The notes under the pieces were generated by a model. The model was not told the DNA's origin. It worked only from the letters and a program-made list of their open reading frames with translations, and made no database searches. DNA of 64,000 bases, from NCBI GenBank assembly GCA_914767715.1, contig OU612071.1, positions 16,986,948 through 17,050,947 on the forward strand, in the 5' to 3' direction. The stretch is from Membranipora membranacea (Eukaryota; Bryozoa; Gymnolaemata; Cheilostomatida; Membraniporidae). Position numbers and translations under genes: made by a program. Of this stretch, positions 1-64,000 are shown piece after piece. Position 1 is the first letter of the stretch. Each line of letters begins with the position of its first letter.

Positions 1-3000
1 TTTGACATTTCACAATCTGAAATTTATCGATAGACTACATTTACTTTGAAAAGCTCTCTATCATTTCTACGAAGGTACCAGCTAGTACCAGCTTGATGGC
101 TGTGTCTTTCGGCTCGAAGACACAATTCATGTAGATTGGAGAGGCTGTTGTGACCTTCTGCACAAGATGGACTAGAATCTATCGATCATGAGGCAGCTTC
201 AGTCCATAGCAAGTTATTCTCAGTTATTCTCATCAATCACAGAACTCGGTAGATGCATCCCTAGAAGAAAAGATAAAAATGCCAACTTTCAGCTGAGCAG
301 ATCGGGGGCAACTTAAGGACGTCTTATCATCGGTTGTCCTTAAGTTACATGTTACATGTCAAAGAGAGAACAACTCTATGATTTGTCTCAATTTGAAGTG
401 AAAAAAGACACCCCTCCTCCCTGCCGAAAAGGAGACTCCCTGATGAGACAGAAACAAACAGACCGCAGCTTCTTCCCTAATGATATTGAAAATGCTTTGA
501 CCACCCCCTAGCTAAAAGCTGATGGTTGATCATTGTGCGGGTCTCTAAAGGTCTAATGTTTCAGAATTTATTTCATATCTATCACCTACAACTAGGGCAT
601 ATGCCTCCAATCGGACAAATTATCCTGTCACAGTATCATATGACATAAGGTTATGCTTTAGATACACACAGACCATCCTTGGTGTTAAATCTAACTGCTA
701 ACTGCACGGTAGGTAAGTCTTTTGGACAAGAGCGATCAACTTCTAGCATGTCATGGCAAGATTGGCAGTCTATTCTCAAGATCAGCTTCCAATATTGGAA
801 CTGTTTGTTTGACATGCTAGCTTCCTAGTCACTTTTGGTCCCGCACCACATGTATCTCTTCACACCCAGTTGTGAGATGCCTAGCGATTTTGGAGGTATT
901 GAAACATGTTTTTTATGCACATTATACTCATCAAGCCCAAGGGTCTCGCAGTTATAAAATTGAAATTAGGACAGATTATTTGTAAAATAATATTTGCTGC
1001 CGCAGGCCTGTATAATGCAAGTCCCTGACCGGCAGTAGTATGACGAAAAATTATCAGATAAATTTGAAAGTGGGATTCTGAAGTATTGAGCAATGATGTG
1101 GTTTGATTCAACATATGTCTCTATATATATATATATATATATATATCACTGACCTTATTGTACACAGTTCTTCACCAACATGCTGCATAACATCAGTATA
1201 CTAATACTGCAAACCTGAGCAAGGAGTCTGGAAATCATCTGAAATAAAAAAAATGAAATATAAAATTTGTTGGGACGGTGAAATCAATGAACTCCCTCTT
1301 CAGGGAGTTCATTGGTGAAATGGTGCAATCGGTAAGCGCGCTTGTTATTCACTGCCAGGCGATTGGTGCCGCAGGATTTGTGAGTTCAAATCCCGTTGGG
1401 GGAGCTTTCAAGATTGATTGTTCCAGCCCCCAGCACCCATCGGGTGTATACCTCTTCTATAAAATGGGGAACCATTGTTACTGCCTGTTAAACACATTAG
1501 TGGTTTGTTTACTCCAACCCTAGAATGTAAGGAAGTGTAATTTTGTGGCAGCAGGGAGGGTACATGTGATATGGAATTTCTACAGATAGTCTGTTACGTT
1601 ACTCAAAACAAATTTTCACCCCATGCAATCGGTACTGCTGAAGCTGGATTTTTAGTCACATTGAAGAGAATTTCTAGCCCCTTACTTCTTAGGGGTGTAT
1701 ATCCTCTCTACCCAAGAGCACAAAAAAACCGTGTTTGAAGAGGATAGGTTCTTTTGAATTACCCAAGAGGAGTTTTAATACAATGGCCTTGTGGAAATTG
1801 GGGTGTGCTAACTTAAAGTCACCTCCTAACTAGCTTATTCATTTACTTCTCTTGGGTTATTTATGAAGGATGTACACAAACCAATTATGAAAACTTGAGG
1901 CATTGCGTGAAGTGACATGATGAGATTGTACTGTTTTTTTCCAGTACTGGTAGTGGAAAATTCAGTCTACCTCCAATATGATTGGATGATCTTTATGCTC
2001 GTTTTGGTTCCATGTACGTGGTTGTAGAACCATGATTAATTTTTTTTATCGAGGCGCATATGGGGACAAGCCATACTACAGGAATAACAGAAAGTTAGGT
2101 AGCAACAGGTGCTCAGTAAAATCCCGCCTCCAGCTGCGCGATGTATATAAGAGGGTTCGACCAAAGCTGTGGGCTCATTCTCGGTGTAGCAGTGATCAAG
2201 AAAGTTTTGCATGGGTACTCTCGAGAACAGAACAAAGAGGTATGTTAATGATTGTAATTGTTCCTCACTTCAACATGGTTGCATTTTTCTATGTAATGTT
2301 AGGAGTTTTTAAGATATAAATGGACCAGCGGGTAGGGCACTCATCTATTTGAGGTTTGCAGTGAAGTTTTATAAAGAACAACTTGCTGATAGCCCTCTGT
2401 TTACAGCCTAATTCCGTCGCCAGAAGTGTCTTAAACACGAGGCAAGTGGTATGATCAACACCTACTCCCACCTTGTGATCATTCAGGGATTATGAGGCAA
2501 CTGAGATAGGTCTAGAACATATCACTAGCAGCATGTAATGCCAAAAGTTATCAAAAATACCTTAACATAAAGTCTCTTTCCCATGTATCCCACTCTTTGG
2601 ATAGTCATGATCACACATGCAGCATTGTCCTTGCATGGTATGATGAAAGTAATCGACCTGTATTAACTCACAGATCGAATTAACTTTTTGTGACACTCAG
2701 TTCTACAAGTACCAATAACAAACAAAATCATTGCCAAGCTACTTCAAAAAACGCCTGCAGTAAGAGGTAAGATTCAAACAATTGGACATCGTTTGACAAA
2801 CTGATCAATGATGAGGATACAGATATATTAGTTATTCCGCAATTGATGAATCAAATTGAATTACTGGAGCTCTATGGGATAAAATGAATAACTGCTGATT
2901 TTAAACATAAAATGTCATAATCATGTCATAATTTGACACTAATTACCTGACCACCTAGCAACTCAAGCTTTCTTCACATTATTCGGCAATTTTTTAAAGT

Positions 3001-3950
3001 TTTATGACTAGGTCAACTTACAATGGCTTTTGCTTGTTAGACCAATGAACTCCCTCATTGGTTAGACAGGCATATTGTTTAGTGCTGAGTACTGCAGACG
3101 AAACAGTGGCATTTCCTGTGAGTAACCAGTGAACATCTGACATCTTCACTACCACACATCTAAAATGGCAAGTGGTCTTCAACGTCATTTCAAAAGTTGC
3201 ACTAAATTACTTCAATTGTACATTGACAATCAGTGCAACCAAATATGCTACTTCTCAGCAATGTGTTTAGAGATAATTTTATGTTTTCAAGGCAAAGAGC
3301 TGCAAGGAGGCCGCTTTTTTTGTAGTGCAAGTATTTCACTTGATGGTTATCCGTTAAAAAAAAAGACTATTGGGATTAATGCACTATAAGCTGTCTAATA
3401 AATAATTCTGTGGGCCAAAACCAAGAACCAAGGATCTCCATGACCAATTCATCAGCTTTAATGATGAAAGAGGCGGTAAGTACATTAACACTAAGCTGTG
3501 CAGTGCAGTGTAGGCATATGGCCCAAGTGTCATTTTTATTCCAAACGGTGCACTGTCTAGCGTGCCGGTCTATGAAACTTAGTTATAGCATCTGAATGAT
3601 GTGGAGGACAATTAAGTCAGGTTTAAATGGGTGGACCTCCAGCCTCATGACCTATCTATAGGCAAAGGGGTTCGCACCACCCTCACCCTGCTTGCACTCT
3701 CACTGCTCACATATAGCTAGCGTTAAATTCTATTCAAAGTTACCTTCTCAATAAGTGTGAGCAGACAACTCAGCAAACAAATCATCTAAAGCATATTTTT
3801 ACACAGGGTCTGAAATATGCTGAAGTAATCTTATGGGAAAAATGAAAAGTCCACAGACATCTTTGTCATCTAGACTTGATTTTCCTAAAAGACTAGAGGT
3901 AGCCTACTCACACTGATCTTTGTCTCAGTCGCAGTTCTCAATGAATAGAA
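1..3950. other. No supported gene
   Basis: Short open frames only. It contains an (AT)n tract near 1120-1146, the tRNA-like repeat at 1286-1408 and unremarkable AT-rich sequence. Confidence 0.6.
1286..1408 (+). mobile_element. Possible second tRNA-like SINE with an adjacent hairpin
   Basis: TGGTGCAATCGGTAAGCGCG resembles an A box and GTGAGTTCAAATCCCG a B box about 55 nt later. It is preceded by the hairpin AATGAACTCCCT/AGGGAGTTCATT. No tRNA fold fits. Confidence 0.4.
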
Positions 3951-4058
3951 ATGAGTATGAAGACCACCAATCGCTCTTCTCACAGTAAAACCATCGCCAG
4001 TAAGAGAAAAAAACCTTCTTTCCTGCAACAAGCAAATATCATGCGCTTACAGGCCCAG
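3951..4058 (+). CDS. Possible upstream coding exon (tentative)
   Basis: ATG at 3951 opens 36 codons of basic, Ser-rich sequence (KTIASKRKKPSFLQQANIMR) ending at CAG with a GTAATA donor, phase 0. Composition resembles the tail of the ARM-FN3 protein, and it lies upstream on the same strand. It is outside the duplicated block, so copy 2 would lack it. No in-frame join to the exon at 7279 could be established. It may be a first exon, part of another gene, or chance. Confidence 0.25.
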
Positions 4059-5029
4059 GTAATATCCATACTGTACATGGTTTTTTTCTGCATATTCTTT
4101 TAATGCAATGTGGGTTATGATCTTCAGAAGTAATACATTCAGAAGCAATACTATGGATAAATTGACAAATTTCTAGTAATCTGAATACAACTACATGTAC
4201 ATTTCTAAGAACCACCAAGCCTCACTACTTTCAGCTTTCTAAAGTGGAGATCATAAGAAGGAGGGGTGTATAGTACACGATTAAGTTAGCTTGAAAAATC
4301 TTTTTTTGTTCATTTAGCCATATGGCATAAACAAACCAAAGCTCAATTTTGGTGTGATATGAAGTGAATTTGTATGCATATCATAACAATAACTTTTTTA
4401 TCACACCTTCTAATGTAGGCTACAGCAACTGTGCTTGATCAAACCAGCAAGTAAGCTAGGGGAAAAACATCGGTATTTTGTAGCTGGCAACAGCAGTGTC
4501 GTGTAGTTATGCCCATACATAGCTATAGCAATCACAGGAGCAAACAAATTTTGAGAATTCCATCGACCATTGATATTTCTGTGGTCGAGTACAAAATCAA
4601 TTACGACACGGACAATGTTTAAGGATATGTCCCCATTGATTCCCCAACAACCAATGTAAGAGGAATTAACTGAGCGTTAGGCGATCTACTGACCAAGGAA
4701 GCCTTTGAAGCACAGCACATGTTGTTTCAAATGAGTACAAATAAATGGCATTTTTATATGGAATTAATATTAATTAAAGTCAGTCATTGTTGTGCTTTTG
4801 TGCGGTGAGTGAGTATAATGCAACCACACGCAGGTCCCATGTCCTGTAACATCCACACACAACTCATCACAACCCAGGGTTAATGTGTTGTGCGCCATGT
4901 GACGCAGGGGGTGGGATCAAGTTGAAGTTAAAAGTTTAGTTTGAATGTACCAAACCAACCAAGACCTTGACAAGATTATGGACTTGAGCTCCTACCTAGG
5001 CTTATATATATAATGTAAAATAAGGCTTG

Positions 5030-5690
5030 CAAGTAAGTCCCAGGCCAGGGGCACCATGGGACTATCGGCATCTGGAGAACTTACAAGCATGTAATTGTAT
5101 ACTTCGCCAATCCGATGTCCATTGGCAAAGTTAGCCTGTCTTGAAAAGCTTTGTTTGAGGGTGGCCGTCGAAAAAAGCTTGTCAAGACAGGCTATGGCAA
5201 AGTATACATGCTTATAAACTCCACACAGTCACTGATCTAAGCACACAATACAGCACTAACTTGAGTAGTGTTGGTATATAACAGCAGAGTGATGGTTTAG
5301 TTCAGTGAGTGGGAAGGCTACTAGACTTGTAACTAGTAAGCTGAGTAAGTAGTAGTAATAGTAGTACTACCTAACAGTAAAGGCATCTGGAGTTACAAGC
5401 ATGTATACTTTGCCAATGTCCATGGTCATGATCATGGACATTGGTGACCCATCCTAGTCCTTTCCAAGCAAGGTATAGGCCATAGGCATCTGGAGTTACA
5501 AGCATGTCCAGTATCAACCATACTGGACATGCTTGTAACTCCAGATGTCTATCTATGGTAAAGCCTAGTAAAGGCATGGGCCCCTGGGACTTACATGTCT
5601 TTACTTTGCCAATGTCCAGTATCAACCACCCCAAAACCCCGATACTGGTCATCGGCAAAGTAAAGACATGTAAGTCCCAGGGACCCATGA
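5030..5690. repeat. Cluster of nested palindromes (GGCATCTGGAGTTACAAGCATG family)
   Basis: Three separate foldbacks. 5030-5220 has ACAAGCATGTA...GTATACTTCGCC against GGCAAAGTATACATGCTT. 5486-5550 is a near-perfect palindrome centred on ATCAACCATACTGGAC. 5577-5690 has arms from CCCTGGGACTTACATGTC. Fragments recur near 13045, 24870, 53665 and 54030. They are probably non-autonomous DNA elements inserted into one another. Confidence 0.75.
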
Positions 5691-6345
5691 GTAAAGTAGA
5701 AAAAGAAGTGATTAGTTAGTGAAGTAATGATGATTAATTATTATTATTATTACAGTACAACGTTGGAAATATTTAAATTAGTGAGTGCTACTATACAAGG
5801 ATGGAAACTGTTACCTGAAACTTACTGAAACTGGAAAGGAAAACACTACAGCAGTATAGTCTTCATTAGCAGAGTAGAGTATGCAGCTTTACAGAGCTTC
5901 TTCATGAAGAACACCACCAGGCATCAACCAAAATCCTGACCATGTTTTGGATTAGGCAGAAAATGAGATGACTACCCCTGATTGGCTTGGTGGGATTCAA
6001 TTAACCAATTAGAATGTGTTTTCCAAATTTCCGCATTTTAGTCATTTCATCGTAAAACTGAGAAACACGCGTGCTAACGCGTACTTTCAAGAGAAATTCC
6101 GCATTTCCGCATTTTAGTGAACCCCGAATGAGAGTCTTCCAAAAAGAACCGAAGATGTTTTAGAGACCAGGCTAAATATCCACCAATGGCAACACACAGT
6201 TCTTGTTTCTATAAACAACATGGACGGATTGGTATTGATATCCCTTGTTGATAGTAAAATGAAGTCCAAGAGGGCTTTATCAAACTGATTATTTTGTAGC
6301 AAAACAGAGGGTTCCTGTCTTGGTAGAGTACTAAATTTGGCACAC

Positions 6346-7255
6346 ATGGATTACTCTTCAGGAGATTATTTTATTCAGGTATTTATAAAATGAATTATAT
6401 CAAATTCAACCCAACTATCCACGACCACAGTGACAAGTGAATCATCATGAGATGAAGAAGATGCAAAAAGTTAGGCCCACTAGTCAGTTACAGTAAGTAC
6501 TAACTACTACTTGCTTGTAACTAATATTAGTTATTCATTGGTACAAAAAGCAAAGAGAATATTCTATTCAGGATGCTATTGATTTACTGGTGCTACTTTT
6601 GCTCACAGATATCTGTTACATTTTAGGTGGATGTCTGGACTAAAAAATAAAATATTAAGTAAGGGTCTAATAATCTAGTAGTTTAGATATAGGTATCTAT
6701 CTAACAAGTTTAGACAGTGTGGCTAGGGCACAAGCATCTTATCATCATACCCTCATAGTTACAGGTATTGCGCAAGGCAGTGAACATAGGCTAAGCATCC
6801 CCAATATGTTTGCTGGCGCGCACTGATGGCATTCGACTGTAGCATAGAATACTTATTGTAGCTCCAGATGCCTCGGTCTCACTATGCTGTTGGCTCCAAC
6901 TTCACAAAAGTAAAGAACGGTCAATACTCACAATATTGTCATCAAAATGTATGCACGAGCTACTAGCCATTGGTTGGTTCTCTCACAACGGCTGACTAGC
7001 ACTAAATGTCCCTCTGACTTGCACAACATTGTCAGTCCTGATATAAGCCTTAGCTATGATGCATTTATCTGTGAGAAAACCTCTTATTAACTCCCCCACT
7101 CCAACAGTGTCCCTAAAAACTAAGTAAGTATAAATAACGATGACATTCCAACAACACTTTGAAAAATTTCAACATAATCACAATGTTATTGTGTTTTACA
7201 GGTCGAAGATTCTAAGACACTTTCTCAATTAATGCCATCAATACAACACCAGTAG
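6346..7255 (+). other. Candidate 5' leader exons with a 28-codon upstream ORF (copy 1)
   Basis: A short open exon 6346-6378 (ATG to CAG, donor GTATTT) and a following segment with acceptor TTTTACAG at 7201 join in frame. They give 28 codons ending at TAG 7253-7255, just 23 bp before the main ATG at 7279. The same arrangement is present in copy 2 (55406-55438, 56061-56114). A 22-bp intron from 7252 would be too short and would put the ARM exon out of frame. I therefore read this as leader with an upstream ORF rather than as the protein N-terminus. Confidence 0.35.
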
Positions 7256-7278
7256 GTGTGTAAATCAACATAGGAGTG

Positions 7279-10200
7279 ATGTCCGCTCACTGGAGAGATG
7301 TAGATTATTTTACATACTTACTGAAGGACTTAGACGGTGCCTGTTCAGCTCTGGAGTATATGGTAGATGATCTACATCTAGACAAAGATCACACTGTCAG
7401 CATATTCCTCGATCACGCCGGATCAGAGGACTTTCTATGGAGTCTAGTCAAATTTCTGGGGAATACTAATCCAAGGTAAATAATGGGATAACATAAAGAA
7501 TTGATGGCGGCACTTTGTTTTAAAATCTTGTCTACGGGTCAATATTCAATCCTTACCAAGGTCTACATGATTGTGACAGAATCAAGAATTTTGTATCGTT
7601 CTAAAGTTCCCATTCTAGTTTAGATTACTGCTCTACAGGTTCATAACCAGCCTTTGGCCCACTGAATTTCACTCAAACGTGATGAGTGGGTAGGCCTAGT
7701 AAAAGGTACTGTTTTTCATTATTATGATGAAAATAGTACCTTTCCATCTCAACTTTGAGTGGAAATCAACAGGTTAACCAAGAGCAGTATATGAACTTAG
7801 ACTGAAACTGAGAATGATACCAAATATCTGATTCTTTTACCCTGGTTATGCATTGTTTAGCATCCGCTTCGAAATGACGGATGGATCTTTAACTAGTTGG
7901 CCTTTAATTGTAAACAAATGGTAGAAACAAATTACACCAGCTTACTATTTGTGTTATGCTGTCTCTGATAAGAGTACTGTCTGTCAATATGATTTGTTGT
8001 TAGGTTGACTCAAGCATGTTTGACAACTTGTTGTGTTATCATGTTTGTTTCATCACTGCCCAACAGCAACACTCACCCCACTAATCTTTATTGAGTGTCC
8101 AGTTACTTGGGTGCTCCAATGTTGACCTTGCTGATGGTAGTAGCCTTTCATTATCGAACACATTCCCTGCAATCAGATTGGTGATGTGGTTGATAATGAA
8201 ATGCTACTAACATCAAGCCTTGCAGCATTTGGACACTTGAAGTAGATTTCCAGGTGTGGAAGAATATACCCACGCTTTAAATTATGTACTGAGGTATTAC
8301 TGAAGGCCAGTAGACCATGAAAAATGTCTGTCACCAACCATTTACGTGGCTAAAAAAACCTAACGGCTGAATTGTTTTATTGTTTTGCCCCTCCCCACAG
8401 AGTTGTTTACAACTTTATATGCTTCTATAACATGGGATATCGTATCAAACAGTGGTGGATTTAGAAGGTAGGTGTCCCTCCTCGCAAATAATTCTGAATT
8501 TACAGACCTGAGTGTTGGTACGAGAGGATACAGGGGGTCTTTCAATTAGAAACAGACAACAATTCAATCTATTCGCTCACTCTCGCTCACTCATTGAGTG
8601 AGTGATACCTGCTAGGCTCTCACTTTCAAATCGCTCAGTCATTGATGTAACTATATATATTTTGAGTGAGTGATTTGGGAACAAATTTGTCTAATTGAAA
8701 GACCAAGTGAGTGATAAATATTAGCGGTGTGATGGTGATAATTTGCTTTAGTAAAGCATAAATCATTCTAATTTAAAGTCCCCCCTGGATCTCCAATTTG
8801 TTTTTTTTTGTGATTGTTGCTCAAGTGTACTACTTCAAATAACTTGATCCGAAATGTTTCAACGTGAATTTTATCCCCTGGTAGCCAAAGACATATATCC
8901 ACCCCTGAAATTATGGGCCTAATATAATATAATTCATTACCAGTAAAAAGTCAAATCAACTGCACTCATTGTGAAGGACTGTTAAGTTTCATACAATGCA
9001 AATTTCACTCTCTACTGAGATTAACAAGGATTGGATATGAATTAAATTATAAGTAAATCAATTTTTCATGCTGACAATGTAAAAACGTTGTATTGACCTA
9101 TTGTATTTTGTGGTATTGAACCAGGATAATACATTCTATTTTTAAATTATATTAGTGCAATATGAAGTGAACAACTATGCTGCTACGTTCTAAAATATTA
9201 CTTCAATGAAATCATTGACCGTGCTTATGACCCAATAAACTTTCGTCACAAATGTAGTACCTAGCCATTTGCAGTGTAAACTGTGCCGCGCATGATTCAC
9301 CGACTGTATTATCATGAGACACCCCCCCCCCCCCAATTACATGTCACTTTTAAAAAGTTTCCCTATGAGCAACAAAACTGTGCCCATTGTCTTGTATTGC
9401 TCACAATTCAGTTGATTCTGTTGATTGATTGAAACCTCATCACATTTGAAGAGCTCTTTTGATGAGCAACAGAACTATGTCACTTGTCCAATATTGCACA
9501 CAACCTTAAGATAGGTTTTCATTGGTTGATTCTTTCAATTGATTGAGACCTGATTGTTATTGTCACTTGAAGGGTCGCTGGTAATGCTGCTTACATACTC
9601 GGTACGCTAGCTGAGTCTGAGAGCGGAGGACGTCGTGTTATATCGCTGACTGAGAGCCGACATGATGAGAGAATGAGAATACTACCAGACTTAGTCTATC
9701 TACTCAGCTCTACTGACTCTGAGAGTGTGATGAACGCTGCGGGCACTATCGGTACCCTCGCTGAGTCTGACGAGGTTTGTTTCTCTCACTGACATCGAGG
9801 TTACACTATCAACATATATCTCTGATCTATAGAGTCAATTTGGTAGCAGTACCTAATATGTACCCACCCCTAAATATTAAAATTGAACACGGGTCATCAC
9901 ACCACATTCCTTGTGATGGTACTACTACTAAGTGGATTAATTCACTCTCTATCAATCAGAGATATACCTGCAATAGTATATCACGTGATCAGTGTGTTTG
10001 TTTGTTAAATTTTAAGACCCTCTCTCCAGAGATGTTAACTTAAATTAAAAAAAACTACTGGGTGCATAAAATTGCTAAAAAGAGTACCCCTTGAGTGAGG
10101 TAAAAGCAAAAAATAAATAAATGAATATATAAAAACTAATACTGACTGACTTTATGTAACTTGTGTTACACAGCATCGCTTTGCCTCTTTTGTACACAGA

Positions 10201-13200
10201 TAGTCGGCAACAAAGTCTCAATGGAATTATGGATTCCTAGTTTTTAAATTTGTGTCAGCAGCAGGCTTCAAAGTTCCAACTTCATATGTGTTGCCGGTGG
10301 GTTGTTGAATGGAATGCCACTACAAGCTGCCCCGACAAAATGTACACACTAAACATAATCTGCATGCATTGTAACACCTTCAATATACCTGGTTGCGGCC
10401 ATTTACCTATAAGGGTGCTTTGAGTTAACAATATTTTGTATTTTTCAGGGTAGAGACTGGTTACTACGGGAATCTTGTACACAACTAATGGTGGAAAAGG
10501 TCACGTCTTTACTGACCAATGAGAATGCCTGGACAGCCTCAAATGCAGCCTTAGTTCTTGCCAGACTCACCATATCAGAGCGGGGGTGTGAGCTAATTCT
10601 CGATAATCATTTTAATAAGATCATTCTCTTATATGCTATATCAGCTTATATGCTCCCTTGGAACAGATGAAGCAGGTTTGTTCATACTTTCATATGATAG
10701 GCCTTGATCTAAAAGTGTATGATCCTAAATTGATGTCAAAAGTGTATTTTATCATCCACTCAAACATTGATTACCTTCAGGGTGATACTAATGTCAAAGA
10801 AAGGGGTGCTCAGGCAGTGTCAGCATGTTGTCCGTACATCTTGCGGGCAATCTTCAGCTCTCCACAACAATTCTGATAGCAAAGAAAAAGACATTGTCCC
10901 CTCCGTCAAGATTAGCAGTTATAGGGCCATCTCCGTACTGAGATGATAGAGCCTAGCAACCTAGCAACTCAAAGGTCATTTCATCGTGCTAGATTGTACC
11001 AAAGAGCTGAAAGTCAGGGGTTGAAATTTGAAATATTTATTTTGGATCTAGGACAGTAAAGTCGTTTTGCTTTTTTTTAACAATAGATGTTTGTAAGTTA
11101 ATTGTGGTTATGGGATAATTGTCTACTATTTTCTCAGTTAAAGCTTCATTCTTGTTGTGTCAGCCCATTCGAAACTGCCGAACATTATCACTGCGCCCCC
11201 AAATAAAGAGGGGCTTAGTGATAAGGCTCCCAACTACTAGCTTATATATATTGTCACAACCCCTAGCTATCTCATATTCTTTAAATGCCTAAATCCTCAA
11301 CTGTGTTGTGGCTATAAGCTTATTTGATCCCTTTCCCTGCCGTAAAAAGAAATCATACCCCCAAGTTTCAATACACACAAATATCTGCTTTTCACAAACC
11401 ATTATCTACCCAAAGCATTGTGGCTTATCCAAAGTACATTGTATCTAGATTAGTAGTACTTACACACACTGATCACGTGATATACTATTGCATGTATATC
11501 TCTGATTGATAGAGAGTGAATTAATTCACTTAGCTTGAGTGCAGCTGAAATTCAGTATTTAGGAGACGTATGGATGATTACCCAAACTTTTGGATATACA
11601 CTTGTCATTTTCTCATTCTTTGTTAAAATATTCTAATTTATATTCAGAAAATCTGATATCATCTTCTAACAGTTTTAGAAGAGCATTTAACACATGTTTT
11701 TGACAAGAAAAGTGACATCGAAACTGTGTGTTGCTAGCCTAAGCTCAGAAGAGAGAACTAAAAATGCAGAGCTAGGAAAATCTGTTTCGATCATGTCTGT
11801 TTGATAAAATTAAAGTTGTCCTCTTTTTTAGCCAAATGTAGGTGCTCAATATTTGCGACAGAAGCTCTATCGATCAGAGATACACATACTAATAGTGTAA
11901 TCTCGAAATCAGTGTGGTACTTACATATAGTTGTCTCTCTTAATCGGTTTTGTGCTCCATTTGGAGGCTTTTATTTTATTCCACCTACACCGGTCCACCC
12001 TTATCTATTTTGATGTTTACACTTAGCGTTGCACTCTCTGTCGAAATCATAGATGTAATGATAGTATCAAGCTTAGATTCAGGGACATAGTGTCTTCCAG
12101 TAATGATTTTTGTGGCCACTCAGTGAGGTCCACTCTGAGTCGTTTGCAAAGGAGGTCATATTATCATAGTTGATTTCAAAAAAATTCAGTCCGCTTTTTT
12201 TTACCCAACGTATCGATCACCTTTCAAGCTTCATTTGGTTACTTTTGTCCATTGTCTCATCTTATTATCCATGTAACAGGTAGAGGGATGAATGCAGCCT
12301 TCGCTATCGGTCGACTTTGTGACATAACAAAAGGAAGAACCATGCTACTAACTCTGCCTGAAGCTAATAAGATGGTCACTCATCTTGGTATGTATTACTT
12401 TAATTTCGAATCCAATCATATTTATTGTTCAATATAATTTAAACACTCTAACCTAACAGATCCCTCCTCGCTTATCAACGTGATTGCCACGTGCTCATTT
12501 TCAAATTTCTTGAAGTTCTCAAGCCATGGAACCACTGGCTGAGGCTATCATGTACCATATTAACAACGTTCCACAATATCCAGGAGTATCAGGCCAAACT
12601 AGTAAGTTATACTACTCCCTCATCCCAGCCTGGGAATTCCAGATAATTGCATTGTGGGATATGTTTGATTATTATAATCACTTTTCTTCTTTCTATATCG
12701 CACTAGTTAAACCTGCACTCTCTTCTCCTATGAAATACATGGTCTATGCATATTTATATTTCACAGCTAACATGTTATGTTCCGACGATAGCGGGTCTAG
12801 TAAGAACGCCTGCTTCGCTATCAGCTGTCTGGCTGCCAGCCCTGAGGGACATGAGAAGTTACTGAGTAACTCGATGTGTGACATGGTGATGAACACTCTG
12901 GCTACGCTCCTGTCTGCTGAGGACTTTGAGACTGGCTGGTTTGCTGCAATGTGAGTTATTTTAGTATCATCTTACTGATCCAGGCAAAGCTGCTGTAGTC
13001 CTAGGCTTCCACTGTACCTTTTTATCTACATAGGTAGGCAGGATAAGGGCCAGCATGTCTTTACAAGCCAACAAAGCTTTTCAAGACAGACAAGATATGG
13101 GCCAGCTCAGAAATGATCATTCATATGAGAAAGTACCACTGTACTCCCATTGTTATGGAAATGAAAACTGCTGCGAATTCAATCATGGTTGAACTAATGT

Positions 13201-13757
13201 AAGGTAGCACAAACTTTCGCCAAAATAGGTGGAAGTTTGGTGGAGTAGATGTTAGCGAGCCTTAAATTTCTCATGTGCTAACTGTGGCGAACTTTTTCTC
13301 CTGTGAATACTTAACTCCTTTAGGATTATAGTATTTCATGTTAGTGGGAACCTAGTTTGATCTTCACAATGGTGCATCTAAACAACAACCCTTATGCGCG
13401 ACTTAAACATGGAACTCCAAGGAATAATCAGGTTAGGGCAATGTGTTCAATATTACCATCTAACTGATTTCAATGGCAATGGGATACTTGTCAACCCTCC
13501 CTAGTCGATGTATACTGAGTTGGTAGTCGGGATGATTGGGTTTAGTTTTGCCTTTTATGAGGTACAAAAGATAATCAAGATTAGACACAGTAACATGTTA
13601 TTTATTCATTCCTTGATCTCTCATTGTTTGTAGGACATTGAGGACATTTTCTAGTCGACCTAAAGGTTGTATAAAGCTAAGAGAATTATCACGTATAGTA
13701 CCATCACTACAGGCAGCTGTGACATTGTGTCCTGATAATGATGACATGATCAGAGAG
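7279..13757 (+). CDS. Copy 1 exons 1-6: armadillo repeats (broken in exon 3)
   Basis: Six exons (7279-7475, 9573-9774, 10449-10675, 12280-12387, 12767-12950, 13634-13757) encode ARM units. Typical helix-3-type signatures are VAGNAAYILGTLAES, VMNAAGTIGTLAESDE, ASNAALVLARLTISERG, GMNAAFAIGRLC and SKNACFAISCLAASPEGHEK. Exon 1 starts at the ATG at 7279 and ends with two leftover bases that join exon 2 in frame. Exon 3 contains an extra 10 bp near 10630, a local echo of the TTATATGCT just downstream, which changes the frame and gives TGA at 10668-10670. Copy 2 lacks this and joins exon 4 in phase. Confidence 0.75.
7650..7770. mobile_element. Palindromic element, AAGGTACT family, in the first ARM intron
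   Basis: CCTAGTAAAAGGTACTG and AAATAGTACCTTTCCATC arms with CACTCAAA/TTTGAGTG outer arms. Counterpart in copy 2 at about 56505-56635, which carries a small extra insertion at the loop. Confidence 0.6.
8539..8703. mobile_element. MITE, family B (GGTCTTTCAATT termini)
   Basis: Inverted termini GGTCTTTCAATTAGAAACAG and TTGTCTAATTGAAAGACC bound about 165 bp rich in GAGTGAGTGA/TCACTCACT palindromes. The same element is in copy 2 at about 57410-57566. Confidence 0.75.
9785..9996. mobile_element. MITE, family A, in the ARM intron next to the exon-2 donor
   Basis: The start CTCACTGACATCGAGGTTAC and the end TATATCACGTGATCAGTGTG are family A termini. Flanks TTTGTTTCT (9776-9784) and TTTGTTTGT match at 8 of 9. 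The left flank begins at the second base of the intron donor GT. It is present in both gene copies, so it predates the duplication. Confidence 0.8.
11465..11916. mobile_element. MITE, family A, with 9-bp target duplication; absent from copy 2
   Basis: Ends are CACACTGATCACGTGATATA and its inverse-like TATAGTG...ATCAGTGTG. Flanks are GTACTTACA at 11456-11464 and 11917-11925. Copy 2 has a single GTACTTACA at 60303-60311 and no element. It is 452 bp, with no coding capacity. The 9-bp duplication points to a Mutator-like source. Confidence 0.9.
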
Positions 13758-14093
13758 GTGAGGTTTTTTTGTGCAAAGATAGACTTATAAATGTGCAATT
13801 ACAGTAAAAGATCCCCAATCGCCTCTATGAAATGAAGAGTACAGTAGTTGTGCGTTTTTACTTTTGCCTCCCCCCCCTGACACCAGTACTCAGGAGAAGA
13901 TAACACTTTGCATGTTAAGGAGGACCTGGTTGAGGGTTAGGGGTGATTTCAAGGCAGCCTTTCTCAGTTTTAGCCCAGTTGACATTTTCAGTTAGTTTAG
14001 TTTCCAGAACAACACCCTCTTTCAAAAAGAGCAAGAGATTCTTTACGAAATCAAAGTATCACTATCACATCGCACAAATTATCACTCACTTGG

Positions 14094-14247
14094 TCTTTCA
14101 ATTAGACAAAATCGCTCCCAAATCGCTCACTCAGAATGTTTATAGTTTCTTCGAAGAGTGAGCGATTTCGCAAATATCGCAGGTACCACTCACTCATTGA
14201 GTGAGGGATCAGTTTTGGAATTTTGGCTGTTTTCAATTGAAAGACCC
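14094..14247. mobile_element. MITE, family B, second site
   Basis: GGTCTTTCAATTAGACAAAA at the left and TTTTCAATTGAAAGACC at the right, with the same TCACTCA/TGAGTGA interior as at 8539. Copy 2 counterpart at about 62583-62738. Confidence 0.7.
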
Positions 14248-14859
14248 CCCAGATTTAATTAAGAGAAATTTAGTGTGGCTCTTCGGACACGGCAGTCGAT
14301 AGTCGACCTACATTACCCACAGATACCATTGAATTATTTGTTTACCCATTTACTATGCAATCCAAACCACTTGAAAGTGTGTGTAGTGTTTACTATATTA
14401 ATTCGTATGTTGAACGCTCACACTTTGAGAGTATTTGAGAAACCCTCGAAAACAGTTTGAGTGTTTGGAATATAATGTTAACTTTACTGGTGTTTATTTT
14501 TATCTAAGTAAGTATTATTCAATTACTACGTCAAGGTCAGTTTGAAAGGCGTGTGCTGTTCATTTGAACAAGGTCATGTTTGTTAGATATGTGTTGTGGG
14601 TTGTGTCCAAGACCTGAAATAAGAACTCAAGCGAGTTCATTTTCTCAAATTATTGAGGGAGTTATCCTGCTTTAATCAATGAGAGGATAACCATACAGTG
14701 AGCTTAACTGTCACAAGTGCAGGAATGGTGAGGTAAGGTCCCACCCTCACTGCAGGGTGGTATTAATCTCCATGGATCACTATGTGGAACCATATAAGAT
14801 TTCCAGGATTCTACAGTTGCCCTGATTCAGATGATAACACCATATGCTTACTATTGCAG

Positions 14860-17800
14860 GTAGAAGAGACACTATTAATACTGAAGCTACTAGAGAGACC
14901 AGATCCACCTGCTGCGTCTGTTCTCGGGCCGAGAGAAGTACATGTTAGCTGGAGTAAAGTAGAGACTAAGAGTGGACTACCCGTCACTTATAGATTACTA
15001 GATGGTAAGTTAGATCTAAACATTGTAGAACATTTATTATGAAAATAACGACACATAATGACCTTGAATGCTCACCCAGCGATTGTTGTAAGTAGTATAA
15101 ATAAGACCAGTAATTGGAGATGATCAAATAATTCCAATGACAACCTCTTGTTTAGAGGGAACCAAACAGAGTTGCTGAGTATTTGTTATGCTGCCACCTT
15201 CCACTGCACACCCTAGAAGTGTCAAGGACTGGTATAACGTGACCAGTACAGAGGGGTGGGGGGGGTCCCTGTGGCCCCTACAAGTCTAGCTCATTGTTAA
15301 TGAATCAAACTAATTTGTTGGGGCCTTATTTCAGTCCCTATGGTATTTGTTAGTCTGTTGCATCTGGTTGTGAAGTTGGGAAGATTTAGGATATTTATTT
15401 TCTGTCAGAGTTTTGTTACTATCCATCTCTATCCTGTAATGTCAGAGTTGTAGATCTTCTCTCTAGTGTCACCTTCTGTTGTCTCTGGCTACTGCAAACA
15501 AGTTAGAAATTTGATTAGTTATAATTCTTGCAGTTCTTTACCTAACACAAGCTACAATAATTGCTGTTGCTTTATAGTAAGCTGTGCCAGTTCAAGCATT
15601 CTTCTTGGTTTCTACTTACGAAGTGTTACAGACATGATGTGAATTCGTGATACATCAAGTTTTGGCCTCAATGTGGATATAATTAGAAAGGAGCTATTGT
15701 ACTGGCAAGTGGAACTTCAGCAGGGGGGGGGGCAATACTCATCACAACCGCAAATCAGGATCATCAGATAGTCACTTATAGGCCTTGTCATTGTTGTTGA
15801 GGGAGAAGGGGTGGAAACACCTCAATGCATTGATTTAGCATTAATCATTTGTTGATTCCATCCACAGCCAGCCCTCAAAAGCGTTCGGGATGGCGATCGC
15901 GGCCGATCGCCATCCCGAACGCTTTTAAGGGCTGGCTGTGATTCCATCTAGGCATTCGAATTTTGACCAGTTTTCACTACCAGTATTGAGGGAGACTGTT
16001 GTGCGTCTAGTAGTTATTAAGTACTAGAAAGTTGTAAATAGTCACATTTGGTTTCAGAGAGGTAATACAGTTATTCATTTTGGATTTAAGGCTGAGATTG
16101 TAAGGTGTTGATACACTCTACGCATATTGATAGTAGTTATTCAGTACTAGATGATAAAATAAAGTAGAGAGAGAGGGGATAACTTACCGACAGAATCTAT
16201 GATCTGGTAGCCATGATAAGCGAGGAATGATAGAACTACTATTAGTATCTGTAGCCACTCAGGAGCTGTAACTAATATAAACAGCGCTACCCTGTAATAA
16301 AGTAACAAAGTACTAAGTTATGATAATACAGTCAAGTTAGCAGTGGAACAGTCTTTACCACAGGCTCTGATGGTAGCACTCTTTGGTTCCATTGTTGTTG
16401 CGAGTTCAGGGGATATAATTTGTTCACACATTTATCCCCAAGACAATAAAAGCTATGTGATCATTTTCCACCTAGGCAGTCTTTGCATGCACTTGGCGTT
16501 TTGATGTTGACATGCTAGCCTGCTATAAGCTAGTCTGCACCGAAAGCTGTGATAAATTCAGAAAATTTGTCTCAACATCAACTGCCATAATTTTTGGGCA
16601 ACTCTTCCGCATCGAGATCATTGTCTATTACTGAGATCAGCGTCATGCCTGCCTCGGCTCTCTAATAGAGACCGTATTATTATATTTCACCTACCTGCAT
16701 AAGCATATATATATAACGATGATCGCTGTGATGATTGCTATGTCTCTGAATAGTGCACAGCTGGATGCCAAAAACTCATTATCTCTATATGTTATAATGG
16801 CATTTTTCTTGCAGACGTCCCTACCTTTGATGGGCCATAATTCATTCTGTATTTATCCTAAAGACTGATTTCCAACTTTGTTGGAATGTCCAACCTTCAA
16901 GCTATACACCATATTGTTGTCATTTTTTGCTAGGCTTCATAGGCTAAGAGTAATCCAGGTTATTAAAATGAGTTTTTTCATATAGATTTACATGTGACAA
17001 TTGATAGACGGCTGGTCATCAAAATTAGGAAATGTCCGTGCATTGACCTAAGCCCCATGTAAATCTTTATGATAAAACTCATTTTAAAAACCTGGATTAC
17101 TCATAGCCTATGTCAGGGGTGCCCAACCTATGGCTCATGAGCCACCTCGGCTCATTTTGGCTTTTTGGGTGGCTCATTTTAATATTTGCAAATTTCACAC
17201 GCTTTTTGGCGCGAATTTCATGCGTTCAATTCATTGTACTGGGTGCCTGCATTGTAATATTTGTGTAGAGTTGTCTTCTTGCAGACTTGCCAACCTAAAT
17301 TTTCCAAAATACTTACAAAAATTTGCCTATCAAAGGTGGATATGTCTGCATAACAAAACTCCACTGTAACTATTATATATTCTGAAATTGGCAGGTGGCC
17401 AGATTGATAAATTTCCCCCAGTGGATAAAAACCGCAGGCACTATAACAATCATTGAAGTGGCCCCTCTGTATATCCTTACTCTGTGAGCATAACTCATTC
17501 CCAGCACAAAATCTAAACACAATCTGTCCAAGTTTGTACCAAATGGTTTTGTTATTATGACAGCAGGCTGCTTATGTAGACAGCAGAGTAGTCAAATCAT
17601 TTACAGTTTTCATCTACAGTTACAGTAGGTTACAGTGCATGCCTTTTATTAGCAGAACTTCCATTAAGGAGCGTTCTAGAAATGACATTCCATGATAAAC
17701 AAACCCACTTCCACTCACATTTGAATAACCTCAAAATCTTAGACTGTGGGGAATCCCTATCGAGTCCTCTTTGACCCCTCCAAACTGTACCAATGTATAG

Positions 17801-20800
17801 CTAACCATTCAACTTCTATATTTGACAGGTACAAAATGTGTGTATTGCGGACCAGCCTTAGAAATCACCCTTACTGAGCTATCGCCAAGTGAGACAGTCA
17901 GTCTAAAACTCAGAGCATCAGTCACCGGAGATGACTCACCATTTAGTGAGGTGAGATTACAGCAGACTTAATTTCAGGAGAACACACCTCTTATTTTCCC
18001 ATATGCTTTCAGCTTATTTCCCAATAAGGCCAATTTATTGCTGCAAGTTTCGAAATCTCCATTTTTGATTATTACGGAGGTGGCTATAGTCTGGCTTATC
18101 TTTAATCCTCTACGGTATTGGTTTGACCATTTTTATTCCAATGTATTCACCAGGCGGTGACAGTAATAACTGATGAGGACGTACCAGCTGAGCCGAGTAA
18201 CCTTACACTATTAGCCTTCACAGCTACTCAACTAAAGATAGGCTGGGAGCCTCCTACTAACGCCTGCGGTACAATCACATCATATCACGTCTTCTTAGGT
18301 AGGTATTGTGCTTGATACAAAGTCGTAAGCATCCCATATTGGCCTGTTATTTTTGCACCCACTGCCATCCACTTCCTTCGTCTACTTAATGTTATTTAAT
18401 CTCAAAATCTTTTTTTTTTGTTCCTGGTTGCCACTCATAATGTTGTGTTTGTGTCTGCTGTTCATTCCTAGGAACCAGATTTCTCCAAAACATTTTCATC
18501 GCCCTGACTCTCCTACAATGCTGGGTAGGGTTGCTTGTTTGTGTTTCCCTTGTATCAAAATATTAAATAAAAGCATTCTCCTGTGTTAGTAATGTCTCAA
18601 ACTGAGATGTTATCAGGGATAATTATGTCCTCTCCAGGAATGTGTGCCTATTAAATTCTGTATAGCTCAAAGATAAAAAATGAGGCTTCAATCTCAGCGT
18701 TATCACATAATGAACAAAATATTTGAAGAAACTGATCATGGAGTGAAATAAATGGCCGAATGATGTCATAACACAGGTCAAATATGTCACTGTCTCACCC
18801 TGACAATCAGTTTGTGCAAATTAATTGCTAGTTATAAGACAATTCTGAGATAGCATTGTCAGCAGGTTAGCTTTGAGCTATCCATATTTTAAATGATATT
18901 CTCTTTTAGTCATCCATCAGTGTTTAATCTTATTTTTCCTTGTATGTGCTGGCTCCTTTTCAGTATGAACGCCCTTATCTAGCAACATATTATTTTATGT
19001 TAGTGATAGATTACAATCAATCAATACAGAGTTAGATGAGCACACATTCCCCTGAGTGGCAGCAGTAAGTAGTAATTCTGTATAGCCAATGTGGAACTTA
19101 CACTTACACCATCAGCTTACTATAACCATTGAATTTTATTTCTTCAGATAACAGCCACATAGAACACACCACGGAGCTATCATGTATTATATCAGGACTA
19201 AAAGAGCAAACATCATACAATGTACAAGTATGCGCTACTTCAGTGAAGTGACGAGGACCTAAGGCTAATCTAGAATGTATTACAGCTAACCTAGGTGAGC
19301 ATTAATACAAAGAGTGGTTTTTTTAGAAGAATGGTCACACTGATAGCGTGACTATTGCATGATATCTCTGATTAATACAGCATGAATTAATTCGTATAGC
19401 TTGAGTACCAACAGAGGGAAATAAGTTTGGCGATACGACGCTAATTTTTATAGAATTTGGGGCTGGTATACGGAAGGTACTCGGACTAAATTGACTCAAA
19501 CGATGAGAGATACACATCCTAATCTGATAGTGTATTTCGATGTCAGTGTTGGTCAAATCTGCAAAACTGTGGAGACTATGCTAGATGTCAATACATCACA
19601 GAGCCATTAATACGTATGTGGTCACCTGGATAAGGTGTAATGCATATAGCTGTTCCACACTGACGTCGAGATTACACTATCGGGATGTTTATCTCTGATC
19701 ATTAGAGTCATTTTAGTCTGAGTACCTCCAGTGTGACCGCCCCTAATTTAAGTAATTCACCTCAGGTTGTCACCCAACTTATTCCTTCTGTTGGTACTCA
19801 AGCTACATGGGTTATTTCATGCTATATCGATAGGAGATATACATGCCATAGTACATCATATGATCAGTGTGACCGCCCCTAATTTAAGTAATTCACCTCA
19901 GGTTGTCACCCAACTTATTCCTTCTGTTGGTACTCAAGCTACATGGGTTATTTCATGCTATATCGATAGGAGATATACGTGCCATAGTACATCATATGAT
20001 CAGTGTGGCTGTCCATAAATTTTGATATGTGTTGCCTACTCAGTTATCACGTTCAATTATTGGTCACTGGGGCTGGAAATAGTAATCGCATCCTCAGGCG
20101 TGACATTAAGAGAAACCCCTAACATATTCTGGAAAATCTATCGCCAAAACACAAATACATTATATATTATATGAATGTCTAATTTTTTAACCATCTATCC
20201 CTGCAATAAGGATAGTATTAGACTCAGAACTAAAAAGAGTACGGGTTGAGTTGTAGCATAAAAACTGTTTGTGATTTTCTAGAATCTGCCTTTTATCAGC
20301 TTCAATCCACAGTTGTCATTTTAATTACTCACAGGTGACCATTGTCCGAGTAAGCCTTCGTTATCAACTCTCGGTAAGACTGAGATTAATGTATCGTGGA
20401 ATCCTCCTCAAGTACTCTCGGTAGGACGGGGATTGATGTATCGTGGAATCCTCCTCGGCAGGTGAGAGAATGTAATAACAGCATAAAACTATACATAGGA
20501 TCGAACTGATTGTCCTTGCTTAAAACTGTCGAATTAAATGTTGTTTTTAAATTTTCGTCATGCAGAGAAATAAATTTTTAGCGAAATTAGGAAATTTATG
20601 TTCATGTAATGTTAATCTGCCAGATATGTTCTCTTTACGGATCACCACCATCTTATCTGACATATTGAGGCTGCGAACTTTGGACACTCATCCCTGACCT
20701 TAAACTGGAAAAAAACCCTTCCTTGCTTTGATGGAAAAAGCTGAACATTCAATATGAAAACTGAATATGTTTTACCAAATTTTGAAAAGTGTAATGATGT

Positions 20801-21690
20801 GACTAAACTCCCTGGTTATATATTGGATTCTTTATGAACTATTGCTCCTTTGTTTTAGGTTTATTGGCCTTGACGGTGTATACTTCACCTTACACATTCA
20901 ATGCAATACTCTTTATTTAACTCGTCAGACTTTAATAAAGAAACATTTTCATGGTAGTTTCTTCACAATAGAATTGTCTACTCTCTGAACTAAATTTTTT
21001 TAAGAGGACAACTCCAAATTACCTTGTCATTTTAATTTTTCTAACACTTTTACAGGATTACACGATATGATGTGATGATGAATGGAAAAGTGATATACTC
21101 TGGTAAAGAGCTTCACGGTACATCTCAGCATCTTACCCCTAATACAGAGTATACTTTTGTGGTAAGTTACAACTTCATCAGACTTAGTTAATTTGTTGGA
21201 TTGACTTTCTGAACTTCGCAGTATTCATGATTAGGCAATGTGTTGGCCCTGATCTGCTTGGTTGATGTGTTGGAAGGGGCCACCGTCAGATCACTGAAAG
21301 GACCTATTGAGATATAGTGAAAGTAAGACTGAATTACTTTCACATTCACTATATATCAATAGGTACTTTCAGGAAAGTACCATCTGACGTAACTTTGACT
21401 CTCTTCCTGCCAGCTACCAGCCAATCAGAACTATTATCACAGGAAAATTACACCCCGCCAGGGCCGACAAAATCTCACAGTATACAATAACCCGACCTTA
21501 CTGCTGACTTTTTGTATATAAATGTGAATGAAATACTTGCCCTATAATATTGCTTGTCCCAGTGTCACATAAAATACACTTTGTACTTTGTTGTTATACA
21601 TTGTTTTGTTGTTGATGCAGGTTATGGTGATTACTAATGAAGGACCACAGAGAAGTAAACCTTCTACTAAGAGAATAGCTAAAGATGAGT
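14860..21690 (+). CDS. Copy 1 exons 7-13: three fibronectin type III domains
   Basis: FN3-1 starts with PDPPAASVLGPREVHVSWSK (exon 7, 14860-15004) and ends in exon 8 (17829-17950). FN3-2 is PAEPSNLTLLAFTATQLKIG...SYHVFL (exons 9-10, 18154-18298 and 19148-19294). FN3-3 runs from PSKPSLSTLGKTEINVSW (exon 11, 20335-20461) through ITRYDVMMNGK and LTPNTEYTFV (exon 12, 21056-21161) into exon 13 (21621-21690). Each has the expected Pro-rich start, core Trp and Tyr. Exon 10 has TGA at 19249-19251 where a residue is expected between VCATSVK and RGPKAN. Exon 11 holds a 47-bp tandem duplication. FN3 domains after ARM repeats, with no signal peptide, suggest an intracellular binding protein. Confidence 0.8.
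15863..15940. mobile_element. 78-bp near-perfect palindrome with 8-bp target duplication
   Basis: Two 37-nt arms (start CACAGCCAGCCCT, one mismatch) separated by 4 nt. Perfect 8-bp flanks ATTCCATC at 15855-15862 and 15941-15948. An 8-bp duplication suggests a hAT-like source. It is GC-rich against an AT-rich background and lies in the intron after exon 7 of copy 1, just beyond the part visible in copy 2. Confidence 0.85.
16937..17110. mobile_element. Inverted-repeat element, ~174 bp
   Basis: Left arm ATAGGCTAAGAGTAATCCAG and onward is mirrored by the right arm ending CTGGATTACTCATAGCCTAT. Arms are about 56 nt. Intronic in copy 1. Confidence 0.75.
19336..19550. mobile_element. MITE, family A
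   Basis: Starts CACACTGATAGCGTGACTAT and ends with the GATAGTGTATTTCGATGTCAGTGT segment (as an inverted terminus). The interior shares the AATTAATTCGTATAGCTTGAG block with the element at 11465. No clear target duplication was found. It lies in the intron after exon 10 of copy 1. Confidence 0.7.
19656..20007. mobile_element. MITE, family A, with an internal 136-bp tandem duplication
   Basis: Terminus CACACTGACGTCGAGATTAC at the left and CATATGATCAGTGTG at the right. The right part, including the terminus, is repeated head-to-tail (19731-19866 and 19867-20002) with nearly no change, so the duplication is very recent. Confidence 0.75.
21286..21390. mobile_element. Small inverted-repeat element in the intron after exon 12
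   Basis: GTCAGATCACTGAAAGGACC at the left is mirrored by GGTACTTTCAGGAAAGTACC...ATCTGAC at the right, with TATAGTGAAAGTA/TACTTTCAC arms inside. Confidence 0.6.
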
Positions 21691-21904
21691 GTAGGTTTCC
21701 TATCAAATTACTATCTAATTTATTACAAACTTTATGTGGTTGATGAGGTTGAGAGGCCCCTTACTATAGCCTGACCATACTCTGATTGTTTCATGGCTTG
21801 GGGTTCCAGCTCATGTTGTTGTCAATGATAGCACTAACCACCTTGAGCGTTCACACAGAAAACATCAGCCTGAGATAATGCTTGTACCAAATTATGATAT
21901 TTTT

Positions 21905-22080
21905 CCCTAGCTGTAAGCCCTAGCTGTAAGCCCTAGCTGTAAGCCCTAGCTGTAAGCCCTAGCTGTAAGCCCTAGCTGTAAGCCCTAGCTGTAAGCCCTA
22001 GCTGTAAGCCCTAGCTGTAAGCCCTAGCTGTAAGCCCTAGCTGTAAGCCCTAGCTGTAAGCCCTAGCTGTAAGCCCTAGC
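21905..22080. repeat. 13-bp tandem repeat array (~13.5 units)
   Basis: The unit AGCTGTAAGCCCT is repeated head-to-tail with essentially no variation, inside the intron between exons 13 and 14 of copy 1. It ends abruptly at GTACGG. Near-perfect identity implies recent expansion. Confidence 0.97.
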
Positions 22081-22187
22081 GTACGGCTGTTTAGGTTTAG
22101 GTTGAAGAGTAAATTTCATCAAATGTCCCGCTAACAAAATGTCATTGTCATTCACTCTCATTATCGTTATTACGTAATATATTTCAG

Positions 22188-23790
22188 TTGATCTACAACG
22201 AACGCCTTTATATGTGCCACCAATCAAAAGAGAAGACACAAAATTAGAATCAGATCTATCGCAGCCATTCTCTAGTAGTAGGAGGAAGAAAAAGACTTCA
22301 GTTGGAAAACTGATGATAAGAGAGAAAACATTCTCTGCTAACAAATCTAAATCTAGTCTCAAAGTAAGTCGGGGCAGTGAACTTATCTTCTCTTTTGTTA
22401 GGGAGAGTCTGCTAGGTGCCTCATTTAATTAGGATTGGCCCCAAATCTACACCTGATAGTGCCCGGTCGGTGAAGAGAATACCCTTGTAGCTTGCTGTCT
22501 AGTACTGAAATCATTCACAGTTTATATTTCTATACACTAGGTCGTATTTGACGCCTTATTTAACGGGCCCCCTTAAGCGCATGTGACTTGTGTTGGGTAG
22601 TACACTATACCCTTGCTCACTGTTGTTAGCTACTCGTTCTGAAAGAGGCAACGGGGGATCTTTTTTCTGCATGCAAGCACACAGTAGGCCTCCTGTATTT
22701 GTGGTACTGATCTGAATAGACCTGGCTAGGATGAACGGCTTGCCAATGCGGAAACAGAAATCAGGAGTCATGGGAGTTGCCTGCTCTTTCTCATTCAACA
22801 GACAAGTAAAAAAAGTCGTTAGTTAGGTTGACATAAAATAGTTTTGATCATCAGCAGTCATCAGTTTTTGTGGATTGGGTATCCGATTGTCCAACTTCAA
22901 GTGACCTTCTTCTGTTACAGAGAGTTGCTCAACAAAACGGAACATCAACCCCTGACAAACCCAACAGTACTGGTAGGTGTAACTTATCATATATTATCAT
23001 ATATTGACATTCTCATTTTGTACACAAGGATTGTGTTGGTGGTACAAATTTCACAATTCAATTCTATATTCTTAGTTATATAAGTTGACACTTACATCAC
23101 TTGCATGGATAGACTTGCCAATGTAAGAAGGTCAAAACCTGTGGCGTATTCACAGATGAAATTCTCTCAATACAACATATCTTATTTTTTGAATAATCAC
23201 TCATGTTTTCATCAACCTAATCAAAAGAAGAGCTGCATTTGACAATGTGGTTGGTTCTTTTTCAATGTTAGTTCAATTCTCTGTTAAATGTTGTATGGTA
23301 TTGATGATGTCATTTAATCTCAAAAGAAGCTAACATTTTACTCTTTCTTTCAGATTCTCCTTCCACTGAAAGTAAAGAACATTCCGACACCCACTCAGCC
23401 CAAGTACATCCTCCCATATCTCCAGTAGGGCCCCCGCTTACACATAGCCGACTAAGGACTGATGTGAGTCTGCACAGGGGAGATAATACCCAGTCTCCCA
23501 TGAGCCACCGATCTATAAATAGTAAGACTGACAACCACCATAGATCTAATTCATCCAGTGCAGCGAGCTATAAACACTCCGGTTTATCTAGTCATAAAGG
23601 CTCTCACAAAGGCTCTATTACTAGTTTAGAGCAGGATAAACTGACTAGAACACTGACTAGTTTGAATATAGCCACCTTCGAGCCTATGCTTCCTCCTACA
23701 TTGGATAAGAGATCGCAGACTTTTATAGGACAGAAGAGACCCAGTCAACTAAGAGCTGTTCCTAATCAATATACTACAGTTTGTGACTGA
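22188..23790 (+). CDS. Copy 1 exons 14-16: basic Ser/His-rich C-terminal tail
   Basis: Exon 14 (22188-22363) is basic and includes SSSRRKKKTSVGKL. Exon 15 (22921-22972) is a short linker. Exon 16 (23354-23790) is a long terminal exon encoding Ser, His, Pro and Lys-rich sequence (HHRSNSSSAASYKHSG; SHKGSHKGSITSL), ending in VCD and TGA at 23788-23790. No fold is recognised; it is probably disordered. Phases 2-0, 0-1 and 1-stop fit the preceding FN3 exons. Copy 2 should carry the equivalent beyond the window. Confidence 0.75.
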
Positions 23791-26335
23791 TCGGCGCTGG
23801 CAAACCTTGGTTATGTTCATAGACAAAACACACAAGACTGGACACTGTGTAGTAAATATCCTATCAAAAAGTGTCCTCATTAAATACTGTGACGCAACAA
23901 CATCTCACTGTGGTAGAAAAAGCAATGATGCATGTTTTTTTCGGAGTAATCTCCCTTTGATGCAGATAATTTTATAGATTTTCTAGAATTTGATACATAA
24001 TAGCAACAGCAATCTTCTGCAGCACAGGTAGCAGCTTTGTCTATATTCTGTCTAAAATCATCACTTATTCTGATTGAGCGAAAATGACATAGAAATATTA
24101 GTTAAACAGTGATTGTAAATATAATGCTGATACTAAGTACCCATTGGAGCCTAAATCATGGTACTGAACATTTTGTAAATCAATGCACCTGCACGCTACA
24201 CTGTCTCATCTCAAAGGCTATGATGAAATATATAGCTATTTGCACTTGGAATCAAACCAAGCATCGTTTTTTTAGGAATATCCAAGGTCATCCATTAAAT
24301 ACAATGATTTGAAGGTTCGTTTGACATAATGCCTTAAAAAATTTTTTGGTATGGATTCTTCATTTTATAAGACAACTGCTGAACACTGGGTCACAAAAAC
24401 CTTGCTGAAATATACCATAATACACACATAGTGGTTTAATTCTCATCAGTATATAATATCATTAAATATTTTCTCCCAACCCCCTCAAAGCTCTCTATAT
24501 TGTATTGTTGGAAGAATGTCATCTTCCCACATTATGCTCAAATTGTTTCATGGGTTAATTTTCAGGTTTTGTTGTAAAGGATTCGATCTGCTAAAATTCT
24601 ATGATAGATGTTAGGTTATAATCATTAGCCATGAATTTTACATTTCCTAAAACAACTACTGAGAACAGGGTCACAATCACCTTGCAGTAATATCCAATAA
24701 TGCATTGTGGTTTGATTCCCATCAGTATTATAATAGGATTTAGGACTTTCTTCTGATCCCCTTTAGAAATTCCAATCTAGAATTGCATTGTGGGAATCCA
24801 TCTTTCACAATAGGATGTTACAAGATCATCTTGTGTTGGATTAGTTGATGCATCAGTTTGAATGACCTCCGACTGTCTTGATAAGCTTGTTGAACCCCCT
24901 ACCCCACAACAAAGCTTGCGATAACAGGCTAGACCACCACATACTATTTGTTACCAGCAAAAATATAATTTGTATGGTTGGTATATGCCTGTTTTGATAT
25001 TCCCAAATGTATCAGGCTAGCTGCTCATTATTAGTTCTAATTATACGTAATTTTTTAAGGTGAATGCATTCTTAGAAGTCAAAAACTAAACTTCTCTGGG
25101 TGTGCTGACTTCTTAAGTGCAACTAGTGATCCCTCAGCAGCGCGCTGCTCTCTATTCGGCCGCAAGAATCGGGAGGCCTCAATCCAAGGAGTGCTCAACT
25201 CACTAATCCAGTTGTAGATAAAAAATTTCATGCAGCAGAAAGGGCTGTCTGACACAATATTGGTACCGTAGGGCTTGCGCCAAATTTGACTTACCCTACA
25301 GGAAGAAATGCATAGAGTTATTATATACTCTAGAGTGGACAATGCAGTGCTCAAAACGTCCTACTTAATTATTGCGAAATTCATGACGCGACGCAATCTG
25401 GTTGTGCATGGCTGGTGCCTGTATCATATAAGTTATCATTGAGAATACAGGAATTGAGCATGAAAATTTATGTTTTAGAGCGCTAATAATTTTTTGGAAA
25501 GTTTTTCATGTCACACCATGTTGAACACTTGTAGGTATTTTCACTTGCAGCCATTGGAAAATATTTCTATGTTTTCCCATGAAAATAAGCCAAAACCCCA
25601 ACCGCAAACACATCATTGTGATGAAAAAAAATTACCGTATCTTACTTGTATCTCTTTGAAGAAGCTCTGCTCTGTATCACTAATTGAATTGTGTGTCCTC
25701 TCCAGTTCTTCACCCAGCTTTTATACTTTTTTGTCTCCTGTTCAGACTTCCTATTTGTAAGCCTATATGATGTCAGATTTAATTTTTAATTAGAATACTA
25801 GTTATAACCGACAATGTGTCTAGAGGTTTTTGGTAATGCTGCTATAAATGGTAGCATTGAGATATTTTCAGAATGTTGACCAAGCAAATAAGAATGGAAA
25901 TATCCTCAATGATTCATACCACTGGCTGGCTGTTAATATGAGTGAATTTTAGGTTTCCAGGGTGTTTAGTTGGATTTGTTAGAGAGGATAATAATAAATG
26001 ATTCACAGTTTTTCGCCCGATGTTAATTATTGTTATTTATGGCTGGAAATGTATGCATTACTTCATACATGTATTGATGCTTGTGTGCGTTTACCATCTA
26101 AATATAAAAAAAAGTCAATGTTACAGAAAATCAAAAGACAAATGGCAATTCTATTCATCACAGTTGTGTCATAGTTGTGTATGGAGGGTCTTGTGTAATG
26201 TGTACCAACAAGCCCTCCCCTTAGCCCTCAGTTTCCCACTCTTCACCCATCTAGATCGACCAAGAGCTTTCAACAACATCTCAAACTTGCTCAAGTTAAC
26301 ATTTTTAAGAAACAGCTCTTCCCAATTGATGTTTA
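23791..26335. other. Intergenic and 3' flank of ARM-FN3 copy 1
   Basis: No exon recognised. 24170-24480 and 24640-24800 look like two diverged copies of one repeat (shared CACTGGGTCACAA/ACAGGGTCACAA, GGTTTGATTCCCATCAGTAT). Confidence 0.5.
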
Positions 26336-28570
26336 CCTTATTATTCAAACACAAAGAAAATTGGTGAGTGTATGTAAAAGACCTTTCCGCACGAGATGGT
26401 ATTAATAATTTGTCACCAGAACCGGAACTTTTTATGATAAGATACAATCATTGGCCAATAAACATTGAAATAAATACAGCCATTTACCCTCAGCACTTCC
26501 ATCACCGCTATAAAAATGTAAAGAATAACTATAACACAAAATCACAAATATTTTGTTGCATGAGCCAGATCTTATCACCACCACCACCATCATCGTTTTT
26601 TTCTTCAAAATTATTCCTAGTTGTGATTGAACAGAACCAGTCTGCTCAAATTGGATTGCTAATTTTATTTTCGCTTCTCAAGGAAGAATAGATCTGTGCT
26701 GTTAAATGAGTATGCAAACTACAGATAGCTGTTATTCCTGAGCACGTATGATGAAGTTAGTATATTGACAATTACTTAAAATTATTATACTTCAGTACTG
26801 TAGTCAAAACCTAATGGCCTTTACCGTGGCCAAACTTAATTTTGCCGATGCCGGTACTGTTCTTTGAGTTTATCAATGTGATATCGGCGTCAACAGTGAA
26901 TGTCAATTGCTTCCTTGGCCTATTAACGGAAGCAGCAGCTTGAAAAAAAGTTGTTATTACAACAGAACACGTCATCATCTGAGAACATGGAACTACATGT
27001 AATGATGAAACTGCAGAGGAAAAAGGATGGAAGCAGTGATTCTAATAATTTCCACGACTGGAAAACAAATTCTGGCCAAATAATAACCAGCACTATTGCT
27101 GACTCAGCCGAGATGCAGGCTCATATGCAACACAGCTGCTCACAAGCAATAACCTCCGCAGCATGCAATAAATTTTTGTTGGTATGAGCTAAGGTTTAGT
27201 ATGAATAATGGCTATTACTATAGAACCCAGTCTGAGCCACAAAATAACGCTTCTGGACCCTTTATTTAGACAGCCAGAGAAGTTTTTGAATTAATGAGCA
27301 GCAACAATCCCTTTGGCAATAACTAAAAAGTCCCTCTGTAAGGAGTCATTGTCAATTATACAGAAATCACTGTTGAATGTGCTGCAGTATCTTGAGAAGT
27401 ATAGAGATATCTGCAGGGCTCCATCTAGATCGAAGCTGAAATAGTTTTTACGGGAATTATTAACTATTGAATAAGAATAATGTAAATGGAACGATAAGAA
27501 TAATAATTAATGATCATTACAGGAATTGCACTTTTCAAATATCACTCGAATTGACACACGCTGTTGACTCCGACATCACATTGATAAACTCAAAAACTCA
27601 AAGAACCTTACCGGCATGGGCAAAAATAAGTTTATTATAGCCACATGCTTCCATCCTTTTTCCTCTGGAGTTTCATATTTACATGTAGTTCCATTTTCTC
27701 AGATGATGACGTGTTCTGGTTTGGTTTATTATAACAGTCATTGTATCAACAGGCGATAAGATTGGATTGGTACATGAAAATGAACGGTTTAAATTCTGTT
27801 GTGAACTGACATGTAGTATGGAAAAAGGCTTTCCTGTCCTGCAATTTGGTGGGCAATAGATACCTTTGCACAGTTGGAAACAACATGACTAAAAAGAGGA
27901 TGGTCTTCATCGGACGTAATTTTATTAAAACAGTTTTAGACATCTCAGTAATAACTTCTTTTTTTTCACGCTGCTGTTTCTGTGTATAAGTCGGGGAAGC
28001 AATAGACACTCACGGTTGACGCCGATATCACATTTATAAACTCAAAGAACCTTACCGGCATCGGCAAAATTAAGTTTGGCCACAATAAAGGCCATTAGAT
28101 TTTGACTACAGCACTGAAGTATAATAATTTTAAGTTATTGTCACATACTCTAGCTTCATCATACGTACTCAGGAACAACAGCTATCTGTAGTTTGCATAC
28201 TCATTTAACAGCACAGATCTATTCTTCCTTGTGAAGCGACAATGAAATTAGCAATCCAGTTTGAGCAGACTGGATGTGTTCAGTCACAACTAGGAATAAA
28301 TTTAAGGAAAAAGTGATGATGGTTGTGGTGCTGGTGCTTAGAACTGGCTCATCCAACAAATTATTTCTGATCTTGTGCTATAGGTATTCTTTACATTTTT
28401 ATAGTAGTGATGGAAGTGCTGAGGGTAAGTGGCTGTATTTATTTCAATGTTTATTGGCTAATGATTGTCTCTTATCACAAAAAGTTCTGGTGACAAATTA
28501 TTTATACCGTCTCGTGCGGAAAGGTCTTTTACATACACTCACCAATTTTCTTTGTGTTTGAATAATAAGG
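26336..28570. mobile_element. 2.2-kb foldback element with ~560-bp terminal inverted repeats
   Basis: The outer left arm (26336-~26900, starting CCTTATTATTCAAACACAAA) is the inverse of ~28005-28570. An inner pair (about 26950-27030 against 27640-27745) is also inverted. The segment at 27546-27640 is a further partial copy of the inner right arm. Open frames inside are short and mirror each other, so I call no transposase. Likely a non-autonomous DNA transposon. Confidence 0.85.
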
Positions 28571-30348
28571 GGCTGGACAGGGGCTGATATCGTGCCCAGC
28601 GTCCCTTGATTATTCACATTTTTCATTGATGGATATATAGTAAACTATGGCCCACAACACAAACTAATTACGTCATGTCGCGCTATTTAAGTGGGACAGT
28701 ATTGAATGCTATTGGCCTGTCTAGGTAGTATATTAAGTCTATGGGTGGCACTGCTGGGCAAAGCCCAGCTGTGTCAGGAGTGGTTTAAGGGTGTAACCAA
28801 ATTTTGCCAAAACTAAGAACGTGATGAACTAGATTCCAGGATGTATACAGCGGAGAAAACGTACTAATGGATTCCCACTTAAATGTTAAATCACAATCCA
28901 AGGAGAAAACAGCATTGCTATTTGACAAGACTGTGAATTGGGAAAATGATGAATAAATAGTTTAGATGGTTGGTTGCATTGTGGGCTGAAGCTCGATTAT
29001 TGATGTAAAGACCTTTTTCTATGATTATAAATTTCTCAAGATTTGATTGTCCTAGTTTTTCAACGGATCAACAAAATAGAGTAACGTCTTTTTAGTAACA
29101 AAACTAAAAATTTGTGATTTTAACTGCAGAACAGGACCCTCACAAATATAGAGGAGCGGCGTCAAGCTGCTATGGCTGTGCATATAGAAGTTTTACCTCA
29201 GGAGGCCCATATACCATATAAATAATTGATAATCATAAGAAACACAATAGGAATGTGGTGGAAAGCTTTTGATCCATCTCGTATCATGAGATTGAAACGG
29301 AGGGGTGAATGTTTCAGCTAAAATGAGGGTCTGTGGTACATATGATGTATCTAAGACCTCCATACAAAACTATGACAAAATTGTTATTGATGAGCAATCA
29401 CAAACACCTAGTATTTCTATTTATCAGCCAATTTTGTTACACTCTATATTTTAGTCATTCTAATTGTAACACATGACAGTATTGCATAAGTAAGTAGTAA
29501 GTAGTAAGTAGTAAGTAAGTAGTAAGTAATAAATAATAAATATTGCATAGATTTCCAGCCATAAATAGCAATAATTGACATCAGACAATGACTACGAATC
29601 ATTTATTATTTTACACCTAACTAGTTTCATAAAATTTCTATAATTCCCTGACAAGAGGCAACAACGTAAATTATTTATTACTATCCTCATTAACCAGTTC
29701 CAAAAAAACACTTCCTACAAACATTACAGTACTTACAATAACTGTATATCCTTTATATCCTGTATCCTATAAGTGGCCAGTCTATGATGCGAATCATTGA
29801 CGATATTTCCTTTCCTATTTGCTGGGTCATCATTCTCAAAATATCTTATTTCAACCGTAAAAAGCTGCATTACCATAAAAATCTGCGTTTACGCTACGGT
29901 ATAAAAGCTGGGGGAAAAACTGCAGAGGTCACACACTTCAATCAGCGACACAAAACAAAGCTTCTTTGAAGATATACATGTAAGTAATGTATATAGATAT
30001 ACATGTAAGTAACGTATATAGATATACATATATAAAACTTATATAGACCTGCACAAAAGACTAAGGTCCTCAGCTAGTAAAAAAGAATCAGGCGCCGTAT
30101 TGAGGGGCTCTCAATATTTTACTAAGGCAATGTTTATTCCTCTTGCCATGTCATTATCTTTCTGGTCCTGCAATTCATCATTGCAAGTATGTTTTCTGTT
30201 TTGGGATGAATAAGTTGATTCTCATATCACTTCTTTTTCATCGGTGCAAGTGCTTGGTTGGTCTCTCAGTTGATGCATACATTGTTTGCAGCATATGTTG
30301 AGAAGGGTTTCTTGAGAGGCTTTCTAAGGGTACTAGGTCAATTGAGAA
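28571..30348. other. Intergenic, simple repeats
   Basis: An AGTAAGT tandem tract at about 29487-29540 and an ATATACATGTAAGTAA repeat (three units) at 29970-30050. No gene seen. Confidence 0.5.
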
Positions 30349-30837
30349 TGGTGTAAGCACGTTAATTTGAACCCTGTTAATATAAAATACCTGTTAATTC
30401 AGCCAAATGAGTGTGGTCCCAACTCAGCCAACGGTTTTTACTCCCTGTTAATTCAAGATTGTAACTGTAGTTTTGAAGTTGTCTTCTCTTACCAAGGAAG
30501 AACCGGAACTCCATATTCAGAGGGCTTATTATTCAAAGGGGTTGATTATGATCTGTATTTAACACTCTTAAACAAAGCGTTCAACCCTGCTTACCTGCTA
30601 CTATTACTACTTTTCACTCAGTCCTCAGTGTATTATTTCCATTACCACTTGCAAAGCACAACACAACAAATAAAATGTTTCTTAACTTTGAAAGAAAGTC
30701 TGTGTGTCAGATCCCTGAAGTATGAAACAAATTCGTTGAAAATCCCTGTGAGCTAGCAGTTTTGTAATTAGATTGATTCATAATTTGAATCCGTTTCTTG
30801 GGTCCCCTGGAGTCTGAATTAAGTGACTTACACTGTA
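30349..30837. mobile_element. Inverted-terminus element, family D
   Basis: Starts GGTGTAAGCACGTTAATTTG and ends CTGAATTAAGTGACTTACACTG, near-inverse ends. Internal motif CTGTTAATTCAG recurs. A second copy is at 42189-42464. An open frame of 129 codons inside looks incidental. Confidence 0.6.
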
Positions 30838-30939
30838 TGTTCTTTGATCAGAAGTTATATTATACAAAGTACTTGCATGTGACGCTATGTTTTTTGTTTC
30901 AGGTGCCGTACTTGGAAGAAAAAAAACCAATAGTGAAAG

Positions 30940-31400
30940 AGTAAATGGTAGACAGGTGACAACAGGTAGCAGAGGACCAGCAGCAAAGAGGACCTATAGC
31001 TACAAGAAAACTGCAGGAGCTGAGCATGATGGTAATATAGACAAAGGGACCAAGAGAGGCGCAGAAGAGCCAAGACAAGCAGCTAAGCATGACGGCAATA
31101 TGGGTGAAAGACGAAACGAAAGGCTAAGAGCAGGAGCAAAGCGAGATGGGAAAAAGACTCATGGCAACAAGAAAACTGTAGGAGCTAAGCACAATAGTAA
31201 TATAGAAAAAAGAACCAAGAGAAGCACAGAAGAACCAAAACAAGCAGCTTAGCACAACGGTAACATGGGTGAAAGACGAACCGGAGGGCCAGGAGCTAAG
31301 CATGATGTAAAACGCACTCATGGCAACAAGAAAACTGCCGGAGGAACTGACCACAACGGTTATATGGGTACAAGACCAACAGGAGGGTTGAGATCAGGCA
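30940..31400 (+). repeat. Minisatellite of ~160-bp units with a Lys/Arg/Gly-rich open frame
   Basis: About 2.7 imperfect units: ACAAGAAAACTG recurs near 31002, 31167 and 31326. An open frame from 30887 to 31252 encodes basic repeats (KKTVGAKHNSNIEKRTKR), entered through a possible TTTTTGTTTCAG acceptor at 30902. It stops in the second unit. It could be a repeat-encoded exon, but no partner exon is recognised. Confidence 0.5.
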
Positions 31401-33164
31401 TATGTGCATCATGACCATTGAGATAATTTTTTAAATGCAAGTTCGACACTCTAATAGCATGCTCCTTTTATTTTATGACAAGATAGATGTATCCTTTTCT
31501 CACAACATTTTTTAATGTTCGTGATAGATAATAAATCAATCAATCAAATGTTGGTCATCCATGAGAAATAGAGAAGTTTGAAGTTTGTTTATTGCCTAAA
31601 TTCTAATATCCATCCTGTGATAGGTTGATAGCATCGAATGTACAGCACATACATGGAAAAATAATAATAAAAGGAGTCTGAGCTGCATTAGTTAAAAAAT
31701 CGCATGTAAAATTCAAAAAAGGTATTTTGTCTTTTGGTTGTTCTACACTTGGATGGCCTATATTTATCTATTTTTGCTCTACGAGCAGATGTTCTGTTTG
31801 TGTTTATTTTAATACGAGAGATCAAGGGGTGATTATCGTTGTCAGTTTATCTCTTCACATGAGTCATTTTAATCAGCTGTTATTGGGTAACCATTTAATA
31901 TTATTTTCTATCTGTCAGATGTACTTGACTAGGCTCTTCAAATGTAAGTCAAGAAAGTACTATTATGATCACGACGTCTCAATGCCTTTGTAACAGAAAA
32001 AGATAGAAATCGTTTCGGGCCGATCATTCATAATTAAAAATTAAATATAAATGAGAAATTTTTGGACTGGAAGTTTCTGATTTGATACGTTGAACACTAT
32101 AGTAAGCAAATAACAACCACTATTCATTTCAAAGGAATCTCATAGAGATAACCAAAAAAACCCAGGGTCTAGAAGGGTCTAGAGTATGTTTTCTCCCCTG
32201 CAACAAATTAAGACTTAGGATACGGATACTTTTTTGTGATATTTTTTGGTGTAGGTATAGCAGCCTAGTCGCTGTCCTAGACAACCCAGCTAGGCTTACT
32301 GCTATACTGTCAATGAATCATCGTTTCAGTGTTAATCTGTCGCAGGGGAGAAAACAGTTATTGACTAATAAGTGATCATGTTGTTAGTAGGTGACTGGCA
32401 GTCGTCCGCTCAAGGGGTAAAGTTTGTGGCATATCCATTCAAGTTCGTGTTTCACTGTAAGGGTGCGTAGTCCTTATAAGTTGTGGTGGGTATTTGTGAT
32501 CACTTAGAAGTACTGCGCTTCTTCGTTTATTAGATAGTAAAACTTTGAATATATATGAGACATAAAATATCTAAACCAATAGTAAAACAGCAGTTCATAT
32601 GATGGTAACAAAAGGTAGTTAGGATACAGCGAGCAAATGAATATTCAATCAATTCATTTTGATGACAGCACAATCAGTCATGAATCTTGGCACATTCTTA
32701 AACATGGTGGCATATTAATGATGATGATATGATTTGTCTATTCACATCTATTCACAGAGCTATTGTTTGCCTCAATAAAAATTATTTGCTGTCATTGCGT
32801 CTTTGTTATTCCTTGGTGTCGTAAGTGAATCGTGGTAAAATTCAGTCATAATTATAGGTCGCTGTTCAACACGCTTGACTAACTTTTATTGTGATAACAT
32901 ATTATTGCCATCTTTAGTATCATTATTTTACAAATTTGTTTACCTGACTGACACAAACAACTATTCATGCATAACTCATGTAAATCACAACCTCATTGGT
33001 ATCACATGATTTATTGGTTGGATGAATAAAGTTTATATTCTAATTATTGTCCAGACATGTGTGATCAGAGAACAAACCTTAAAGTGTTTGTAAAGAGAAC
33101 AGGTTTTTGGTATCATTCTAGAGCTCTCAGTCTAGTTTAGAACATTATGCTATGTCCAAAAGCA

Positions 33165-33268
33165 GCCTGTGGCCCAGTTAAGAATTATTTTCACTCAAAG
33201 TTGGGATGAGAAGGTACTAAAAAGGTACTATTTTTCACTTGTAGAAAATAGTACCTTTTTAGTACCTT
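33165..33268. mobile_element. Palindromic element, AAGGTACT family
   Basis: The AAGGTACTAAAAAGGTACTA arm mirrors AATAGTACCTTTTTAGTACC. The flank CAGCCTGTGGCCCAGTTAAG with CACTCAAAGTTGGGATGAG resembles 7650-7770 and 56505-56635, which carry the same family in the ARM gene intron. Confidence 0.6.
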
Positions 33269-34223
33269 AGATTATAATGGGAATATACAGTATCTCGTAA
33301 ATAAGACTTTTTGTTATGACACAGTGGTTTTGATATTCCCTGCATACAATATTAAACCACACAGAATTGATCTATTGAATGAATGAGTGAATACTATGCA
33401 AAGTTAATCTGTCCCATGCTATGTGGCTTTGCTGGTAAAATGGGAAAGTGTATAAAATTTCATAATTGAATGACAAAGCAAACGATCGAAATCAAGCACA
33501 GCAAAAATTACAACTCTAGCTCATCCGACAGCGAGAGTGAAAATTATAGGGAGATTAACAGATCAGTGAGAGCGAGATTGAATATCATTCGGGAGGCAAT
33601 TGTAGCAAATCGACGTCGGGTCCATGTGATTATCATAGGGAAAATGTCCCTGAGGTAGTCACACCACTCAAGTTTAAATCTGTATGATTTCGGCCACTTG
33701 AAATAACCCACAGTGCTTTGACAGATACAACATTTCGGGAAAAGGTAAACAGAATGTCACTGCATCTGAAGAGCTAAGCTGGCCAACATGGTACACAGTG
33801 TGCAGGCTTCAAGTGTGGTAATTAAGAGAGGGTCTTCTCTCATGGCAGGATTATAACAACACCTCGAAGGTGAGGGCTCATTGATGCATCTCTCACAGCA
33901 ACAGGTTACACTTAAAAAAGCCATGAGAAATTTACCTGAGGGCAGTCTACATCTCCTAATAAGTGAGTTGATGTGTTGACATTCAAAGGTGTAAAAGTAT
34001 GTTTCTGTATATTATCTGCACCAAAGTTCGCTTTCCAATAGCATATTTATTATTAAAACATGCTCTACATCATCATAAGATTTATCTGATTTCATCTCAC
34101 TGATACATGAGGTAACTGAACGGACAGAGAGTGTTGATTCATTGTCTTACTGAGAGTGTGACTTCAGCTGGCATTATTTGGTGGTATTATAATGTAAAAT
34201 AGTTTCAATTGGGCTAGCATAAC

Positions 34224-34440
34224 AGGAGTAGGAGGTGGCTCGGTGGTTAGAGCGCCGGACTTTCATCATGCAAGTGTTGAAAGTCGTGGGTTCGAATCCC
34301 ACTGCAGTCCACTGACTACTGGGAGTTGTTGGACCCCCAGGTGTGCTCCGACCTGCCTACAAACTGAGAGCCTTAAGGCACACTATTTTGGTGAGTGACC
34401 AACCATTGGGATTTTAACCAACATTTTTAACCAACAATGA
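34224..34440 (+). mobile_element. tRNA-derived SINE
   Basis: The head has a pol III A box (GTGGCTCGGTGGTTAGAGCG) and a B box (GGTTCGAATCC at ~34290), followed by a non-tRNA body. The ends do not pair as an acceptor stem, so it is not a tRNA gene. Confidence 0.7.
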
Positions 34441-36081
34441 TGCTGACAGAGACCATACCCAGGTCTATTGTGAGCCAACTTGCCCAATGCCTGTTATTTA
34501 TGAAGTCAACTGCATAAAACAGTGAAAATCGTAGAATTTCAGAGACAATACCAATTGATATCAGTAGCTTTTCAGAAAACACTGCATGTGTGCGTGAAAT
34601 TCCTCAAACTTCAACAAAAAACTGATAGACTTTACCTTAGGACAACACTGTTAGCCAGAGAGATATTCAACAAATGCCATGTACCAATGAGAAGGATAAT
34701 AGAATGCCTCGAGAGGTGTCACATGGGGGTGGCTATGAGTACGGACTGAAATAATAACAAGAGGGCAATGTAACTTTCCATAAAACGAGGCAACAAAGTG
34801 TTAAGAGTTACAATTCTTACATGGAGTTTAAGTGAAAAAGCTACGAAGAGTTAAAAGTGATGACTTTTAGTATTCAAGTATGCAATAATCTCCAGAGAAC
34901 TCTCAAGTGAGTTCAGACAATGAGCTGAATGCCTAAAATTATCTTGCTTGTAGCCTCCATGAAATTTCTAAATGCTATCGTAAATAAATTATCTCTAGAG
35001 TAAACACAGAAGCCAGTCTAGGATACAGACAGACAGAAGTTATTTGCTGGATTGTGACGCTACCAATGCTGTGAATGAGAAGTTGGTGGAGATGTTCTGC
35101 AGATAAAGTTAATCCTTTGCAGATCATATCTATAGAATTTAAAGTTTGCTTTGTTGCGCTTGCCATGTCATTGTGACCTGAATGAGTTATAAGGAAGATG
35201 GAGAGTGAATCATTTTCACAGTGTGAGTTATACAGCATGGCATGAACATTCAAGCCACTCATGGCTGCTATAAAACTGAGAATAAATACTCAAAAGCTCC
35301 TATTTATGCTTAAAACATCCAGATATTTTGCAGTCAGGGAGACACTTGCTTATTATAAAAGCCAGACTCTTTTTATAAAGCAATAGGATGCATGAAACTA
35401 TAATAGATTTATTGTAAATATATATTTTGTATAAAAAATATAGTATATGCCACACTATAATATAAAATAGCCTGCAGTTGAAAGTCGAGTCTCTTGATAA
35501 AACCATTGTAATAGCATGTCATGGAAAATGATAGTCTTCATACATAATCACAGAAGCTAGCAGATAAAAAGTGAGGATTAGTACTAAAAATAAAAATAAA
35601 TCCTTGGGTTTTTAAGCATGGTGACTCATGAAAAGGCATCTTTGATTAATTTGACTTAGTACCCTGATAACCATTGCTATTAATACCCCAGAGCTAATGT
35701 AAATGACAAACCATAAATTTGGAAGAATTATGACATCTCTGCGTTATAAAATGATTAGAGATAATATTTTAATGAGTTGTAAAAAACAGCACCAATATCT
35801 ACCAATAAAGTAAAGTACCAATATCTACTTTACAATGATCAATTACTTCATATGGTACAGTTGTGGGATTGGTTTCAATATAAAGATTAACTAGAATGAA
35901 AACTGCCTATAGTGGATAAAACTGGTGCTTCCTCTTGACTTCATGTCTATTAAGAAGAGCATAGAGCAATATCACAAAATATAAAGATATTTGTCTTAGA
36001 CAAAAATGATGATTTCTCTTTTAGCTCTACTTAGTGATAAATGAATGAATATTCACAATGTTTTGCTGCTTGTTGAGTGAT

Positions 36082-37204
36082 TCAGTGACGGTTAGGGAAG
36101 AGATAGACAGTCCTGTCTCCTGTAAATGTACAGCTGATATCTGGTATCTGTCCCTTTGGTTTAGTTTTATCAACACACTTTTCTATACTCTTCAGTTCAA
36201 CCTGAGCTCGAACCTGGAAAAAAGTGAGATAGTTATTAGTACAGGTGAACGGTTACTAATATGGTTACTAGCTTTGATAGAACATTCGTTGGTTTGGTTG
36301 ACTTAGATCACACAAAATTGGCAAAATATTGATATTGATATAGACACAAACATAAGAGTGAGCCAAATAGTAGGTTTTTGACTGACTGAGGTCTTGTTTT
36401 ACGCGAGGTATGATTATAGTTGATCAACTTCTTTACTTTCAATAACTAATATTAGTGAGAGGTGGGACTCTGGAACCAGATGAACTTCCTTTGGTGATGC
36501 TCAACAGAACAACTACTATTACAGTAAAGTAAAATAAGCCCAAACCAAGCTGGACAAACATCATCAAATGAACAATTATTGTTACCATCTTTGGTCAGGA
36601 TGAGCCTTTCAGATAACTTACATATTCAGCCAGTTGCCTCAGGTCAGCACAATGCCCGTATCTACTGAACATAATCACTATAGCTCTGATGAGCCAGGAT
36701 CCATTTCTGTGATGTCTCATCGATCCAAATTCTAAGAATATTCAGAGAATTTATAAAATACAACATTTAAATATTAATGAGGACAGGCTTGTTACCTTAT
36801 CTGTATACTTTACTTGCGAAGGTGAAAAATGTTTTAATCTGGCTTGTTTTGTTGAAGGAAGCCAACAAATTATGGTTGTCCTAATGATTTCTTCGAAACA
36901 TATTTACAATCTATAATTGTTGGAATGTATCAGGGTACAATATAATACAATAGATGACAACAACTTGCAACTGATATCAATAACAATTTTACTTCAATTT
37001 ACTCCTCACCTGGTAGACTTGACTTCAGCACAAGAAAATGTGACCGTCTCAGAGACACGTTTTGATCCTCAGTTGCATCATAGTTTGGCAAGTTGCCAGC
37101 ATCCCTGAACTCATTATCAGAGGTGCTTAGCTTTATTTGCTTCTTTGGAATTGCAGGCTTCATTCTCGCCTCACCTCCGGCAGCGGAAATGTTATCCGTT
37201 AGTC
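36082..37204 (-). CDS. Exons 18-20: caspase linker, small subunit (p10) and stop
   Basis: Exon 18 (37204-37010) encodes the intersubunit linker (several Asp residues) and then RRSHFLVLKSSLPG, equivalent to the first p10 strand of caspases (x-x-DFL-x-x-YS-x-x-PG). Exon 19 (36731-36622) continues with FGSMRHHRNGSWLIRAI and MFSRYGH, matching the SWR...GSWFIQ...F-x-x-YGH core, with the S1 arginine at ~R1602. Exon 20 (36213-36082) ends with a KGQIP...YLFPNRH segment like the last caspase strand, then TGA at 36084-36082. The small subunit is complete, so this is not a truncated domain. Confidence 0.9.
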
Positions 37205-40200
37205 CTAAGAGATAATGAACCAAGTGAAAGAAAGACCTAGCATATAGGCTGTTGATACCATAGACTTAAAAATGAACCTAGAGAGGACACTGTATGGAGC
37301 ATTAGCAATCAGGCACGTTGTGGGCGACGTAAAGACAATTTTTGGCGACGTAACGATTTTTGAAAGAGTAGAAGCAATGATGCTATCATTGATTTACTGG
37401 CCAAAATCCGGGTTTTGTGTCGATAGCTTGATCAATTTTGATAGGATTTTGGGTTTGAAAATCACAATAGATTAAGCAGCTCGTCCTAAACAGTTTGATA
37501 CTAATTTATGGCAAAATATCTTTCAGAAATTTCAAATTCAAAATCCGATCAAAATTGATCGATTTACGAACAAACTCCTAGACTATGGACAGTAACACAA
37601 TGATAGCATCGATGCTTAAACAACTTCCAATGACGTTACTTCGCCCCACAATTAAGTACCTCGCTTCAGCTGTGTGTAGTGTCCTGTCTAGGTTAATTAT
37701 TAAGTCTATGGTTTATAGCCGCTTCGCAGAAACAATAATTTATCTGACTCATCCTCACCCATCTTGAAATCTTTTCAGTTATATAACTTCGAGTCTATGC
37801 CATACAGCATGTAACCAATACTGTTACACATACACACATGTGACGGTGAATATGAATCCTGTCAATTCAGATTTCTTCCTAATTCAGAAAGTTGCAAGAC
37901 TGACTCTAACTAGTAGTAACACAGCTTTTTTATATTTCATCAAAACTGTCGATGACCTACATGAGTAGTTATAGAATATGGTGAAAGTCAGAGAAAATCT
38001 GCAAAATGCATATCAATTGCTGTAAATGCGACTCACTCAGCTTTTTCAGACACAAACCTTTAGTACACTATCATCAGAAAAAAGGGACCAATACCTACCT
38101 ACCAATAGAGATATAATATCTTACCGTCAGAACATGACTGTACAACCACCAGTTTCGGCTTATGAGCCATTGCAGGAAACTTTGTACCACCAAGAAGACC
38201 ATAAATATCATGGAGGCGAACACTCCAATCGTCATGACCATGAATGAGACCGTCAGTACCATGTGACATGATGGCCAACACAAACATACCATAAATGTTA
38301 TGCTCTGGTCTCTTAGTCTCAGCTATGATGGTATCACAGATGTCCTAAAGCATACAAATCTTGATATTAGTAAAAGAATGCTGCTACCAACACTTCAACA
38401 AATTTTAATTTTAAATAAAAAATATAATAATATGTTAAATCCTCAACATTCATGTAATCAACAAATTACCTATAATTTACACATATTTATTAGGTCAACC
38501 TTGCTAATCTGAAGCAATCAATTCATCATTATTATTGATTGGTAGAAATGAAATGTGACAGTCATAAGTTTCAAACCATATTACGGATTATATAATCTAA
38601 GGTTTCACAGCGTGTTCATAAATGTTTCAAGAAAAGACCTCTTCTACTGATATTTATTTTTCCCTCATATCTATGTTTAGGATTACTTAGATATCTTCTT
38701 ACCTTGGCAGTATAATCTTTATGTTCGCCAACCACATCAAAGTGGAATCTCTCAAACATTATTTTGAGATTATTGAAGTCTTGCTCAGAGCCAGGACGTG
38801 GAGAGCTAGAATAAGCATTTGACACTATGAGTACTCTACCTCTGATTCCTTCACTCATCAGGTACACCTGTGTAAAACGGGAGAAGAATCTGACCTAAAT
38901 TTTACACAGTAGGCATCCAATACTTCTTCATACTAATAAAGACTAAAACGAAGTGATAACAGGCAGTATAGATAGCTCACATTCAACTCATGTCCAATAA
39001 TTAATATGTATGCGATGCTAGATTCGATAATGATTCTGTTATTAATATATTTTGGATAACACCTTGTCGTCATTAGGAAACAGGTGCTTGATATAATCAG
39101 GCGTTGCGTGAGGAACGAGATCGATGTTATCCAAAGCTGTGTCATCCATTAGAAGGTCGGGAGTACGGAATGGATCCGAACCATGTCCATCATATCCAGC
39201 CTGGTTAGACTGCTGTAACCCCAAATCTGTTGGGACTGCGATGAATCCTCCACCTACAAAAATTTATGCTATGCATAAATTTCTTAGGAGAAAGCAAATA
39301 TTTAGATTCTATAAACGGCGTATTTTCGGTTGGACCAAGATGTCAGTCGAATGCATAAAATTTAGGTATCTTATTGATGAAATTCACAGCCAATAGCTTT
39401 GTGTCTTCACACCGGAATAATCTGGGAGATTACAAACTGGTATAAAAATACTACCTGCTGTTTCTCCACTCAACAGAGACAAATGAGTTTCTCGGTAGCT
39501 TCTCAACTCAACAATTCTCTCAGGGGATAAGTTCTTGCCTGGAATGAATCAATAAGAGCTCCAATCAAGGAAGAAGAAAGGTTTACAACAAGATTTTCAG
39601 TTAGATCAATTTTCGCTTCATTAATCTTCCACAAACACTTTGCGCCTACAGATCTAATTTCACTCACATGGTTTCAGAAAAACTGCTGGAACATCGGCAC
39701 CTTCTACAAGACAGTGAAGTTTGTCATTCTCGTCGCATTCCATCTCATCAGAGAGCATCCATCTTGGGTTGTGAACCATATGAGGTCTCAATTGCTGGGT
39801 GAGCAGGCAGCTTCCGCAGCAAAACATGACAGCAGGGTGAGTGCCTTTCCACGTACTCTTCATGTAGGTAAGAAGGTTTTCTAAGCACATCCTCATCCTC
39901 CCCCATGATCGGCAGAGGTCATGTACAGAGGTTGACACTTGAAGAGTGACTCTTGCTTCATGGTAGTGGTGAATGAAATGTGTGGTTGATCCTCCATGGA
40001 AAATCTTTGCGCCATTCCTGGCCACTGTACATTTGTCATCAGGACTTCTTGATGAATCAAGTACTACTATGGAAAGCTCATGGTATATGTGATGTGGTAA
40101 TGGCAGCATGCTCTCAAAACTTATCACAACTCTCAGTTGAAATTCACCGTCAGATTTCCAACTCCTATCGTTGTATTCCGTGGTGAAGTATGGGACAACA

Positions 40201-43200
40201 TAGCATTGCAAACCATCCTGGATCGGTACAATCGGGCCATGAATCAGCCTAAACTTCTGCAAGATTCCGAGGGCTATATCTATTGGGAATGTTGAGTCTT
40301 CACCAATAACATGATTGAGGAGCTCTTCAGAGATCAACCCAGTTTGCTGGTAATGGAAGACATGATTCTCAAATTCTTTCTTTGTTGAAATCATCCTCAC
40401 AAACGAATTTGGGACATATACATACTCTTGTATGCGTTCTTCCCATTGCTTTGTGGCATCATGATTGAAGAGTAGAGCTATGAGACTCCTCAATGATATG
40501 AAATCATGGAAAATGGGAAACTGAGGGCAGTCTTCCAGCCATAATAATCTGCCACATTTGTGCATTAACCTTAGCACAATTTTCAGTGACGGTATATTTT
40601 GCTGATAAAGCGACTCAAGAGTCTGAAGATCTAGGTACGAGGCTTCAAATGACTCAATATCAGCAATCATGGCTAACCATAAAGGGGGCAGAAACTGGAT
40701 GTGACCACAGGAGATCTCATCTATGCACTGAATAATGCCATTGAACTGATCAAAGGCTGGATCATCTCCAACCACAAATATATTTGATCGTTGGAAAAGT
40801 TGTCTGTTTTCATCAGAGAAAACTCTAATCGCGGGTCCATGTTTCTCCTCTGCTGTGCGGTCTCTGATAGTAATCCAGGTTTGTCTACGTAGGAGCTCAA
40901 CTGTGCGAATGAATACTTCCATCTGAAAACTTACATCAGTTTCGGATAGCTTATCTTTGTGGGTTAGCACCGGCAGGGGTGGGCCCAAATCAGGGTTAGC
41001 TAGGTAAAAGTGAGCTATCCAGTCAAAGCACAGTTGCTTTACCGCTTCACGGGGATCTTGTGTCGCTAATGTTTTGAACTCATGAAGGTTAACTATTATG
41101 ACTGGAATGAAGTCCGCTTTCAGTGCGATTTGATATGTAGGGTGGTAAACTCCATTTCCACCTAGATCTATGATGCGTATTTCCTTTACAGAGTCCATTT
41201 TAAGGTTCTTATGATTGAACACAGTTGTGGTTTCATCACTTGGGTCACCTTTTATCCGCTTTGTTAGGTATCGCTTTTCTTTCCTTAGAGACTCTATGAC
41301 ACTTGTTTTACCTGAGTATGACTTTCCGATCACACCTACGGTTAGGGATGGTAGCTTTTCAAACCATTCAGCTTCACTATCGAGAAAGAATAACTTAATC
41401 GCTTGCAATCCCTGCTCAGCGATAGCAGAGGGTGGACAATTCAAGTTCTCACACCCATCGAGTTTTAGGTGAGTGAGAGCTTGATGTCCGGGAACAGGCA
41501 ACACCAGTCTTTTCAGATGCTTATTGTGGGCCAAGTTTATGCTGGATAAACTATTTTGGGAAAGCCATGACATGGTTGAAAACTCAGTGAAACGATTTCG
41601 GTCGAGCATCAGTTCCTTCAGGTTGACAAGCAGTGAGAGCCTGCAATCAGTGAATATTGAGTCCTATTTACCCATTTTAACCATTAACACCATTGTGATA
41701 TTGTAAATTGTAAGTGAGCTTTGAAATTACTTTGCGTTCATTATAGTAATGTTGAAACGGCACACAACCCATTCAATAGCTTTACTCTTGCAATATTTGA
41801 GGGTACAGCAATATTAACAAGGAACATTTAAATATTAAAAAATGGAAATCCCGTATTCAGACTTAACAGGCTTCTCTCAACTGCAATCTTTGCGATCAGG
41901 GAATAACTAACTTGCAGGCGAGGACCAAATATCAATTAACTTATTGATTTCTGACATATTCTCAGTGTATAGCTAAAATACATGGAAAATGCTGACTCCA
42001 AATTGTTCAGTGATTAAGTAGATTAGGTTTACAAGGTTTTGCTTGGGATGTCAGTACTATATTTTGAGATGAGGGATCTTTGAAATAACTATGAATACAT
42101 ACTGTTGAGGCACTCTAGAAAGCTGATTGCTGCTCAAATCAATCGTCTCCAAGTTCTCTAGATTAGCTATCCTATAAAAGATAACAAATACAGTGTAAGC
42201 TGGTTAATTAGAATCCTGTTAATTCGAAAATATCTGTTAATTCAGACACCTGACTGTGTGTGTGTGTTCGTGTTTGTGTGCTCAATGAACTACAGTGCAC
42301 TTCTCTTATTTTAGACTTTATATTTCAGCACTCAGAATTCAAACAAAGATAATTGGTCCCTTCAGCCAAATGTCGATTCATTCTTATTTAATTTGATTCA
42401 AACTCTGCATAATTAGGACACAATTTGATGGTCCCTAGAGATTTGAATTGAGTGGAGTGTACATAATTGTATTTGCAGAATAATTATATCTGCATATGCA
42501 AAATTATATAACATAAAAAATATATTATATATGCAGCATATTATATTTACAGAATAATAAGGTCAAAGAATGAAGGATGTGGAAGACAAGTTTTGAAGAG
42601 AACCTTCTTATGCACCAACCTGTCTGTGAATATTTGCAGCTTGTTACCTGCCATTATGAGCGTTCTCAACTGTTTAAGGTCACCAATACTACAACGGCAA
42701 GACGAGACAAAATTCACAAAAAAAGCAACGATAGACAATAGAGAAACATGAGTCAGCTGTTAGTGAAAAATATTTTTAATCCTTACCTATTCTGATTCAT
42801 ACTAGTTACTGTAATGCTTCCGTGTAACTATTTCTATCATTCAATACATGACAAAAGCTCTATTTATTACTGTGTATTGTGTTGGTCATGGATTGTTTGT
42901 TCTCGATATAACAGATATTTAGCATATGCATTGACAAATCACACAACACTAGACAGCACACAGTATCACATAAAAATTATGCAGCAAAATCAAGTGATAG
43001 AAAACTCAATTGATATTTTGAACATGATGTAACTCACAGGTGAAAGTCTAACATTTGGAGAAAACAATGTAGGTCAACAGTTAGCTGCTGTTATTTTTCA
43101 TTCTTTGAATGATGCATTACTGTTCAATAAAATGTACATTTTGGGACAAAATGGTTTTTTTTCGGTTGAGACTTTATTGATCTTGCCTTGTACATTGGTA

Positions 43201-46200
43201 CAAGGCTTTTCTATTTTGAATTCACTGTGGTCCAGTGAAGTGAGGGTTGAGCTTCTATTACATTAGGGAGAGTCAAACTTGGGAATTAGGTTTGAAATAA
43301 TGCTATACCGTGGTGCTTTGCATAATGCTTGGAAGCTTCATTGAGTGAGCAGTGAGCTGATCTGACAATCAATTCATTGTTGTGTGCATCCTACAAGAAG
43401 GTTACATCAGGACTTCATCCTCTATACCACGGAGCAATAATGGGCAAACAGAATGGTCGCTGGAAAGAAAATGAAAAGTTTTACCGCCTCCCTCCCCATT
43501 CTTTGATATAGCGCCTTTTCAGTTTCTCAGGAACTACTTGTCCCATCTCAAAAATTCCTTCACTGACACGTTGCTAGTAGTCTGACTTATGTTTAATATC
43601 GCAATTTTTTTTCAAACCGCATGTTCCTAACTTGATTAATTGTACATTAACTAAAATACATTGAAAACATATAGGCAAACATGGGCAAATGATGCAGTAA
43701 ATTACGTTATGCAAAAGCATGATGAAAATCTAAGCAGTATTACATGCAAATCACATTGTGTACAACAATGGATCACCTTTTTTAGGTGATTGTTTAGCAT
43801 GGAAAGAGAAATGTTTATGGTAATAACTTCCCTACTACTGAATTTATCATCAAACGCCACGATCAAAACCTCGGAAATATTCTCTAGTTTAATGGAAGCA
43901 AGTGTGTATCATATGTTGTTTAACCTATTTTCAATTTTTTTGCAGGAAAGAAGTGCATGTTTTGGACCAAATAAAGCTGGTTTAGCCACAAAAATCCAAA
44001 TATCTCAAGTTGTAAAGCCATAATCAACAATCGCTTTGATCAAAGCCTAGACAATCCCCTGTTATTCATCATGCTGACAACAAATTTGACTGACGTCTTT
44101 CTGAATTTCTGATTTTTGGCTGGAGAATTTTGACCTAAATAAGTTAAAATTTGGGTTATTATCTGATACAGTTGTGACAACAAGGATCTGTAAACTGTCA
44201 AGATTATTGATTGAAGTGACAGTACAAGACCAAAATGGTATAATGAATCGGAAACTCTAGTTTTTGCATTATTGGGGTTGCATGTAATCAGGGGTCAGAA
44301 ATGGCCCTAACACCATTGCAAAAATCAATTTCAAGTCTCGCAGACAGGAGGCCTAAAATCATAAAGTTTCACCAAAATGTCACTCCTCCAGTTAGTGCCA
44401 TGCCTCCTCTATATGGTGAAAGCATAAACTAATCAAATACCTCAAAAACAAGGCACAGAGGGCACAATTTGAAAAGGGCACTTTTTGTCCCAAAATGAAC
44501 TTCCAGAGGTCACTGCAACTCAACGTCAAACATTTGGGAGGTTTAAACTGTGAAAATAACTATTAAACATGATCACCAATACAATATTAAAAAGTTTTAA
44601 AAAGCGATATATCACGTTAATTTATAATTTTTCACAAAAACTTGATAATAACATCCAAACTAGATTGAAAAACATTCATAATATGTTTTGTAGAACGGTG
44701 TTGTGACTGCAGATTCACTATGACAAGTATGACCAGCTTCAAACAGACAAACCAGTCTACTAAAAAAGGAGAGTATAATAGCTCAAACAGAATCCAAAGC
44801 TCTGTAAAACCATTCTAAGAATTTTTGACAATAACACCTTGTCTATTACATCTTTTTTCTCCCTATCCATCTCTGGATCGCAGTTTTTCCATTTCTAGCA
44901 GTCGTGACCGCGATAGTCGGCCATTTATTTCTTTCTTTATTGATGTTTAATGCCTTACAAACTTTTTTATATTTTATTGTAATTAAACCGAAATAAAATG
45001 TCTTGAAGGTAACAAACCATTTAGCTGTAAATTGAGTTGACGGAGGAAAAAAAGATATTACTCATTAATTCATTAAACTCCAATAATACACAATGATAGA
45101 TCAACTATTAGGGCATGATGTAACTAGAGTGGATAACATACCCCAAACAATAACTCATATCAACATGGAATGCTCAGTAACTTAGTATACAGACATGCTC
45201 CAACCAATCTTTGGCCTGAATTCTAGACTATATAATTATCTCCCCAGCCTCAGTCATACCATAATGCTCAATTCTTCGTAAATAAAGTATCTAAAATCCA
45301 CAGGCAAATTAGTATGTAAACTCACCATTCAGGCACACTGAGTAGGTCATTGTTGGACAGATCCAAGAACTCCAACTGCTTCACATCACTCAGTCTTTAA
45401 ACAGAACATAATACAAATCAAATCAGCGGATGTGAGATTGCTATGGTAAAATAGAGGTATTGTGAAATAAAGGCCAAAATCTATCATAAATGATAAATTT
45501 TGGCTTTTATTTCACCATGAGGCTTAAATGTGAGAGCAACTGTTGCAATCGCACTACCCCTGAATTGATAGCATTCAGAAGAGAGGTAATGGCATCTAGT
45601 TGTTTCCTAAACGTTCAGAATTTGGAGTCTGCCATCTTGCTATGTTATGGTATAACAGGGTATCACAAATGTGTGATACATTACTTTCTCCATAACTGTG
45701 ACCATTGATGCATAAAGATTATAATTATACATACAGATGGCTTGATGAAAATGTCACATACAGTAACTGATACTAAAGAAGAACAATTGCACACAGCTGG
45801 TCACAACTGCTTACTGTTCTGAGCATACTGGATTCTGTTGACAATGAAATGACTATGACAACATGGTAGAAAAAGCTTGATAGTGGTATTATGCACTTGC
45901 CAAATGGACCCTCACAAACACCTAAGCTATTCAGAGGGCAGTGAAAGCTGCTCGAAAAGTTGTCTCTGCCTTTAATAATCTTTCAAGGGTTAAAGTGACA
46001 AGAGATTCAACTCCAAATATGTATGATTAACACTAAGAGCATGCAGTTGAAATAGTTAATTGAATGGCAGCTCTGGCTCCGTACTGAATCTGAACAACTT
46101 TCAAATAAAAGAAAATTAAAGCCCCCAGTAAATGAATTCGCAGTTCGCATAAGTTCTGCTTAAGACTTACCGTGGAGAGATGATTTTCATATTGCAATTC

Positions 46201-49200
46201 ATCAGCTTCAATGTCTGGAGCTGTGGCATTGCAGCAAATATATGACCTTGTCTACAACATATCCAATTACAATCAAGTAATAACAGTCAGTGAGTGTTTG
46301 CCTGATTAGAAATATATATCTGAAACAAAATTTTTTTAGAGTCAACATGGAGATATTTAGAACTTTCGAATTGATAGGCTTCAATTCATGTTCCCATACA
46401 CAGTCGGTCACTGCGAGTACTAAACTACTGGGCTAGTCTTGGTCTATCCTAAGAGAGGGTTGATTGGCAACTGACGAAGTTTTTGTCAGCAAATCCAAAT
46501 GAGCAACAAAATTCAGGAAGAAAAGAAACATATCGCTCTGGATAAAAAGTTCCAAAATACTATACCTAACTAAAATTTGTATCCTGCAACGCTAGAGCTA
46601 TGCTTGATTGGCAGAATTGAGTGGTAAGACAGCAGGTAAATGTAGTGAATCTGCAGTGGCTTAACCAAATTGATAAAAGATCCTAAGGCAGTCAGTGACA
46701 GCATGATGATGCTTAGTGTAACTACAGGAATGCACCCTGCAGTAGTGATAGGTATTGACCAAGTTATTACATTAAATATTGTGTTGATGAGCTATTGAGT
46801 GTAATACCAATAGTGTAACAATTTTTCAAGGTAGATAATATTTCTTGGATGATCGAGGGGTAAAGTGGAACCAAACTAATCCCTCGTCATTAACAGTCCT
46901 AACTAGAGTGTACACTGGTATGTATACCAGTGCAAACACTGGTTTATAAACTAGTACTTATTCATGTGTATACAGCAGGGTATACTCCGCTGTCACAAAC
47001 CTAACCCAAGTCAGTGTTACTGTTACACCAGGGTAGGATTATACCAGTCTCCTCTTACATCATGCCCATTATGAATACCTATTTCATACTTACATCTCTG
47101 GGGATACTTGATTCACACAGTGAGACATAACCAACAACGTAATGCTGTGAAAATAACTCAGAGTGGCAGCATCCAATCTGTAAGAAAGATCAGGAGTATT
47201 TTCTCAGATAATTGCAAGAATTTTCGATAACTTTGGTGACAAGCAATGATAAACAATGGAGGAGGGCTGAGATATTGTGTCTCATGCCCGTCCAAGAAAT
47301 ACAGTAAGTCAATATTTTTTAGCGCTGGAATGCCGGAAACTTGTTTGTGAATTAATAAAAAAGCTCGAAATGGTTTGCAGCAGCCAATAAGATGATTGGT
47401 GATTTTGATTACTGAGCTTGTGGTTGAAATTTTGTCACTAACCCTTGAAAGGATATTAAATATAGCTTGGTAACATTCTGCAGGAGCTCAGCTACCTCTA
47501 CTGGCAATCTGTAAATGGTTTATTAAAATCGTTGATTAAAATCAGATGTCATATCACTTGCCACATCCCGAAGCATGGGCAGCGAAATTTAGTTGCTTTA
47601 AGGGCTAAGCCGCAATGTCTGCGCCAGTTTGACCTTCATCACTTGCGTGTTGGACAGGCACTCTAACCAGCTGAGCCACCTCCTACTCCTAAGATGAGAT
47701 ACTTTCTCCGAGAAATACAAGAATACAAGAATGATATAATATGAAAGAGGGTTGAGAAATTGTGTCTCGTCCCCGTCCGAATAACACAGTCTGTCAATAT
47801 TTTTTCTGTGCTTAAATGGCGGAAGTTTGTTCGTTAACTAATAAAAAATGATTGGTATGGTTTGCAGCAGGTAATAAATTGATTGGATTGATTATTGAGC
47901 TAGAAGTTAAAACTTTGCCTCTTACCCTTGAAAGTATATCAAGTATAGCTGGGAAACATCCTGCATGTGTTCAGCTACCTCTACCGGCAATGTAACATGC
48001 ACTCTCATATTGGTAATGGAGGCTGTGTCTAGCTTATCTATGACATAATTGGGTGTGTACTGCTCCACATCATTCTTGATCAATGAAATATCTGGTGCAG
48101 ATTCTCCTTCCTCCTTGAGCTTTACCCACATCGCTGATGGGTCAAATTCGGATCAGAGTAAAAAGTGAACATAAAATGCTCGTGCTCAAAGTATTGTTTT
48201 ACTTCATATGAGTTAAACTGATATTTTGGTATTTATTGATTTTGAAGAGCAACTGGAAGTTTTCAAGATGTATAAATTGAACATGGTCAGTTTATTCCAG
48301 ACTTTCATATACTTGGACCTAATCGTTAATGAGAGCTTGTATAAAGGAGTTTGGATTTGCACATACAGTGGCTAAAATTTAATTTGTGAATATTTGCATT
48401 CATTAGGGTTTCCTCAGCGTAAAGCCACCGAAATACACCAGGCCAAGTGAATCAGGGTTTCCAGTGAATTCACTGCATCGACCCTTCTATAACTTACACT
48501 TTACTGATTTAGGGTCCAACAGAGACAGTAATGAATTTGTTATGGATGAACCGAAAGTATGGTTGTAAAAAAAAAGAATTCCTGACTACAAGATTAGGCC
48601 AACATGTCATATTATTCAAAACACGTTAAATCATATGAATGTGTTACCTTGAGTAAGCTGAGTTTGAGCCTCCGATGGCAGACTAGGCGACCACAGCCCA
48701 ATGCGAGCCGCAACGATCAATCTGCGGAGTGAAGCTACATCAATACCATCCTCAGTGTAATATACATGGTCGAAGAACAGTTTGGATGTCCTACACGGAT
48801 GTGTCGTGAACAGGACCTGAAAAAAGAGTTTCCCTTTAAATTGCAATAACTTGACTGATGAATTGATTTTGTCCCCATTAACTAAAACTATCATAAATTA
48901 TGGTGTACCCATTACCCATTCCTCCCCTCTCAGTATCATATGATCTGAATTTTATGTCAATGACCACATGGCCTAAAACTATTGAGGTGAAATTTCACTA
49001 TCATAGAAAATTGAGGTTTTGAAAGGAAGGTATAGTGTTTAATTTCAGGTTTTCAACATATCATGAGAATTGAAAGGTCTTAGCAAATAGGTTGATGCAT
49101 GTATGATAATTACTTGCTGGAAACAAAGGAACCTTCTAACAGGCCCTCACTAGTAAGATTGTTTACTTCAGATCTTATATTTAGTACAAATTCCATATTC

Positions 49201-51787
49201 CCTCCAACTTACCTTTTTTGAAGTTCCATTCTGAAAAATATGGGCATTTTTCTCTATGTACTTTACAGACCGCGCTGAGTTACACACCATGAGTTGTAGG
49301 GCCCAGCTGTTATCACCACCTGCTCCTTTAAGTTGCTTGAGTGCACTAGCACCATCAGATATCCTACATCTGATCAGTGTGAAGTTGGCGACAATCAGAG
49401 CCGAAACAACTGCATGATATTCATACTGTGAGAATCTGTCATCGACGAAAAGAATTCCGCACAGTTTATGCTGAACGTTAGAAACAGGTGTAGTGTTGAG
49501 GCTCGCAAACACCTCTTTGTTACCTACGCATGCTGAGATCAATTTCAAAATAGCACTTTGAACGATGACATCTCCAGGTCTGCCTAATGATGCAATATTA
49601 GCGAGTAGATCATAGAATGGTTTGTATTCTATCAGGCCTTTTGCATATTCTTGACTGACAAGTCCTAACTTGAAGTTGAGATATTGTCTGATCAATGAGT
49701 GATTTTCATTCTGTGACATCCATTGCTTCATAACGGCACTTGTTGACTCAATATTATTCATGACAGTTAGAGAGCTATCAAGCTCAAACAGATATGCAAA
49801 CTGCAGAAGCGACATTGTTCCATTGAGGGACTGGATGAATGGTACTGTCAGCACATCTTCAAGGAACCTCTCATTACTTAGCAAGTGTCTTTCAAATTGT
49901 TCAATGTATTGTGGCAATATCGTTCTATGTTTGTGTTGACCGATATCTGCAATTAATGACTGAAAATTAACTACAATAATTTTCTTTGTGAAATCATTCA
50001 ATCAAAATTATAAGGCGATGTGGACAATGAAATAAAAAGGGAAATATTTATATGTATCAAATAAGCATTCAAATAAAAATTCGAAAATTCCTTGTAGCCA
50101 GCATACTGCCATTGCCACATGAGGCCCGGCAGCGGCATTGGTTACCTGTTAGCCGGGGAAACCCTTGATAAATGTGGCTATATATACTGTGTGGGGCCGA
50201 GGTGATTATTTTGCAGAATTTGTTGAGTTCATCACAAAGCGGGTGCTGTACATTAAAATATAATTGTAGTTATTTTTTTTATCACTCCAGTACATCTACA
50301 CCAGATAATAGGAACAAAAATATAGCCCTCTCGCATTGCAGACAAGCAGATAACTGTCAAAAGCACTACCAGCAACTGGAGCAAGTGTAATCAAAGACCA
50401 TGCTTTCACTTCTTGTGTGAGGGGAGTAGGAGGTGGCTCAGTTGGTTAGAGCGCCAGTCATCAGTGATCAAGTGTTAAATTTTAGTGACCAAATACATGA
50501 GAATTTCCTAAAATTTGGTCAACAAAACAAGCATAAATAATTTGGGTATTTGGATGCTTATTTAAACCAAATATCAAAATCATTCCCCTGTTCAAACGCT
50601 GGATCAATGTGGAATTTGATAATTATCAAAGCCCGGTTTTGGCTATGCTGCGCATGCTGAAGGCATCCCAAATGTAGAGAGGGTAACTCTTAATATAGGA
50701 TCAAATTTCGTTCAGAAAGATGTCCGTACATACCTTCAATACGTAACAGCGTGTCAGTCAATGTGCGGTAAAAGTCACTTTGCACGTCTAAATTTGAAAA
50801 AAAAAGAGAATATTAAAAAGTAAACTACGTATGTGCAGCTGTCTAAGCTCGGATTGGCACAAATTTTAAAAGAGGGAGACATACATTTCGGTAACAACTT
50901 TATCGTTTAGAGAAAAATTTAAAACAGGGATGCCTACAATACAGACCACTCATCAAGCCTCTACTGAGATCAGCGCAAAATTTAATTTATCAAAGCCTTC
51001 AGGAGACTAAATTGTAAAGCTTTTTCCCGCAAACTGCATCTTGATCAATAATTCAGGTTGTTCGCATACCTCTTAATTGATTATCATCATCATCATCCCA
51101 GCTGACAAGAAGACTGTCCCGTAGAACCATCCGCATGACAAACCAGTTTACGCACAAAAACAGACATACTGCTCCATCTGTAAGGACTAGCCCTGATATC
51201 AGCTGCCTGTTGTATATTACCGTTGATATATCTGGTTCCGTAGAGAGATAAATCTTATCATGGAGATGGGGAAGTCCGACTACAAAAACATCAATTTTAT
51301 TTTTAAGGTTATGTAGTCTTATGCATTTATGAAAATAAAATCAGTTGCTACAACACATGTGAGTCACAGTCCCTGTTTTGTCTTGAAGGTGGAGAGGCTG
51401 CGTTGACAGAGATCCATTTTTTTGCATTTGGGAGTTCAAACAGTGCAGTTTAATATAAATCTTCTGCATCGCGGAAACTTTTCTTCTATATTTTGATAAA
51501 TTAAAAGAGATTATATTAAGGGATTAAAGATTAGTCTAAATGTGACATTCATACATTGGCTACACATTGTTTAAGCTTTCTATCTTAGCTTTTATAAATG
51601 GTGTTTGCAAATTTTGAGTCACTATAGAGCGGAAATAAAAATGTTAATGTTAAAATTACATACACCCTCTACAGATTTCCTTCTTCAGTTCTCCAATAGT
51701 AGATACTGGTGACATCTGTAGATTACAGAGAGTGCTGCCGATACGACTCTTTACACATACTGGTATCAGCACACCCTCTTCTGCCAT
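36082..51787 (-). CDS. UBL-ARM-LRR-Roc-COR-caspase protein (Roco family with C-terminal caspase), 20 coding exons
   Basis: Exons, 5' to 3' on the minus strand: 51787-51664, 51279-51070, 50787-50734, 49970-49213, 48816-48648, 48133-47926, 47508-47443, 47177-47094, 46251-46171, 45394-45326, 42688-42620, 42171-42103, 41640-39668, 39538-39455, 39253-39063, 38867-38703, 38344-38125, 37204-37010, 36731-36622, 36213-36082. Every junction is GT-AG, phases agree throughout, and the sum is 5031 nt, giving 1676 residues and a TGA stop. Approximate order: ubiquitin-like 1-110, armadillo-like 130-440, leucine-rich repeats 440-740, Roc GTPase 755-935, COR about 950-1200, linker 1310-1403, caspase p20 1404-1532, p10 about 1580-1676. 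There is no signal peptide or membrane segment, so it is probably cytosolic. Roco proteins are GTPase switches that usually carry kinase or death domains; here the effector is a caspase. Inferred role: ligand- or GTP-controlled activation of an attached death protease. The start ATG begins the ubiquitin-like strand; untranslated exons were not traced. Confidence 0.88.
37258..37710. mobile_element. Inverted-terminus element, family C, inside the caspase gene
   Basis: CCATAGACTTAAAAATGAAC at the left is mirrored by GTTAATTATTAAGTCTATGG at the right (arms ~33 nt, CCTAGA..GGACAC inside). It lies in the intron between exons 17 and 18, which separate the catalytic cysteine from p10. A solo end is at about 28712-28743. 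Confidence 0.75.
38125..38867 (-). CDS. Exons 16-17: caspase large subunit (p20)
   Basis: Exon 16 (38867-38703) begins with VYLMSEGIRGRVLIVSNAY, the start of the caspase fold (Y-x-M...RG-x-x-LI-x-N). It then has PRPGSEQDFNNLKIMFERF, carrying the S1-pocket arginine (~R1427) and the GS-x-x-D helix. Exon 17 (38344-38125) carries the catalytic histidine in MSHGTDG (~H1486, codon 38263-38261) and the catalytic cysteine in VVVQSCSD (~C1529, codon 38134-38132). Spacing between the two (43 residues) fits the family. The usual QACxG pentapeptide is changed to QSCSD followed by Gly, while both catalytic residues are kept. This is an animal-type caspase, not a metacaspase, because a p10 domain with the second S1 arginine follows. 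Confidence 0.92.
39063..39538 (-). CDS. Exons 14-15: linker between COR and caspase
   Basis: Exon 14 (39538-39455) and exon 15 (39253-39063) encode about 92 residues joining COR to the protease. The end of exon 15 is rich in Asp (LLMDDTALDNIDLVPHATPD), offering several Asp-X bonds where a caspase could release itself from the Roco part. The phases (1-1, then 1-0) fit both neighbours. No domain is recognised here. That these sites are cut is inference. Confidence 0.7.
39668..41640 (-). CDS. Exon 13: last LRRs, Roc GTPase and COR domain
   Basis: A single 1973-nt exon (protein residues ~654-1311) bounded by a phase-2 acceptor and a GTGAGT donor. It opens with two or three more LRRs (LKELMLDRNRFTEF; ALTHLKLDGCENL). 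The Roc domain follows: G1 P-loop GKSYSGKT at ~759-766, Thr-rich switch DETTTV, G3 motif DLGG at ~812-815, and G4 THKD at ~870-873 (the Roc family uses THxD rather than NKxD). The ~270 residues after Roc have the hydrophobic pattern and position of a COR domain, which dimerises in Roco proteins. The G3 motif has Gly where the family usually has Gly-Arg or Gly-Gln next to the switch, which may slow hydrolysis. No kinase domain is present. Confidence 0.85.
42103..48133 (-). CDS. Exons 6-12: leucine-rich repeats, mostly one per exon
   Basis: Exons 6 (48133-47926), 7 (47508-47443, 66 nt), 8 (47177-47094, 84 nt), 9 (46251-46171, 81 nt), 10 (45394-45326), 11 (42688-42620) and 12 (42171-42103), the last three 69 nt each. 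Exon 6 ends in phase 2, and exons 7 to 12 all begin and end in phase 2, so each can be skipped or duplicated without breaking the frame. Repeats of 22-28 residues show the LxxLxLxxN/CxL pattern, clearest in exon 10 (LEFLDLSNNDLLSVPEW) and exon 12 (LETIDLSSNQLSRVPQ). Exons 6 and 7 share an almost identical LPVEVAE motif. Further repeats continue into the large exon 13. LRRs in Roco proteins lie immediately before Roc, as here. Confidence 0.85.
42189..42464. mobile_element. Inverted-terminus element, family D, in the intron after Roco exon 11
   Basis: ACAGTGTAAGCTGGTTAATT at the left and TTGAATTGAGTGGAGTGTAC at the right. Shares CCTGTTAATTCG/CTGTTAATTCAG and GGTCCC with 30349-30837. Includes a GT-rich microsatellite. 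Confidence 0.55.
42700..45320. other. Large intron between LRR exons 10 and 11
   Basis: 2.6 kb with no further LRR exon that I can find. AT-rich, with no clear inverted-repeat element. Confidence 0.5.
47240..48000. repeat. Tandem duplication carrying an LRR exon
   Basis: The stretch 47260-47515 repeats 47740-48000 (shared GTCAATATTTTTT, GGTTTGCAGCAG, CCCTTGAAAG and the LPVEVAE exon part) with many substitutions. A SINE sits between the copies. It explains the similarity of Roco exons 6 and 7. Confidence 0.75.
47560..47690 (-). mobile_element. tRNA-derived SINE (same family) inside the LRR intron
   Basis: On the minus strand it begins AGGAGTAGGAGGTGGCTCAG, matching the head at 34224, with GTTAGAGTGCCTG following. 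It lies between Roco exons 6 and 7. Confidence 0.6.
48648..50787 (-). CDS. Exons 3-5: armadillo-like helical region
   Basis: Exon 3 (50787-50734) is a short linker. Exon 4 (49970-49213, 758 nt) and exon 5 (48816-48648) encode about 310 residues of continuous amphipathic helices with Leu/Ala/Ile spacing, for example LLANIASLGRPGDVIVQSAI and SALIVANFTLIR. This is typical of ARM/HEAT-like folds, although individual repeats are degenerate. The acceptor of exon 4 is set by phase. An AG nearer the apparent open frame would shift into a stop, while the TAG at 49973-49971 joins the codons for VNFQSLIADIG in frame. LRRK2-type Roco proteins also have an ARM region before their leucine-rich repeats. Which known ARM subfamily this belongs to cannot be told by eye. 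Confidence 0.65.
50421..50490 (+). mobile_element. SINE head fragment (same family)
   Basis: GGGAGTAGGAGGTGGCTCAG with GTTGGTTAGAGCGCC, then unrelated sequence. 5' end only, in the intron before Roco exon 4. Confidence 0.5.
51070..51787 (-). CDS. Exons 1-2: N-terminal ubiquitin-like domain
   Basis: Exon 1 (51787-51664) starts at the ATG at 51787-51785 and leaves one base. Its donor is GTATGT after codons for ...EICRG. Exon 2 (51279-51070) completes the codon and runs to an Asp-rich stretch (WDDDDDNQ). The first ~35 residues follow a ubiquitin beta-hairpin/alpha-helix pattern: hydrophobic strand, a Gly-containing turn, a second strand, then the helix STIGELKKEI, which matches the ubiquitin pattern of a Thr-Ile-x-x-Leu/Val-Lys helix. 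A later NRQLISGLVLTDGAVCLFL segment matches the end of a ubiquitin fold. In ELMO and some formins, a Ras-binding ubiquitin-like domain precedes armadillo repeats in the same way, so GTPase binding is a plausible but unproven role. Confidence 0.7.
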
Positions 51788-54700
51788 TCTGAACTTTCAC
51801 TCAATGCTACAAAATAAACAATGCCAGCACCTTACAGATACAAAGGGTCTGATAAGAGCCACTAATAATTCAGGATAAAAGACAACAAAAGTAAATGAAA
51901 ATTAATTCAACGGTCACCAGCCTGCCTTGCCCTTGTGAAGTAAGATGTAAAGAAATTTTACCGGCTTAATTAAAAGATACAATAGGTGTCCAGATGTGGT
52001 TCATTCTTCGGAGGTGAGTGAATGTACTGCTGGTATTGGTTGGGGTTTGGTGTTCTGCCTCATATTCAAATTCTGCCTAAAATACAACAGTGATAAGGAG
52101 CATGAGAATATTGGCCCGATATAGGATCATATAGGCATATAGGACTTTCAAATACGGGCTAGACATAATGCATAGAGTCCTGAGTCGTTAGGTAAGCACC
52201 CTAGTACAACACACTTACAAAGTAACCAATACAACCATAGACCACCATAGACAACCATAGACAATTGTCTATGAATACAATCGACAAACTAGTTATGTTC
52301 ATTGGGCAACAAACAAAGGAATGTCTCAATATGATCAGAAAATTATATTGTTTTATATTGTTTAGGAGTTGCCTGACCTTGTCTGTGGAGCAGACAACTC
52401 CAGAAAGGAGACGGTTGTCACGTTGAGTCATAGCTGGGAGTTTGGGACCCAAACTCCCTGGTCATAGCAAAAGGACCACTTAGTTTGATAACCAATGCAA
52501 AACCAATGTAAAGCATTGAAACTTAAATCCCTCTGGATTTCATTTCGGACCAACGTTATGTAAAATTCGAGGCTCAACTCATTGCCAGTAGTGTGTAATT
52601 ATATCGTGTACTGCAGGCTTGATATCTGATTCTGCCTGGATTGATATATTGTATTTTTTGTACATTGTCTACCTGTATATCCTCTGAGTTACGCTGGTGA
52701 GGAACCTCAACACTTTGACTTGTCCTTTACTCCTCTGACAAGGGGTCTATTAGTCTCTGTGAGTATGAATTGGAGTAATTAGGAAGATCTAACCATTTGC
52801 ATCTTCTGGGATCTAAAGAATTACAAATGAATAGACTGTCATATTAAATGTCAACTGTTGATGCTTGCCAGAGACAGTATAAAGTGCATCACCTACAATA
52901 GCACACCAAAATTATGGGGAAGAGAGGGGGGGTCATTGTCATTGCACGATGAAGTTGATGGAGATGGACAATGCTGTTGACTTTGCTTAATTAATTTATT
53001 AAAAACTGCTAAGACAACATGGTTGTTAAAGAAACACATTGTAGGGCCTAACCAGAGGATCCAAGACACAGATTCCATTCATAAACCGTGATCTCAGAAC
53101 ACGTAATTGAATATATATCTAAGCAATTCTCATACTTTTGGGGGACGAAAATCCAGGCCTATGACCTAGTTGTCTCAAAAGCCTTGGCCCAAGGTTATGA
53201 ATCCCATTTCAAACCTTGAAATATCTCAGTACTGAAGTTTGCTTGGAAGTCAAGTGCCAAGGTGGTCCAGGCCTCTCAACAACAGATAATCATGGAACTG
53301 ATCACTGATTTCAGAAAGCTATTCATTTTCTTACAATAAAAGGCATGATTGTAGCACTGCACTGATATTCTGCACGGATTATAGGTTATAAATCAGTTCC
53401 GAAAATACAACATGACCAGTCATTAGCCATGCTGAATGAAGGCTAGCAAGGGCATCCACTTCGGATTAGAAGACGGTGACTGCTTTTTGATGGCCAAACA
53501 CATGGCACGCAAGCTGTCTTGGGATGTGAGGCTGTCCTGATAAAAGCGGTGTCAACTGATTGAATACCAAAGCGAACTTGAAGCGGGAAAAGCCTAAAAC
53601 TAGTATCAATGCATATATTTGTGTCAACAATAACGTTTGGTCCATGTCCTTGATCATGGATAGAACCAGCCTGTCTTGACAAGCTTGCTGGTGGGGTAGG
53701 GAGAAAAAGCTTGTCGCCTCTTGCATCGAACTGTCGAGAAGAGATTTGTGTGATCCTCTATTCAACCCTTATATAAATTGGATCACCAGCTGTGACTTAA
53801 AGGAACCTATTCATTCATTGTCCGTTGATCACAAACGTAAACTAATTTTGAAAGCTATGTAAACACTAGGGGATCAATTGTTTGTTCCCCTCTGTGGTGT
53901 TGGAGGGATATCGCGCGATTGTCAGGTATTGAGGCGGCAAGCTACCCAACATCACAAATCACCTCTCCGTCACCACGGGGAAAACAACATTTTCTTAGAT
54001 CATTGGTATGTGCGTAGGTCACACGCTTGTTTGTAACTCCAGATGCCCACTATCTATGGAGTAGTCAGTCTAGCTAACTACACACATCATATCTGGAGCA
54101 CTACACTGAGTACAACCTAAAGTATACCTGCCTCCAGATACTACTCAGACTGTTTGAGTACTATTAAGTGCTGCGCTAACCTCTTGGGTAGGTACTACGC
54201 CATCAATATCTGGGAAGAATCCTCTGATTGTAACCTTTCATGGTAAGTGAACTACTTAATACTGCTAATAATTTATCCTAAGTTAAACTGTTCATGGCTG
54301 CCCATCCTGGTTCAGTAGGAACTCTTGGGATCTTTACACTATCTTTTGAATTGAATAGCTTAACTATAAACAAGCCTCCCCAGCCCAACCAAGCCAGCCA
54401 GGCAGTTTTTAGACGCTGTATCATCCAAATGGATTGAGTGAGTACTTTAAACAACACGGCATACATGGCTTGGTGGTCTGAGCATAGGCTAAAAAGTGTG
54501 GCATATGATGAGGCGGTCACCCCTTCCCATAGAAGAAAATTACAATGGTCATGACAGGCTCAGTTTCATTTCTCTTCATTCTTCATTATAATATCCCATC
54601 CTCATCATCACACATTACAAACCTGTACTCCTCTCATAGGCCATATACAAACGTTGTCAGATCTTCAGACTGTGTGCTGGCTGGTCTGGTCCTTATTTGA

Positions 54701-54849
54701 CACCAGCAGTACAGGCGTAGAGTGTTCAGAGAGGTAAACAAAACATGTAATCGCTCAAAATAATTTGCAACTAGAGTGTGGTTTTGTGTACAAACAAATA
54801 AATGTACACGCCTACCTTAAAATGACCGTCCAACGACCTTCAATTTTGT
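51788..54849. other. Intergenic between the Roco-caspase start and ARM-FN3 copy 2
   Basis: Should hold the Roco promoter (minus strand, just above 51787); no clear TATA box was identified. 53640-53720 carries the CTTGTCAAGACAGGCT palindrome seen near 5100. Confidence 0.45.
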
Positions 54850-54858
54850 GCTCCAGAT

Positions 54859-54928
54859 CACACTGATTTCGAGATTACACTATTAGTATGTGTATATACA
54901 TGCAATAGTATATCACGTGATCAGTGTG
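54859..54928. mobile_element. Minimal 70-bp family A MITE
   Basis: Just the two termini, CACACTGATTTCGAGATTAC and CGTGATCAGTGTG, almost back to back. Flanked by perfect 9-bp repeats GCTCCAGAT (54850-54858 and 54929-54937). It confirms the 9-bp target site of the family. Confidence 0.9.
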
Positions 54929-55405
54929 GCTCCAGATAGCAAAAATCAGTGAATTTCCCCACTTCCCTGTCATTGCCTGGCCCGAGTTTTGCTATGTTCC
55001 ATTGAATATTTTCCGAGACCGAATTATAGATCCCCGTGTGATGTGAGCATAGTACTTAGGCAATATTGGCAAGCCCCGCCCAATTTCAACTACCACCGTT
55101 ATTAATACGATCGTGTAGTTTCAATATGAATCCGATATTATACACCTAAATTCAATCAGTCTAGTGTTTACATATATATAGCTACAATCCTAATCACCGA
55201 ATGAGAGTCTTCCAAATAGAACCGAAGATGTTTCAGAGACCAGGCTAAATATCCACCAATGGCAACACACAGTTCTTGTTTCTATAAACAACATGGACGG
55301 ATTGGTATTGATAGTAAAATAAAGTCCAAGAGGGCTTTATCAAACTGATTATTTTGTAACAAAGCAGAGGGTTCCTGTCTTGGTAGAGTACTAAATTTGG
55401 CACAC

Positions 55406-56114
55406 ATGGATTACTCTTTAGGAGACTATTTTATTCAGGTATTTATAAAATGAATTATATCAAATTCAACCTACTATCCACAAGTGAATCATGAAATGAA
55501 GAAGATGCAAAAAGTTAAAGCAAGCCCACTACTAGTCAGTTAGTACTAACTACTACTTGCTTGTAACTAATATTCGTTATTCATTGGCACAAAAAGCAAC
55601 GAGAATATTCTATTCAGGATGCTATTGATTTACTGGTGCTACTTTTGCTAGATAAGCTCACAGATATCTGCTACATTTTAGGTGGATGTCTGAACTAAAA
55701 ATAAAATATTAAGTAAGGGTCTAATAATCTAGTAGTTAAGATATAGATATCTACCTAACAAGTTTAGACAGTCTGGCTAGGGTACAAGCATCTTATCATC
55801 ATACCGTCATAGTTACAAGTATTGCGCAAGGCAGCGAACATAGGCTAAGCATCCCTAATTTGTTTGACTCTGACTTGCACAACATTGTTGTCAGTCCTGA
55901 TATAAGCCTTAGCTATGATGCATTTATCTGTGAGAAAACCTCTTATTAACTCCCCCACTCCAACAGTCTCCCTAAAAACTAAGTAAGTATAAATAACGAT
56001 GACATTCCAACAACACATTGAAAATTTTCAACATAATCACAATGTTATTGTGTTTTACAGGTCGAAGATTCTAAGACACTTTCTCAATTAATGCCATCAA
56101 TACAACACCAGTAG
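55406..56114 (+). other. Candidate 5' leader exons with upstream ORF (copy 2)
   Basis: Counterpart of 6346-7255. The first exon differs at two codons (one Ser to Leu, one silent), and the second segment and its stop are identical. Confidence 0.35.
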
Positions 56115-56137
56115 GTGTGTAAATCACCATAGGAGTG

Positions 56138-59100
56138 ATGTCCGCTCACTGGAGAGATGTAGATTATTTTACATACTTACTGAAGGACTTAGACGGTGCC
56201 TGTTCAGCTCTGGAGTATATGGTAGATGATCTACATCTAGACAAAGATCACACTGTCAGCATATTCCTCGATCACGCCGGATCAGAGGACTTTCTATGGA
56301 GACTAGTCAAATTTCTGGGGAATACTAATCCAAGGTATATAATGGGATAACATAAAGAATTGATGGCGGCACTTTGTTTTAAAATCTTGTCTACGGGTCA
56401 ATATTCGATCCTTACCAAGGTCTACGTGATTGTGACAGAATCAAGAATTTTGTATCATTCTAAAGTTCCCATTCTAGTTTAGATTACTGCTCTACAGGGT
56501 CATAACCAGCCTTTGGCCCACTGAATTTCACTCAAACGTGATGAGTGGGTAGGCCTAGTAAAAGGTACTGTTTTTCATTATTAGGCCTATTATGAAAATA
56601 GTACCTTTCCATCTCAACTTTGAGTGGAAATCAACAGGCAGTACGTTAACCAAGAGCGGTATTTGAACTTAGACTGAAACTGACAATGATACCAAATATC
56701 TGGTTCTTTTACCCTGGTTATGCATTGTTTAGCATCCGCTTCGAAATGACAGATGGAACTTAAACTAGTGGGCCTTTAATTGTAAACAAATGGTAGAAAC
56801 AAATTACACCAGCTTACTATTTGTGTTATGCTGTCTCTGATAAGAGTACTGTCTGTCAATATGATTTGTTGTTACGTTGAGTCAAGCATGTTTGACAACT
56901 TGTTGTGTTATCATGTTTGTTTCATCACTGCCCAACAGCAACACTCACCCCACTAATCTTTATTGAGTGTCCAGTTACTTGGGTGCTCCAATGTTGACCT
57001 TGCTGATGGTAGTAGCCTTTCATTATCGAACACATTCCCTGCAATCAGATTGGTAATGTGGTTGATAATGAAATGCTTCTAACATCAAGCCTGGCAGCAT
57101 TTGGACACTTGAAGTAGATTTCCAGTTGTGGAAGAATATACCCACGCTTTAAATTATGTACTGAGGCATTACTGAAGGCCAGTAGACCATGAAAAATGCC
57201 TGTCACCAACCGTTTACGTGGCTAAAAAACCTAACGGCTGAATTGTTTTATTGTTTTGCCCCTCCCCACAGAGTTGTTTACAACTTTATATGCTTCTATA
57301 ACATGGGATATTGTATCAAACAGTGGTGGATTTAGAAGGTAGGTGTCCCTCCTCGCAAATAATTCTGAATTTACAGACCTGAGTGTTGGTACGAGAGGAT
57401 ACAGGGGGTCTTTCAATTAGAAACAGACAACAATTCAATCTATTCGCTCTCTCATTGAGTGAGCGATACCTGCTAGGCTCTCACTTTCAAATCGCTCAGT
57501 CATTGATGTAACTATATATATTTTGAGTGAGTGATTTGGGAACAAATTTGTCTAATTGAAAGACCAAGTGAGTGATAAATATTAGCGGTGTGATGGTGAT
57601 AATTTGCTTTAGTAAAGCATCAATCATTCTAATTTAAAGTCCCCCTGGATCTCCAATTTGTTTTTTTTGTGATTGTTGCTCAAGTGTACTACTTCAAATA
57701 ACTTGATCCGAAATGTTTCAACGTGAATTTTATCCCCTGGTAGCCAAAGACATATACCCACCCCTGAAATTATGGGCCTAATATAATATAATTCATTACC
57801 AGTAAAAAGTCAAATCAACTGCACTCATTGTGAAGGACTGTTAAGTTTCATACAATGCAAATTTCACTCTCTACTGAGATTAACAAGGATTGGATATGAA
57901 TTAAATTATAAGTAAATCAATTTTTCATGCTGACAATGTAAAAGCGTTGTATTGACCTATTGTATTTTGTGGTATTGAACCAGGATAATACATTCTATTT
58001 TTAAATTATATTGGTGCAATTTCAAGTGAACAACTATGCTGCTACGATCTAAAATATTACTTCAATGAAATCATTGACCGTGCTTATGGCCCAATAAACT
58101 TTCGTCACAAATGTAGTACCTAGCCATTCGCAGTGTAAACTGCGCCGCGCATGATTCACCAACTGTATTATCATGAGACCCCCCCCCAATTGCATGTCAC
58201 TTTTAAAAAGTTTCCCTATGAGCAACAAAACTGTGCCCATTGTCTTATATTGCTCACAATTCAGTTGATTCTGTTGATTGATTGAAACCTCATCACATTT
58301 GAAGAGCTCTTTTGATGAGCAACAGAACTATGTCACTTGTTCAATATTGCACACAACCTTAAGATAGGTTTTCATTGGTTGATTCTTTCAATTGATTGAG
58401 ACCTGATTGTTATTGTCACTCGAAGGGTCGCTGGTAATGCTGCTTATATACTTGGTACGCTAGCCGAGTCTGTGAGCGGACGACGTCGTGTTATATCGCT
58501 GACTGAGAGCCGACATGATGAGAGAATGAGAATACTACCAGACTTAGTCTATCTACTCAGCTCTACTGACTCTGAGAGTGTGATGAACGCTGCGGGCACT
58601 ATCGGTACCCTCGCTGAGTCTGACGAGGTTTGTTTCTCTCACTGACATCGAGGTTACACTATTCACATGTGTATCTCTGATCTATAGAGTCAATTTGGTA
58701 GCAGTACCTAACATGTACCCACCCCTAAATATTAAAATTGAACACGGGTCATCACACCACATTCCTTGTGATGGTACTACTACTAAGTGAATTAATTCAC
58801 TCTCTATCAATCAGAGATATACCTGCAATAGTATATCACGTGATCAGTGTGTTTGTTTGTTCAATTTTAAGACCCTCTCTCCAGAGATTTTTACATAAAA
58901 TAAAAAAAACTAGTGGGTGCATAAAATTGCTAAAAAGAGTACCCCGTGAGTGAGGTAAAAGCAAAAAATAAATAAATGAATATATAAAAACTAATACTGA
59001 CTGACTTTATGAAACTTGTGTTACACAGCATCGCTTTGCCTCTTTCGTACACAGATAGTCGTCAACAAAGTCTCAATGGAATTATGGATTCCTAGTTTTT

Positions 59101-62100
59101 AAATTTGTGTCAGCAGCAGGCTTAAAAGTTCCAACTTCATATGCGTTGCCGGTGGGTTGTTGAATGGAATGCCACTACAAGCTGCACCGACAAAATGTAC
59201 ACACTAAACATAATCTGCATGCATTGTAACACCTTCAATATACCTGGTTGCGGCCATTTACCTATAAGGGTGCTTTGAGTTAACAATATTTTGTATTTTT
59301 CAGGGTAGAGACTGGTTACTACGGGAATCTTGTACACAACTAATGGTGGAAAAGGTCACGTCTTTACTGACCAATGAGAATGCCTGGACAGCCTCAAATG
59401 CAGCCTTAGTTCTTGCCAGACTCACCATATCAGAGCGGGGGTGTGAGCTACTTCTGGATAATCATTTTAATAAGATCATTCTCTCTCAGCTTATATGCTC
59501 CCTTGGAACAGATGAAGCAGGTTTGTTCATACTTTCATATGATAGGCCTTGATCTAAAAGTGTTAGATCCTAAATTGATGTCAAAAGTGTATTTTCTCAT
59601 CCACTCAAACATTGATTATACCTTCAGGGTGATACTAATGTCAAAGAAAGGGGTGCTCAGGCAGTGTCAGCATGTTGTCCGTAAATCTCGCGGGCAATCT
59701 TCAGCTCTCCACAACAATTCTGATAGCAAAGACAAAGACATTGTCCCCTCCGTCAAGATTAGCAGTTATAGGGCCATCTCCGTACTGAGATGATAGAGCC
59801 TAGCAACCTAGCAACTCAAAGGTCATTTCATCGTGCTAGATTGTACCAAAGAGCTGAAAGTCAGGGGTCGAAATTTGAAATATTTATTTTGGATCTAGGA
59901 CAGTAAAGTCGTTTTGCTTTTTTTTAACAATAGATGTTTGTAAGTTAATTGTGGTTATGGGATAATTGTCTACTATTTTCTCAGTTAAAGCTTCATTCTT
60001 GTTGTGTCAGCCCATTCGAAACTGCCGAACTTTATCACTGCGCCCCCAAATAAAGAGGGGCTTAGTGATAAGGCTCCCAACTACTAGCTTATATATATTG
60101 TCACAACCCCTAGCTATCTCATATTCTTTAAATGCCTAAATCCTCAACTATGTTTTGGCTATAAGCTTATTTGATCCCTTTCCCTGCCGTAAAAAGAAAA
60201 CATACCCCCAAGTTTCAATACACACAAATATCTGCTTTTCACAAACCGTTATCTATCCAAGGCATTGTGGCTTATCTAAAGTACATTGTATCTAGATTAG
60301 TAGTACTTACACATAGTTGTCTCTCTTAATCGGTTTTGTGCTCCATTTGGAGGCTTTTATTTTATTCCACCTACACTGGTCCACCCTTATCTATTTTGAT
60401 GTTTACACTTAGCGTTGCACTCTCTGTCTGGATCATAGACGTAATGATAGTATCAAGGTTAGATTCAGGGACATAGTGTCTTCCAGTAATGATTTTTGTG
60501 GCCACTCAGTGAGGTCCACTCTGAGTCGTTTGCAAAGGAGTTCATATTATCATAGTTGATTTAAAAAAAATTCAGTCCGCTTTTTTTTACCCAACGTATC
60601 GATCACCTTTCAAGCTTCATTTGGTTACTCTTGTCCATTGTCTCATCTTATTATCCATGTAACAGGTAGAGGGATGAATGCAGCCTTCGCTATCGGTCGA
60701 CTTTGTGACATAACAAAAGGAAGAACCATGCTACTAACTCTGCCTGAAGCTAATAAGATGGTCACTCATCTCGGTATGTATTACTTTAATTTCGAATCCA
60801 ATCATATTTATTGTTCAATTTAATTTAAACACTCTAACCTGACAGATCCCTCCTCGCTTATCAACGTGATTGCCACATGCTCATTTTCAAATTTCTTGAA
60901 GTTCTCAAGCCATGGAATAACTGGCTGAGGCTATCATGTACCATATTAACAACGTTCCACAATATCCAGGAGTATCAGGCCAAACTAGTAAGTTATACTA
61001 CTCCCTCATCCCAGCCTGGGAATTCCAGATAATTGCATTGTGGGATATGTTTGATTATTATAATCACTTTTCTTCTTTCTATATCGCACTAGTTAAACCT
61101 GCACTCTCTTCTCCTATGAAATACATGGTCTATGCATATTTATATTTTCACAGCTAACATGTTATGTTCAGACGATAGCGGGTCTAGTAAGAACGCCTGC
61201 TTCGCTATCAGCTGTCTGGCTGCCAGCCCTGAGGGACATGAGAAGTTACTGAGTAACTCGATGTGTGATAGGGTGATGAACACGCTGGCTACGCTCCTGT
61301 CTGCTGAGGACTTTGAGACTGGCTGGTTTGCTGCAATGTGAGTTATTTTAGTATCATCTTGCTAATCCAGGCAAAGCTGCTGTAATCCTAGGCTTCCACT
61401 GTACCTTTTTATCTACATAGGTAGGCAGGATAAGGGCCAGCATGTCTTGACAAGCCAACAAAGCTTTTCAAGACAGACAAGACATGGGCCAGCTCGGAAA
61501 TGATCATTCATATGAGAAAATACCACGGTACTCCCATTGTTATGGAAATGAAAACTGCTGTGAATTCAATCATGGTTGAAATATTGTAAGGTAGCACAAA
61601 CTTTCGCAAGATAGGTGGAAGTTAGGTGGAGTAGATGTTAGCGAGCCTTAAATTTCTCATGTGCTAACTGTGGCGAACTTTTTCTCTTGTGAATACTTAA
61701 CTCCTTTAGGATTATAGTATTTCATGTTAGTGCGAACCTAGTTTGATCTTCACAATGGAGCACCCACACAACAACCCTTATGCGCGACTTAAACATGGAA
61801 CTCCAAAAAACAATCAGGTTAGGGCAATGTGTTCAATATTACCATCTAACTGATTTCAATGGGAATGGGATACTTGTCAACCCTCCCTAGTTGGTGTATA
61901 CTGAGTTGGTAATCGGGATGATTGGATTTAGTTTTGCCTTTTATAAGGTTCAAACGATAATCAAGATTAGACATAGTATCATCTTATTTATTCATTCCTT
62001 CATCTCTCATTGTTTGTAGGACATTGAGGACATTTTCTAGTCGACCTAAAGGCTGTATAAAGCTAAGAGAATTATCACGTATAGTACCATCACTACAGGC

Positions 62101-63571
62101 AGCTGTGACATTGTGTCCTGATAATGATGACATGATCAGAGAGGTGAGGTTTTTTTGTGCAAGGATAGACTTATAAATGTGCAATAACAGTAAAAGATCC
62201 CCAATCGCCTCTATGAAATGAAGAGTACAGTAGTTTTGCGTTATTACTTTTGCCTCCCCCCCCCCCCCCCGACACCTGAACTCAGGAGAAGATAACACTT
62301 TGCATGTTAAGGTGGACCTTGTTGAGGGTTAGGGGTGATTTCATTGCAGCCTTTCTAGCTAACAAAGCAGCTGCCATTGCAGTCTAAGTTGTTTTGGCCT
62401 TCTATAATCGGCCAGTTCGTAATTGCTGGAATACCACTATCGGATAACTGAGCAGAGTTTGAGCCCAGTTGACATTTTCAGTTCGTTTAGTTTCCAGAAC
62501 AACACCCTCTTTCAATAAGAGCAAGAGATGCTTTACGAAATCAAAGTATCACTATCACATCGCACAAAATTATCACTCACTTGGTCTTTCAATTAGACAA
62601 AATCGCTCCCAAATCGCTCACTCAGAATGTTTATAGTTTCTTCGAAGAGTGAGCGATTTCGTGAATATAGCAGGTACCACTCACTTATTGAGTGAGGGAT
62701 CAGTTTTAAAATTTTGGCTGTTTTCAATTGAAAGACCCCCCAGATTGAATTAAGAGAAATCTGGTGTGGCTCTTCGGACACGGCACCGCTATTTCTGTGT
62801 AACGCGTAACTTATTTTTGTAAGTCATTTTAAGCCAAGGATACTGAATTTAGATTTAGACAAAATGGATAGTTGACCTACATTACCCACCGATATCATTG
62901 AATTATTTGTTTACCCATTTACTATGCAATCCAAACCACTCGACAGTGTGTGTATTGTTTACTATATCAATTCGTATGTTGACCGCTCACACTTTGAGAG
63001 TATTTGAGAAACCCTCGAAAACAGTTTGAGTGTTTGGGATACAATGTTAACTTTACTGGTGTTTATTTTTATCTGAGTAAGTATTATTCAATTACTATGT
63101 CAAGGTCAGTTTGAAAGGCGTGTGCTGCTCATTTGAACAAGGTCATGTTTGTTAGATATGAGTTGTGTGTTATGTCCAAGACCTGAAATAAGAACTCAAG
63201 CAAGTTCATTTTTTCAAATTATTGAGGGAGTTATCCTACTTTAATCAATGAGAGGATAACCATACAGTGAGCTTAACTGTCACAAGTGCAGGAAGGGTGG
63301 GGTGAGGTCCCACCCTCACTGCAGCGTGGTATTAATCTCCATGGATCACTATGTGGAACCATATAAGATTTCCAGGATTCTACAGTTGCCCTGATTCAGC
63401 TGATAACACCATGCTTACTATTGCAGGTAGAAGAGACACTATTAATACTGAAGCTACTGGAGAGACCAGATCCACCTGCTGCGTCTGTTCTCGGGCCGAG
63501 AGAAGTACATGTTAGCTGGAGTAAAATAGAGACTAAGAGTGGACTACCCGTCACTTATAGATTACTAGATG
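56138..63571 (+). CDS. ARM-repeat / FN3 gene, copy 2, intact but cut off by the window end
   Basis: Exons: 56138-56334, 58426-58627, 59304-59520, 60666-60773, 61154-61337, 62020-62143, 63427-63571, continuing past 64000. The seven exons have the same lengths as in copy 1 except exon 3, which is 217 rather than 227 nt. All join in frame for 392 residues: the armadillo array, then the start of the first FN3 domain (PDPPAASVLGPREVHVSWSK). Amino-acid differences from copy 1 are few, for example SVSGRRRV against SESGGRRV and CDRVMN against CDMVMN. This copy is the better guide to the functional protein. Its downstream FN3 domains and tail lie outside the window, so intactness there is unknown. Confidence 0.8.
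58638..58851. mobile_element. MITE, family A, copy 2 counterpart of 9785-9996
   Basis: Same position and termini as in copy 1, directly after the exon ending at 58627. Confidence 0.8.
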
Positions 63572-64000
63572 GTAAGTTAGATCTAAACATTGTAGAACGT
63601 TTATTATGAAAATAAGGACACATAATGACCTTGAATGCTCACCCATCGATTGTTGTAACTAGTATAAATAAGACAGTAAATGGAGATGATCAAATAATTC
63701 CAATGACAACACCTTGTTTAGAGGGAACCAAACAGAGTTGCTGAGTATTTGTTATGCTGCCACCTTCCCTGCACACCCTAGAAGTGTCAAGGACTGGTAT
63801 AACGTGACCAGTACAGAGGGGGGTCCCTATGGCCCCTACAAGTCTAGCTCATTGTTAATGAATCCAACTAATTAGTTGGGGACTTATTTCAGTCCCTATG
63901 GTATTTGTTAGTCTGTTGCATCTGGTCGTGATGTTGGGAAGATTTAGGATATTTATTTTCTGTCAGAGTTTTGTTACTATCCATCTCTTTCCTGTAATGT

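Follow-up and report, generated by a model that had tools for sequence, protein, structure and literature searches.

Caspases are normally recruited through adaptor domains (CARD, DED, death). To our knowledge, the effector of the animal Roco proteins LRRK1, LRRK2, DAPK1 and MFHAS1 is a kinase, a death domain or none; DAPK1 and MFHAS1 share the LRR-Roc-COR core. LRRK1 and LRRK2 have this core and its fold in common with the bryozoan protein described here, but their effector is not a protease. CED-3, caspase-9 and caspase-3 share with it a full C14 domain, but in the bryozoan protein no CARD or DED was recognized, and the position of the prodomain is taken by a GTPase-LRR protein. The closest analogue of the bryozoan family is bacterial, as far as the available part of the source goes. 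Bacterial LRR-Roc-COR (AP-GTPase) proteins carry at least 24 different C-terminal effectors, the caspase included, and are presented there as counter-invader systems (Kaur et al. 2021, PMC8195603). They have the same order, i.e., fast-evolving LRRs, Roc, COR and a C-terminal effector, and are also multi-paralog, with 11 per genome in the example named in that part of the text (PMC8195603). The bacterial proteins, however, have 24 or more alternative effectors, whereas the bryozoan ones form an intron-rich animal family in which every one of the 66 Roc exons examined is followed by caspase sequence.

Two other groups are related in their design. TIR-Roco proteins of Aplysia (PMC9334734) and sea anemones (PMC5094078) combine, in the accessible portions of both papers, an animal Roc/COR scaffold (with LRRs in sea anemones) and an immune signaling domain, which is a TIR and not a caspase. 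The sponge Dysidea avara has 126 bona fide NLRs, and CASc, UBQ and COR are among the domains in the legend of Figure 2 of that paper; a Roco-caspase is not described in the portion of the text available (PMC12909245). NLRs are likewise expanded LRR receptors with a nucleotide switch, but they are built on NACHT and the bryozoan proteins on Roc. A preliminary description of the DNA analyzed here knew of no such protein described in animals. Since bacterial LRR-Roc-COR-caspase proteins are already in print (PMC8195603, available part), the claim of novelty has to be narrowed: no description of an animal LRR-Roc-COR-caspase was found in the open-access literature searched, with queries that did not address bryozoan immunity directly, and none is given in the available portions of PMC7159879, PMC2246300 and PMC13326412.

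The locus and its gene model

We analyzed a stretch of 64,000 nucleotides (the window) at C7:16986948-17050947 of an assembly of the cheilostome bryozoan Membranipora membranacea, with 339,339,785 bases in 18 contigs, which was also the genome searched; the published assembly is given as 21 scaffolds in the part of the paper available, and a polyA RNA-seq run, ERR6464929, accompanies it (PMC10290214). On the minus strand, between 51787 and 36082, which is 17,023,029-17,038,734 on chromosome 7, one continuous spliced frame of 19 exons (4941 nt, 1646 aa) runs from an ATG at 51787 to a TGA at 36082. The terminal stop is the single one, 18 of 18 introns are GT-AG, and the phases match throughout. 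The frame encodes, in this order, LRRs, a Roc GTPase, a COR, a linker and a full-length caspase domain, which bears out the central claim of the preliminary description, i.e., that repeats, GTPase and caspase are joined in one reading frame. Its GT-AG introns and phases also stood, but its counts (20 exons, 5031 nt, 1676 residues) differ from ours, a twentieth exon being unconfirmed. The motifs that it had listed, the P-loop GKSYSGKT, THKD and the caspase His, Cys and p10 core, could all be read directly, together with DLGG; in the caspase they read MSHG, QSCSD and, for the p10 core, SMRHHRNGSW. The final model, given below, was checked by hand. An initial exon scan at strict thresholds had yielded two candidates only, and automatic chaining with higher intron penalties gave 17 and 15 exons, both superseded by the 19-exon model. 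A 27-exon chain, obtained with a low intron penalty, was rejected because its tiny exons were overfitted. The donor of exon 13 is ambiguous (39455 or 39413), and the frame is open either way.

Exon 1, 51664..51787, minus strand: start codon and first half of a possible ubiquitin-like fold; open in four of the five tandem copies
Exon 2, 51070..51279, minus strand: second half of the possible ubiquitin-like fold; fast-evolving (dN/dS sum 1.85)
Exon 3, 50734..50787, minus strand: small; splice sites kept in four of five copies
Exon 4, 49213..49946, minus strand: N-terminal domain (labeled armadillo earlier); hypervariable over its first 66 codons
Exon 5, 48648..48816, minus strand: present in four copies, whose lengths differ here by multiples of three
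Exon 6, 47926..48133, minus strand: similar, by eye, to the pre-LRR exon of two distant paralogs
Exon 7, 47094..47177, minus strand: beginning of the LRR region (19-exon model)
Exon 8, 46171..46251, minus strand: LRR (19-exon model, Pfam)
Exon 9, 45326..45394, minus strand: LRR, 69 nt, phase 2 (19-exon model, Pfam)
Exon 10, 42620..42688, minus strand: LRR, 69 nt, phase 2 (19-exon model, Pfam)
Exon 11, 42103..42171, minus strand: LRR, 69 nt, phase 2 (19-exon model, Pfam)
Exon 12, 39668..41640, minus strand: last LRRs, Roc GTPase (GKSYSGKT, DLGG, THKD) and COR (profiles, fold)
Exon 13, 39455..39538, minus strand: linker between COR and caspase, 28 residues; alternative donor at 39413
Exon 14, 39063..39253, minus strand: linker; 9-nt in-frame deletion in copy c16854
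Exon 15, 38703..38867, minus strand: first part of the caspase p20 (VYLM..RGR.LI; R in SPRPGSE) (Pfam, CED-3 alignment)
Exon 16, 38125..38344, minus strand: part of the caspase p20 that holds the His (MSHG) and the Cys (QSCSD) (Pfam, CED-3 alignment)
Exon 17, 37010..37204, minus strand: p20-p10 linker and first p10 strand (Pfam, 19-exon model)
Exon 18, 36622..36731, minus strand: p10 core SMRHHRNGSW (Pfam, CED-3 alignment)
Exon 19, 36082..36213, minus strand: end of p10 and stop codon (Pfam, 19-exon model)

The window gave no match to Rfam, and ARAGORN called no tRNA in it. By eye, two tRNA-like copies (GTAGGAGGTGGCTCAG..GGTTAGAG) lie on opposite strands in the introns at 50424-50460 and 47640-47690 and look like a tRNA-derived SINE, and the intron after exon 6 contains a second copy of sequence surrounding the 3' end of that exon (47430-47500 and 47900-47990). 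An open frame of 146 aa is located at 12514-12954 on the plus strand.

Identity of the domains

The N-terminus has weak similarities only. Residues 1-87 matched solely ubiquitin-like families in Pfam, with E values of 0.081 (ubiquitin, PF00240) and 0.24, and eight PDB entries weakly (E 0.17-1.4), five of which, going by name or known domain content, are ubiquitin-like or bear a UBL. The ubiquitin-like start proposed in the preliminary description thus remains a possible one, weakly supported by these values. The armadillo repeats proposed behind it found no support; exon 4 has no Pfam match, and its predicted structure is unusable at a pLDDT of 43. The protein of exon 4 has four matches in the genome, all within a tandem array on chromosome 7 to which the window gene belongs, and a tblastn search with the N-terminal exons over ca. 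10 kb upstream of two distant paralogs gave nothing better than an E value of 0.58. The resemblance of exon 6 to the pre-LRR exons of these paralogs was seen by eye only, and tblastn gave none there. Being present in four of five chromosome 7 copies and not found in the ca. 10 kb upstream of the two paralogs, exon 4 is less certainly joined to the LRR part. Exons 1-5 could be a separate upstream gene, with the receptor proper beginning near exon 6 or 7, and the confinement of the exon 4 matches to the array, their absence from those ca. 10 kb and an exon 2 that is out of frame in one copy would all fit. However, the frame is continuous with matching phases, and in each of the four copies that carry exons 1 and 4-6 these are open and their splice sites conserved, so that we regard a separate N-terminal gene as unlikely and retain a single gene starting at exon 1.

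The LRR-Roc-COR part is far better defined. The spliced LRR exons matched LRR_8 in Pfam (5.2e-20). The Roc exon of the window alone gave a weak match to Pfam Roc (E 0.032); with NCBIfam it matched two generic GTPase models, both below the cut-off, and the caspase matched none. The family becomes clear from an alignment of 14 sequences (the window, twelve distant paralogs and one database protein), in which the columns holding the key residues G, K, D, T and H of GKSYSGKT, DLGG and THKD are invariant. At E 0.01, Pfam recognized Roc in 13 of the 14 (the window sequence being the miss), COR-A in nine and COR-B in one, with the window listed for neither COR model; the scan of these sequences yielded other GTPase families besides Roc. 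Searched as a profile, the 14 members scored 3.7e-18 against a Chlorobaculum Roco protein and about 2e-12 to 6e-12 against LRRK1 and LRRK2; these matches mostly cover LRR and Roc, and LRR proteins head the list. The predicted structure goes further. The AlphaFold2 model of exon 12 (pLDDT 77.7, pTM 0.75) was compared to the PDB with Foldseek, and the 23 best matches were all Roco proteins, including matches to COR alone; those that bear on the COR are 3dpt COR (8.8e-8), 3dpu (8e-15) and 6hlu (6.5e-18). LRRK1, the Chlorobaculum Roco and LRRK2 are among the folds matched, and whole-length TM-scores are moderate (0.45-0.56 for the four best). The LRR-Roc-COR identity of the window protein is thus confirmed by the predicted fold. 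Both hallmarks of a Roco protein are present, i.e., a Roc with P-loop, switch and NKxD-like motifs and a COR directly after it. Pfam found neither NACHT nor NB-ARC in the window sequence, and NACHT in one of the 14 members at 2e-4. Since these domains define NLRs, the window protein, judged from its domain content, is NLR-like in its putative working only and not a member of that group.

The C-terminal 273 residues match PF00656 at 2.7e-34 from position 1 to position 229 of its 233, and thus form a full caspase domain, whose best PDB match is CED-3 (4e-16). SHG, QSC, the R of SPRPGSE and the R of SMRHH align with CED-3, and we take the His and Cys to be catalytic and the Arg of p20 and p10 to form the substrate pocket. 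With Pfam, no CARD, DED or death domain was recognized in the N-terminus, the LRR part, the Roc exon, linker exon 14 or the caspase. Most caspases carry the pentapeptide QACxG. The window sequence reads QSCSD instead, and because of this departure its activity is uncertain; the caspase may be weak or inactive. Among the five tandem copies, QSCSD is found in three (window included), QSCSG in one and QACSG in one, while at other loci QAC was present in 21 of the 21 canonical Cys exons read. This bias would fit a window copy acting as a catalytically weak or dead regulator of active Roco-caspases, by analogy with cFLIP, which regulates caspase-8. We consider such a role rather improbable, since the Cys, His and Arg positions aligned to CED-3 have all been kept and purifying selection acts on the caspase (dN/dS 0.41, see below), which would be compatible with regulation too.

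Outside the genome, the searches gave few relatives. Phages, plasmids, viral contigs and contigs of prokaryote genomes gave zero matches each. Bacterial Roco proteins match the bryozoan Roc profile, and the only close Roc-COR relatives among the protein matches listed were P0001 (29% identity) and P0002 (40-41%), both unfused open frames on short contigs. PF00656 was found in none of the protein matches listed, with ca. 8000 candidates scored per search and two of the searches covering proteins up to about 1150 to 1170 aa only, so that fused relatives may exist elsewhere.

A genome-wide family and the pairing of Roc and caspase

The preliminary description had overlooked that the gene belongs to a large family. 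The exon 12 protein has at least 66 matches in the genome (66 of 240 candidates scored), of which 61 are distant (28-34% identical) and spread over chromosomes 1, 2, 3, 5, 8, 9, 10 and 11; one (C3:20245736) has two in-frame stops. Each of the 66 scored Roc exons is followed by caspase sequence on its own strand. For 44 of them, this is a Pfam caspase match 0-12 kb downstream, taken from a comparison set of 150 out of at least 168 matches (140 of 515 candidates scored); 42 are within 2.2 kb, and the other two, at 5.6 and 9.9 kb, are the least sure. The remaining 22, including the window, two of its tandem copies, L017, L018 and L025, were read directly. None of the 150 listed matches lies within 12 kb upstream of any of the 66 Roc exons or on the opposite strand. 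In L025, the first p20 exon is all that was found of the caspase within 7 kb downstream of Roc, and because of the long duplicated ORF blocks there, the caspase may be decayed or interrupted. Six loci of chromosome 3 (L035, L036, L038, L044, L045 and L046) have behind Roc a second, divergent class of caspase-like sequence. SHG is retained in each of them, and QAC was seen wherever the next exon was read, i.e., in three. From these sequence comparisons, the window gene is one member of a large Roco-caspase family of M. membranacea. A Pfam Roc search of the genome (at least 148 matches; 150 of 372 candidates scored) adds, outside the 66, 31 Roc matches in open frames of at least 350 aa. Nine of them have a caspase within 8 kb downstream and 22 do not, among the 16 nearby caspase matches compared out of the 150 listed.

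Pairing at this scale could in principle arise from the joint duplication of two neighboring genes, one for LRR-Roc-COR and the other for a caspase. The family-wide evidence is indeed one of pairing, the distant paralogs having been read unspliced, and from DNA a cryptic internal start is possible. The COR exon was compared across 13 loci (the window and 12 distant ones). There is no stop common to all in the frame of exon 12, the stops falling 33 to 85 residues past the last P.W motif. In contrast, the COR exon of 12 of the 13 meets a phase-1 donor in the homologous position, behind ..PC or ..PS, which argues against two adjacent genes; the exception is L023, judged on its two best-scoring donors. 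A stop stands directly behind this donor (PCE, stop) in three loci, the window, L024 and L025, so there the exon can also be read as ending, a point in favor of two genes. On the other hand, order and strand are identical in 66 of 66 scored pairs, and both linker exons keep an open frame that is in phase with their neighbors on either side, and show constraint (dN/dS 0.51). Altogether, two separate genes seem very improbable to us, and a single gene spanning both parts is the reading followed below.

The divergence of the two parts also speaks for one gene. Over 12 loci (L025 excluded), Roc and caspase distances are correlated (r 0.59, p 0.001), and without the near-duplicate L018 r is 0.34 (p 0.038). 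L021 and L023 depart from this trend: they differ by 33% in Roc and by 54% in the caspase, which does not track the Roc distance and counts against a single gene. This mismatch suggests a swap of caspase modules between paralogs, which we consider likely.

Many caspases of this genome stand apart from the 66 Roc exons. Of the 150 listed matches, 106 are untied to them, on chromosomes 1, 5, 8 and 10, often in tandem-looking runs (e.g., C1 33.6-36.7 Mb and C5 4.1-7.6 Mb), and some belong to additional Roc exons. Incidentally, in COX1 on C18, TGA stands for Trp, AGR for Ser, ATA for Met and AAA for Lys, judged from conserved COX1 positions. This points to a bilaterian with the invertebrate mitochondrial code, and a sponge origin, considered at first because of metagenome hits and the D. 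avara paper, was rejected on the AGR and ATA readings.

Selection along the tandem array and a proposed role

The array on chromosome 7 consists of five tandem copies, the other four being 95-98% identical to the window in the exon 12 protein. These four share the splice sites from exon 12 to the stop and have all exons there open, and three of them keep the upstream exons too, a conservation beyond chance; in five of five, linker exons 13 and 14 have an open frame whose phases fit at either end. Among these copies, we estimated dN/dS by Nei-Gojobori counts, with exon 10 counted four bases beyond its donor both here and in the comparison of the copies. Copy c16950 was excluded upstream of 41.7 kb, where the alignment fails. 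In the N-terminal region (exons 1 and 2 plus the first 66 codons of exon 4; four copies, six pairs), dN/dS reached 1.70, a value to be read with a 66-codon boundary that was picked after viewing the exon 4 alignment; exons 1 and 2 alone gave 1.43 and 1.85. The ratio is lower in the remainder of the protein, with 0.63 in the rest of exon 4, 0.73 in exons 5 to 11, 0.67 in the LRR-Roc-COR exon (five copies, ten pairs), 0.51 in the linker and 0.41 in the caspase. The pairs share history and are not independent. Fisher tests of the N-terminal region, applied to four of the six pairs, gave p 0.001 for the window against c16900 (25 nonsynonymous and 0 synonymous changes) and 0.058, 0.014 and 0.045 for the other three. 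It should be noted that the data of c16800 are doubtful here: in this copy, exon 2 (51279-51070 in the window) has 208 nt and is out of frame, with stops in all frames in the alignment, and the first 19 exon 4 residues are unlike those of the others. Two of the four pairs tested do without c16800, with a significant result in each. For the caspase, the four pairs had dN lower than dS (p 0.010, 0.029, 0.12 and 0.004). By these counts, the N-terminus is apparently under diversifying selection and the caspase is under constraint.

Because the frame, the Roco fold, the full caspase, the family-wide pairing and this gradient of selection from N-terminus to caspase all point the same way, we think it probable that the family consists of single-chain receptors (N-terminal sensor, LRRs, Roc, COR, linker and caspase) that would work as NLR-like death-protease sensors. 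At rest, the protein would be inactive in the cytosol. Its N-terminal and LRR part would sense a ligand that is microbial or non-self, or a host protein that is damaged, and GDP/GTP exchange in Roc would alter the dimerization mediated by COR. Two caspase domains would in this way be brought together for proximity activation, with cleavage in cis or in trans, and the released caspase would leave the cell killed or inflamed. The whole chain would act as an NLR or apoptosome combined with its own caspase and no adaptor; that it "needs no adaptor" and is "apoptosome-like", as the preliminary description put it, we infer by analogy with the biology of Roco proteins and caspases.

With less assurance, we lean slightly toward a broader proposal, a bryozoan repertoire of at least 66 genes, each of which would unite a sensor, a GTPase switch and an executioner caspase in one molecule, with an N-terminus diversified by selection and swapped caspase modules. 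This would be an animal counterpart of the bacterial LRR-Roc-COR-caspase defense, serving immunity or colony allorecognition without adaptors. Bryozoans regress and rebuild their polypides, and the family might serve the biology of the colony rather than immunity, either in allorecognition when colonies meet or in the programmed polypide breakdown of the life cycle. The hypervariable N-terminus, the tandem expansion and the colonial host would suit such a function, which we find doubtful, given that bacterial LRR-Roc-COR-effector proteins read, in the available part of the source, as systems against invaders (PMC8195603).

If the immune receptor proposed above is correct, recognition in an animal would be coupled to a caspase within one chain, through a GTPase and not a STAND ATPase, and in a family on the scale of NLR repertoires. 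It would make testable whether a Roc-COR dimer alone can be a platform for caspase activation, with a bearing on the function of the Roc-COR module in LRRK2 and DAPK1, as well as on animal death machinery in relation to bacterial conflict systems of the same domain order. It would also open the molecular immunity of bryozoans to study.

One further observation concerns the copy with the failing upstream alignment, c16950 (L015-L016). Upstream of its Roc exon there are open frames of 650 aa and then 244 aa, and the tail of the second recurs in L029, which marks it as a repeated element, probably transposon-like.
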